NCBI GenBank assembly: GCA_015178975.1
Contig: WHVD01000060.1
Location: 62,001-126,000 of the forward strand
Length of the DNA: 64,000 nt
Source: Hysterangium stoloniferum
Lineage: Eukaryota > Basidiomycota > Agaricomycetes > Hysterangiales > Hysterangiaceae
Reading direction: 5' to 3'
Under the pieces are notes generated by a model that was not told the DNA's origin, did no database searches, and was given only the letters and a program-made list of their open reading frames with translations. Numbering within the stretch: the first letter of the stretch is position 1; each line of letters starts with the position of its first letter. Shown here in pieces: positions 1-64,000 of this stretch. Both the position numbers and the translations under genes were made by a program.

Positions 1-390
1 AAAATACTAACTAGGAGAAGAGCAGAAAACAGTATTGACAAATAAGCTTGACTAGGAATGGGAAGGTTACGATTAGTTCGGAGGCTGTGAGATAACCGAG
101 AGCGGGATTATGAGAAAAGGAAATAGTCCAAGGGTTACAAGTATATACATATAGACATATGTGAAACATAGAGTAGAATGGATCATCATAATAAAAAGGG
201 ACATATCAGAGTTTAACCAGATAGTACAAGTATATTTTGACGGGGGCGTGAACAGAGTTTGATCACTGTGAAGGCATACGTCAGCATCGGGAAGCCGATG
301 GTTTCCGATGTGAGGACTTGAACAATGACTTGAATCGTCGATAGGTGGTGATAACCTTGGGGACCGTCGGGTTGCGACACGGTCGTAACA
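1..390 (-). repeat. Solo LTR, family A, cut by the window edge
   Basis: The sequence matches the 5' half of the family A LTR in reverse orientation and ends with the terminal CGTAACA, the complement of the LTR start TGTTACG. Full copies lie at 904-1643, 16761-17480, 34174-34894 and 52080-52803. It sits inside Ngaro sequence that resumes at 391. The other end lies outside the window, so its target duplication cannot be checked. Confidence 0.85.
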
Positions 391-1963
391 GATGGCCTGG
401 TATATGTTGACCAGATAAAAGCTGCACTCAAATGAATAAACCTCATTCTTAATGCATAGGGGTGGGGAACAGCCTTCAGACATTCATTTCATATCGGCAG
501 CACATCTTTCTTTCTAGAACAGGGAGTCGCTCCTGAAATCATGAGATTAGCAGGCAGATGGAAGTCATTAGCATATGAGATGTACATCAGGGCCTTTGAA
601 CAGGTAGCATCACAGCATTTGGAGAACCTTTCAACCAGGAATATAACTGCCTAAGGTTGGGTAGGCTGCATAGCTTGCCATGTTTGATAGGCAGCTGTTC
701 TTTTGTGGGTGAGCAGTGAGCCTTCCCACACATACACAGAGAGCTAAGCTCTCCCCCTACCCAACAATACAGTTCTTTGCTCTGAGCAGGACACATAGAC
801 AAAGCTAGATAGTATTGAGTGCCACACAATCCCTGCATGCTGGGAGTAGTTCAGCACTCAATGTCCAGCCAAGCAGATGAAGGAGTCACATGTCTTTTGT
901 TTCTGTTAAGAACTGAAAACTGACTAATGTCGGTAGGCCGATGGGGACCGATCGGAAGGACTTGGCTTCAGCTTATGTGCTGCACCCTCACAAGTTACTG
1001 TCAGGTGTCCTTAAATTTTGGGCAGGCAAAGACTAGCCCTGTTGTATTCCTCATGGTGGGTTACCAATCGGAACTGAAGGATAAGTTGAGTGTTGGGCCA
1101 AGGGGTCAGGGACTGAGAGTGGGCAAGCACACGCAAAGGCAGAGAGTGGCATACTTAGAGTAAGACTTCTAGAGATGTATGTGGGTGTTCTGAGTTGATA
1201 TTCTGATTGCCTAGTAACTACAACTACAGTGGGTTCATATACAGGTTATTGGTGTCTAGAAAATACTAACTAAGGGAAGAGTGGAAACACTATTGACAAA
1301 TAAACTTGACTAGGAATGGGAAGGTTATGATAAGTTCAGAGGCTGTGGTTAACTGAGAGCAGGATTACAAGAAAAGGAAATAGTTCAATGGTTACAAGTA
1401 TATATGGGCATATGTGAAACATAAAGTAGAACAGGTCAACATAATAAAAAGGGGACATATCAAAGTATAATCAGATAGTATGAGTACATTTTGACAGGGG
1501 TGTAAATGGGGTTTGACCACCGTGAAGGTACACATCAGTGTCGGGCAGCCAATGTTTCCGATGTGAGAAACTGATTAGTAACTAGAATTGTCATAACCTC
1601 GGGAACTGTCAGTTTGTGACAGGGTTGTGACACACTCGTAACAGTTTCCTATGACATCTCTGTCAGTACAGTATCTGAGAATTTCACATCCTTTCACAGA
1701 TTATTGTTCCTCAATTCTTTCTTTTATTTCATCCACCCACCCTTCCCTCATATTGAGGATTTGGGTTAATTCAATTAATCAATTTTATTATTTGTTGGAT
1801 GTTTAATCTATGGATAAATGAGAGTGAGAGTTGTACTGCAAGAGAGGACCCACCCTCCTGAGTGGCAAGTCTTCTCCCACATACATACATGGAGAGCCAA
1901 GCTCTCCCCCTACCCAACCATACAGCTCTTTCCTCTGAACAGGACACAGACAAAGCTGGAGAC
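391..1963 (+). mobile_element. Ngaro (tyrosine-recombinase retroelement) 3' end, fossil
   Basis: Bases 391-653 translate on + to the C-terminal end of a tyrosine recombinase (GWGTAFRHSF, then LAGRWKSLAYEMYIRAFEQ). This is nearly the same as the recombinase of the longer Ngaro at 53.3-58.1 kb (LAGRWKSLAYETYIRAFEQ). Bases 654-1963 then match the B1-A2-B2 terminal repeats of that element and end at the same terminus (GCTGG, about 1963). A family A solo LTR (904-1643) interrupts the A2 repeat. The element is broken and old. Its left part is hidden by the LTR at 1-390 and the window edge. Confidence 0.8.
904..1643 (-). repeat. Solo LTR, family A, with target duplication GTTTC
   Basis: It runs from TGTTAAGAACTG to CTCGTAACA in reverse orientation, 740 bp, with TG/CA ends. 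The five bases on each side are GTTTC (899-903 and 1644-1648). It splits the terminal repeats of the Ngaro fragment, so it is younger than that fragment. Confidence 0.9.
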
Positions 1964-2042
1964 ACATAGTATCATTTTTAGTTAATCATTTTACTTACCA
2001 TCATCATCATGTATTGTACTCACCATTCTCAAGGAATATAGT

Positions 2043-2298
2043 TGTTAAAGGTATAGAAAAGAATTGACCCAGCCTGGGATTGAACCAAGGACCTCTGGCT
2101 TTATATAAGCAGTGCTCTTAACCACTGAGCTACTGGACCTATTGGTCTAGTGAGATATAATGGATTATATATACATATTCTAATATAAGTCCTTCTGATG
2201 CTACCATGGGACTTATACAGCCACATCTGGACTGATGCCAACTAGGGACTTATAACAGCTTGGACATTCTAATAGATATTGTATTTCCAAATCTAACA
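2043..2298 (-). mobile_element. TRIM-2: small solo LTR carrying a tRNA-like sequence
   Basis: This 256-bp unit has TG/CA-type ends (forward strand starts TGTTAGATTTGG and ends CCTTTAACA). It is flanked by the direct repeat ATAGT (2038-2042, 2299-2303). The inverted copy of the surrounding repeat at 4.1-4.26 kb lacks it and shows one ATAGT, so this is a verified insertion. Near its 3' end it carries a 75-nt tRNA-like stretch. A second copy with its own duplication lies at 40168-40418. It behaves as an LTR of a miniature retroelement; no internal region is attached. Confidence 0.8.
2065..2139 (-). other. tRNA-like sequence inside the TRIM-2 LTR
   Basis: The reverse strand reads GGTCCAG at the 5' side and CTGGGTC plus A at the 3' side, which pair as a seven-base acceptor stem with wobbles. 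An A-box-like TAGCTCAGTGG and a B-box-like GGTTCAATCCC are present. The anticodon arm is not canonical, so I call it tRNA-derived rather than a working tRNA gene. Confidence 0.7.
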
Positions 2299-3183
2299 AT
2301 AGTTTGGTCCTATCAACGTCTGGACCAATGTCAATGTATGTAAGGCTGCATTAGACAGCAGCCTTTCACTCCCCTCCCCACTTTGAAAATTACCATGCCA
2401 AATAATTGGAAAAAATTAGAATGGCCTATTCAAAGATGAACAATGTAGTATGTGTGAGGGAGTATGGTCATGAAAGGGTACTGAAAAAAGAACAAATAAA
2501 AAAAATGTGAAACAAGACTGTTGATATTCATCCAGACTTATACTCCTCTCCATTTGGAATCTGAAAACCCAGGTAAAGGCACAGTTCACAAAGAGTGAGA
2601 AATAGCAGATTTTCAAAACCAAATGAATGGTCCAGAGTGCGGGCAGATCTAGGCTTACACCTCCCTAATCAAAATGGACAGTATCCCCAACAACCAAGTT
2701 GGCAGACATGTCAATCCCTAACAGTGGATGAGTTGCAGATTGACAAACACTACAGTAGATGAAATCAATACAATGGTCAAAATGAAGATTGTAAAAATCC
2801 AGGAAATTGCTGTGGCTTCTATTGTGGTGCTGGAATAGAATGGTAGAGGCTGGAGTCAAACTTGAACACTGAGATCTGATTGACAAATGAACTGAATGAA
2901 TGGGTCCCAGAACAAGTCAATATCCCAGTGTTGTGAATAAGATGAAGATGAATGATGTGGCAATGTGTAAGATAAGGTGATTTTCAATGATGGTAATAAC
3001 CTGTACTGGCATTATGAGTTGTGCAATGCTGAATGGCAGCAATGGTGGTAGTGATGGTAACTGTGACACTTGTGATGGACATCACAAAATGGGCACAGGT
3101 GTGGGCCAAGCATGGGACGGTTCAATTGGTTCAACGATAATGTTGTATGACTGGCAGTGACAAGTGCAATACTGAAAACAAGT

Positions 3184-3350
3184 GTGGGTGCAAGTGCAAG
3201 AGTGGGTGCAAGAGTGGGTGCAAGTGCAGGTGTGGGTGCAAGTGCAGGTGTGGGTGCAAGTGCAGGTGTGGGTGCAAGTGCAGGTGTGGGTGCAAGTGCA
3301 GGTGTGGGTGCAAGTGCAGGTGTGGGTGCAAGTGCAGGTGTGACTGTGAG
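3184..3350. repeat. 18-bp minisatellite
   Basis: Tandem units of GGTGCAAGTGCAGGTGTG run about nine times, the first two degenerate. All frames stay open because the unit is a multiple of three, giving Cys/Lys-rich, Gly/Ala-rich or His/Leu/Pro-rich reading frames. These ORFs look like a by-product of the repeat; I see no coding context. Confidence 0.9.
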
Positions 3351-3680
3351 TGCAGCATGATCTTGAAGTTACGATTGCAAGTGTGACACAAAGTTGAAGC
3401 TACATACAATGATGAGGTGTTCAAAAAACAGCAAGACAATGACAGTGAAGGTGGAAAGGCAACATGGAGTGTTGGATTAGTAAGCACACAATAGTCCCTT
3501 TGTGCGCAGCCACACAACCACATGTGACCGCAGACAAAAGACATGCTGTTCCATTGTTCCACTATTTCCTTTGTTAGATGAAACATTTCTAGTACATTCT
3601 GTACAATTGCATTATTGTTACCACTTTTCCTTTTGTTCTTAGATAGCTTAAATACAAGCCATCCTAGTTAGCATCACCTC

Positions 3681-3848
3681 AGCTATTTGGCATACTGCAT
3701 GCAAATACTGAGGTGAGATAGTTATCATTACCTTTATCTAGTCTGTTACTTACTTTCATTACCTAGTTCATATTCTTGTATCTAGGTAATCAATTTAGCT
3801 ATTTGGCATACTGCATGCAAATACTGAGTTCATATTCTTGTATCTAGT
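3681..3848. repeat. 32-bp direct repeat with adjoining duplicated block
   Basis: A 32-bp block starting AGCTATTTGGCATACTGCAT occurs at 3681-3712 and again at 3797-3828. A second block, TTCATATTCTTGTATCTAG, follows the second copy and also occurs upstream of it at about 3769-3787. This is a local duplication of unknown origin. Confidence 0.7.
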
Positions 3849-4115
3849 ATCTAGCACTCATTCTCACATAGAGTTGGAGCTACAATTCTGAGACATGTTT
3901 CAATCGCAGGTGCTGAATGGGACAGTGACGTTGAAGATAATGGTTCGCAGATGTGATGACTCGAATTTTATGTTGAGTGACAATGAAGAGCAGTATGATT
4001 ATTTCCGATTGGGAGAGTCGAATGAGGATGTCGGATAAAAAATGAGTGCATGCGAACGAGTCGAAGGTGATGTGTTTGCATTGTCGGCAAAACAAAGTCA
4101 ATATCAAAAAAAAAA

Positions 4116-4257
4116 GTGAAAGGCTGCTGTCTAATGCAGCCTTACATTGGCATCGGTCCAGACATTGATAGGGCCAAACTATATTCCTCGAGAACGGCGA
4201 GTATGATATACGATGATGACGGTAAGTAAAATGATTAACTAAAAATGATACTATGCG
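4116..4257. repeat. Dispersed repeat copy 2 (empty site for TRIM-2)
   Basis: Reverse complement of the repeat at 1965-2370 without the 256-bp insertion. It keeps the hairpin GGCTGC/GCAGCC and a single ATAGT where the other copy has the insertion plus a duplicated ATAGT. It retains CpG (for example CGAGAACGGCGAG) where copy 1 shows TpG or CpA. Confidence 0.75.
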
Positions 4258-5908
4258 TGTCTGAGCTAACGTAATCGGTATATCATAAGCCACCAGGACA
4301 TCTGGTCACGGAAGCTTACTCCTGCTCAACAAACCTACCAGGTTGCGCACTAATAGTACCTTCGCCGGTCATGAGTCCTGGAAAAATTTAGTTTTAATCA
4401 ATGATTAACCTATCTGGCGTTACCATCGTCCCTGGCCAGTGGAGAGCATACTAGTAAATGATGTTTTATGGCCGCGTTGTGTATGGGAGTTAAAGGCAAT
4501 TTCCGTATGGTCTTGGATCATGCTCGTATATTCTACTCATGTACTTTTGTCTCAATATGACTGTCAGGTAGAAATCCCTGTGTCCAGCGGACGTTGGACA
4601 AAATCTTATCCTCCTTACTAGGGTGAGCGAATACCTTGTGCACAACCCAGTCTCTAGGGCGGTTTCCAAGCTATTGAGCTGCTTGACTACCGCCCTAAAC
4701 ACCAATGGTCATCATTCGGTATGTAGATGTGCAGCCCATATCCCACAACATGGTCCGTGGTGATCTACCATAGTTAAGAAGAAAAAATGAGAAGGAAGTC
4801 TCTGATGTAGCTTTATTCATAACGAATTCGACAGCAAGTAATTTCGTCACAGTGACGTTCGCTCGCACCGTAGCCCTATCTTTTGAGGGTGATATGCACA
4901 TGACATACACAGCTCAATATAATTAATTTTGCAATGCTCTCAAAAAGATGCTGGAAAGCCAAGAATCCTTATCACTATTATTCGTGCCAGTAAACCACGC
5001 AGTTTATGAACGTTTTCGAACACCACTTCAGTGTCTGCCCAGCGATGTAGGTTATGATTACCAGGACCAAATGGACCATACTGCGCAGTTAATAGATCAC
5101 GACACATACAGAGTAAAATTCGCCATGTCGATTTTTTTGAGGCAAGAAAGTTCCCAATATCTAAACCTATAACCTTAATAGAACTTTAAAATATGGTTTG
5201 ATGACTGCGGCAAGGTCTGCTTCTAGGCTGACAGGCACCCTGCAGAGGAGTAAGTGGGCCTGGACAATGAGGGGAGGGCCTTAGCTAGGAACAAGCCCGT
5301 ATCTAACAACTCAAATAATCCTTAGGTAGTCGATCTCTTTGAGAGTGGGACCCAATATAAGCGCCCATCAGGATTGTTGATGAATTCAAATCGACATAGA
5401 ATCGAAATGGGCGCTCACGGCGACCAGGTCAACTCTAGTAAAAGGCTGTACTCGGGATCCTTGAGCTCTCGTTCAGGGGTGTTTCTGGTGAAGGTTACTA
5501 GAGTGCCCATCAATGTGCTGCAATGTGGGCAAATCAGGTCATTACATAGTCCCGTCCATCAGCTCATGACCCATAATTCAGTTTGTTGAAGCCTCTTCTT
5601 CTACCACTGCTGTCCAGCACCCAAGAAACCTTCAACCATCCCCAATATTCTTCTCATTCTGTACATATTTCTCTCATATACCTAACCATTTTTATCAAGA
5701 ACCATGACACATGGACAGAGTGACACTTATTTTACCAGGGCAACGGGAGGAATGTCATATACTCATTTGACTAATGTGAGTCCTTCCTCGCGTATATGTA
5801 GCATAAGTTGTCTCAAAGGAGAGCCACTCCCGGAACCCACTAATGAGCCGATTATTTCTTGCCTTTATTCCACTTTAAAGACTTACACTCCATCACCAGA
5901 GCCAAACC
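4258..5908. other. Intergenic stretch with no confident gene
   Basis: Only short reading frames are present. One reverse-strand frame at about 4695-4866 reads EFVMNKATSETSFSFFLLNY followed by GRSP, which resembles the C-terminal part of a Ty3/gypsy integrase core, so an old retroelement shard may lie there (low confidence). I see nothing assignable in 4863-5700. Bases just upstream of 5909 would be the promoter side of the DUF3433 gene. Confidence 0.4.
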
Positions 5909-8211
5909 ATGCACTCTCCAGACACCCAATCCAGTACCCCTTTTGAAGTATCACCCTTAATTCCCGAGAAAGCAAATACGGCTTTGGGCGAAATCACTCC
6001 TCCAACAAAGCCATGGGTGAGTATTTGTCAAATTGCCTAGACTTTCCCTTATAAATGGCTTCGCAGAGCCCCGTTACCCTAAGACTATGGTTTGCGAGTT
6101 CGTTACTATCTTTCATGCTTGTTTTAGCAGTTACTTTGGAAGTTGCACTTCATTTCTCCAAAGCCCTAAACGGTAAATCTTTGTTTTTCTTTTTCGCATG
6201 CGTTTTTAGTGACTTCTGGTAAAGGATGGGAGGTTTCAAGTGCAGCCTCAGCAACCAATGGTATTTTGCATTACATATATGTTAGTTGAGAAAATGGGAC
6301 TCCACAGCGACATCTAATCTGAATTATTAGACGCTACCTCCTGTTGCGGTGGCCATGATTGTTATTTCGTTGTGGGCTTGGACAGATGTAGACATTAAGA
6401 GGATGCAAGTGAGTCCTGGCCTGATGTGTGGCCCATTCAACTTGTTGAATATTAACAGCCATATCTCGATCTCGCGTATGGAAACGCACCAGCACAAAGA
6501 TCTCTATTACTCGATTATTCTAACAAGCATCCAATAATTGTAACATTTCATGCATACCGCCATAATCATTTCATAGTAGTTCTGTCGTCACTCCTCGTTC
6601 TCGTGGGATTAGCAGTTCAGCCACTTGCTGCTTCATTGTTCACTGTCGACAATATCTTTTGGGATGGACCTGGTTCGCCTCTACTTTCCTTCTATCTACA
6701 CACCCTGATCGATGACACTCTCACCAGACCTCAACGTGACAGACCCAAACACTCTTGGGCTCGCGCCTACATTCAACAATATGACAGCCTTCTCAACAGT
6801 TTGTTTCACGTCGTCTCCGATTGATTTTCTGTGACAATATGTTTTTAGGCCGCGGGTTTTATCGCCTCCGGGGTGCTCTACGGTTTGAAATCTCCCAATT
6901 TCGTTAATGGCAATTGGGCAGTCGCTCCCATGGAAGTTCCAAGGGAGGTCGTCTCCAATGGAACCATGTCCGGGAACACTACCGCAGTTCAATCCAGAGG
7001 GAACTGCAAGGCAGGCGATACGGTAATTATACTCTAATGAATTCTGGTAGTGGAATCTGACATCTCCCAGACCACGATAACCAGGACTGCTACTGGCGTT
7101 GGATTTATCTTGACCAGTAGATCTGATGGATGCACTGCAAATATTAGCGTACCCACCAATTCTCCGCTTCAATATGGAGTTGACGTCGCCATCTGTCCCA
7201 ATGCACCGTCCGACCCCTTCAAACCCGCTGTCTTTTGGACCTTTAATGAAGCTTCCTCATCAGATACTCCCCAATTCGCACTCATTTATTGTAGACCGAC
7301 GATTGCACTATTGAACGTGGCAGTCCAAGTGGCATTGCAGACTGGTGACTTGATCGATGCTACTATACTATCGAATTTTACACTCGCGAGCAATATTACT
7401 GATCCCAATGGACTCATGCAAGGTCGCGCTATGAACGGCGTCGCCTTTGATCTCACTAACTCAGACATGTATGCTGGGCTATTTTTATTTCAGCAAATGG
7501 AACGACTAACGGAAATTCTCAAAGTTTCGCGCAACGTCGGGCACAAGCTGCACAGATAGCACTCACCGATGCTATCCTTCAGAAAGCGTCCACCTCTGAG
7601 GGCGGTTTGCAAAATCAAATACAGAACCTAGGGTTGGTTTCAATCACTGAAGGCCTTTATGTTCGTACTTTATATTCATTCCGAAGACAATGCTGATCCT
7701 TCGGTACCAGGAATTATATTTATCACTCGTTGCAAAAGAAATCTACTTTGTTCCTTCCGAATCAAACTTGCAGGTAGCCATCGAGACATTCCAACCACGT
7801 GTCTTCCTTGTGTACGTCCCAAGTTACAATTTGTCCCGCATTGCTTACCGGATCACCAGGGAGCTCACCACCCACATTCTCGCTAGCATTCTTGTTCTCT
7901 TTGCCTGCCTCGGAGCCGTAGTACATGTCCTGCATTCCCGTTCTAGGGAACTGGTTGTCATCCCCCGTCAACCAGGAACTATAGCATCCGCTGTAGCCTT
8001 CACTGCACGGTCAAACATCGCAGATGTAATCGACGACAACATCGATGAAAGGACACTAACTCGCGTCTTGAAGGATAAACGCTTTAGAATTGATAAAACC
8101 ACCGGTAGGATTGTGATGGAGGGAGAAGCAGGGTTTGAAGACGGAGCTGTTGTGCCGATAGATCGACACAAGAGCGTGTTCAAACTTATAAAAATGGATG
8201 CTTCACGTTGA
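5909..8211 (+). CDS. DUF3433 family multi-pass membrane protein (host gene, intron-rich)
   Basis: The start at 5909 opens an N-terminus MHSPDTQSSTPFEVSPLIPE. Splicing at GT-AG sites gives exons 5909-6016, 6067-6172, 6210-6280, 6331-6408, 6459-6672, 6728-6798, 6849-7022, about 7051-7468, about 7494-7660 and 7711-8211; most introns are 37-55 nt. Membrane segments are visible: LRLWFASSLLSFMLVLAV, TLPPVAVAMIVISLWAW, FIVVLSSLLVLVGLAVQPL and, near the end, ILASILVLFACLGAVVHVL. The tail with PGTIASAVAF is typical of DUF3433 proteins as I recall them. The family is fungal and of unknown function. Oddity: the gaps 7023-7050 (28 nt) and 7469-7493 (25 nt) look like very short introns but do not join the flanking frames cleanly, so the middle is either mis-modelled or lightly decayed. 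Confidence 0.75.
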
Positions 8212-8929
8212 TTGTAATAGTAATGCGTTTCGGATTTGTATGGTTTTCATTGGTACATTTTTGGGACTATTAATCTTTTCTGTCAATAAAATATTAACTG
8301 TATGTTATACCTAGTCACGTTATTGCTATATCGTTGAGTGTGTTACATCTTAGTGGTGATGAGCCAATAGAAGTGGATAATCACACTGCTCGGCTCACAG
8401 ATTGTATATGAATTATCAACGAGTGTCACTTCTGCGTTCATTCATGAGTCAATGAGGAGATAATATTCGATCATCTACCGATGGCTCCCACGCTCCTACC
8501 ACCACTATTTCGAGCCCGATGTATATGAACGTTTGTGATGTACGTTCACGGAACTTTCACTATCTGATATCTCCGTCTGCCTTGTCACAGGCCAGCGCCT
8601 ACTGGACCTGTGAGATCCTGTCTTTCGATATTCTACAGTATTGTTCAACCTCACTACACTACACGTATCATCTTTCCGATCGGCTCATCGCTATTACACC
8701 CTTCTTCGGATCTACGCTTTTTGCACAAGCTTGTGCGAAGATTAACTCGGCAGCATGCAATCAAAGCACCATAGCTCGGAAGTTTCAACATTAGGTGATC
8801 CATCCTAACGCAACCGATCAGTATCTTCGAAGACACCATCTTGTCGATACCATCGCCCAAACGTAACTGATACTTGCTCACCGTCCAATGACGAAAATCC
8901 TCTTCAATGCCATCATATATTCTCAAGCT

Positions 8930-9366
8930 TCTGGTGCCAGCTCCTTGCTCTCGAATTTACCAGTCTTAAAGGAATCAGTCATGGCGTCATTGTAAAAGGG
9001 CAGTATGCAACTTACCTTGGTAGCCACTCTTCAACCACTTCATCAAGAGCCTTACTCGTTATAACCGCATTCCACTGAACATTGCCCGGGGTCGTCGTGC
9101 AGCCGCGTCTTCTTTAAGATTCGGAAGCTCCTCTGTCCCGTTCCGTGCCTTATTATCCCTTTCAACCTAGGCGTGCCTGTGAAACCGGCGAGCTTGAGAA
9201 AAGCGGCAATATGTTCCGGTGTATCGGTTTTAAGCGCCTTGGTATGACGATGTAACATTTTGATTGAAGTCTTTTCCTTCGAATCTGGCTCTGACAAGCC
9301 ATATTTTGGCATACTGGAAGCGTGGGAAGGGGACGATCGGTGTACTGATGTGTCAAAACGACCCAT
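8930..9366 (-). pseudogene. Possible gene remnant, unknown protein
   Basis: A reverse frame starts at 9366 (MGRFDTSVHRSSPSHASSMP) and runs about 100 residues. Downstream, a good GT-AG intron of about 51 nt (GTAAGT to TTTAAG, near 8968-9018) joins ALDEVVEEWLPR to LVNSRARSWHQKLENI, followed by a stop. The two pieces are in different frames and no intron clearly links them, so this may be a decayed or mis-modelled gene. I do not recognise the family. Confidence 0.3.
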
Positions 9367-12239
9367 TTACGTGTTGAGCCTTGTCTCACCTCTCTCTCCT
9401 TAGAGAACCCTTTATGTACATCTCCTCGCCTTCATGGATATAGAGGACTTTAATATGCGACAGAGTGCGCTAAATATGCTGTCCTAGGAGGAACTGACGA
9501 CGGTGTCAATTAGGACATCTTATTCTGAAACCGGCTAGACAGAACTCTCACTTTACCTGGTGCAAACGAAGCTGTTCAGATGCTGATCGACATGCGCAAG
9601 TTCCGGCCGTCATTGATACTTGTCAAACTGTCTACCTCATCCATCAATGAGAGCTCTATAATGTGATAACAAACGGACCATTTTATCCTTGTCGATAGGA
9701 AGGGACAAAGCTGCAGCTTGTTCTGCTGAGACCACCAGCAATCGAACCAATGTCATAGATATAGATATCGGCTTTTCCAATGTGCCGACTGTTTGATTAT
9801 TTCAGCCACCCCTTCACTCGCGAGAAATGTAGGCTAACCTTGATAGGGACCACCTGCGTCTGTCATAACTCCCATACGTCGCAACCTCAATAGCATCGCG
9901 TGGCAAAGGATTTCCGTATGCATGATGAATAGCACGCTGTGCTGTTATGGTCGAACTGCATGCAGTAAAGCACCAGTTTATGTCCTTTGCACAACGTCGT
10001 TGATAGCCCTTGGATGGTGTGAGGTCGTTGATCTGCGTTGGACTATCCTTATAGGGATTAGCTCGTGAAGGTATAGTCAACAATGTATCACACCTCGATT
10101 ACAGCCAACAGTCGGCTTCTTGTGGTTAACAACCAAAGCGATGTTTCGCAGGAAGGGCGATTTCCACACATGCCTTATTATGTCGGCTGACAAAGATAAG
10201 TGCGAGTGCCGAGATGGCCGCTTTCCTAATACATAGTTGCGACACATAACTCAGTTTGGCATAAGAGATACTTCTGAGCGGTACAATACAGTTTTGTGTG
10301 TATATTTTCATTTTACCCTAAACGTCTGACTTCCTACTTTTCTAGTCCAAGAACATTGAAATTACTTTGTGTGCAATCTCCCTAGCATGAAGCACCGAAA
10401 TAAATCATGTTCGAAAACTCCCTCTCGCCTGCCATTTTCCGCGTATTTGATAAGATACATACTATCACAATGCGATTTTGATGGTAATAGTACTTTTAAT
10501 TTATTATCTAGTTATGTTTTGCCGAGACTAAAATACATAATGAACCTATGTCACGGTTGCTCAGTAGCCAGACATACCCTACTAAGTTGTTTTCTTCCGA
10601 CGTAGGGTTCATTCTATACACGGTAAACCAATGGTTTTTCCATTGTCATTGACAGGTTCATGTGTGTCACAGCTCAGGACTAAAGTGCCTAAAGAACAGA
10701 CTTCACGCCGTTCGACTCTTCGAGCGCTGGTACACCAATATGACTATCCTGCCTGGTGTCGAGCTGAACTGTAGCCTAAGACTATTCTCCCTGAAATATT
10801 AGGAGTCCCAGTGGCAGTATTGGACAACTGAGGGTAGAAGATTCCAAAACGGGAGATGTGAGGTCTGCACCCCGACTACGCCACTCCTGGTTACCCCTCA
10901 CACCAAGCTACCACCGATGTGCTAAGTTTCCTATAGTCTATGTGACTTCATCTGTCGATAGAGCCCTGTTTTCATGATTCAACGATTGAAATTTTCCCTT
11001 CCATCCACGAACATTTTCACGGCAAAAAAGGACATTTTTGCCACCGGAAACGCAGGAGCAGAGTGCCAGGGAATACCTCCTATGCGTTTCACGGTGGTCA
11101 ATGAGAATGAGGTTTCAAGTTTCGAACCCTGGAGACACTTCTAAATCACGATAACCACTCCAACGCACTAGCCTAAGGTCCTCGAACCTTCATGGCGGGT
11201 AATGGTTCTTCAGCGACTGTGTTCCCCCACGGTGGCTTTGCGCATCTCCCAGTTAGTTAGTTACGCATATGAAGCGTATGCGAACGTGACGGCGGTGTTT
11301 TGGACCTCATGGATGGTCTTGATGATCTTGTTTAGGAGATATTGACTGGGCTATATGGAGTTGCTGGTGAGCGTCCTGGTGACTGCCAGATTATCTACTG
11401 CGACCACTATGGTTTATTAATTAGGGGTTCATCTACGATTTTTGGCGCGAGTGGGACATGGACCAGTTTCCCCTCAAAAACAGTGCGTCCCTCGCTGATT
11501 CCGCAGGATTAAAAGACATCGCGAATGGTCCTTCATGACTAAAAACGGTGTTCTTTACCTTGGGTTTGCTTGCCATCCGATATTCCTTCTTTCGCGGTCT
11601 TTAACTTACCGTTATGGTTAATGAACGCAATGGCTCCAGACAATCACCGGATCTCCCATTTGTGGATCTAAACGCGACGTTATCCACCTTCCCAGCCCAT
11701 ATTAACACCACACCCCATCTGACTTGAACTGTTGCATGACCTGCACTAGCTCTAGGGAATGGCCCCAGTAATCTCTGCCGAACTGTATTGAGAAGCGTAG
11801 ACTGCGGGAAATCCATATGTTCAGGCAGTCGCAGGTTTCAGGCCGTCCTTATGTGCAAATGCATCACATTTCGGCCAATTTCTTGGTCACAAGGCTATCG
11901 AAATATCCTCCGGTGCCACCATGGCGAATTGTGAGTGGAAGCTCTCTATCGACTGCAGGCATGAGCACAGCGTGTGAATTCCAAAACAAAACACTCAGTA
12001 TAGAAGCCAAGTATCCCAATGGCTAGGAGAAGTAGGGTGCCTTGCCTGAATCATGTAACGCTAGACCGAGCGAGACCACTGTCAGCTTTTGTGGGAGATT
12101 CTGGTCATATAATTATGTCAAACAGTCGGGAGAGTTGGTGGTCGTCTGGATATACGAGGATGATCTTTGGCTGGTGCCTACGTTGTCCATGATCAGCTGG
12201 AGTTGTGCCTAGTGTTTCGACGTGTGCACCGCTTAGAGC

Positions 12240-12724
12240 ATGGTCAATACCTCCTCCTCAGACTCCCTACCCCTCAAGAAAAATCACAGCTCGGGTTCAA
12301 AGTGCTCGCGAAAGGAGAGGCCTTCCCCGTCGTCGAGTAAGCAGTGCATCAACGAGACGTCTCCCAACAAACATTGCATGGTATCTCTCTGTCAATTTGA
12401 TTGTAAAGTCGTCCACCTTCCGATTTTTCACGAACACCAAGGTATGGTAGACATTGAGCCGGTTTGGTTTTGCTAATACACCTGATCTTAGGAACTGCCG
12501 ATAATTTTTGTCGTGCACGGTTCGGTGGAATTATCTTGGAAAATGTAGGCCATGGTTATGCTCGTATATGTCTTGTCACTCACGCATTTCAGGCTCTCGT
12601 TTATGTCAATGCAGCACATTCAGTGCAGCTATTAAACCGCAAGGCGATTGACGTTTTGACTAGTGGTATGGGGCTTTTTGTAAGAACACCGCCCCCGGAC
12701 AAACTCACACGAGTGCTTCCTTAA
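12240..12724 (+). CDS. Hypothetical protein, weak three-exon model
   Basis: A forward model starts at 12240 (MVNTSSSDSLPLKKNHSSGS). Introns at about 12442-12491 (GTATGG to TCTTAG, 50 nt) and 12547-12594 (GTAGGC to TTTCAG, 48 nt) keep one frame open through ALVYVNAAHSVQLL to a stop at 12724. Intron size and branch-like CTAAT fit this genome. There is no domain, and a reverse frame across the same bases is equally plausible, so confidence is low. Confidence 0.25.
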
Positions 12725-14539
12725 GCATGAGGATTATATTCCGCTACTGCGACAACAGCAAACACCTTTTACTCCGATTTGTCATACTAGGTATCAAACC
12801 GGCTCTTTCTATGAACCATATCCCATTGTAGCACTTGTACCGGACGATTCATCGGGGAACTTGGCTATTATTCTTGATATATTCCCTCACGCTTCTTACA
12901 TTTCCTCTGCAGTTATCTTAATTTAATTTACTCAGCCAATCTAACAGGTACTACCAAAGCAGAATCTATAGTATAAGGGTCATACGGAGCTATTATGGCT
13001 TAAATCAACAGATAACAGTGATTTCCAATCGTTGGCTATGAGATTACAGGAAATAAGAAGTTCCCCTTTAAATACCAATATTGGGGAGTTAATCTGCTCT
13101 CCTGTGTGTGTTCGGAGGCAGAGGATACTAAATCTGACCGTATATTGAGATCACAGGTGTTAATTTGTTGGACATTGTACTAGGATGAATGCTTTCCCAC
13201 AGCGACCGGCATGGCTGTCCCACCGAGTACTGGTAATTAACGCAGTCCGGTTGCATGCCCTGTAAGGCTTGACCTGGAAAGAGGCAGCTAATAAAGAAAT
13301 GTCATTTTTGGGCAAGATTCGCAATGAACCTAACATGTGAGAAGGGGAGAAGTGGGTAAAGGTTTCCCCAGCGCCTCCTTTTTTTCAAGGAGGGTAGTTC
13401 TTCGAATATTTCTTGTCATTCCCAAGACTTCCGTAAGATCTCTGTTGTTTCAGCCACGATAACCGCCTCATTGAACCGACGACCTATTTGCCATTCTACG
13501 GTCCACAAGCTTCCTTGGTTAGTACAACGAAAATGAACACCTTTTGTGGCATTAACTGGACAGCCGTTTTCTTTTCTTTTCTTTCCCTTTTGCAGGGCCA
13601 ACGGTCTAAGGATTAGTTTCCTGGATACATTTGGGAAGTCATGTAAACCCGAGATTCGCAGATGCGGTAGCGTAGATCGGTCCGTTTTAGTAAGCTTCAC
13701 TAGGCTTACAGATGTACCGCTGAATAACTCACAGCGCACATTAGTTATTTATAAATTGACCATATATGCTGAAATAATAGCTCTTGTCAGTTGGTGAGTA
13801 TTCCCAGTCCAGACCGAAGACAGGATATACTTAGGAAAATATACAGAATCTTCCCGAAGGACGATCGACGATTCAACCACCCCTGGGGCGAAAAACTGTA
13901 TGTGGGACCTCTCTATCCAATAAAAGCATGGGGTGTTAAACTAAACACTCAGTGTGCACAAGCCACATATCAAAATGGCGAAGCGAGTGTATCATACCTG
14001 AATCTCACAATCATAATGGTGGCTGGTGTAACCACCGAACACCTAGAGTCATGTATATTACACCGGCAATCATCACAATTTCATCGCTGAGAAGTATGAA
14101 TCTGTGACATTGAATAGAACACATTTGGAGAAGAGGATTCAGAATCAAAACCTGCGCATATAACCTTCAATTTCCGACAATGGACAGGAAGTCCTATGAA
14201 GACTAAGTAGATTATTTAATGGCCTCTATTGTTAATTTCAATAGCTCACGTGGTCCTGAGACACTATTGCAAATATATGCGAATTACTTGGCCCATTATG
14301 TAGGTCTCCGAGGCTGCGAACGTTGTGTTCATGTTCATAACAAAAACGCTGAGGTAGGTGGAAGTCGTCAAGCTATACTTTAAATTGTACAAGAGTGGCC
14401 AAGTTATGTCGCAACGTGGCGTCTTCTACACGGTGAGCTCAAATACACGATTTCAGGATACACTAAAATTTACGCAAAGGGGATATACAATATACGAAAA
14501 ATTGGCCAAATAAACATTGAAATACATGTAGCATGGACT

Positions 14540-15560
14540 TCATGGTGTAGGAGCAAATTGCCACAACTAAGAATGCAAAATTAGGGTCCAACGCCGATGA
14601 ACGCAAATCAACTCACCCTTCTGTTCCAAACATAGAAGACATACGGTGATAAAACATTTTTAACAAAGCCAGAAACGGGGGGAAATTCGGAACTTTTGGG
14701 TGTGTGGATAATCGTGTACACGAGGAACGTAAAAGGCGGCTGATGATATGAGATGTGTAGTGACGACGAACCCAAACCAAACAAATAACGTCCTTCTTAC
14801 CAACGACTTCACATGGTTACCTGACACATCCGAAATGTGCTTTAGTTCTTCCTCGGAAAAACCAGAGGCACGAATTCTAGCCGGATCAAGATGCGATATT
14901 TCTTGGGCCATCTTTATCCGTCCTTTTGAATGAATTAGGGTAGATGAACCAACGACAAGTGACATACGTGTGTTACGAGATGACTTGCAAATCCGTCGAC
15001 CAGTTCTCGAAAGCGAGCTGCATCGAAAGCCTGTTGTTTGTGGGCTTTCACTCTTTTACCATTACCCCAGGTAGCTCCAGCGGGTAGGCATGAGGTAAGG
15101 TAATCCTTAAGTTTCTCGACGCCTGCATGGAGCGACAAGTGTGCCGCAACGATTGTATCTATATTATATCTTGGGGCATAAAGTGGATAGTACACGCTTT
15201 CCTCCCAACTATGTCGGAAGTTCAAAGCACATTGCTATGTTTAGATGGAGCAAAACACTGACTCGTGGTGGTGCTTGATTGCAGCATACCATTGTAAAGC
15301 GTACTCAATGAATACTCGTATCTTGGCCTTCGGTATTGTGGCTGCTTTCTGAACGGTATTGTTTTTATAAACGATAATTCCCAAACAGCGAAAGGTTAGA
15401 AGTTGCTCACTTGGTAAATATTCAACAGACCATTGGTCAACATAGCATGGGAGCCTGCCATCTCCCATTGCTGAACTTCATAGATATCTTCCGGCCTTGC
15501 CCCGAAGGCTGCTTCAGTGAAGTTTTCGAGTCCATTGCGCAAGAAATGAATGGTGGACAT
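14540..15560 (-). CDS. Hemerythrin-like (HHE) domain protein
   Basis: Six exons on the reverse strand (15560-15411, 15348-15263, 15208-14968, 14911-14801, 14739-14617, 14566-14540) join in frame through GT-AG introns of 50-62 nt to give about 245 residues and a stop. The start at 15560 gives MSTIHFLRNGLENF; an upstream exon cannot be excluded. Hemerythrin features are in order: MAGSHAMLTNGLLNIYQ near residues 34-50, IKHHHDWEESVYYPLY across the second intron (His cluster plus acidic ligands), AAHLSLHAGVEKL, then SHLVTHMAQEISHLDP. The C-terminus SPYVFYVWNRR-LWQFAPTP matches the family tail as I recall it. Such proteins hold a di-iron centre for oxygen or redox sensing; the fungal role is unclear. 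All splice junctions are in phase, so it looks intact. Confidence 0.85.
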
Positions 15561-15971
15561 GTTGCTACCACTTACAAACAACGAATAGGAGAAAAGGTCG
15601 TCACTCTCAGACCTTCCAAACTCATCACAACTTTCATACTATCTTACTAAATTTCCTTGGTACGTTCTTAATTTTAGTTCTGACGTATTTTAGAGATTGG
15701 ACCAGTGCGAATATTTCCTCAAGTGCGCGAATCATTTAGAACACGTTCTACTTTGGGATGTAGTTATTCCTTTATTAGTTCCCGATAAAAAATGCGTTAA
15801 AAATTTTCTAGAATATTCCGAGGAAAGCCCGATGAAAAAAATCTTTTTTTTTTGGCGTGTTGATGAGTAATAGTCTGCTATTGGAAATCCACCACGAGCG
15901 CTAGGCGAGTGCTTTAGGTTGATGGTACTAGACTGTCATATTCTGAGAATTTAGTAGCGAATTCCAAAACC
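15561..15971. other. Upstream region of the hemerythrin-like gene
   Basis: AT-rich, with poly-T runs near 15841. It should hold the promoter and 5' UTR of the gene at 14540-15560, but I see no clear TATA element or other gene. Confidence 0.4.
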
Positions 15972-16226
15972 TATTAAAATAGTATGAATTATTGTAATAC
16001 ACAATCTACAAGGGTTTGATAGACTTGTAATAGAAGTACTTGTGTGTCAATCAATGTGTCAGTTAGTGAATCACCTTCTGACTTGATAAATTTGGTGCTA
16101 GTTTAGGTGTACACTGGTAAAATATGCATTAACCTCGAAAAGAATGGTCCATAATTTATGTTTTGATATGAAAAAAAGAAATAGGTGAGCTGACCCTAGG
16201 AAAGTGTTTCATCATCATTTCCAACA
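15972..16226 (+). repeat. Short LTR-like element, family G, copy 1
   Basis: This 255-bp unit ends in TTTCCAACA and is flanked by AAACC (15967-15971) and AAATC (16227-16231), a 4-of-5 target duplication. It aligns along its length with 47819-48088, which has a perfect duplication. The size, the CA end and the 5-bp duplication suggest a small solo LTR. No coding capacity. Confidence 0.6.
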
Positions 16227-16560
16227 AAATCTGGCCGAGATATGCTACACAACTGTCCTTTTTACTATGCCTTTCTTATCTGTCACCCTCTAATTGAACT
16301 GTCTTGTGTATCTGTTTCAAGTTGTTCATAGGTCTATGAACAATTCGATTTGCTTCCAAATAATTTCCCTGCCTTGCTATCGTGGTGATTTATGTAAGAA
16401 CCCATTTCATGACCTCTGCTAGAGAAATATGTCTAAGTCATGATTGATCTCAACATGGTTAGCTCACTCTTGATAAGTGACATATGAATTCTCCGATGGC
16501 TACATTAAATCATACAAGACAAGGAGTGTTAGATTGAGTAATGCTAGCAGTGTTTCCCAG

Positions 16561-16631
16561 GGTCAGGTGGTGTAGTGGCAATACCCTTGCTATATATACA
16601 GAAGCCCTAAGTTCAATCCCCAGTCTGGCCA
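16561..16631 (+). other. tRNA-like sequence in the TRIM-1 5' LTR
   Basis: 71 nt. The 5' end GGTCAGG pairs with 3' TCTGGCC (plus A) as an acceptor stem with wobbles. An A-box-like GGTGTAGTGG and a B-box-like GTTCAATCCC lie at tRNA spacing. The anticodon loop lacks the usual U33, so this is tRNA-derived, not a working tRNA. Confidence 0.75.
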
Positions 16632-16760
16632 TTCATTTTCTACACTTTTAACAGGTTATGAGTCCCGCTATGTGCTATAGGGCATGGTTCCTGTGTGTAG
16701 AGTGAACAGCTATATTTGTGTGTGGTATAGTGGACAAGTCTGGACAAAAGAGCCGGAGAG

Positions 16761-17480
16761 TGTTAAGAACTGGAAACTGACTAATGTCGGTGGCCGACAG
16801 GGACCGATCGGAAGGACTTGGCTTCAGCTTATGGGCTGTGCCCTCGCAAATATCCGCAGGATGTCCTTAAATTTCGGGCGGGCGAAGACTAGTCCTAGTG
16901 AGTACCTTTCGGCGTGATACCGATCGGAATCGAAGGACAAGTCGGGCATCGGGCCAAGGGGTCGGGGCCGGGAGTGGGCGAGCGCACGCGAAGGCGGATG
17001 GGGGAAGTCTTAGTATGAGACTGATACAGGTGTATGAGGGTATTCTGAGTCGATATTCTGATTGTCTTGTAACTACAATTACAGCGGGTTCATATACAAG
17101 TAACAGGCGTCTGGAAAGTACTAATGGGGAGAAGGGCGGAACACGGTATTAACAATAAGCTTGACTAGGAACGGGAAGTTTATGATTAGTTCGGAGGCCG
17201 ATGATAACCGAGAGCGGGATTACGATAAAAGGAAATGGTTCGAGGACTACAAATATAGATAGACATATGCGAAACATAAGATTGAACGGATCAACATAAT
17301 AAAGGGGACGTATCAAAGTTTGACCAGACAATACGAGTTATTTGATGTGGGCGTAAATGGAGTTTGATCTTCGCGAAACATTCGTCAGCTTCGGGGCCGA
17401 TGGTTTCCGAGAGGATGACTTGAAATGTTGACAAGTGGCGATAACCTCGGGGCCGATAGGGTTGCGACACGGTCGTAACA
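16761..17480 (-). repeat. Solo LTR, family A, with target duplication GAGAG
   Basis: 720 bp in reverse orientation, from TGTTAAGAACTGG to CGGTCGTAACA, flanked by GAGAG on both sides (16756-16760, 17481-17485). It is nested in the internal region of TRIM-1. It is CpG-rich and very similar to the copy at 34174, so it is young. Confidence 0.92.
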
Positions 17481-17567
17481 GAGAGGACCTATATCTGCAT
17501 ATAATATTGTTGAGTGCTAGCATTAAGGGAGTGTGTTAGATTGAGTAATGCTAGCAGTGTTTCCCAG

Positions 17568-17638
17568 GGTCAGGTAGTGTAGTGGTAACACCCTTGCTAT
17601 ATATGCAGAAGCCCTGGGTTCAATCCCCAGTTTGGCCA
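17568..17638 (+). other. tRNA-like sequence in the TRIM-1 3' LTR
   Basis: Same arrangement as 16561-16631: acceptor-stem halves GGTCAGG and TTTGGCC, A-box-like AGTGTAGTGG and B-box-like GGTTCAATCCC. It differs from the 5' LTR copy at only a handful of positions. Confidence 0.75.
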
Positions 17639-17660
17639 TTCATTTTCTACACTTTTAACA

Positions 17661-17998
17661 AGGAGGCCCCAGGCCTAATGTTTAATGCTGGTTATTGGAT
17701 GGCATGCAAATGCACAACTTGAAAAATCCCTAGGTCATGCCTTTCCACCACTCAAAATTTCCAATCTGGCTTTGAATATTTGCCAGCTGCTGTGTGTTTG
17801 CCTCTAATACCCTTATAACCATCTGTTACTATTCCACAGTGAACCTTACCATTGAGTTGTCCAACTTTACAACTGTATACTTGTGCCATAGCTACTTCAT
17901 CACCTAGGTACCATGTATACTGCTGTTATACAGCCACGGAATCAAATACATACTTTCAACAATATTTTCTAGAAAACTCAAGATTCCCACAGACGACT
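17661..17998. other. Gap between TRIM-1 and the copia element
   Basis: No LTR or domain is recognised. A reverse frame (HCGIVTDGYKGIRGKHTAAG) is open for a short distance, but I cannot place it in a family. Confidence 0.35.
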
Positions 17999-18371
17999 TA
18001 GTGGTAAGATGTAAGCTCAGTATATTAGGTAGTAATAGCTAAGGTTACATATTAACTAACAATGGTCAGGTAAGCTATGGCATAGCTACTCGACATTTGA
18101 TTCCAACACTCCCCCTCAAATGGAGCGGAGTCCTAGTTCAAAAGTGAAATGTTCAGCTTTAATAGAAGGGAGGGCTTTAGTGAGAGTGTCTGCAACCATG
18201 TTGCCAGTTGGGCAGTAAAGAATGTGAATAGAACTGTTAGTAATAGAAAAATTAATAAAATGATAATGAATGTCAATGTGCTTTGTTCAAGCATGATAAT
18301 TACCATCCTTCGTAAGTGTGAGAGATACTGCAAAATATACTCCAAAATATAGTCCAGAAGAGCCCACACTA

Positions 18372-18914
18372 TATTTCCATTATTATTTCTATTTTCTCTT
18401 TATTTTATCATATGCATATATTTAGTTTGATGGCCTATGCATTCGGTACATTGACTCTTGTGGGCACATACGTGCCAGGCTTATGTATTCTAGTGCCAGT
18501 AGTTAGAACTCAGACACTTTTTACCCCACAACCATGACTTACCCAGACACCCAGTTAGTGTCCTGTAAGTTGTGATTGGGGTATCATCTCAACCGTCACA
18601 GATGGGCTTTAACTACTAGCACAATCAGAGTTTCAAACTATACTAGTCCAAAATCAAACCATTATCTCAATTCGTGTGGACTACATCTGCACTACTCTGT
18701 TATTTGACTCTCTTGTTATTCTCTTCAACACTCGAGCAGTCATTCGGAATTGTACTTTACAGTCGATTCTCCTTTATTCATTTTAGCTCTCTATTCTACT
18801 CTTGATAGCTAATTCACTCAACCGTATTGAACTAAACAGTCAATACACGTTTGGTCTGTATTAGACTTAGATAGTCAATACATCATTGTGTCATACCTAA
18901 ATAGTCAATATTCA
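18372..18914 (-). repeat. LTR-like insertion, family F, copy 1 (inside copia RNase H)
   Basis: About 540 bp ending AATAGTCAATATTCA. It interrupts copia RNase H between SAITLTVKNGG and the HIDIHYHF part. It aligns in its end blocks (AGTCAATA, GTACTTTACAGTCGATTC) with 19333-19884 and with the reverse of 21929-22310. The left boundary is approximate and no clear target duplication is seen. Confidence 0.5.
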
Positions 18915-19332
18915 TCGTATATAGAATGGTTAGAACTTCCACCATTCTTCACAGTAAGTGTGATAGCAGATTGATTATCACTATAGAGTATAGTGGGGTA
19001 CTCGAGAGGTTGGAAGATTTTGCCAATGAGGTGATGTAGCCAAAGTATCTCTTTTGTGGCATGAGTAGCTGTGACATACTCAGCCTCAGTGGTTGAGAGG
19101 GTGATGAGTTCCTGTTTCTTCAACCCCCATGAGATGGCTCCTCCATCAATGAGGAAGGTATAGCCTGAAATGGCATGGCAATGTTCTTGTGATGTGCCAT
19201 CAGCATCAAAGTAGCCAATCAGTCCTTTCATCTCTGTGCCATAGGTGAGTCACCAGGTTTTTGTACCAATGAGATAGCAGTAGATGCATTTGAGTGCCTC
19301 CCAATGCAGTTGTGAAGGGTATGCATATATTA

Positions 19333-19884
19333 TGGTTGGACTATCGAATAATATGCATATTATTCGATAATATTTTCTATATTTTATTTCTATTTTTCTA
19401 TCCTTTATACTCTTTGAGTATTGCTCTATTTCCTTAGTTCAAAGCCCTGTGTATACCTATGGGCACACTTGGTGCCAAGGAGAATAGACACATTTTACCC
19501 AACAGACACCACCTCGTAACAACTCAGAACATCAAACAGCAAGAGGTGTCAAGGGTGATGTCTCAGCTACCAAGCAGGTAGCATTACTTAACTTACTGTT
19601 AGCTTCAGGACTTGAACCATGAAGGTTGAGTCCCTCACTCATGCTGCTCATACTCTTCCTTAGATAACTAATACCTTTATTGGTTATCTTTCCCTTCTCA
19701 CGACTGTGAGTTGTACCGGAACAGTCAACTCCCTTATTCTCTTCACTAGCCATCATGAGCAACTATACGGTTGCTCTAGTGATGTGTATTGTACTCCTTT
19801 ACTAGTACTGTTAGTCTAGTGACCTCTAGTATTGTACTAAATAGTCGATACTTGTTATCATGCTCGAATAGTCAATATTTTTCA
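19333..19884 (-). repeat. LTR-like insertion, family F, copy 2 (inside copia)
   Basis: 552 bp with TG start (TGGTTGGACTATCG) and CA end (TATTTTTCA), lying between copia RT and RNase H sequence. The flanks TATTA and TATAT are only partly alike. It holds a perfect inverted repeat near the left end (ATCGAATAATATGC/GCATATTATTCGAT). No coding capacity. Confidence 0.5.
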
Positions 19885-20001
19885 TATATTGAGCAGTCAG
19901 AATCCAATGACTCTTCACAGCAGTAGTCTGGGGTTCTCAGTGAACTGAGTGAGCTTTGAGATGATGAATGCAATATCAGGACATATACCAACTGCAAGAT
20001 A

Positions 20002-21479
20002 CAGTGAGGGACAAAACCCTTCCAATGATTTTTAGTTGTGGAAAGATTCTTGAATAACTCAAGAAAGGTTTTGTCCTGGTCACATGATTAGCACAAAACC
20101 TTATCGATTATCTGCAAATAAGGTTTTGTGTAATCATGTGACCTCTCAAAATTAGATATATATATATATAGCTGTTCACTTTCTAGTTTAACAACATTCC
20201 CACAACTTGATATTCTACACCATGAAAGCTCTTACTCCTGCTCAGGTTAGCCACATTCTCACTTTGCTCAATAAGGGCAAGTCTGCTTCCCAGATCTCTG
20301 CAATCACTGGCAGAGGCCTGTCCACTATATCCAGAATTCACTTTACCCATTGCCTATCACTTGCCAAAGCACCTGGTGGCCATCTATGCAAGCTTTCTCT
20401 CTCAGATATTCATTATTCCATCCAACAAATCACTTCTCAGAAGGCAGAACATGCCACTGAGGTCACCAAAATCCTTCAAAATATGACTGGAGAGTCCATT
20501 TCAGTGAAGACTGTTCATAGAGCACTCAAGAAGGCTAGAATGAGGGCTGTGGTGAAGATAAAATGGCCTTTACTCACAAAGAGGCATAGGAAGGCAAGGA
20601 TGGACTTTGCTCTGGCACACAAAGCCTGGACTGTGGGTGATTGGAAGAGGGTTGTTTGGTCAGATGAGACAAAAATTAATCATTTGGGTCAGATGGGAGG
20701 AAGTGGGTGTGGAAAAGGGCAGGAGAGGGGCTCAGTGATAAGCTGGTTGAGGGTACAGTCAATTTTGGAGGAGGAAATCTGATGTTGTGGGGCTGTATGT
20801 TGTGGGAAGGACCAGGATATTCCACCAAATGTGATGGAAGAATGGATGCTGACCTTTATGTTAATATCCTGGGGGATGAACCTCAAGCAACATGGAGTAT
20901 TATGGCAAGAATACAGAAGATGTGGTCTTTCAGCAAGACAATGACCCCAAACACAAGAGCAAGAAGGCCATTAATTGGTTTTAAAGGCAATGGATTTGTT
21001 GTCATGGTATGGCCACCTCAGTCTCCTGACCTTAATCCAATTGAACACTTCTGGTATTATCTCAAAAAGAGGCTGGGAGAGTATGAAGTGGCACCCAAGA
21101 GTATTCATGAGTTGTGGGAGAGGGTTCAGACAAAGTGGGAGAAGATCCCTGCCTCTACTTGTCAGAACTTGGTAGAGAGTATGTCTAGAAGGGTTGAGGC
21201 TGTTTTGAAGGCCAAGGGAGGCTATACCAAGTACTAGATTGTTTGATTTGTGTTCTTTTTATACCAGGGACAAAACCCTTCCAATGTGATTTTATTAGCG
21301 TTTTGTTTATAGTGTGGGAAATACTAATGATTATGTCATAATATTTTGAGGGCATATACATAGATAACATATAGACCAAACCAACCACCAAATATCAGGT
21401 CTGTATCTATAGTGGTTCTTGAGTTATTCAAGAATCTTTGCACAACTCAAAATGATTGGAAAGGTTTTGTCCCTCACTG
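20002..21479 (+). mobile_element. Tc1/mariner DNA transposon, complete ends
   Basis: Inverted repeats of about 64 bp (CAGTGAGGGACAAAACCCTT at the left, its near-perfect reverse at the right) are flanked by TA on both sides (20000-20001, 21480-21481). The 1478-bp element is inserted in the copia RT. It holds one transposase gene and is CpG-poor, so it is not recent. A related, more decayed copy is split by the Ngaro at 53.3-58.1 kb. Confidence 0.92.
20222..21237 (+). pseudogene. Tc1/mariner transposase, frameshifted
   Basis: The ATG at 20222 gives MKALTPAQVSHILTLLNKGK, a helix-turn-helix start. The DDE-type catalytic parts are visible: VVWSDETKI near 20660 in frame 1, QQDNDPKH at about 20931 in another frame, and SPDLNPIEHFW near 21030 in a third. 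The frame changes near 20690 and again on either side of the QQDNDPKH block, so no single frame encodes the whole enzyme. Length, about 340 residues, is normal for the family. The product would cut and paste the element at TA sites; this copy should be inactive. Confidence 0.88.
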
Positions 21480-21928
21480 TACATCAGTGAACTAAGAGCA
21501 GCATAAAATAGTACCTGTTGTATTTTTGCAGTTTTGGCTGCTGACTTTGGGAATTGGATCTTCAAGAGTTGTATATTTGCATCCATTGGGATGGAGACTG
21601 ATTTCTGGTCTGTGAAATTGTACTTGGTGAGAATTGCTTCAATGTTGGGTTGCTGTGAGATGGAGATGGTACAAATGTCATGATCATGAGTGACCTTCAT
21701 TCTGAGCAACTGGCTGGTGGGCCCAAGCTCAGTGATCTTGAATTGAGATCCAATTTTGGCCTTGATTGCTTTGACAAGTTCTTTTAAGCTGCCAGTTATT
21801 GCACAGTCATCAACATGTGATGCTAGAATGAGCAAATGTGTGTGAATTCTTGTGACAAAAACACCCCAGTCAGCTTCAGTATGGTGGAAGCCTGTGAAGG
21901 GTCGTGGAAGTTCTGATCGCTCTATGTA

Positions 21929-22310
21929 TGAAGAATATTGACTGTTTAGGTAAACATGACTATATATTGACTATTGAAGTACTGTATAATATAGAAAGTA
22001 AATAGCTTTAGTCAACTTTAGTAGTGGAAAGACAACTAAGACAACTAAGGGAAATGGAATCGACTTTACAGTACAATTCCAAGAAGTGAGTCAACTAAGA
22101 ATGAGTTGAAAGAGAAGGAGGTTGATATGAGTACTGTGAAGTGCGAGTTGAAACCGGCAGTAGTTTGAGCTTTGACTATTCAGTATGAAGCTAGATAGTA
22201 TCTATGTACCCACAGGTATACATAGATCTATGAACTAATATAAATACTACTAAACTCGAAATATAGGAGGTAAAATATAATCAGAGATATATTTTAGGAT
22301 ACCTCCCACA
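21929..22310 (+). repeat. LTR-like insertion, family F, copy 3 (inside copia RT)
   Basis: 382 bp from TGAAGAATATTGACTG to ACCTCCCACA. It interrupts copia RT between LATLGF and RSELPRPF on the reverse strand. It is in the opposite orientation to the two other F copies. No target duplication is recognised. Confidence 0.5.
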
Positions 22311-23847
22311 AAGCCTAAGGTAGCAAGTTATTTACTGAGCTGCTTGTACCATTTGAGTGCACCTTGCTTTGAGCCATAGAGAGCTACTTGTAGATGTACA
22401 ATGAGATCCTTTCCCTTTTGCAAAACCAGGCAGAAGTTCCATAAATATTATTTCATTGTCATCAAGTTCCCATTAAGGAATGTGCTATGGAAATCGAATG
22501 CATCCACATCCCAGTTGTGGCCTGCAGTCATAGCAAGGATAAGATGGATGGATAAGAGATGAGTGACAGGAGCATATGTTTCATGGTAGTTGACACCTTG
22601 TACTTGTGTGAAGCCTTTCACAATGAGTTGAGCATTATACTTGTCGATTTCACCTGCTGATTCTTCTTTATCTTGAAGATCCATTTGCAGTCGACGACAT
22701 TGACATTCTTTGCTGGTCTGGATATGACATCACAGGTGCATGCTTCATCAAGACTCTTAAGTTCAGCCTTGATAGCTTCATCCCATTGAGACCAATCTGA
22801 TTGTTTCCATGCCTCATCTATTGTGCATGGCTCCAATGCTTCTGTCTCACAGGTTTCTGCATGCATTGCATAAGCAATGTCATCATCTTCCATTTCCCAA
22901 GTGCCAGCAGTGGTGTCAGCAATGATGCCCATGCTATCTCCACTGCTCTCACATTGGCCTTCAACCTCAACACCTTGGATTCCATGGGGGACTACTGGGT
23001 TCCCAGTCTGACCATCATGTGTGCCAGTGCCATCATGTAGTATCCACAAGTATGGGGATTCAGTGCATTGACAGGTTAGGCATCTTAGTGTAAGTGCTGA
23101 TTCATCAAGCTGTGGGTATGGTGGGTCTGGGTTGACTTCTGGTGGTATGGTCAAGCTGACTTAAGGATTAGAGGTGTCAAGGGGAGGTTCAGGTAAGTTA
23201 GAACTACTGTGATCATTCATTGACTCCTTATTATCTCCCCCTTGGTCTACAGCCTATGAGGTCCCCATGTGACACCTTTACATTTGTCAAATGAGATATT
23301 TTGTTCCACACCAACAGTTTGATGGTCTTCAAAGTAAATTGTATGGCCTCCACTTTCAGCATTGAAGGTGACCCAATACCCCAATGGCCCTCTTGCACTC
23401 TCATGTTGAGTTTGGAGCCATTTGCATCATGTACCCACACCTGTGCACTCCACACCTGTAAGTTGCCAATATTTGGTTTCTTATGATGTAATAGCTCATA
23501 TGGTGTCTTGCCATCAAGGATGTGTGACATTGTGTGGTTCTTTACAAAGGCAACATGTGCTAATGCTTCCCCCCACAGCATTTTGGGTAGTCCACTTGCA
23601 TGTCCAACTGCACAAACATGTTCCATCAATGTTAGGTTGATCCTTTCAGCCACACCATTATGCTGTGGTATATCATGCACAGTAACCTTCTGTTTTGTTC
23701 CTTGGGTCTTCAAATGGTGAGTAAATTAATTACTGAGGTATTCACCACCACAATCTTATTGCAACCATTTGATGTTGTATCTGTGCCCAGGCTTTGTAAG
23801 CCTTGTAGGAATCTAAGGTCTCTGATTTTGCCACTTGTAGGTAGATG

Positions 23848-24551
23848 TGTTACAACTGTGTTGCAACCCAATCCTGCTGTACCCCCATGTTACAACCTGT
23901 GTGCTCAGCACACCATCGGACCTGATTGGACCCCATGCAAAACTCCAATCGCTCACAAACCATCAGTATCCTGACTAACCCCATTGAGCACCTTCATTGT
24001 TCCCGATTGGTAATTCTGTCTGCCCCTTATCCTATACAACCAGTTTATGCCTTTTCTGCCCCCATAGTAGTCTACATCCAGATTTATAATGTTCCGTCTA
24101 TCAGCCTCTGTTTTCACATCACTCTATATGGAGTTCCATCTTCTCCATTAGCACTTTCCTTTGTTCTGCTTTTGTTTGGATAAGCACCAGATTTCCATAT
24201 GTATGCCGCTCATGTATTGTAGTATTAGGAAAATCAGAATATCGACTCAGAACACTCCTAAACAACTCTCATAGTTGCTCTAAATATCGTGCTCTCCACC
24301 TCTGCTTGCACTCACTCACCCTCAGTTTCTGACTTTTGGTCTCCAACCCTTCGACCAACCCTCAACTTATCCTTCAGCTTCCAATTGGTGACTTACTAAG
24401 AGGATTATTTGACAGGACTAGTTTTCCGCCCACCCAAAATTTAAGGACACCTGATGGTAACTTGTAAGGGTGCAGCATATAAGCTAAAGCCAAGTCCTTC
24501 CATTCAGTCCCCATCAGTCTACCAACATCAGTCAGTTTTCTGTTCTTAACA
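23848..24551 (+). repeat. Solo LTR, family D (related to family A)
   Basis: About 704 bp from TGTTACAACTGTGTTGC to TCTGTTCTTAACA. It aligns with the family A LTR but has lost most CpG. It contains the shared LTR core box (ATAAGCTAAAGCCAAGTCC near 24479). It lies in copia integrase sequence. The flanks AGATG and CCCCA do not match. Confidence 0.75.
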
Positions 24552-24657
24552 CCCCAAATGGGTGCTCATTTTCATGTTTGATGTGATAAAATACATTACT
24601 GATAGGGATTTCACCTATTAGCCTCTTTTGACAATTGAATATATGACAAATGGTGTT

Positions 24658-25711
24658 TGTCAGGAACTGGAAAACCCGCCGGCCTCTGGGCCCCCGGACC
24701 CCGTCCTACATGCTCCCGACCCTCTATATTGTATAGTAACAACCAGAGTTCCCACGGGAGCCCGCATGTCAACTTGTTTATGCCTGACTCTCTGTACGCA
24801 CCCCACCTGTCTGCACCTAACCCTCTGTGTCTCATACACCAGTCCTCGGATTCCTCCGGACTCCGGACTCCACTCTATGTACACCCGACACTCTGTGTCT
24901 TATGTACCAGTCACCGGACTCTGACCGGACTCCTGGAACCCCTCTAACAGAGCATAGAACCCCGCTCCTGTTATCTGTCTCTGTATCTCACACACCAGTC
25001 ATCGGAAAACCCACTGGACTCCACCGGACCTCCTGCACATCAAACCTGTCTATACCCGACACTACCTTGTGCACCAAGTCACCGGACTCCGGCCGGACTT
25101 CCAGAACCCCTCTAACTGAGCCCCACTCCAGTTATGGTTAAATGACCTGTCATGATTCGTTCTCCACTCCCGTTCCATTCCGTCCCTAATTCCCAGTTTA
25201 GTATTTACTTGTTTCGTTTTATGTTTAATAGTTCTGCCTCTCATTAATACCAGATTTGGTATTATTACATTTCACAGTCTATATAAGTCTGCTATATTCA
25301 TGTACTTAGAATCCAGTTTCAATCTCGAACTAGTTTTCCCCCGAACAAGTTTGATCCTTGAACAGTCTCTAGTCCTCTTGTCTGTCTGCACACTCGATTC
25401 CCGGAACTCCCACAGGAACTCTGGAATCTATATCTTCCTGTATGCATTCTGTCAGCTCGAAATATGGACACCCAAATGAGTGTACAAGGGCGCAGCCTAT
25501 AAGCTGAAGCCAAGTCCATCTCAGTCGTTCACCATATCTTTCTGGTAATTATTCTGATATCAGTGTTCCTTGTACTAATAATCCCGGAACTTTCCCGGGA
25601 CCTATTGCCCGGGGACTCCGTGGGACTATTCCCGGAAGCAAGTGTGTGTTCGGAATAGTTACCGGAAACCTCCGCGGGACTATCCGTGGAGCTTTGTTCG
25701 GGAACTTAACA
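24658..25711 (+). repeat. Solo LTR, family C, with target duplication GTGTT
   Basis: 1054 bp from TGTCAGGAACTGG to CGGGAACTTAACA, flanked by GTGTT on both sides (24653-24657, 25712-25716). It lies in the copia protease-integrase interval. It carries internal near-repeats of an ACCGGACTC-type block. The same LTR family bounds the gypsy element at the right edge of the window. Confidence 0.9.
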
Positions 25712-27002
25712 GTGTTACAGAAAAGTGCTGCATAGCCCATGGCAGCCAGTTTGCTGATTGAGACAAGGGTAACCCCCATTGATGGTGCATACAACACATT
25801 CTTCAACAAGACACATGTTTTGGACTTTCCATTTGGGATATCAATGTGCAGGTCTCCACGTCCATCAAATGTATGTTTGTTGGCAGCAGTGATGGGTTTG
25901 GGAGGAATGGTGACAAAGTTAATAAAGTGATCATGGTAGGGAGAAAGGTGTTGTGAGGCACCTGAGTCAAAATGTTTGACTGTACAGGTAGGTGTTTAGT
26001 CATTTGCTAGGGCAAATGTTGCATATGGGAGAGTAGACATGGCCTCTTGACCATCATGAGCTTTGCTGATGCTCTCTGCTAGCCAAACAGCATATGGTTC
26101 ATTGTTGTTCTTTCTTTCCTCTAGGCTTCTAGCCCTTTGGAGCCTTGCCTGAACTGCCACCACCTTCTTCCCAGCAGTCTCTCTACCTGTGGCCTTCCCA
26201 TCCACAGTTGTTGCAGTTCCATTTGAATCTCCTTTTTCACTCCTTGGACTCAGCTGTGAATTCTTTGTCATTGTCCTTTGACTTTGACTTCCCACAATTT
26301 TGGACTGTGAGGTGGTCATATTCATCAAGGATGAGTGACATCAGTATGTCTGGGCTAATGACTTTGTTGTTTAACTTCATGTTCATTGAGAGTGATGATA
26401 AGATGGTGTTGTAGGTTCGAGGGAGTGATGTGAAGATGATATTGAACATGTCATCATTGGAAATGGATTATCCCATTGATGCAAGATCTTCATGAATTGA
26501 TACCATCTTTTTGAGGTGTGCCCATGCATCCCCACCATCTTTTAGTTTCATCTTGCCAAGCTGTCATCTCAGCTCAACACCTACAACCAAGGAACATTCT
26601 TTGAATTGGCTTCATAGAGTGTCATAATACTTGTTATCAGTGGCTTTTGAAAGAAGTTGGATGAATATGGAATTGAGGATGGTGGCAGTGCAATCTGTTG
26701 TCATACAATGGCATCTTTTTCAAACCAGTCTTCAAGAGCCTTCTTGTAGTCCTTGACCTCTTTTTGCTCTGCAGCTGTGGCTGGTATCCACACTGGCAAC
26801 TTCCCTTCTGCAGGGTTGCTCAGCATTGGCTTTGTGCCATGAAGGTACCCAGTTAACCCTCTTGTTGCTAGTGACAGTTCTAGCCTGCCTTTCCATGAAG
26901 GCCAGTCTTTTCCAGAAGCATCTAACTGTGGAACTTTCAAGAACTATCACCTAGTTTGATAGTGGACATGCTGTTGTTGCTATGTGAGGGAGTTACTGAG
27001 CT

Positions 27003-27016
27003 CAGGGCCCATAACC
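27003..27016 (-). promoter_or_regulatory. Copia primer binding site (half-tRNA iMet type)
   Basis: Immediately inside the 5' LTR the reverse strand reads GGTTATGGGCCCTG. The complement matches the anticodon stem-loop of eukaryotic initiator tRNA, the site used by Drosophila copia through a cleaved tRNA half. TRIM-1 has nearly the same bases at the same place. Confidence 0.75.
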
Positions 27017-27123
27017 TGTGGTAAGGTAATCTCAGTATATTAGGTAGTAATCACTAAGGTTACATATTAACTAACAATGGTTAGGCAAGCTATAGCATAG
27101 CTACTCAATGTTTGATTCCAACA

Positions 27124-28075
27124 CCCTATAACAGCAAAACTGTGATATCACTGGCACAAGTACCTTTAATTTTGGAAGAATTTGGGTAGGAACTACATGC
27201 ATAGGCAGTTCCAGTCATTACTAATTCCAAGAAAACACTGCCTAGATCTTGTATTATACCCAAAGCACGGATGGCTGTAGTGACATGGTTAACTGCTTAA
27301 CAAGTGGAATATGTGGTTGGGAACCCTCAGGACCCACACATATCCATAGCAATCCTTATCCATGGCTTTGATTCTGGTCCACTATGTAGTAGTCATATGA
27401 GTCCAGTCACTTCTGATGACTATTATGTATGTATTTGTGTTTGAGTTGTGGTCCATTTTTCCACTAAAGTCACTATTTTGTGCCTTGATCCCTTCTATTC
27501 TCTCATGCGAATAGATTTTGTGTTTTACAGACAGACAAACATAGTTTAAACAAACTCCACATTAGTATCAATCTGGGACCCTACACTGCCAGTACAGATA
27601 TGATGGACCTGCTTAGCTGCCTTCATGATTTGAACACTTTCGAATAAACCTATTATTAGTAATGTATATCTATCAAATTCCAAGTAGACGATTGAGCAAA
27701 CGGAACGTATATCGGATTCATTCTTCTCACTTTACCGGCGCTGCCCTCATTCTGAACTGAACATATTGAAAGAGACGTAAATTTCTTGAGGGAAAGAGCA
27801 GGGTAGAACTATTTGAACATCTACACAAATTGAGTGAATGGTTCATGCGTTTTCTGGTCTTCAGTAATTTGAAAATATTTATTTTGGTCTCTTGTTCTTA
27901 CACATTTTTAGATGAGGGAAAGTATCAATATTTAACCAGCCATAGTGTGGCCAAGCTTTTTAGCACACGATGGTGGCGAGGCTTATCTCTGGTTGATTTA
28001 AAGTAATCATACGTTTGTTTCGCTCAAAGAGACGACCCGTGCACGGAAGAATTTGTACTAAATGACAAATCAGAT
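27124..28075. other. Transition from copia to host sequence, no gene seen
   Basis: 27124-27620 is CpG-poor and repeat-like but matches nothing I recognise. From about 27650 the sequence becomes CpG-containing. The DUF6533 gene ends at 28076. Confidence 0.35.
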
Positions 28076-28914
28076 TTATCTAGTATCCTTCTGATGGGTA
28101 AACTGGAGAGTCTTCATTGTGTTAGTAGCACGTCCGGTAGTCTCTGAATCGCCATTAAAATAGACTTTACGCATATTAAGCATCATACGACTGCCCATGG
28201 CGCAGGATATTGCGACTGTAAGCCTGAAGAAGGGAGTGGGAAGTTAGTCCTATTAAGATGATACACCAAGCCAACTTGAACGCATACCCAAGGCCAGCTT
28301 CGCCGTTCACCGGAGGGCAAAGAGCCCATGTTAGGCAATTGGCTAGAAGAGTGAAAAAGATTCTATAAAGGCGAGGGACGGTTACAACTCAAAAGTAATA
28401 CCGTAGCTTATAGGACACTCACGCTAAGAAATACAGTATGCTATATGGGTGTGGTGAGCAACCTTTACCAGAAATGATACCATTACCATCGAACTCACTT
28501 GTCCTTAATCAATATGCTCATTAATGGCAAGTTATGGGTTTTTCTGTACACTGAAGACGACTTAAACAAAGCAAGCAGGCACAGGATTGTTTCAAATATG
28601 AGGCTAGGGATCCACATAGCGTAGAATAGAAACTCGTCCTCAGATTGTAATCCGTCGTAGCACCCACTCAATAGGTGTAAAGGAATTGAGGTGACGTTCC
28701 AATTTGCAGGAAGTGGAATAACCGCTATGAGGGGGGTAACGATGGCTATACCCACAATTGATATAGTCGCCAAGATCTCGAGAAGAAATAGCAATCCAAT
28801 TACTATCACTAGGATGCGATTTCCGTCGTATATGGCAAAGAGCTGCAGCGATATTTTTCTCAAATATCTGACATGACCAATATTTTATTTCACTTACACG
28901 AAGCTGCAGGATAA
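28076..28914 (-). CDS. DUF6533 family membrane protein, 3' part of gene
   Basis: Five exons on the reverse strand join in phase: 28914-28898, 28842-28499, 28440-28423, 28362-28267, 28223-28076 (stop). They encode about 207 residues: VILQLR-LFAIYDGNRI, membrane segments ILVIVIGLLFLLEILATI and YAMWIPSLIFETILCLLALF, then SILIKD-NILYFLA-IFFTLLANCLTW and a last segment WLTVAISCAMGSRMMLNMR. This is the usual C-terminal two thirds of DUF6533 proteins, a large family of multi-pass proteins in mushroom-forming fungi with no known function. One exon is only 18 nt. The N-terminal exons (expected VYDYxxT motif) were not found; an exon-like block near 28965-29090 is possible but unproven. A second family member lies at 45-46 kb. 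Confidence 0.75.
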
Positions 28915-30800
28915 CTAGGATGTGGACGAATTAAAGTTGTATTCAGACACGAAAGAAATTTCGTAGCTTGCCTTCAGCATTCAGTATTGCGATAAATACT
29001 CTATTTTGGCGAATTAGGAATAGATATGACAGTTAGTATAGCGAAACATACGATATTCCCTCCCACGCAAATAAAAATAAACAGCTGCATTGACATGTAT
29101 AAAATCACATGGGTGCTTCATAGAGACAAAAAAATAACAACTTACGGCTACACATAATAATTTTTTTAATAACCCAATAAGTCAGCACTGATTAAGTATT
29201 GACACTAACAATGTGTGGCTTCTTAAGCGAATTTATTGTCCAAAATGCTGTTACGACGCATTTTTTGGGTAAACATATGAAATCAACCATTAAACGAGTC
29301 AGGACATACATAGGTTAGTTATGAATAGAGCGCATAAGCTGAAATAGCGATTCTGTCTATGCGGTGAGTATTCTCAGTTTGGAGCACAGATAGATATACA
29401 CACAAAAATGTACAGAGCTTTCCCGAATGATCATCGACGATTCCATATAAATTCAACCTTGTGGATATCAACATAAAGTCAGAACAAAGACTTTGTGTAC
29501 GTCAAAGGAGTAGTACCTCACTATCGAATGTAAGAGCTGCGTGGTCAATGTCAAGCACAAGTACTCAGTATTCGGCAGGCACGTCTGGAAGCGTGTTGAA
29601 ACAATACGATGGATTTACCTGAATCATATAACAAGAGAGGGAGAGAGGCCACAGTGAGATATTTTGTAAGAAATCCTGTTCATGATAGTTCTGAATTGTT
29701 AAAACATTAGGTTAATCGTAAAATAGCATGGCTTACTGCCAAAAATATTTCCCACAAACTCTGTCTCAAAGAATATTTTCATATTAGGTGTTGAATTGAA
29801 ATATAGGAAATTTGGGTGAATATAAGAGGTATTGAGGGGTGTGATTGCCACAGTGGCAAGAGTAACGTATTTCAAAAGTGCAATTATGACAGCTCTGACA
29901 CTGAGCGCAGGGCGATGACATCCCGTTACTGTCAGGACATTTTTAGATACATAGAATACGAAGCATGTGTCGCAAATGTGTTGCAAATTAGTTATTGGCC
30001 GATGTGAGACCGTGAATTCCCAGCGATGTCAGTGACAAGCGCTCGTCAGCGAGCTAGTAACATTGTCTCCGTGATATAATATATCGATCAGAAAGATTGG
30101 ATATGTTAGAGATCTCTCAATATATATATATCAATTTCAAAAGCTCACATTGTACGTGAAGTTTGCAAGATAGTTTCTAGAAATCTAATTGAATGGCGTA
30201 GAAAGCCAAGTGCTGATGGCCCTGAAGATGACCAGTCGACCCCCCGCCATGTGGGTGGAGGATCATCAAGATCCGAGAGAAGCACCTGCATGGCCCCTGT
30301 ATTGGAAAATTCCAGCTGGCCGTAACTCCCTTCTGCGATGCAAGGGGTGTTGGAAAACCAGGAATATATATTTTGATATATCGCTGGGATGGGAACTCAG
30401 AGCATGATACGTCAAACAATTTACAAGCGTCCATTCACTCTCATCCTTTTCATAAAACCAGCCGTGGACATCGTGTTATAAACTAAGAAACCCGGGCGGT
30501 TACAGTGGACACCAGATATGTAATCTGGTCCAGACTAAAAAGTTGTTGCGTTGGGAGGTAGTTTGCATGACTTGCCGTTGACCCTGACAAAACTGTAACA
30601 AGGGACGAAGTGTCCGGACTCAGTCGCCGCCTGAGAATTGTAGAATAACATATTCCCTATAACAGGGCATGGGATGCCCTGACTATGTACATGAGTTGTC
30701 TCTACAGCAATTTGTACCCGGGTTAACTTGACAAGGTACGTGTGTACATTGCAGTCTACTGCCATTTTTTAATAATTCTCTCTACAATTTTTACTACGCA
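28915..30800. other. Mostly unassigned host-like stretch
   Basis: This should contain the missing 5' end of the DUF6533 gene. A block at 29360-29640 resembles 13790-14010. A forward frame at 30189-30407 and a reverse frame at 30535-30765 are open. With a 39-nt GT-AG intron, the latter would give a 63-residue peptide ending FVRVNGKSCKLPPNATTF. I recognise neither. Confidence 0.35.
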
Positions 30801-30803
30801 ACT

Positions 30804-31080
30804 ATGTGGCTTCAAGACCCACCCGGTTTTGTGAGTAGGAAACCCAGTGCAAAAAAGATAAATTGTTCATCCTTGTGCTATTGGGCCCTCATAAGGAGTG
30901 GAGCAGGGATGGTTATGACAAGTTTGCTGCATTGGCTTTCCACTATGGACAATAGAAGATGTATGGTCAGGTCTGTCCCACAGAGTGCTGGTCTGATTGA
31001 ATGCTGAATTATGATGACTGCAGTGACAACATGGGGGGCACTGGCATCAGTACACCAAAGAGCTGTCCAGTGTATAGTCT
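30804..31080 (+). mobile_element. Ty1/copia RT fragment, fossil
   Basis: The frame MWLQDPPGFVSRKPS resembles the RT motif QPPGF of copia elements, followed by lysine-rich sequence. No LTR is attached. It is directly followed by gypsy gag sequence. Short, old and broken. Confidence 0.55.
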
Positions 31081-31532
31081 TCTACATGATTTCTTTTCTC
31101 ACAATTATTCAAACTATAATAAATGTGATATACATTTTTTGATGTTTACCATACTGCAGAACCAGGGAACTTATCCCAAAAATAAAATGGGCAAGTGTTG
31201 CTGTCACCCTCCTTGGTGCATTTACCAGCAAGGATCTGAAAAAATTAAAACATTTCCTTCTCCAATGCTGTTTTGGTTTCTGTGATCAACCTGCTGCATG
31301 TAAATATAACAGTCAAAAAGGCAATTTTGTGCTCTCTGATCTTAAGGATACCACTCAGGATTGGTTCAAACCTGGCCAGACTTTCCAGAATATCTGATGA
31401 GATACCCACATGACTTGACGATTGGGATGCATTTGTCAAAGAACTGGAAACTAATTTCAGACCTTATGATCAATCTGGTAAAGCAGACAATGAATTAATG
31501 GCACTCAAGATGAAGGACAATCAATGAGTTTC

Positions 31533-32321
31533 TGTTAGGACTGGAAAACCCGCCAGGCTCCAGACCCTATCCTACATGCACCTGACTCACTATATCAAGT
31601 TACAGCTAAACTGGAAAACCCACTGGGACCTGGACATCAAGCCTGTCTGTACCTGACCCTCTGTGTCTCATGCATCAGTTACTGGACCCGGCCAGGACCT
31701 GCACACATCAAAGCCTGTCTATGTCCAACCCCATTCCACACACCAGTCACTGGGCTCCACCTGGATAACCCAACAGCTCTATAACTGAGCCCCATTCCCA
31801 TTATGATCTAATGACCTGGACTCCACCTCCATTCCATTCCTAACACCTAATTTGGTGTTTACTTATCTCATTTTGTGACTACTTGTTTGGATCTCATTAT
31901 TACTGGATTTGGTATAACATACATTCCACAGTCTATATAGTCTGGCAGATGTTGTACATACAATCCAGTCAGAAAATCAGCTTAGATCTCCCCAGTAATC
32001 TTAGTATATTTTCCACTCTATTCCTCTCTTTGAAACACATCACTATTTACCTCGTCAGAGCCCACAGGTTCCAACCTATCTATTGCTTAACTTCCAATCC
32101 ATCACCACCTGACCCCTCAACCTCATTGGAGCCTGTGGGCTCCCTGACTGGTCTTTCGACCTATCAACTACACCCAGACTCCCCATGTTTCCTATCTGCC
32201 TGTTTGAAATTGGATGCCACGATCTCGCGAGGGCACAGCCTATAAGCTGAAGCCAAGTCCTACTGGAATACCCACAGGATTCTCCAGAAACCATCCACTA
32301 AGCCCTGCACACACCTTAACA
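31533..32321 (+). repeat. Solo LTR, family C, with target duplication GTTTC
   Basis: 789 bp, TGTTAGGACTGG to ACACCTTAACA, flanked by GTTTC (31528-31532, 32322-32326). It lies within gypsy gag. Its CpG sites are mostly TpG or CpA, so it is older than the copy at 63836. Confidence 0.92.
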
Positions 32322-34173
32322 GTTTCTGTTTATCTTGTCAAATTCAATACCCTTGCTGCATGCTGTGGCTGGGATGATTCTGCCCTCAGACACCATTTCT
32401 ATATGGGTCTTCCATCACACCTGAAAGATGACATCTGCAAAGAAGGAAAGCTGAAAACTCTCCAACTCATGTAGATGAAAGTTCAGAAATCTGATGCCTG
32501 CTACTGGGAATGAAATCATGGAAATTTCCTGAGAAAATCTGATGGAACATTCTCAAAACAATAAGGTGTTGACTAGTAAGACTTTGGGCAACAACTCTGG
32601 CAACAATTCCAGCAACTCTGGAAATAATACTGGCAAATCAAATTCTGATCAGAAGAAAGACAAAAAATCCAACAAGGAAAAACAGTCAACTCCCAATAAA
32701 CTGACATTTCCCACTTGTTGGGTTCTGACAGTAAACTCACCCCAAAGGAGAAACAATGATGCATGAATATTGACCTCCACCTTTTCTGTGGGAAAGGCAG
32801 AGACAAGGTTTCTGACTGCACCATTAAGTCAAACTCTTCCAAGGCTCATGCAGCAACAACCTCTGCTAAGACTTCAACATCCAAGGAGAAACCCACCATG
32901 GAACTGAAAAAAGAGTAAGCAACCCTCTGGAATCTGCACAGACAGAGGGTTGTGTTGACTCTCTCCATGTTTCTGAGATTATCCATCTCAACACATTCAC
33001 TCTTTGAAATCTTGTCTCATTATATGTAAAACTCATCTCTGACCTTCTTGGAAATTTAGTGTTCCTAGCTCTGATAGATTCTGGCTTCACACATTGTTTT
33101 GTAGATACCACCTTTGCCATGAAACATAATCTGAAACTCCATTCTGTTCCCACAATCTCTTTGCATCTGTTTGATGGTACTAGCAATATGGCAATACCCA
33201 CACCTGTGACATGTCTATCTGGTTCCCATGTGGAAAATCTCAGATAATTACATTTTTCATAACACAGTTGGACTCTAGCTGTTCAGTCATTCTTGGATAC
33301 AACTGGCCCACCTGATTTAATCCATTGATTGACTGGGTACTGGGCAGTAATTTTCTGAATTCCTGACACTTCTGTTCCTCCTGCAGTGTCAACTCTGGCC
33401 AGACCCTCTTCAGTCTCAATGGCAACTCCAGCTTCCACTGAAGCCTCCCAACCTCCAAAAATCTCTCTCATCAATGCTGCAGCATTTGTTAGGGCAAGTA
33501 AACTGGATGGACCACAGTGTTTTTCAATCAATTTAAAAGTTGATGAAGCATCTGGATGTTTTGAAACTCCAGAATTATCCAAGCTAAAAGCCAACCTGGA
33601 AGGAGTTCCTGAGAAATATCATGATTTCATGGATGTTTTCAGTAAGCAGAAAGCTGACTGGCTTGCACCAGATAGGCCTTATGACTTAAAAATTGATATT
33701 GAGCCTGGTTCAAACCCTCCTTGGGACCTATTTACTCATTGTCCCAATTGAAACTTTCATCTATTTAGGAGTCCTTGGATGAACACCTGTCTCTCAAGGT
33801 TTCATCTGGCTCTCAAAGTCTCCATATGGAGCAGCCATCCTTTTTGTTAAAAAGAAAGGATGGTTCCCTTCACCTCTGTGTTGATTTCTGAGGTTTAAAT
33901 TCCATAACATGGAAAGATAAATATCCACTTCCACTCATTACAGACTTACTCAATGCCCCATGGAAGGCTTGGATTTACACCAAAATAGACCTCAAACACA
34001 CTTATCACTTGGTCCAAATTTCTGAAGGTGATGAATGGAAGACTGATTTCTGCACCCACTATGGTTCTTTTGAATGGTTGATTATGCCTTTCAGCCTTAC
34101 CAATGCTCCCTCCACTTTTCAACATTTTGTTAATGATATATTTTCTGACATGCTTGATGTACATATGTGTTAT

Positions 34174-34894
34174 TGTTACGACCGTGTCGCAACCCTATCG
34201 GCCCCGAGGTTATCGCCACTTGTCAACGTTTCAAGTCATCCTCTCGGAAACCATCGGCCCCGAAGCTGACGAATGTTTCGCGAAGATCAAACTCCATTTA
34301 CGCCCACGTCAAATAACTCGTATTGTCTGGTCAAACTTTGATACGTTCCCCTTTATTATGTTGATCCGTTCAATCTTATGTTTCGCATATGTCTATCTAT
34401 ATTAGTAGTCCTCGAACCATTTCCTTTTACCGTAATCCCGCTCTCGGTTATCATCGGCCTCCGAACTAATCATAAACTTCCCGTTCCTAGTCAAGCTTAT
34501 TGTTAAAACCGTGTTCCGCCCTTCTCCCCATTAGTATTTTCCAGACGCCTGTTACTTGTATATGAACCTGCTGTAATTGTAGTTGCTAGGCAATCAGAAT
34601 ATCGACTCAGAATACCCTCATACACCTGTATCAGTCTCATACTAAGAATCCCCCCATCCGCCTTCGCGTGCGCTCGCCCACTCCCGGCCCCGACCCCTTG
34701 GCCCGACGCTCGACTTGTCCTTCAATTCCGATCGGTATCACGCCGAAAGGGACTCACTAGGATTAGTCTTCGCCCGCCCGAAATTTAAGGACATCCTACG
34801 GATATTTGCGAGGGCGCAGCACATAAGCTGAAGCCAAGTCCTTCCGATCGGTCCCTGTCGGCCACCGACATTAGTCAGTTTCCAGTTCTTAACA
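34174..34894 (+). repeat. Solo LTR, family A, with target duplication GTTAT
   Basis: 721 bp, TGTTACGACCGTGTCGC to AGTTCTTAACA, flanked by GTTAT (34169-34173, 34895-34899). It is inserted in the RT of the family B gypsy. It is CpG-rich in a CpG-poor host element, so it is a recent insertion into an old fossil. Confidence 0.95.
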
Positions 34895-35039
34895 GTTATA
34901 CTGTATATAGTCTATCTGGATGACATTTTGGTATTTTCTGAAGTTCCTGTGCTTCACAACAAACAGATCCACAAATCTTTCTGAAGACTCTGAAAAAACA
35001 GTCTTGTCATGAATGGTAAAAAGTGCTATTTTGACATGG

Positions 35040-35617
35040 TGTTAAGTGTCATGTTGGAACCTATTCCAGAACTATTGGAAAGTCACCAGGAAGTCAGAAA
35101 CTATCAGATAGGGTCAGGATGTCAGCTTCAGCTTATGTGCTGCACCTCTACACAAACACTTGGGAGTCCTTAATTTCAGAGATGGAAACTTATGCTGGAA
35201 GATATGGATATTTCAGAGTTTGGAAGAGTTCCAAATTTCAAGCATACAGAAAGACAGAAAAGAGAATAAGAAACTAAGTTGATATCAGATCTAACGTCAA
35301 GTACAATTTGTGGAAACTAATATAGATCGTCTCATTATTGTAGTACAAATTTAGGATCATAATAAGATGAAATTAGAAGTATTCTGAAATGGAAATACAA
35401 TAAGATGGACTAGGGAAAATATTCTGAAATGGGAATACAATAAGTAAATGAGTGAATACTTGTCAGTCGACAAATTACTAAGGTGAAACAAGGTGAGATC
35501 TGGAAGTATGGGAACTATGAATGTTCTGTAGTTGGAAGTCAGGGTCAGATATTGAGGTGGAGGTCAGATGTTTGGGATGATATCAGATATTAAAGTATCC
35601 AGGAATGGGTCATAACA
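35040..35617 (-). repeat. Solo LTR, family B, with target duplication CATGG
   Basis: 578 bp in reverse orientation, TGTTAAGTGTCATG to GGGTCATAACA, flanked by CATGG (35035-35039, 35618-35622). It lies inside a gypsy of the same family, in the RT, showing that the family kept moving after the host copy had landed. Confidence 0.92.
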
Positions 35618-36657
35618 CATGGATTCTATTGAATATTTAGGTTTTATCATTAGACTCAATGGTCTCTGCATGGATGAAGCTAAAGTTCAAGTTGTCTGTG
35701 ATTGGCCAGAACCACAGAAAGTCAAGGACATTCAATCCTTCTTAGGTTTTGCAAATTTTTACTGCTGATTTATTCAGAACTATTCACATGTTACAATACC
35801 TCTCACTTAGCTTACCTGTAAAACTCAACGATGGGTTTTTGACAATAAATGTCATTTTGCCTTTCAGACTTAGAAAAATGCTTTTACTTCTTTCTGTCCT
35901 GATTCTATCTCATTGGAAACCTGATGTTCCAATCATTGTGGAAACTGATACCTCCAATTATACAATTGCTGCAATTATTTCCATCGAAGATTCCAATAGC
36001 AAAATTCACCTGGTCACATTTCTTTCCTGGACACTTTCAATCTCTGAACTCAACTATCATGTTCATGATAAGGAACTTTTGGCTATCTTCAAGGCTTTCA
36101 AACATTGGCAGGACTATCTCAAAGGTTGCAGTTCTGGTTGATGTTGTTACTGATCTCAAGAATTTGGAATATTTTTCAACTACTAAACTTTTGACCTGTC
36201 AGCAAGCTTGATGGTCCAAATTTCTTTCCACTTTCAACATGATTTTCTGTTTCTGACCCAGACATCTTGGTGGAAAAACCAGATGCCATGAGTTGATGAT
36301 GGGATGTCTATCCTGAAGAGGGGCAAAGTAACTATGCCATTGTTAACCCACACAATATGAAACCAGTTTTTACAACACAACAACTTTCCACATCTACCTA
36401 AATGACTTTTCTCTACCATCCAATTATGTGTAGTGTCATGATTATGGACATTGAGCAATTGCATCAAGATATCCTCTCTGCACTAACTTCTGATCTGCTC
36501 TCAAGTCACACCTCAAAGTTCCCCAAGATCATAATCAACCCTGGTGGCTTCAAGACTCTCAAGGTTTCATCCATCTCAATGGATCAATTTAAATTCCAGA
36601 TTCCAACAATATCCATCTCTGTGTACTTCAGTACAAACATGATCATCCAATCATTGG

Positions 36658-37305
36658 ACTCTGCAGATCCACATCTGTTTATACCTGACTCTGTGTCTCA
36701 CATACCCATCACCGGACTCTGGCTGGACTCCCAGAACCCCTCTAACAGAGCATAGAACCCAACTCCTGTTATGGTCAAATGATCTGTCATGATTTGTCCT
36801 CCACTTCCGTTCCATTCCATCCCTAATACCCAGTTTGGTATTCATTTGTCTCATTTTATGGATACTTGTTTTGCACCTCATTATTACCAAATTTGGTATT
36901 GCATATATTTCAAAGTCTATATAGTCTCCCATACTCATGTACTACAATCCAGTTTGAATCTCAAACTAGTTACACCCCAAATACATCCTGATCCAGCCTC
37001 TACTCCTCCCTCTTGTCTGTCTGCATGCTCAATTCCCAGAGCCCCCATGGGAACTCCAGAATCTACATCTTCCTTGTAGGCATTCTGTCAGCTCGAAATA
37101 TGGAAACCTGAATGAGTGTATGAGGGTGCAGCACATAAACTAAAGCCAAGTCCATCCCAGTACTCTGGTAATTATTCAGTTACTCCTTACTAATCCCCAG
37201 AAACTCCCCAGACTATTTATTACCCAGGGACTCCACAGGACATTCCCGGAAAATGTTCAGAATATTACTGGAAACTCTGTGGCTCAAGATCCTCGGAACT
37301 TAACA
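36658..37305 (+). repeat. Solo LTR, family C, in the integrase zinc-binding region
   Basis: It matches family C from the CTGACTCTGTGTCTC block to the terminal GGAACTTAACA. Integrase sequence is HDHPIIG before it and NNTL after it. The left boundary is approximate. A young family C LTR at 63836 lies at almost the same place of another gypsy integrase. Confidence 0.75.
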
Positions 37306-38710
37306 GGCATCAATAACACTCTTGGATTAATCTGAAGAGAATATGCTTTGCCCAACCTCTGAGATTTCAGAACCCAGTTCTGTAAGTCATGCACCACCTG
37401 TTTATGCTCCAAATCCCAGTGACATAAGCCATATGGCCCTCTCAAGCAACTTCTGATACCAGAAAAACCCTGGAACTCAATTTCCATGGATTTTATTGAA
37501 CAACTTCCATCTTCTGAAGGCTATACACCCATCCTTGTTGTAGACCAATTCTCGAAGCAAGGAATTTATATACCCACTCATTATACAATCACATCCTTGG
37601 AACTTTTGGTCATTCACATATTTTCCAAACATGGTGTTCCTTCTCATGTAACTTCTCATTGAGGTTCCAAGTTTGTCTCCCATTTCTTAAAGTCTCTGGG
37701 AAAAGCTCTCAACATGAGGTTACACTTCACCTTTGGATATTATCTGGAAGGTGACAGACAAATGGAATGTGTCAACCAAACACTGGAACAATACCTCTGC
37801 ATTTATTGTAATTATCAACAGGACAATTGGAAATCCCTTCTTCTGCTCGTGGAGTTTGCTTACAATAACTCTCTGAATGCCACTACTGGCACTTCACCCT
37901 TCTTTGCCAATAAGGGATACAATCCTAATCTTGCAATCCATTCCAAATGAGATCTTGCATCTGCCTGTGCTCAAGAATTTATTACTGACCTCAATGAGTT
38001 ACACCAGGAATTTCAGAAAGCTATTTCTTCCACCCAGGAGCTTTACCAACATTCTGTGAATAAACATAGAATCATGCCTCCTAATTTAAAGACTGGAGAT
38101 CATGTTTTTGTAAAAGCTCAATTCTTTCAAACCACCCAACCTTCCAAAGAACTCACTGAGAAATTCTTATGTCCTTTTGAGATCATACATAGCACAAGTT
38201 GGCTCACTTTCCTGGACTCTCCAACTTCCTGACAGTATGGGAGCAGTTCATCCCATTTTCCATATTTCCATATTAGAGCCTTGTGTTCCTAACAACATTC
38301 CAGAATGTATTCAACCTCCACCTCCTCCAGTCATCATTAACAGAGAACCCAAATTCAAAATTTCCGAGATTTTGGATTCTAAAATCAACAAATGCCAATA
38401 TAATTGTAAATTGCTCTATTTAGTCAAGTGAGCAGGCTGAAGGTAGTGATGAAGAAACTTCATGGAGATTGGCTATGGAACTTGGACATGCTATGGAAAT
38501 TGTAATCAACTTCTACACTGGTTATCCTAGTAAACCTGGATCTTTATTGACACTCTGACTTCTGTTTTCTTTCCATTTATCTTATTTGCAATCTTTTCTG
38601 ACACCACTGATGTTTCTGACCATTACCTGTCCTTCCTCATTTTCACAGAAGATTTTCAAGATCACATCAAGAATTTTTGCACAAGTCAATTATTAAAAAT
38701 AATGATACAA

Positions 38711-39865
38711 CTATTTCAAGGTTTCTGGTTTTCCAAATCCTTCCTCTGTTTCAATTCCCATCTCATTCATAATCTCTATCCCAATTTCTCCATCCCTCAC
38801 CATCTCCTGCACCTCTTCATTGTCACTTTCTGGTTTCTTTCTCAAAGCCCACCTTTCCACAACCATATCTGCCAATGGACTGTTTGGCTTGCATTTTTCC
38901 TTGTCTCTGTACCTTTCGGAAACTGCAATTATAACCATTAGTTTCTCCAAGGAATCATTCTGTCTTTGGAAGTTGTGATTCATCATCTGGAAACCTCTCT
39001 CTTGGATATTGATATGGTGCTCTAAGGTGTCTCAAGCCTTCATCAACTCCAGACCAATAAACACCATTGCATTCATGGCATTTTGGAGGAGTCCTATACT
39101 GGTGCCATTGTCTAGATTCAGCCATACAGTTTCTGAGGGTTTGGTTGTCTCCAAGGTTTCCACATTTGCTACTTTTTCTGTCTTTTCTGATTTCCCCAGC
39201 TTTTTGACCCTCTGAATCCTCTCACTTTTCAGAGTCCACTTCATGGCAAGAGTGCATGGGATTTTATTGACTGCACATGGGAAACAAGTTCCACCCCATT
39301 TTACCTTTTGTTTCCAACAAGTAATGCCCCAGTCCACACATCACTGGCATGGAACTTCATGGGCAGTTTCCATGTTCTGGAGCCCTTGTTTTTTGTTTCT
39401 GTTTCATATATTAGCCATTTTCTGGAACTCTTACAAAATCACTTACTTTTGGATTTGAAGGCCAAGCCTCTTCCTCCTCATCCACTTCAACAGCTTCTGC
39501 TGTTGTTTTGCCATTATTGGAAACAAATGGAATTTTTACTGGTTCACTCACCTTCCCTTCCCATTTTTCCTTTAGCCTTGCTCTTCTACCTTGGCAGCCT
39601 GCCATTTCTTCTCCACCTCATCCTGCAACTTCTGATCTTCCAATATTTTCCACAACCATTCTTTCCTCTGCTCCTCTATCTCTTTCTCCACCTTAACCCA
39701 CTCCAACTCATGTCTTTCCACTCTTCCACCTCTCTCAACTCCTGCATCAACTCTTTCATATCCTCCTCTTGTTGTTGCCTTACCTCTTCCATTCTCTGTC
39801 ATTTGCATTGAAGTTCTTCCACTCTCAACATTTCAGCAGTTTCAACTTCTACGTTTTCCAGCATG
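38711..39865 (-). pseudogene. Accessory gene antisense to gypsy B: Zn2Cys6-type protein, fossil
   Basis: It lies between the chromodomain and the 3' LTR, on the strand opposite pol. Read on the reverse strand, it holds a charged coiled-coil-like part (about 39865-39410; Glu/Lys/Arg-rich). A cysteine block at about 39255-39352 with spacing C-x2-C-x6-C-x9-C-x2-C-x6-C follows (WKQKVKWGGTCFPC within it). A Glu/Lys-rich C-terminal part runs to about 38711 (VQEMVRDGEIGIEIMNEMGI). The same order is seen at 58990-60101 and, best preserved, at 61337-62345. Broken; several breaks. Confidence 0.7.
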
Positions 39866-40167
39866 ATAGTAAATAAGGGATGATTAATAGACATGGAAGT
39901 TGTGGTCAAAGAAAGAAAAATTGCCAATCAAATATTTGGAAGTGTTTATTCTCAGACCCAGCTACCAAAACTCTCCACCTCCAGACATGCATTTTTTTAT
40001 GACATATAATGGATAACTGTACTTAATCACCTCTATGGGACTTCAACCTAACAGGGGGTTACTGTGATGATCCATTCCTGGATACTTCAATTTTCCATAA
40101 TTATCTGTAACTTTCCAACCTGACTTCCATCCATGGAACATTCCTAGTTTCCACACAGTACTTTACT

Positions 40168-40418
40168 TGTTAGAAATGGGAAAATACAATATCTATATGT
40201 GACAGACTGTTATAAGACCCAGGCTTGCCATCAGTTATATAAACTGTTATAAGAGCACAAGTTGGCATCATAAGTCCTTATATATATGTATATATAATCC
40301 ATCATATAATACTAGACTATAGGTCCAGTAGCTCAGTGGTTAAGAGCACCTGCATATAAAGCCAGGAGGTCCTTGGTTCAATCCCAGGCTGGGTCAATTC
40401 TTTTCTATGCCTGTAACA
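40168..40418 (+). mobile_element. TRIM-2 solo LTR with tRNA-like sequence, target duplication TTACT
   Basis: 251 bp from TGTTAGAAATGGG to TATGCCTGTAACA, flanked by TTACT on both sides (40163-40167, 40419-40423). It is inserted in the 3' LTR of the gypsy. It aligns with the reverse of 2043-2298. The tRNA-like stretch is 40322-40396. Confidence 0.88.
40322..40396 (+). other. tRNA-like sequence in TRIM-2
   Basis: 75 nt with acceptor halves GGTCCAG and CTGGGTC (plus A), A-box-like TAGCTCAGTGG and B-box-like GGTTCAATCCC. The anticodon stem is imperfect; tRNA-derived. Confidence 0.75.
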
Positions 40419-41535
40419 TTACTTTAGCTTTGATATCAACTTAGTTTCTTATTCCTTCCTTCTTTCTGTATGCTCAATATTTGGAACTCTGAATATCCAT
40501 AATCTTCTGGTGTAAGTTCTTTTTCTGAAATTAAAGACCTTCTGAGTGTTTGCATAGGGTGCAGCACATAAGCTGAAGCCAATGTCCTGACCCTATCTAG
40601 AAGTTTCCAGGTTTCCAGTCATTTCCTGGTAATTCCAGAAGAAGCGGTACTTAACAGGTTGCAGCAAATTGTTGCTCCTTTTGTCACCATTGTAACACAA
40701 TTTCCGATTTTGGGTGAGTTCTGGGTTGTTTTGATCATGTTTTTGCTTTTTCTAATGTTTTTTGAATGTTATTCAGGGAGACTTCTTATTCCTTTGGTAG
40801 CCATTTACTGTATGTATGTGGTGAAAAATGTGTCAAAGATAACAAATGCACAAAGCATTTTCCCAAGACCTTTTGTGAATATACAAGTATATATGAAGAT
40901 GGCTATTCAAAGTACTACTGTAGAAATGATGGCAGAAAACATAAAGTCAGAGGTCATGAGCTAGACAATTGAAATGTTGTCCCTTACTGTGCTGCCCTTC
41001 TTCTCATTCTGGAATGTCATACCAATGTTGAGATAACTTTTAATGTTTGCTCTATTAAATATATTCACAAGTATATGTATATACAAAGGAGCAATGATTG
41101 TACAACAATGGAATTTGGAAAGAATAAGGATGAAATTCAACAACATATTGATGCCCACTATGTCGGTGCACATGAAGCATCTTGGAGACTTTTGTAAAAA
41201 TGAGATATATACTCAAATCTCTGCTATAATAGCCCCTCCCTGTGCATTTAGTGAATCAACAGTCAGTTATCTTTGATGGCATGGAGGGCCCAGAAGAGGC
41301 TTTGGATGCTGCCCATCATTCCAAGACCAAGTTGATGGTATACTTTAGGGCCAATTCTAAAAATACAATAAGCCTTAATGGTAGAGCAACCAATTCACTT
41401 CACTATGTTGAGTTTCCAGAATTCCTCACATGTAATTCAAAAAACAGAAAATGGAATACAAGGAAATGGGGATTTGCCATTGGACATATTCATTTTGTAG
41501 GACCATCAAGTGGCCCAAGGTTCTTCCTACAGTAC

Positions 41536-41978
41536 TGTTAAGTGCAGGGCTCATTGGTGGGTCTCCAGAGGAAACCTGCAGAAGTTCCAGGAAAGGACTT
41601 GGCTTCAGCTTATGTGCTGTGCCTTCACAGATTGCATTGTCCAATTTAAGGCAGGAGCAGATGGGAACCCATGGGTTCCAAGAATACACAAAGGGCAAAA
41701 GACAAGTAGAAACTAAGTCAATATTATAATCAGATTGTATATACAATTAACTACTTGGCTATATAGACTAGTAGATTATTGTACTACTAAAATAGACATC
41801 CAAAAAGACATGACAAGAGTACAATAACACAATAAACCAGGTGTCAAATGGGAAAAGATGGATTGGGAACAAGGGTCCATCTGGGTGGGGTCTGGTGCAT
41901 TGTTCATATGATACAGAGAGTCAGATGTATATAGGATAGAATAGGGTCTGGGTCCTTGCAGGCTTTCTGGTCATAACA
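41536..41978 (-). repeat. Solo LTR, family E, inside the Helitron
   Basis: 443 bp in reverse orientation, TGTTAAGTGCAGGG to CTGGTCATAACA, containing the LTR core box near 41600. The flanks AGTAC and CCTAC are alike at three of five bases only. Confidence 0.7.
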
Positions 41979-42469
41979 CCTACATACTTTGCTCACAGTT
42001 GTCAAGGGGACAACTTCTTTTGAAGTGAAGGACAGGTCTATCCTTCATTCCAAGCAGCCTGCATATCATGTGGTCTACTTGAAGATGATAACAAATGGAA
42101 GTTTTATCTTCAAGAGGCAAAGGCTTAGACTGGATCTCAATTAAGGAGAATGTTTGCTACTATTCTCAGCCAGTGCTTTTCTTCTGATCCAGCTGCACTC
42201 TGGTGTGAATTCAAAGCAGACATTTGTGATGACTTGAAATACTTTCTTCAGACACATCTTCATCAGCCAGACCCATCTGATGAGACAGTCCATGACTTTG
42301 GCCCCTTTAAGCTTGATGAAATTCTTCCTACAAGTGGGAAACCACTCTCAGAGTACCCTCATATGCCTCAATATTCAGAGCCATAGGAAGAGAGAGTGGG
42401 AAATTGATTCATCAATGAACAGAGGGCTTATGACCAGGAACCTGAGCAACTGAAAGCAGATATAAATAT

Positions 42470-43853
42470 TGAAAAGTTGAATGAGGGCCAGAGAGTTGCA
42501 TACAATCAAATTATGGATGCTGTCATTGCAAGGCATGACACTAGAGTAGATGGAAAGCTTTCTTTTTGAATGGACCTAGGGGTACTGGAAAATCATTTGT
42601 TTGGAATACTTTGGCACATGCTTGCAGAGGCAAAAGGACTAATTGTACTCTGCATTGCCTCCTCTGGCGTTGCTTCACTTATTCTGAGTGGTGAGTGGAC
42701 ATCTCACAACATGTTTCAAATTCCCCTTGAAGTTGATGAGAAATCCATCTGTAAAATGAAGAAAGGCTCAGATAAGGCCAATCTAATGAAAGAGGTCAGC
42801 CTTATTACTTGGGATGAGATTCCAATGCAGAATCACTTTGCCTGTAAGGCAGTAGATGGGAGTCTAAGAGATATTCTTAACAAGGATATTCCTTTTGGAG
42901 GTATTACAGTAGCATGGGGTGGTGACTTTCAACAAACATTGCCTGTCATTCCTAAAGGTTCAAAAGAAGATATTATTGGTGCATGTATCTCACAGTCTTA
43001 CCTTTGGAACAATGTTCAGATTCTATTTTTGACTGAGAATATGCATGTAGATCCTACTGATCAGGACAGTGCTGTTTTTGCTCAGTGGCTTTTGGATATT
43101 GGACATGGAAAGGACATGCCTCTCAATCATATGTTTAAAGTCCCTGAACACATGCTATGTGGACCAACAGTGGATAATTTAGTCACAACTATTTATCCAA
43201 ACATATGTGATCCTGAGGTTCTTACCAATGAGTTTTTCTTGGAGTGGGCCATTCTCTGTCCTTGAAATTCAGATGTAGATCAGATCAATGACATGCTCTT
43301 TGAAAAATTTCCAGGGATTGGGCAAACCTACCACAGTGCAGACAGTGTCAAAGATGGAGCCAATGAGACATTATATCCTCCTGAGCACTTAAACTCAATC
43401 AACTTGGAGGATTGTCACCAAGTAACTTGCATTTGAAACCGAACAAGACTGCAGTTAATACAAATGACTCACAGAGTACTTCAAGTAAAGATCATTACAG
43501 GACCTTCAGCAGGAGAGCTGGCATTCATCCCTCAAATAACAATTATTCCAACTACAAAACAAGTGCCATTTGAACTGCATTGTTGGCAGTTTCCAGTCAG
43601 GCTAGCATTTTCTATGACTATCAATAAGTCACAGGGTCAATCTTTAAAATTAGTTGGATTGGATCTGCATAGTCCTGTGTTCTCACATGGACAGTTTTTT
43701 GTATGTTGGTGTTTCAAGAGGGACAAATTGGGGAAGAGTGAAAATCTCCATGACACTGATATGACTGCAAATGTAGTGTTTAAGGATGTTATTATTGATC
43801 GACAAGTAAGTATTCACCAAGGTTCCAAAAGGAGACTGACTTATGTTTTTTAG
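42470..43853 (+). pseudogene. PIF1-like helicase of the Helitron
   Basis: Walker A reads NGPRGTGKSFVWNTL (about 42572), in a different frame from the longest open stretch (42570-43265). That stretch carries motif II VSLITWDEIPMQ, motif III VAWGGDFQQTLPVIPKG and LTENMHVD. The C-terminal part 43464-43853 holds AFSMTINKSQGQSL and VFSHGQFFVC. In Helitrons this domain unwinds DNA during rolling-circle transposition. Stops and frame changes separate the parts. Confidence 0.82.
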
Positions 43854-43985
43854 GTTCAGTGAATTTACAAATGTATATAATGTATATAATTCTGAATAAT
43901 GTAAACTTTAATCACTTTAAAACAAGTCTCTGAATCAGAATAAGATATGACTGTTGATATAGTGTTTAAAGACATTATTATTGAT

Positions 43986-45044
43986 CCACCAGGTTGCGAA
44001 GCAACCGAGTAAAGTTGTGGGGTGGTAGCATGGTGGGTGCTTGTCCCCGACGGGTCACAGCCTTGTCAACGACAATGATATGAGCGGCGGCGGCGATGAT
44101 AGTAGGCAGCGGCGGAGGTGATAGTGGAGGGACCGACGGTAATATTGGGCGGCCGGCAGCGAAAAACGACAGTGATAGAAGGCGGCCGCAATGTCGGTGT
44201 CGACCATTGTCAACGAGAATTCTAAGTGTGAAACTATCCATTATGTAATGAGTTCGGATTTGGCAAGTTGATGGGTGGCATTTGGATTTGACTCATCGCT
44301 GTCAAAATCTAGACCTGATACTGTTGGGACACCGTATTGGCACACCTGAAGCGCTGGATCTGTCAAACTCAAAAATCAAGAATCAACTCTTACATGAAAA
44401 GCTAGACCTGATACAGTTGTACATTGCAATACTGTGTTGACACTTCAGCTAGAGACCTCTACTAATCTTGTGATTTATCTCGATAGTCTACTCCGCGACG
44501 ACAACAAATAGTTTCGCTGTATCTTCTCTCTTATGTTGATCAAAGAGTGCCTTATGCAGTCCTCAATATATTTGGTCTTGTGGGTACTCCCAGATAACGT
44601 ATTGCACAGTAAAGATTCTAATGTTTTTGCATATGTTGAGATCGATCTATTACTCCTTAGAAATTTAATTATACAGTGTCATCATCAGATCTTTTAGCCT
44701 AAATTTCCGGTTATTGGAAGAACTAGATTGATGAAAAGTCAACGCTTGTCATACTACTTCTCTCCATGTTTATTTGTCGAAGGTCCAGCAGGAAGTGCGA
44801 AAGGATGACCGACGCTATCCTTCAATTAGTAAATATATATATATAGTTGTATAAGTTGGAGAGAGAGGCAAGTATTGAAAGCGTGCGTACGGTAATGGAA
44901 TTTCAGAGAAGGCCCCTGAAAATGAGGTCTACAAGGATACTAGTCAACGATTCAAAAACGTGGGTGGGGGAGCTTACTGCTGAAGGTATTACGCCCTGGA
45001 CCACGGGACGTGAACAAATTACCTCAAAGGTGGTCTCCACTCAC
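43986..45044. other. Unassigned stretch with a GC-rich islet
   Basis: 43986-44235 is GC- and CpG-rich (GCGGCGGCGGCG repeats) and differs sharply from the Helitron on its left. A reverse frame there is proline-rich and probably spurious. At 44309-44420 a block with CTAGACCTGATAC occurs twice, about 90 bp apart. The 3' end of the DUF6533 gene may extend into 44850-45044. Confidence 0.35.
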
Positions 45045-46105
45045 CACACTGCCTATTAAGTTTAACAGCTCAAAATAAAAGACAATACTACAAAAGATGA
45101 ATCAAACGGCGAATGCCATCCAAAAGGGCTACTTCACGCACAAGAAATAGATAAATCCTGTGCACGTCGCAAAATAAGACATGAATCTGCCACTACAGGT
45201 TGTAGTAAAATCAATTTACCTTGTCGTATAAGATAACCTGCAAAGCCTTTTTTACATACCGGATCACGGCCGGATCGGTATACTTTACAAGCACAGAAGC
45301 CCGTGAAAATGAGAATTGCACCGTCAAAAGACAATCTCAGTGCACATGTGGCAATGTTCTCTGAAAATTCAGTGTGAGCGATAGAGATGAATGGTTTATG
45401 TCATTACTCACCTCTTTACCAGAAATAAGTTACATATCAGCAGTGTTACTGTAATTGACATTTATTGTCAGATAGAGAACTCACTTAGATAACCTTTGAC
45501 CACTGGGTGTGGAACAAAAGGTTCCACGTAAATGTAACTAATCCCCTGACTCCGTGAGAGACATTCAAAGAACGGCAATCGACCTACGAGTTGAAGTACA
45601 GTGATTGCTAATGAAAGAGGTGCAAGAAGTACGACAACGAAGGACCTTTGATTGAATAGAGCGTATGTTCGCATTATCAAAATCACTGAACAGTTGGGGG
45701 TACTAAGGCCTCTTGTACTTCAAATTGTCCAAGAGAAACTCACCCATGATGGCTATTTTGCATATGATGCTTAGAAGTTCTACCATCTTTATAATGACGT
45801 CGCAGCTGAATTTAATGCATTTAAATATAAAATCTTAGTGCCTCGAAGAGCAAGCAATGATACTGCGAATCTGTCAGCGATCATGGGGCTCAAAATGGAA
45901 AACATCAGAGCATACCCGAGGGATGGTCCTGCGTATAAAAGTAATTCCCACAAAATATACAATAGTCAAGTAGCGGAGAGTAAAGTATAACACAGCAGAT
46001 AACTGCATTTTCTTCTCCCATACAAGATTGGCTTCTCGTGACAGGGAAATTAACCAATCGTACACCACGAAGGCTTGAGATTCAATTAGGTCAGATGGAC
46101 TCTTT
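45045..46105 (-). CDS. DUF6533 family membrane protein (second copy)
   Basis: The reverse strand reads the N-terminal signature VVYDWLISLSREANLVW followed by KKMQLSAVLYFTLRYLTIVY (exon from about 46105). Then come ILIMRTYALFNQRSFVVVLL (45686-45600), LSFDGAILIFTGFCACKVYR (about 45330-45270), and small exons giving VILYDK, DLSISCA and IVFYFELLNLIGSV (ends near 45045). The last part aligns with ILIKD-NILYFLA-IFFTLLANCLTW of the paralogue at 28 kb, including the small-exon layout. These are multi-pass membrane proteins of unknown function. Introns between about 45930 and 45690 are uncertain, and the start codon and C-terminal end were not fixed. A frame at 46202-46486 could be an upstream exon or another gene. 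Confidence 0.65.
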
Positions 46106-47409
46106 CTTGTGCATGAAAAAGAAAAGACTTTTCTCACTTAACAGCGCGAAATGGACAGAATTCCTAATACAACTAGTTTAATCACCACATGGAAGTAAAT
46201 TTTATGGTTTACAGACTCGCCTCCTTGTGTCATGTTCAGTTGATATCATGGCGAAAGGAAGGGAACCATTTGACATAAGGCGAACTAGGGTATAATCAGA
46301 CGAGCTAACTTCAGAGTATAAGAAATTCTGACCCACCTTGAAACAGTGCCATGTCTTATAAATCATCCTGCCGCAGCAGTACTGCTCCTCACGCGGCTGT
46401 GTAGGCGCCGTCATTACGCGTACTTGAGAGCTCCAACTTCGGATATATACATATCCGTTTAATATCAATTCACAAGACGCCATCATGTTGACATACTAAT
46501 ATCACATTTGCAAATACTCTCAATTTAAATGTCAGATATCATAAACGATGTCAACCCTTATCTAGCCCTAAGTACTACTTATATATTTTTACAACCCGAT
46601 ATATGAGATCCAGAGGGGATATATATGGATCGTGAGACATGTGGCTAAAAGGATCAAATAGAGATTTTTATTTTTTGCCAGTAACATCTGACAATCATTT
46701 CATAACGAGTCATAGCGCAGTTCAGAATTCGCGAAAGATCAAAGATCAAACTACTTAATTGAGTAATCATTCCCAATATTCAATATTTTGTCAGCGTTTC
46801 AACTGAGCATCCTATGTTTCCGGTGTTGGTCGTATTATCATGTGCCAGCTAACGCATTCCAATCACCACTCGGGTGTGCGTGCCGTAAATGGGTTTCCAA
46901 AACAGTTTATTCTTGATTTATGCTGCTTGCTCTACTTTAAAAGAATCATTTCATCGAACAAGGAGTAAGATGGATTCTTCCTTCATGGAGAAGCAATGAG
47001 ATTGAAAATCTAAATCAAAGGATCTATGACTGTATGTGAATGAGGGAATTAAACATATGCCCCCACAATTAGTACTTATTTTAAAACTTTTTGATGCGCG
47101 TGGTTTAACCTCGGAGCTTCGGGAAACAGAGACAGCAATTCTTGACCCTCAAAGCTGGTGCGTTCATTAGCGCGTAACTTTTTATTTATGAACCTTGTTG
47201 ACTTGGTCTAGTATCGGTTGGAGCTCTCTTCCTTTCCCGGTCAACAAGTTCTCCTCATCTGTGACCCCATCTCGGAATTGTTACCTCATCCCCCTAGCTC
47301 ATAGTCCTTCCTACTGCCTTCCTCGTCTCTTTGTGTGGTCTTCAGCACTGACTAACTCTCGACTGCCACAACTTTGTCTGGCCTCCACCTTCCACGAACG
47401 TTATACAGT
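46106..47409. other. Unassigned stretch
   Basis: AT-rich, CpG-containing, host-like. Open frames at 46202-46486 (reverse; MMASCELILNGYVYIRSWSS) and 47195-47476 (forward) carry no motif I know. It may hold the 5' end and promoter of the DUF6533 gene. Confidence 0.35.
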
Positions 47410-47818
47410 ATGTTCGCCAATGTGGTGTTTAAGGTTGTCATCATTGACCCATGAGTACGTTTGCAGGCCTGCTTGAAAAAAAAAGACCGACTTGTTAGAT
47501 TAAGTAATGCTAGCAGTGTTTTCCAGGGTCAGGTGTAATGGTCAACACCCCTGCTATATATGCAGAAGCCCTGGGTTCAATCCCCAGTCTGGCCATTTAT
47601 TTTCTACACTTTTAACATGACTTATGTCTTTTGTCCAATTAATTCAAAAAAACATGTAAAAAAGTATACAATTGTAAATAATTAATGAATGAAATTAGAA
47701 TATTTCAAAATAAGTTAGATCACATGCCATGATAAATACCTAGAACTTCCAATGTATGGCAAAGCAATGGGACATCTTTCTTTCTTCTTTTTGTGTGTGG
47801 AGGGCCAGGTGTGCTGAA
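47410..47818 (+). mobile_element. Helitron 3' tail fragment
   Basis: The forward frame NVVFKVVIID matches the helicase tail NVVFKDVIIDRQ at 43775-43805. The bases after the nested TRIM-1 LTR (TGACTTATGTC..., AATTGTAAATAATTAATGAA) resemble those following the helicase stop at 43853. Only the tail is present, so it is a fragment. Confidence 0.55.
47493..47617 (+). mobile_element. TRIM-1 solo LTR with tRNA-like sequence
   Basis: 125 bp from TGTTAGATTAAG to CACTTTTAACA, nearly identical to the TRIM-1 LTRs at 16.5 and 17.5 kb. The flanks are CGACT and TGACT (4 of 5). It is inserted in the Helitron tail. The tRNA-like part is 47527-47595, with B-box-like GGTTCAATCCC. Confidence 0.85.
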
Positions 47819-48088
47819 TATTGCAAAATTGTATGAATTGGCTTAATGTAAATGCACAAACTAAAAGGGTTTAATAAGCTTGTAATGAAGTACTTGGATC
47901 AGTCAATGTGTCGGTCAGTGAATTACCTTCTGACCATGATAGCTTTGGTGATAGTTTAGGTGTACACAGGTTAAATCATGCATCAGCCTCACTGAGTATG
48001 GTCCACAATATGTATTTTCAAATGTTTGGTAGAAGGAGAAAGGTGAACTGCCCCGAGAGAGGTGGGTGTTTCATCACCATTTCCAACA
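47819..48088 (+). repeat. Short LTR-like element, family G, copy 2, duplication CTGAA
   Basis: 270 bp ending TTTCCAACA, flanked by CTGAA on both sides (47814-47818, 48089-48093). Shared internal blocks with 15972-16226 include TAGTTTAGGTGTACAC. No coding capacity. Confidence 0.65.
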
Positions 48089-48595
48089 CTGAATAATGCA
48101 CTTATTACGGCAATACTCTCAATGGTCTGAACAGTGTGGCTTAGTGGTTCTCAACAGACTCTGAGAGATAACTTAAAGTAAATGTTCACAATAGTCGTCA
48201 CTTGTTTACAGCTTTACAGAATGATGCCTGTTCCTGGTGTCATCTGTCTTGAGAGTAGGCAGGAGACGGGATAGGACGTTTCAAAGAATAACCGTTCGCC
48301 ATTGATATGCAGTAAATCGGGGAGTGCAGTTGGTGAATGGAATACTCATAACGAGACACGTCAGAGGCAAATGTATGGAAGTAAGTATAAGTATGTATGG
48401 GACATCAGTAAAATGGTTTTATGCTCCAGACGCTCCAAGCGTCTAGGAGCATTCTAGAACGGAGGATCTCGTCCGGCAGCTGCAGGGATCAAAAACAAGT
48501 TTACTGATGGATCTCACTGTCCACATTTACGGCTGCGTATCATGTATTGGGAATGCAGTATTACGAAGCATGTCACAAAAAGCGTATTGTTGGGA
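48089..48595. other. Downstream flank of the NRPS-like gene
   Basis: No gene seen. A short inverted repeat (AGACGCTCCAAGCGTCT, near 48427) could be a hairpin; its role is unknown. Confidence 0.4.
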
Positions 48596-50479
48596 TCATT
48601 TGAGATCTAGTTCGTCCAGCTGTCCTTTGAACTGATTTTCCACGACGCTGCGTGGAATGTTTCCCTTGCCCTTGAGATATCATTTAGATAATCTACAACT
48701 GACAAATCATAGAACGCACAGTTCGTGGTAGTGTTCCAGTTTCCACGACAATAATGTGAGTAGACTTGATGCGCTCGTACCGATAGAGCCTTTCGTTGAA
48801 AGCTGCCAATCTGATAGCGACCTCTGCTTTGACTTTTGCTTCATCAAGGTCATGAGTGTTTGCTTCAATGATGAGAGTCGGAGAGAAACGACCGCCACTG
48901 ACAACAACGCAATCTGTGATCAAATCGCTGCACTCCTGGTTTGTATATTCTTCTATCGCCCTAAGTAGTGACAATCAGGCAAGTTTTTCATAACCAGGCG
49001 CTATCCGTTTTAGGAAATATTGACGTACATTGTATCACAAACGCAACCGCACACTTCGAGGCGATCATCTAGTCGACTACGAAAGACGTAGCGTCCGGGG
49101 GAAAGCTCTATGAAAGCATCCTTCGTATGAAAATGACCATCTGCGGAACGAAAAGAGACATCGGGACAATCCGGTGATTCAGAAAGGACGACAAGCTCCA
49201 ATAGCTTTTCGTCAGTCAGCGAAGGAGAGTTCCCGACATGAACAAAGCGGTAATGGAAACCCTCAAGACCTAGCGTTTTATATGCCACCGGTTTCTCACC
49301 TCGCACATTGTCTGATATTAAAAGCGGCCCCGTTTCGGTCAGTCCAAACTTCATCTAAGATGACAAGGCACGTCTGCTGAAGGTCTCAACACAACGGGAC
49401 TAAAGGACACTTACAACAATGTGTATACCATTCGAATAAGCCCAGTCCAGCTCCTCCTTCGACATTGCTGCTCCACCAGAATTTATCTGAATCATTGATT
49501 GAAGAACAGACAGGAGCCGGGGATCATTACGGGCGTTTTTGAAGTGTTTCGCAAGTCGGTTAGAGAATATACTAGGCGTGGTCAGCCCGCATTGCTCTAC
49601 CATTTGAATAAGGTCATTTGAGGAGAAGTCGAAGGGCACGAGAATCTGACACCCTCCGTTCAAAAACTGAGAAATCAATTCTGAATTAAAATATGTTAAG
49701 TATGACTGCAAATATTCAACGGAAAGAGAAAACATCTTACGACAAAGTTGGGCTAGATGACACATTGAACCAATTCTGGTCGTAACAGTGCGGAGCGGGC
49801 CAACAGAAGTCTGAGGGGTCATTTTCCTGACAAGGCCGTGTACCCATCTGTGACTGTAAGGGACTATTTTGGGGCGGCCAGAGGTAGAACCACTGGTATA
49901 ATGAAACATCATTGTGTCATCCGCATGTCTGAAGTTGATGAGTGGCGGTAATATATCGGCATTTGGGACGTCCAGGAGGCACTTCACATCGACTGCACAA
50001 TGTACAGGAACTGGAAATTGGGTAGGGGATATGTCACGCGATGAATCATTGATGAGAGCTGCTGCATTAGTCTCCACAAGCATTTCGGACACTAGGACTG
50101 GGCTTTCCAGCATTAAACGGATGAGTTGGGGGACATAGCCCGCCCTCGAAATACTGAAGATTGCAACAACATCAGAATAAGATATTCCATCTAACCTTTG
50201 TATTGGACAGTATTTTAATTAATGGAAACAACTCCATTATGGGAGTGATATAACATACCAAAGCGCGACAACCGAGTTGCGAGGGAGTCCAAGCTTCTCT
50301 ATCCAGTGTGCTGCCATATTCTCCACATCGTTGTAGAATTGTTTGTAGGTCACATCATTCCATCCTTTAATGTCCCTACATCCGTCATATATCGGGATCT
50401 TGAAGGCGGTACACGAAGAGAATAAGGCTGCCGCCGACTCCAAGACGGTTATGTGAGATTGATAACTGGTTTTTGCCAT
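48596..50479 (-). CDS. NRPS-like stand-alone adenylation (AMP-binding) protein
   Basis: Six exons on the reverse strand (50479-50259, 50195-49741, 49680-49415, 49354-49029, 48960-48720, 48670-48596) join in phase to about 527 residues. Introns are 49-68 nt with GT-AG ends. The start MAKTSYQSHITVLESAAALF is the first ATG. Adenylation motifs are in order: YTSGSTSGRPK (phosphate loop) near 49880, FGLTETG after the third intron, HFHTKDAF, FRSRLDDRLEV, and the last-exon lysine motif TGKGNIPRS. The order fits fungal NRPS-like enzymes that activate an acid as its AMP ester. The usual carrier and reductase domains are absent: a stop follows 48596, so this is a domain-only member, perhaps a truncated descendant. 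It looks intact. Substrate unknown. Confidence 0.88.
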
Positions 50480-50737
50480 GCTAGTGGCTGTGTTACAGTA
50501 GCAGACGTCGTAGGTTAGACAGCAGAATGCTGAGTTGTCTAACTGATGAGTAGGATGATACGTTGTCTAAAATTAGCAAATCAATTTAACACGTGCCTTG
50601 TTGATATGATTGCCTTGTTTGTACAGTTGGATATCATTGGTTGAGTGTTTAGACTCAGCTTTAGAGCAGTGTAGATGTGACTGTCTCTCACAGTTTCTGT
50701 GTATATAGAATGTTGACTTCACTACTGAGTATCTAAA
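50480..50737. promoter_or_regulatory. Upstream region of the NRPS-like gene
   Basis: The 5' flank of the reverse-strand gene. AT-rich; no definite TATA box or repeat is recognised. Confidence 0.35.
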
Positions 50738-50810
50738 GGGTTGGTAGCTCAGTGGTAGAACGACTGGTCTAGATTACAGATTGTCCCAGGTTCAATTCCT
50801 AGCTAGTCCA
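50738..50810 (+). other. tRNA-like sequence (pseudo-tRNA or SINE head)
   Basis: 73 nt: acceptor halves GGGTTGG and CTAGTCC plus A pair throughout with wobbles; A-box TAGCTCAGTGG; B-box GGTTCAATTCC; anticodon stem GGTCT/AGATT. The anticodon loop AGATTAC lacks U33, so it is probably not a working tRNA. No TG/CA ends with target duplication were found around it, unlike the two TRIM families. Confidence 0.55.
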
Positions 50811-51504
50811 ATATAAATTCTTTAAGAGCTCATGCCAAATTCTTTAACCACTTCATCCACAAAGCATACCCTGATGGCTGGGCCAAAAAAAAAGAGGTCA
50901 TGGACAAATTAATTTATCCATGGTCTCTGATGGAGGGAGGCACATGGTTGTTAGATATATAGCAGGGAGTATACACATTGGTACATGGTGGATGTGAACA
51001 AAAAATGATGATATTACTAAGCAACTTTACAGTACTAAATGTGTAAAATATCAGCACAATCAATAGTGTCTGAAAGAGAAATTATAATCCAAAATCAACA
51101 TATTCAACAATGATATATGTCTTTGACAATGCTCAGTCACTCTACCACTCCATTGTTCTCTTTGTTCCCTTGTCCCTTTGTCTATCACCCATTGTTCTAT
51201 TTCCTATATATACTGTATATCATCTTTCATATCCCTCATCTTGTCTTGTCTTAATTCTGCACTTGATAGATACTTGTTTCCCTTTCCTCATCTCTTGTCT
51301 TGTCTCAATTCTGCACTTGATGGTTTCCAAAGACTTCAAGTTCCATTTATTTTGCACCCACCCTTCCACTTTCCCTAGTCATACTTATTACACTTGTACC
51401 TTGCTTTCACCTGGCCCAATTAATTTTTGGTTGTGCAAAAGAGCAATGGCAATGCAATATACATATGTAACTCTTTTCCTTGCCCGGACTCATGAATGAA
51501 CATT
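50811..51504. other. Repeat-like stretch, no gene
   Basis: CpG-poor, transposon-like composition. A local duplication of TGTCTTGTCTYAATTCTGCA occurs at about 51241 and 51297. An open forward frame (51110-51499) is low-complexity and not supported. Confidence 0.4.
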
Positions 51505-51932
51505 AAGAGAGTAAGAAACCCTCTGAAGTGTGTGCACATAGAGTGTTGTAGAGATCTTTCTCCACACTTATGAGTCACTCTGTCTCAACACATCCACTCT
51601 TTCTAATATTGACTTGGTATTCATAAATCCTGTATCTGACCTTCCTGGGGTTTTATTTCCAGGCTCTCATAGATTCCACTGCCACACACTGGTTTATAGA
51701 TAAAGTATTTCTTGAGATATATCATTTGAAAACTTGATCAGTATCTCCAATTTATTATTCAGATATTACCATTCCCCTCACTTGTCTTACTTGTAAGGAC
51801 ATCCCTTGGATTTTCAATGATAAATGACATCTAGCTTTCAAGACTTTGAAAGACAGACTTTTAGCCCTCCCCCCAGTCCTTTCCCATCAGAAACATGATG
51901 TTCTGCTACTGATGTTTCTAATTATCCAATCA
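51505..51932 (+). mobile_element. Ty3/gypsy fragment (protease to RNase H), fossil
   Basis: It aligns with the family B gypsy at 32915-33150 (AGAGTAAGMAACCCTCT start; protease-like ALIDSTATHWFID) and then with its RNase H region (about 51850-51930). Short, old and broken. Confidence 0.6.
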
Positions 51933-52877
51933 TGTTAAGTGCCATGTCAGGGACTTATTCCAGAACTATCAGGAAATAACTGGGAACTCAGATACTTCCA
52001 GGCAGGGTCAGGATTTGGCTTCAGCTTATGTCCTGTGCCCCTACACAAATGCTCAGATATCCTTAATTTCAGAGGACTGTGTTACGACCGTGTCGCAACC
52101 CTATCGGTCCTGAGGTTATCGCCACTTATCAACATTTTCAAGTCACCATTTCGGAAACCATCGGCCCCGAAGCTGACGTATGTTTTCGTGAAGATCAAAC
52201 TCTGTTTACGCCCATGTCAAAATAACTCGTATTGTCTGGTCAAACTTTTGATACGTCCCTTTTATTATGTTGATCCGTTCAATCTTATGTTTCACATATG
52301 TCTATCTATATTTGTAGTCCTTGAACTATTTCCTTTTATCATAATCCCGCTCTCGGTTATCATCGGCCTCCGAACTAATCATAAACTTCCCGTTCCTAGT
52401 CAAGTTTATTGTTAATGCCGTTTTCTGCCCTTCTCCCCATTAGTATTTTCTAGACGCCTGTTACTTGTATATGAACCCGCTGTAGTTGTAGTTACTAGGC
52501 AATCAGAATATCGACTCAGAATACCCTCATACGTCCATAACAGTCCCATACTAAGAACCCCCCCATCCACCTTCGCGTGCGCTCGCCCACTTCCGGCCCC
52601 GACCCCTTGGCCCAACGCTCAACTGGTCCTTCGGTTCCGATCAGTATCTCACTGAAAGGAGCTCTTTGGGATTAGTCTTCACCTGCCCAAAATCTAAGGA
52701 CACCCTACGGATATTTGCGAGGGCACAGCACATAAGCTGAAGCCAAGTCCTTTCGATCGGTCCCTGTCGGCCACCGACATTAGTCAGTTTTCAGTTCTTA
52801 ACACATGGATGGAAGTCGGGTTGGAAAGTTATGGAAAGTTATGGAGAATTGAAGTATCCAGGAATGGGTTGTAACAG
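51933..52877 (-). repeat. LTR, family B, split by a family A LTR
   Basis: The outer parts match family B in reverse orientation (TGTTAAGTGCCATGTC at the left, AGGAATGGGTTGTAACA at the right), with a family A LTR at 52080-52803 between them. No target duplication is visible for the B copy. Confidence 0.7.
52080..52803 (+). repeat. Solo LTR, family A, inside a family B LTR
   Basis: 724 bp, TGTTACGACCGTGTCGC to AGTTCTTAACA. It is CpG-rich and close to the copies at 16761 and 34174. The flanks GACTG and CATGG differ, so the surrounding LTR has probably been rearranged. Confidence 0.85.
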
Positions 52878-53124
52878 AAGATTGGGCCACAGATTAAAGT
52901 ATCTAGAATAAACACCAGGAGTCTGACTGGAAGTTCAGGCCAGAAAATGACTAAAGACATGTGGAGAACTCAAATGTCGAAGGGCAGAGTCTGATGGGTT
53001 CTGAGTCATAACAGGAGGTGTCTAGTTGAGGGCAGAATACCAGAAGGGGATTTGGATTGAAGGGTACTTGAGAGATGAAGGTCAGGTTCTGGTGGATTCC
53101 AGATCTTGATACTGGTCCAGAAGA

Positions 53125-53338
53125 TGATTTCCAGGAAATACTCCAAGGAGTCTCTGGGAATGGAACTTCACACATCCCCAACCCTGTCACTCCTCAAACA
53201 GTCAGGAATGCACACAAGAAAATGGTTTTTACTTTGCAACAAACAAGAAAGTCCCTATGTTGAAGAAGACTCATTGTCAGAAGTGACTTGAGTTTGCTTA
53301 GTACCATGAAAGCTGGACTGTGGAATCATTCAAAAGGG
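53125..53338 (+). pseudogene. Tc1/mariner transposase fragment, left part
   Basis: The forward frame TPQTVRNAHKKMVFTLQQT matches the helix-turn-helix and linker region of Tc1 transposases. Its continuation (WTDETNITQIG) is found 4.7 kb away at 58075, on the other side of the Ngaro. Decayed; no inverted repeats found. Confidence 0.7.
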
Positions 53339-53906
53339 TCCAGCATCGACTATTACGGACTAGACAGTGAAGAGCTGAGTGGTTGGGTAGAGGAAGAGCG
53401 TTAGCTCTCCGTGTGTGCGTGGGAAGACTTGCCGCTCGGGAGGGCGGGTAATCATTATGCATTAACAGCTCTCGTTACTGTATAATCCGCTAACTACGGT
53501 AAATATATCACATCGAAATATTGATACTTGATTACTGCCGCTGTTTAAAGAAAGGGCTAGGGTGGGTGGGTAAATTAATTGTGTAGATATGTAGAGATAA
53601 GGATCAGAAGTCAGTGATGAGAAAACAGAAAGGACTGAGGATCGACAGCGACGTCGTACAAGAACACAAGGCGTGCGAGTCCTACATATGCTCAGCTGGA
53701 CGTTGAGTGCCGAACTACTCCCGGCACGCCAGGGATCGTGCGGCACTCGACACTATCCAGCATCGACTATTACGGACTAGACAGTGAAGAGCTGAGTGGT
53801 TGGGTAGAGGAAGAGCGTTAGCTCTCCACGTGTGCATGGGAAGACTCGCCGCTCACCCACAAAAGGCCTGCCTACTACCGCAGCGAGACTACGCCACTCA
53901 CCCAAC

Positions 53907-55095
53907 CTAGGCAGCCGCATTTCTGGCGGACAGGTTCGATATGTGCCGTGATGCAATTTGCTCGAAGGCCCTTATGTATGTTTCGTATGCTAAGGATTTC
54001 CATCTGCCCGCTAGTCGTACTATCTCGGGATCAACTCCTTGCGCTAAGAAGAAGGAGGCACCACCAATGCGGAAAGAGTGGCCAAAGGTTGTTCCCCATC
54101 CACAAGCCTGGAGGACTGAATTAATCCGGTGGGGTGCTGCCTTTTTAACTATTGGTCTGATCTCTCCCTTGTTGTCTCGCCAGCAAAATAAAGGATTGTC
54201 CGGCTTTTCTGGGACACCCTTGGCTAAATTGATCAAGGCATCAATTGGGCAGACTCCCTGTTGGTCCGTTATAAATACTGCCTGAATCTCTCCGACTTTG
54301 GCTGTCTTCGCAGATGGCAGGTCTAAATGTGCGTAGCGTTTTCCATCGTTGTCACGACTAATTAGAACATCCTTTCATTTTAGGTGTTTGGTGGTGTCAA
54401 AGTGCGGTCTGGATGTCACGGTAACCTCGCCAAAATGCATTAGTCCCCAGAAGGCGCATGGAGCCACTGCCCAAATGCATGCGTCAAATGCATCGCTCAG
54501 GTCCAGGATTGACTTCAGTGCAAATAACATCCTCAATTGTACTGGGGGTTGTGGGGGTCATTTTCGTGCCGTGCCTTGTAAGTTCTCCAATCCTCGTAGT
54601 GACCATTCAATTTTTGTGCGTTCCTCGTCAGACAGCGGTGGTGGCCAGCCTTGTGCTATATGCCATGCCCTGATTGATGAAAGGTATTTCCTTGTCATGC
54701 TGACGGAGATTGTCTTGAATCTGGTTCCAGCAGCCAGGCCATCTCTGAGAAATGATGGGTCTGCAGCTGCCCAGAGAGCAAAGGAATGGATCACTGGGAA
54801 GGACGCCGGTAGTCTGTCCACTTCTGCAATCGAGAAGATGTCGCAGAAGATGTGAAATTTTCGTAGGCCAGTGCCGTAGGCTTTGGGTTCCTTTAAAGAG
54901 GCCTCTGATGTGATCGTTGCGATCAATTGGAGGACCGGGTACTGTATAGTAGCCGGCGGGGGGGGGGGTGTTGACGCCTCTCCACTTGAACAGCCTCTCT
55001 GCTGCTTTGCATGGAGGTCTCAGTGGGGATGGGGCTAGGTGCCCGTGATTAGATGATGATATATTTGATGCTCGGGTAAATGGTGCTGGTAGCAA
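53907..55095 (-). pseudogene. Ngaro tyrosine recombinase
   Basis: The N-terminal core-binding part (AYGTGLRKFHIFCDIF, RKYLSSIRAWHIAQGW) is followed by the catalytic part (LDLPSAKTAKVGEIQAVF, then GHSFRIGG and GRWKSLAYETYIRAF, with the HxxR and the nucleophilic Tyr region). It would integrate the circular DNA copy. Part of a fossil element; not one open frame. Confidence 0.82.
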
Positions 55096-55202
55096 TGCTG
55101 GTGCTATGATGATTGGATCTGATGATGCAAATGGATGGGAATATCCATCTCGGCATGGGTGTTTGCCCTTGGGAAACCCCTGAGAAATTCAGCGATGTGT
55201 CC

Positions 55203-56100
55203 TCATGAGAGGGCGTCTGACACGTTGTCTCTTGAGGGTATGTAAATGGCTTTCAAATGTATTCGGTGGGTGGCTAGTAGGCGATAAATCTCTTTTAGGA
55301 CCTTGTTTGTCTCCTTGCTGCGGGAATGACCCTTGTTTATAATGGCGACTACCCCACTGTTGTCGGAGCGCACCAGGAACATTGAATGAGAAGGGAGATG
55401 ATGGCGCAGCAAGCCATTCTGCAGTGCCAATCTCAGGCCCAGCTCTACTGCTACTGCTTCTGCCCACCCAATATCGCATTCGCAGCGAGGGCCGACTTTG
55501 AAACTGGGAGCCCATTTCCAGGCGGCCCAATGGCAGTCGACGATGACACCTATCCCATAGGATAAGCTGGCATCTCCCCACCAGCCGATGTCTACTACAT
55601 CGGGCGATGGAATTGGGAGTTCGTTTGGCAGATGCCGGAGTATGTACTGGATCCAGGAGAGATCCGCTTGCACTGATGGGGTTGGCAGTAGGTGTGCTCT
55701 GCGAGAATGAAAACTGCTTGCAAATGCTGCGATGGACCGGAGAAAGGGCCTGATCCATGGGAAGATGGCTGACAAGTGCACCAACTTCCCATGTAGCTTC
55801 TCCACCTCATTTGCTGAGAACTGCGTGCCATCTGCCATCCACTGCACGATCAAGGTGAGGGTTGCACGTAGTTTCTCTGGTGGCATTTATTCCACTGTTT
55901 ATGGAAGGGTATTCTGGGTCTCCCCGGGGAAAGGAAAGGTCTTGGATTAGGTGGTAAGTGTTGGAGTTTGGTTTTGGGATGAGGCCCAGTGGGGAGGTCT
56001 GAAATGGGCCGATGATCTGCTCTAGCTGCGCTGGGGTGAAGCCCCGAGAGTAGTGTCCAGCCCCTTGTTCGCTCGCTATGTACTTGTATATAAAGTCCAT
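55203..56100 (-). pseudogene. Ngaro reverse transcriptase/RNase H
   Basis: RT entry motifs HYSRGFTPAQLEQIIGPF and IPKPNSNTYHLIQDLSFPRG are followed by the RT thumb and RNase H region (FSANEVEKLHGKLVHLSAIF; LVRSDNSGVVAIINKG). Together they are typical of DIRS/Ngaro polyproteins. Broken. Confidence 0.8.
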
Positions 56101-56282
56101 GTCTAATGAAGAGGATTTGTGATTTTCGAAAAATGACAGTGCGTGATATGCAGTCCTTTATCCCAATATCGAAGCTGTTGATTAAACCTGAGATAACGTA
56201 TTCCCACCTGTCGAGTATACCATATTTACTTAATGTACGTGCCACTTCGATTGGATCAAGCGGCGTCGTGACCCTTCTTGGG

Positions 56283-57871
56283 TCAGAGATGCTTGCAGGC
56301 TGCTGCTCCGTGGTCTTGCTCGAAGCAGATGCTGCACATGTGTGCATTGGTGCAGGTGTCACCCCACCGGCACTGTGTTCCTGTTGCCCACTTGAAACAA
56401 AACTGCTTTCCATCGGGGGATGCCAAGGCATGCTTGTTTCTGGCGTCCCGGGCGATTGGGGCAGCGTTCTTCCCTGCTGATGTGAGTTTTGCTGTGCAGT
56501 CAGCCAGAAAGTGCCCCTGTGTCCCACACAAAAAGCAATGTGAACATTCCCCATCTGTGCGAGGCCTCTTTCGAGGAGAAGTGGAGAGGGGCGGTGGCCC
56601 AGCTGGCCCAAGGCGTTTCGCTGGGGAGACTGAGGTGGTGCTGGATCTTGATGCCTGCAGTGCTGCCCGTGTCGAGATTATTGTCAGGGCATTGGTGTCC
56701 AGGCAGCTCAAGTCGTGGGTCGGGTTGCGGGCAGCTGCTTCATGCTGTTGCACATCGTATTCCATGGCCACTTCCAAGCTATGGGATTTCACAATGGTTG
56801 TCACAACTGCGTGGTGGGCCGAAAGCGCATCAGCTCTGGTGTCACCCCTGTGAATCCTAGTACGGTCGACTGCTGCTGCTGCTGCTGAGAGCCAGTCGAT
56901 GATGGAGATGCTCCTCTCATTATCACGGTCCAGCCCTTTGGCCACAATGTTGCCTGAAGGCGAGAAGGTGAATTCTTCCAAGCCTCTCTCTGCCTTCCGC
57001 CGCGCCTCCGTAGTGAGGGCTGTATAAGGGACGTAGTGTAGGTTCCTGAAGGCTTCCTCTACCTTCCGAGGAATGGCTGTGAATGGAAACAATAAAAATG
57101 AGCTGGTTGGCCCCTGACATGAGGTATAATAATGAATAGAAGGTGCGGCAAGCCACAGAAAAAAAAGGGGGGGGGAGGATTGCGATGTATGACTGGCCCA
57201 GAGCCTGGCATCCGTTGGTCTGCCATGGGACTCTGCAGGCCAGCTGCATGACGGCTTAACTCATGCTCCTCCCAGGTGCCAGCAGCTCCCTGTGATGGAC
57301 TGTCTGTAATGGGGCGCCGGCCTACAGGCTGGCCCCTGAGCTGTCTGAATGATGCTGCACACTGACAGTGCTGCGGCTGTGTCCAATTGGGCCAAAGAGA
57401 GAGATAGATGGACTCACAGATCTCTAAGGCGTTGGCCTTGAATCCTGGAATTATATCAGGGACCGCTGCCTTCTTGGTGGTCCTAGCATCACCAGCCATG
57501 GAGGCCTGTATGTTGGCCAGCTGGATCGTATCCGGGTCAGTGAATAATCTCGTCACACCTGGTGAGATGTCTGAAAGGACCCTGCTGCCATGGACATCTG
57601 GTCTGCCTTGAGCCAACAGGAGGTCTCGACGTGCAGCCAATTGCGCAATCTGAGCCTCTAGTTGATCGATCTCGTGAGGGGGGGAGGACTGGCAATCTCC
57701 CTGATTGTTGCTGGTGGCCTCCAGATGTGGGATGACCGGGGAATGTGGGATACCAGCTGTCGCCGAAAGAAGAGGTTCCGGTCCTGCTTCGGGGTGGGGC
57801 GGGTGCCCTTCAGGGTTCAGGTTGATACCCAAGTGGGCGAACATGCCTTGAGGTAGGGATCCAGATGTCAT
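56283..57871 (-). pseudogene. Ngaro ORF1 (gag-like, zinc-finger protein)
   Basis: Start MTSGSLPQGMFAHLGINLNP. A GT-AG intron of about 340 nt (about 57425 to 57080) seems to separate PGFKANALEI from AIPRKVEEAFRNLHYVPYTA. The second part ends in a Cys/His-rich tail: CFLCGTQGHFLADC (zinc knuckle), then CFKWATGTQCRWGDTCTNAH (CCCH-like) and CSICFEQDHGAAAC. This would be the nucleic-acid-binding structural protein of the element. Confidence 0.72.
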
Positions 57872-58074
57872 CGAGTGAGCTTTAAAAAAAGATTAATTGT
57901 GTAGATATGTAGAGATAAGGATCAGAAGTCAGTGATGAGAAAACAGAAAGGACTGAGGATCGACAGCGACGTCGTACAAGAACACAAGGCGTGCGAGTCC
58001 TACATATGCTCAGCTGGACGTTGAGTGCTGAACTACTCCCGGCATGCCAGGGATCGTGCAGCACTCGACACTAT

Positions 58075-58222
58075 GTTGTGGACAGATGAGACTAATATTA
58101 CCCAAATTGGACCTAATGGAAAGGTGTGTGTTTGGAAAGAACAGGGGGAGTCAATATATAACTGAACAATAATGCAAGCTGTCAAGTATAGAGGAGGAAA
58201 TAATCTCATGATATGGGGGTGT
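58075..58222 (+). pseudogene. Tc1/mariner transposase fragment, right part
   Basis: Forward frame LWTDETNITQIGPNGKVCVW, then KYRGGNNLMIWGC, the region around the first catalytic Asp of Tc1 transposases. It continues the fragment at 53125-53338 across the Ngaro insertion. An LTR starts directly after it at 58223. Confidence 0.75.
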
Positions 58223-58751
58223 TGTTAAGTGCTGTGTTGGGAACTTATTCTGGAATTATTGGAAAATAACTGGGAACTCAGGAACTTCCAGCTAGGGTCA
58301 GGACATTGGCTTCAGCTTATGTGCTGTGCCCCTATACAAACACTCAGAATGTCCTTAATTTCAGAGATGGGATTTATGCCAGAAGATTACAGATATTCAG
58401 AGTTCTGAAGTTCTGAATATCGAGCATACAGAAAGAAAGAAGGAATGAGAACCTATGTCAATATCAGATCTAAGGTAGAGTACAAATTCCTGGAAACTAA
58501 TATAATTTCTTTCATTATTGTACTACAAACTGGGATCATAATAAGATGGATTAGGGTAAGTATTCTGAAATGGAAATATAACAAGCAAACAAATGAATAC
58601 TTATTGACTGACAAGTTACCAAATGCAGAACAAGGATGAGGGTCAGAAGTATGGGAACTATAAATGTTCCATGGTTGGAAGTTGGGTCAGAAGGTTACAG
58701 AACATTATGGATAATTATGGAAGATTGAAGTATCTGGGAATGGGTTGTAAT
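58223..58751 (-). repeat. 3' LTR, family B
   Basis: About 529 bp from TGTTAAGTGCTGTG to AATGGGTTGTAA in reverse orientation. It matches 35040-35617 and the reverse of 40073-40656. It contains the core box near 58310. Confidence 0.82.
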
Positions 58752-58989
58752 GGTACCCCCCTGTTAGGCTGAAGTCCCATATGTAGAGGTGATTAGGTAC
58801 TGAGCATTGAACTGTTGGTTATCCATTATGTGTCATGAAAAAACACATGTTTGGAAGTGGAGAGTTTCAGCTGCTGATCTGAGTATAAAAACTTCCAAAT
58901 ATTTAAATAGCAATTTTTTCTTTAACCACGACTTGCATGTTAATTCATCATCCTTTATTTACCATCACCTTGGAAGATTCAGAAGCTGA

Positions 58990-60101
58990 AATTGCTGAAA
59001 TGTTGAAAGTTGAAAATTTTCAACACAAATGACAGAGGATGGAGGAGGTGAAAGAGTTAATGTGGGAGTTGAGAGAGGTGGAAAAATGTGAGTTGGAGTG
59101 GATTAAGGCAGAGAAAGAGAAGGAGGAGCAGAGGAGGGAATGGTTTTGGACAATAGTGGATGATCAGAGGTTGTGAAATGAGGTGGTGAAGAAATGGCAG
59201 GATGCTGAGGCAGAAGAGCAGAGGCTAAAAGAGAAATGGGATGGAAAGGTGAGTGAACTGGTAAAGTTCCATGTGTCTCCAAAAATGGAAAGCAACAGTG
59301 GAAAGCTGATGAAGTGGATGAGGAGGAAGAGGCTGGGCCTTTGAGTCCAAAAGTAAGTTGTTTTGTAAGAGTTCCAGAACATGGCTAATATCCAAAACAG
59401 AAACAAAAGACCAGGGCTCTGGAAAGTATGGAGACTTCCCACGAAGTTCCATGTCAGTGATGTGTGAGCCAGGGTATTACTTGTTGGAGACAGAAGGTAA
59501 AATGGGGTGGAACCTGTTACCTGTGCATGGTAAACAAGATTCTGTGCACTCTTGCCATGAAGCAGACTCCAAAAGGTCAAAAAGTTCAGAAGGTCAAAAA
59601 GGTGGAAAAAATGGAGAAGCCTGAAAAAATAGTGATCGTGGAAACCTTGGAAACAACTGAGCCTTCAGAAACTGTAGAGCCAGGCATGGAAGATGATACC
59701 AGTATCAGACTCCTCAGAGATATAATGTAAATATGATGGTATTTATCAGGATGGAGTTGATGAAGGCTTGGGAGACCTTAGAGTGTCATAATGACATCCA
59801 AAAAAAGGGGTTCTGGATAATTAATTGGAACTTCCAGAGACAAAATGAATTCTTGGAGAAGGTAATGGTCAGTATCAGCATAATTGTGGTTTCTGAAAGA
59901 TATGCTGATAAAGAAAAAGATGAGCCAAATGGTCCATTGGCAGATATGGTTGAGAAGAGGTGGGTGTCGGGAGAAAAGCTGGAAAGTGAAGATGAGGAGG
60001 TGCAGGAAATGGTGAGGGGAGTGGAAATTGGGACAGAGATTGCAGATGAGATGGGAGTTGAAGCAGAGGAGGGATTTGGAGTACCAGAAACATTGAAGTA
60101 G
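58990..60101 (+). pseudogene. Accessory gene antisense to gypsy B: Zn2Cys6-type protein, fossil
   Basis: Forward strand, opposite to pol. A Glu/Lys-rich coiled-coil-like part (about 59030-59350) is followed by a cysteine block at 59452-59544 with spacing C-x2-C-x6-C-x9-C-x2-C-x6-C (WRQKVKWGGTCYLC within it). An acidic C-terminal part ends VQEMVRGVEIGTEIADEMGV. Same order as the copies at 38711-39865 and 61337-62345. Broken; several breaks. Confidence 0.7.
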
Positions 60102-60447
60102 TTGCATCTTTATTTTTTAATTAATTGAGTTGTGGAAAATTCTTGGTGTGAACTTGAAAATCTTACATGAAAGAGTGTAATATCAGAGGTGTTGGAAATG
60201 ATCAGAAACAAGACAGAGAGAAAGGGGAAATCAGAGTGCTGATAAAGGTCTGGGTTTACTAGGATAAGCAGTGTGGAAGTCAGTTACAATTTCCATAGCA
60301 TGTCCAAGTTCTGTGGCCAATATCCATGAAGTTTCTTCATCAGTACCTTCATAGCCTGCCCATTTAACTAAATAAAGAAATTTACAAGTACATCAGCAAT
60401 TGTTGACTTTAGAGTCCAAAGTCTTGGAAACTTCAAATTTGGGTTCT

Positions 60448-61127
60448 TGTTAAGTTCCAAACAAAGATCTCCAGTCCCGCAGATTTTCCAGTAATTATTC
60501 CAAACACACTTTTCTGGGAATGGCCCATGGAGTCCCTGGGTAATAAATCTAGGGGAATTTCTGGGGATATTAGTACAAGTAATGTGGTATCAGAATAATT
60601 ACCAGAAATGGTACTGCTAAGAGATGGACTGGGCTTCAGCTCATGTGCTGCACCCTTGTACACTCATTTGGGTGTCCATATTTCGAGTTGACAGGATGCA
60701 TACAGGAAGATGTAGATTCCGGAGTTCCCATGGGAGTTCCAGCACCAAATTGGTGTTAGGAACGGGACAGAATGGAGCAGAGTCCGAATCATGACAAAGC
60801 ATAACCCATAACGGGAAACGGAGCGGGAGCAGAGTCCTAAATTGTGACAGGTCATTTGACTAAAACGGGAATGGGGCTCGATTAGAGCAGTGACGGGATT
60901 CTAGGCGGGATCTGGTGACTGATGCGTGGGACGAAGATGGACATAGACAGAGACGGAGTCTGGGGGAAGTCCGGTAACTGATATGTGTCATAATGAGGTC
61001 AAATGTAACGAGTCTTGACATAACGGAGTCTGGGCGGGAAATCCTATAAACAGACAATTGGTGCTTGTAGCGCGTGGGGGCGTACAGGTTAGTGCCCGGA
61101 GTCCGGCGGGATTGTCCGGTTGTAACA
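60448..61127 (-). repeat. 3' LTR, family C
   Basis: 680 bp in reverse orientation, from TGTTAAGTTCC to TCCGGTTGTAACA. The end next to the internal region is rich in CCGG. The core box lies near 60630. The outer flank (GTTCT) would be one target duplication; its partner is beyond the window. Confidence 0.85.
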
Positions 61128-61336
61128 GTACCCTCCCTTTATGCCAAAGTCCCAAAGAGGCTCTAGACCTAGATAAGGTTCTTGTCGGCTACGTGGATGT
61201 GTCAAAAGTCATGTCAGTTACACGTATGTGTCAAAGAGTCATGTGATCTGGAAGGTAAGGTTCAAACGCGACGAGCCTATATATAAATCTGAAAAAATAG
61301 AAATTCTTCTTCTTTATTACACCCATCATTGATATT
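61128..61336 (+). promoter_or_regulatory. Promoter region of the antisense accessory gene
   Basis: Between the 3' LTR and the ATG at 61337 lies a TATA-like TATATATAAAT at about 61279-61289. Upstream of it are two near-identical blocks, ATGTGTCAAAAGTCATGT and ATGTGTCAAAGAGTCATGT, 25-30 bp apart (about 61197-61243). The layout suggests a promoter within the element that drives the gene opposite to pol. Function is inferred. Confidence 0.5.
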
Positions 61337-62345
61337 ATGGGACCAAAGCCCATGCCACGCAAGCCTATGCCAACCGCCGGGCCCTCCACGGGCAGTCAAT
61401 ACCAGGCGCCACTATCCGCTGCCCAAATCTTGGCACAGCAGGACGAGCAACGTCAACAGCGTGAAGAGGCGGAGCGAGAAGCCGGGAGGTTGAGGAGGCC
61501 TTGAACAGGGAATACCAGGTGGCCGTGGCCATGGAGGAAGAGGCTGCGAGGCAGAAGCAGAGGGAGGAGGAGGAGGCTGCGCGAGTGGCCGCGGAGAAGG
61601 CCAGGGTAGCAGCAGAGAAAGCCCGGGTGGCCACGGATAGAGCTGCGGTTGTTGCAGGAAAGGTAAGTCCCATAATTCAACTTGTCGCTTTTTTTTGACT
61701 TGGCATTTTCAGCGCAAGGTGGCAGAAGTCGAGTCAGAGTCTGAGGGGGAGGCAGAAAGCCCCAACAAGGTGAGTCTCGGGTCCATGGGTATACTGTGGA
61801 GCTAACCGTGTCAACAGAAAGCAAGGAAGGCGGTGCCAGTCCGCCTACTGGCTCGGAACGACCTGCGGTGTTCCGGTTGTAATGACTGGAACACTGAGTG
61901 CAATCGGAAGTCCGGCCGGGGCCCGGGGTGTTACCAGTGCGTGCACCTCAAGGTGAGGTGCTCGCTCGTTCACGAGCAGGCCGTGGGGTCCGGTTCATGG
62001 GAGAATGGTGGGTCAGACGGGTACTCCAGTCTGGAAGAAGTCTTGGGACGGATCGCCGAGGGCATTGAGGCCCAGAACGAGTTGTTCCGGAAGAGCAACA
62101 AAGTCAGCATCGTCATGGTGAATGATCTCCATGCAATCTGCGGGGATTACTCCAAGTTCCTGATGGAGTATGCCGGCTTTGTATATGACAAGCCGGAGGA
62201 CGGGAGTTCCGAGGAGGCCAGTTCAGCTGAGGAGAATGTGCCCGCAGAGGTCATGGAGCTACCCGAGGAGATGAATGAGGCGGGAAAAGCTGAGGCGGAA
62301 AAAGAGGTGAGGAAAAAAGATAGCCCCATCAATGTAGATGAATAG
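61337..62345 (+). CDS. Antisense accessory gene of gypsy C: coiled-coil Zn(II)2Cys6-type protein
   Basis: Opposite strand to gypsy pol, between the chromodomain and the 3' LTR. Start MGPKPMPRKPMPTAGPSTGS. Two GT-AG introns, 61663-61712 (50 nt) and 61770-61817 (48 nt), have the size of host introns. Parts in order: a basic, proline-rich start; an Ala/Glu/Arg coiled coil (EEEEAARVAAEKARVAAEKA); a cysteine block at 61869-61961 with exact spacing C-x2-C-x6-C-x9-C-x2-C-x6-C (CSGCNDWNTEC ... CYQCVHLKVRC); then an acidic tail ending DSPINVDE. The spacing is that of the fungal Zn2Cys6 binuclear cluster, a DNA-binding domain. The role in the element is unknown; regulating LTR transcription is one possibility. 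The frame is nearly open, with about one break. Confidence 0.75.
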
Positions 62346-63835
62346 AATAAAAAATAGAACTTAATAATAATTGAACATAAAAAGTAAAGCGTGAAAAACA
62401 TAAAAATAAAAGTCAAAGCCAAAGTCTGCGGAGAGTCCACTTAAAGACTTGACAAGACATGTCAGAACCTGTAAAAGCAAAGAGAGACATAGGGCGACAG
62501 GGAATCATGAAAATGAGTCCAAACGTAACACGGGGTCCACAGAGTGTGGTCAGAGAGATGATAATGGTCCAGGTTTGAGTGGGTAAGCTGTATGAAAGTC
62601 AGTAATGATTTCCATGGCATTACCGAGTTCCATGGCCAAAATCCATGAGGTCTCTTCATCGGTGCCCTCGTAACCCGCCCACTTGACCAAGTAAAGCAGT
62701 TTACAAGTGCGTCGACGCTTATCAATTTTTGAATCTAAAATCTGTGAGATTTCAAACTCGGGTTCTCCGTCAATGATGACAGGAGGAGGCGGAGATTGCA
62801 CACGATCCGGGATAGTGTTAGCAGCACAAGGTTCTAACATAGAAACATGAAATACTGGGTGTACCCCACGCATGCTATCCGGAAGCCGTAGAGTCCAAGA
62901 AACTGAACCTACTTGTGTGATAATTTCAAACGGACCTAAATATTTTTCAGCAAGCTTCTTTGATGGACGGGTAGTCCGGAAGAATTGAGCTTTGACATAA
63001 ACACGGTCGCCAATCTTGAAGTTTGGTGGCAGGATCCGGTGTTTGTCCGCTGAATGTTGGTATTGCTCTTGGGTGGACAATATTGCAGTCTGGAGTTCCT
63101 CATGGAGCTCGTGGAGGTCTGTGGTGAACTCTTGAGTGCAAGCAGAGGCAATATTTCATTCTGGATGTACTGTAATATTTGGATTATATCCTTTATTTGC
63201 AAAGAACAGGGAAACGCCAGTAGTGGCCAAGGGTGCATTGTTGTAAGCAAATTCTGCAAGTGGTAACAAGGATTTCCAATTGTCCTGTTGGTAATTGCAA
63301 TATACATGGAGATATTGTTCCAATGTCTGATTGTCATGTTCGGTTTGTCTGTCGCCTTCCGGGTGAGGTCTGGACGTGAAATGTAATTTCATGTCCAAGG
63401 ATTCCCAAGGGATCTAAAGAAGTGAGACACAAACTCTGATCCTCGATCAGAAGTCACGTGGGATGGAACTCCATGCTTGGAAAATATGTGGACAATGAAA
63501 AGTTCCGCTAACTGCACGGATGTAATTGTGTCATAAGTAGGGATGAATATACCTTGTTTTGAGAATCTGTCAACAATGACTAGAATGGCGGAAAAGCCTT
63601 CGGAATCCGGTAGGTGTTCAATGAAATCCATAGAGATAGAATTCCATGGGGTGTTCCGGTACCGGGAGTTGTTTCAAAAGGCCCTATGGCTTGTGTCACT
63701 GAGATTTCGAGTGGGGACAAGTAGTGCAAGATTTACAATAGTGCTTAACGAATCCATAGAGTCTGGGCCAAGTATATTCTCTTCTTATTAATGATAGAGT
63801 TTTGTTGTACCTGAAATGTCCTGAGAGTGGATGAT

Positions 63836-64000
63836 TGTTACGACCGGACAATCCCGCCGGACTCCGGGCACTAACCCGTACGCCCCCACGCGCTACAAGC
63901 ACCAATTGTCTGTTTATAGGATTTCCCGCCCGGACTCCGTTACGCCAAGACTCATTACGTTCGACCTCATTACGACACATATCAGTCACCAGATTTCCCC
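63836..64000 (+). repeat. LTR, family C, start, cut by the window edge
   Basis: It starts TGTTACGACCGGAC after integrase sequence and matches the reverse complement of the LTR end at 61000-61127 almost exactly. It is inserted in the integrase of the family C gypsy in the opposite orientation. CpG-rich, so recent. Whether it is a solo LTR or a full element cannot be seen. Confidence 0.8.

Follow-up and report, generated by a model that had tools for sequence, protein, structure and literature searches.

A TRIM with tRNA-like LTRs in Hysterangium stoloniferum, very probably a Helenus element

The DNA analysed here, hereafter the window, is a 64-kb stretch of the Hysterangium stoloniferum genome. 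It contains a TRIM on the forward strand, both LTRs of which carry a tRNA-like stretch and the internal region of which is interrupted by a solo LTR of a different element. The features of the locus are as follows.

16522..16526 (left) and 17661..17665 (right): target-site duplication AGGAG, 5 bp, flanking both TRIM LTRs
16527..16653, + strand: 5' LTR, 127 bp
16561..16631, + strand: tRNA-like stretch of the 5' LTR, 71 nt
16654..16669, + strand: primer-binding site GGTTATGAGTCCCGCT, adjoining the 5' LTR with no gap
16654..16760, + strand: TRIM internal region, left part, 107 bp, one copy of the nested duplication included
16756..16760 (left) and 17481..17485 (right): GAGAG duplication of the nested element
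16761..17480, + strand: nested solo LTR of another element, not TRIM sequence, 720 bp, TGTTAA...GTAACA
17486..17533, + strand: TRIM internal region, right part, 48 bp
17525..17533, + strand: polypurine-tract candidate AAGGGAGTG, directly before the 3' LTR
17534..17660, + strand: 3' LTR, 127 bp
17568..17638, + strand: tRNA-like stretch of the 3' LTR, 71 nt

The LTRs start with TGTTAG and end with TTAACA, and thus have TG/CA ends. They are identical at 120 of 127 positions, and the seven differences are all transitions. A preliminary description of the locus, made from the sequence alone, had reported two 127-bp LTRs with these ends, AGGAG on their outer sides and a primer site adjoining the 5' LTR, all of which were recovered. 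Exact 5-mer matches at the spacing of the TRIM occur at 100 of 62,856 window positions (0.16%). The reverse complement of the primer site contains CTCATAA, which we take to be an iMet-type anticodon loop, leaning also on the comparison made in Kojima 2024. The primer tRNA would be initiator tRNA-Met, used through its anticodon half, as judged from this short match. The 9-mer GGTTATGAG occurs only once in the window, at the primer site, and at least one copy is also found in 43 of 100 shuffles. The purine tract reported before the 3' LTR is in place, but it is not wholly purine, as AAGGGAGTG includes one T.

The internal region, as it stands, is 880 bp long. A blast comparison of the window with itself revealed that most of this region recurs elsewhere, for instance at 34174-34894 (97%) and at 52077-52804 (91%). 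The 720-bp unit was read as a solo LTR nested in the TRIM because it recurs, has TG...CA ends and is bordered by GAGAG on both sides; consequently, the view of the 880-bp region as a single unit was rejected. By subtraction (880-720-5), 155 bp belong to the TRIM itself. The preliminary description, which left the nested solo LTR unnamed, had given an internal sequence of about 155 bp with no ORF, a figure that holds once the nested unit is removed. Translated one by one, the 107- and 48-bp pieces leave no room for an ORF of more than 35 codons. Without the 720-bp unit and one of the two GAGAG copies, the TRIM is 409 bp long (127+155+127). The two recurrences are roughly full-length copies of the 720-bp unit; the copy at 34174-34894 has ATAAC on either side, and the flanks of the copy at 52077-52804 do not match. 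A diverged relative of the same unit was found by the self-comparison at about 904-1632.

With 7 of 127 LTR sites differing, the TRIM copy is probably old, as far as its sequence indicates. The LTR divergence (K2P 0.058) corresponds to about 28 My at a literature rate of 1.05e-9, a figure that is only rough because it depends on just seven differences, all transitions.

The 71-nt tRNA-like stretch that had been described in each LTR is present in both copies in different states of preservation. The stretch in the 3' LTR scores 43.1 bits against the Rfam tRNA model, the threshold of which is 29 bits, and is also called by ARAGORN. The stretch in the 5' LTR, scored in a search by itself, reaches 22.0 bits and is below threshold. 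Two changes break its T stem while box B (GTTCAATCC) is kept, and ARAGORN finds it at a relaxed setting only. All seven differences between the LTRs fall within the tRNA-like 71 of 127 bp, a clustering that was noticed post hoc and has a chance probability of 0.017. The stretch has consequently not been spared in this copy; the clustering could be due to chance or to faster mutation of a transcribed stretch.

Three additional tRNA-bearing LTRs stand alone outside the TRIM, bringing the number in the window to five, in two families.

2043..2298, - strand: solo LTR of the second family, 256 bp; flanks ACTAT/ACTAT; tRNA-like stretch at 2065-2139
40168..40418, + strand: solo LTR of the second family, 251 bp; flanks TTACT/TTACT; tRNA-like stretch at 40322-40396
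47493..47617, + strand: solo LTR of the TRIM family, 125 bp; flanks CGACT/TGACT, alike at 4 of 5 bases
47527-47595, + strand: tRNA-like stretch of the TRIM-family solo LTR, 33.0 bits when searched alone, missing from the faster whole-window run

Second-family LTRs begin with TGTTAG and end with TAACA, as do those of the TRIM. Their tRNA-like stretch is 75 nt long, stops 22 nt short of the LTR end and scored 45.4 and 48.6 bits in the whole-window Rfam run. Across the five LTRs, the scores are therefore 43.1, 22.0, 33.0, 45.4 and 48.6 bits, four of which exceed 29. The whole-window run returned four tRNA matches, three of them within LTRs. ARAGORN made three calls in the window, all located in tRNA-bearing LTRs, and none in each of 100 dinucleotide shuffles, a test that was run with a positive control; the stretch at 47527-47595 was left uncalled. 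Counting the TRIM as one element, the 5-bp duplications are exact at three of the four tRNA-bearing elements and match at 4 of 5 bases at the fourth (47493-47617). The chance of an exact 5-bp match is 0.12-0.16%, and that of a match at 4 or more of 5 bases is about 1.8-1.9%. The 22-nt tails of the two second-family LTRs match that of the 3' LTR at 17 and 15 of 22 positions, values reached by 130 and 544 of 10,000 shuffles, respectively; this resemblance is weak and is not leaned on.

The fourth Rfam match of the whole-window run (50738-50810, 33.4 bits) is not called by ARAGORN. No LTR ends were found in the sequence around it, and the self-comparison of the window at E 1e-10 gave no repeat copy. 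It could be a tRNA relic, the head of a SINE or an LTR in decay. Relatives outside the window were sought by pattern in viral contigs, which returned no stretches, and in prokaryote genome contigs, which returned two stretches of Sulfurimonas MAG sequence. Apart from matches of 11-12 nt, these two have in common with the LTR only the 22-23 nt of its AT-rich end demanded by the pattern, and they were taken as chance.

Elements with this architecture have a name. TRIMs with tRNA-like LTRs, present in rusts and in Agaricomycetes, were described as Helenus in Kojima 2024 (PMC10886601). Contrary to what the preliminary description suggested, fungal elements of this type were already known, and a novel class of fungal elements was rejected because of this earlier report. 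According to the same source, Helenus elements are 311-1263 bp in length, and the fungal ones produce 5-bp duplications; solo LTRs with 5-bp duplications are also noted (PMC10886601). The primer site of most fungal families matches the anticodon loop of a tRNA, mainly iMet, and most Helenus families have TRGCY and YGG in box A and GGTTC in box B (PMC10886601).

The TRIM is very probably Helenus, that is, a non-autonomous LTR retrotransposon whose LTRs contain a tRNA-derived internal Pol III promoter, and we regard this as the best explanation of the locus as a whole. It has tRNA-derived sequence in both LTRs, a length of 409 bp without coding capacity, primer and purine sites at the ends of the internal region and 5-bp duplications. 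The traits shared with fungal Helenus are the tRNA-like stretch in both paired LTRs, a primer site that is probably of the iMet anticodon-loop type, the purine tract, the 5-bp duplications, the solo LTRs with duplications of the same length and the occurrence of several families per genome. A departure concerns box A, which reads TAGTG/TGGTG in the TRIM's own LTRs and is damaged in the TRIM-family solo LTR. TRGCY is present in two of the five LTRs, both of the second family, and is absent from those of the TRIM. GGTTC is found in four of five, and the 5' LTR has AGTTC instead. The element adds to the already described Helenus and does not define a new class; it was assigned by its structure. 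Searches of the open-licence PubMed Central literature turned up, as follow-up on Helenus, only a 2026 meeting report mentioning Kojima 2024; for Agaricomycetes they turned up no evident similar report besides Kojima 2024, and the passages seen of one mushroom paper were silent on tRNA. TRIMs as a group had already been recorded in fungi, in three of five Boletales genomes, by a study whose passages on these elements leave tRNA in the LTR unmentioned (PMC5689174).

The preliminary description had classified the element as a TRIM with tRNA-like LTRs, had supposed a possible Pol III-type promoter and copia-type enzymes, and had chosen Cassandra as its analogue, all of which fits the evidence. 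Cassandra, from plants, is likewise a TRIM whose LTRs include a Pol III template, but it carries 5S rRNA sequence, and the plant primer site given for it, TGGTATCAGAGC, is unlike that of the TRIM. Ajax, from nemerteans, shares with the TRIM the Pol III promoter sequence in the LTR and the 5-bp duplications (PMC10886601), but is derived from 5S whereas the LTRs described here are derived from tRNA. No 5S rRNA match was obtained at the gathering threshold in the window, where every match reaching it was to tRNA, and none up to E 1 in the 5' LTR stretch.

Such an element probably works as follows. Boxes A and B in the LTR would recruit TFIIIC and Pol III, and transcription would most likely start close to where the 5' LTR has its tRNA-like stretch. 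Pol III would read through the weak T4 tracts at the end of the 5' LTR and then through the short internal region, and would stop in or past the 3' LTR, yielding an RNA with repeated ends. This RNA would be copied in trans by Copia-type enzymes of an autonomous relative, with initiator tRNA-Met acting as primer through its anticodon half, and the copy would be inserted with 5-bp duplications. We infer Pol III transcription, terminator read-through, the identity of the primer tRNA and a Copia helper. For Helenus in general, Copia elements have been argued to be the probable helper, and Pol III transcription is, by the author's own statement, an inference (PMC10886601).

No autonomous partner of the TRIM was seen in the window: GGTTATGAG is single, and Pfam scans of seven of the nine ORFs of at least 200 aa returned no Copia match. 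Two side observations concern other parts of the window. The segment 53339-58074 is composed of A1 (57892-58074), minus-strand ORFs (55189-57892), B1 (53756-53854), A2 (53574-53756) and B2 (53339-53437); the A copies are 98% and the B copies 96% identical. These split direct repeats recall, in our view, Ngaro-type tyrosine-recombinase retroelements; three of the five ORFs in the segment were scanned with Pfam and gave no match. On the minus strand at 62550-63155, Pfam detected a chromodomain and a Tf2-1-like SH3 domain, which we take to resemble the end of a Gypsy-type, chromovirus-like polyprotein.

The tRNA-like stretch probably serves as the TRIM's own promoter. An alternative, which we consider unlikely, is that the element is an ordinary TRIM transcribed by Pol II, and that the LTRs contain a tRNA-derived insert, an old SINE for example, that is now idle. 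Structurally this would still be Helenus; the alternative competes on the promoter only. Several observations speak for it or against the promoter. The stretch in the 5' LTR, from which transcription would be driven, is the weakest of all, with a broken T stem; the stretch of the TRIM-family solo LTR is also decayed, with its damaged box A, and the TRIM's own box A lacks TRGCY. Moreover, if the T4 tracts located right behind the promoter halt Pol III, short transcripts would be favoured. Minimum-energy folds give a three-armed cloverleaf for only two of the five stretches, with z-scores that are at best modest (+0.61 to -1.68). The cloverleaf is clean for 47527-47595; that of 2065-2139 has imperfect arms, and its energy is matched by 141 of 200 shuffles.

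The distribution of differences between the two second-family LTRs argues against an idle insert. In the halves that hold box A and box B, their tRNA-like stretches are identical at 58 of 58 sites, though the upstream part of the LTR differs at 43 of 151 (108/151 identical, with 11 columns gapped; box halves versus upstream, Fisher p 1.7e-7). The anticodon arm is identical at 12 of 16 aligned sites, with 2 further gapped columns, and the tail at 20 of 22. This comparison involves one sequence pair, its borders were chosen after viewing the alignments and its sites were treated as independent, and the contrast is for these reasons an indication, not proof. With other gap costs, the upstream part is identical at 121 of 148 sites and the tRNA-like stretch at 73 of 73, its differences all being read as gaps. 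Aligned without gaps, the stretch is identical at 62 of 75 sites, and its central 17 sites hold all 13 mismatches. Across these second-family alignments, the box halves still stand apart from the upstream sequence. Upstream identities between the short and the long LTRs are meaningless, as a 34-nt stretch is gapped into 154-159 nt. An idle insert is also at odds with the position of box B, the start of which lies 43 nt from the LTR end in all five LTRs of both families. A T4 tract is found 4 nt past the end of the tRNA-like stretch, again in five of five; the longest T run in the TRIM's own sequence is 4, which is often expected at such a length and is not counted as evidence. At the sequence level, the pattern of the second-family boxes agrees with preservation of a Pol III promoter rather than of a tRNA. 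The TRIM itself shows the opposite, its LTR differences all lying in the tRNA-like stretch. The evidence as a whole supports descent from a tRNA and the presence of promoter boxes, not a working tRNA.

The tRNA-derived stretch, the short length and the several dispersed copies might also be accounted for by a SINE, or by tRNA pseudogenes lying by chance in a repeat. Like tRNA-derived SINEs (SINE2), the TRIM is short and non-autonomous and has a tRNA-derived internal promoter. SINEs, however, lack LTRs, a primer site and a purine tract, and their insertion follows a different mechanism (PMC10886601). What the window contains in place of the SINE-type signs that the preliminary description had named against its own reading are paired LTRs, TG/CA ends, 5-bp duplications (exact or nearly so at every tRNA-bearing element), a primer site, a purine tract and a 3' end that is fixed as TAACA and has no A tail. 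The SINE or pseudogene reading is contradicted by the paired LTRs and the fixed end, and was rejected as highly improbable. Use of the LTR's tRNA-like RNA as the element's own reverse-transcription primer would give the stretch a role in replication, but is supported by none of the results and was discarded as scarcely conceivable. It is contradicted for this copy: the stretch matches the complement of the primer region (20 nt) over at most 4 nt in the 3' LTR and at most 3 nt in the 5' LTR, an absence of correspondence also reported for Helenus in general (PMC10886601).

Returning to a promoter within the LTR, the T4 tracts follow the tRNA-like stretch in both LTRs, so that a full RNA requires Pol III to pass through those of the 5' LTR. 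In budding yeast, T4 alone causes very weak pausing and no detectable release, while a nearby RNA hairpin turns it into a moderately efficient terminator (PMC9278858). By this behaviour, a leaky T4 could serve both ends. We propose, tentatively and as a possibility that falls short of being probable, that boxes A and B, unlike the anticodon arm, are maintained by selection, and that T4 acts as a leaky terminator, which would be passed at the 5' end and would end the RNA at the 3' end.

The TRIM represents an independent sighting of Helenus that came from inspection of the bare sequence, and two LTR families occur together within 64 kb. The contrast between the boxes and the anticodon arm bears on the proposed promoter role of the tRNA-like stretch. 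A leaky T4, if true, would explain how an LTR element driven by Pol III makes an RNA with repeated ends, a question left open by the anatomy of Helenus. Since tRNA gene counts in rusts are inflated by Helenus (PMC10886601), the finding also serves as a warning that tRNA gene counts in genomes such as this one may be inflated.
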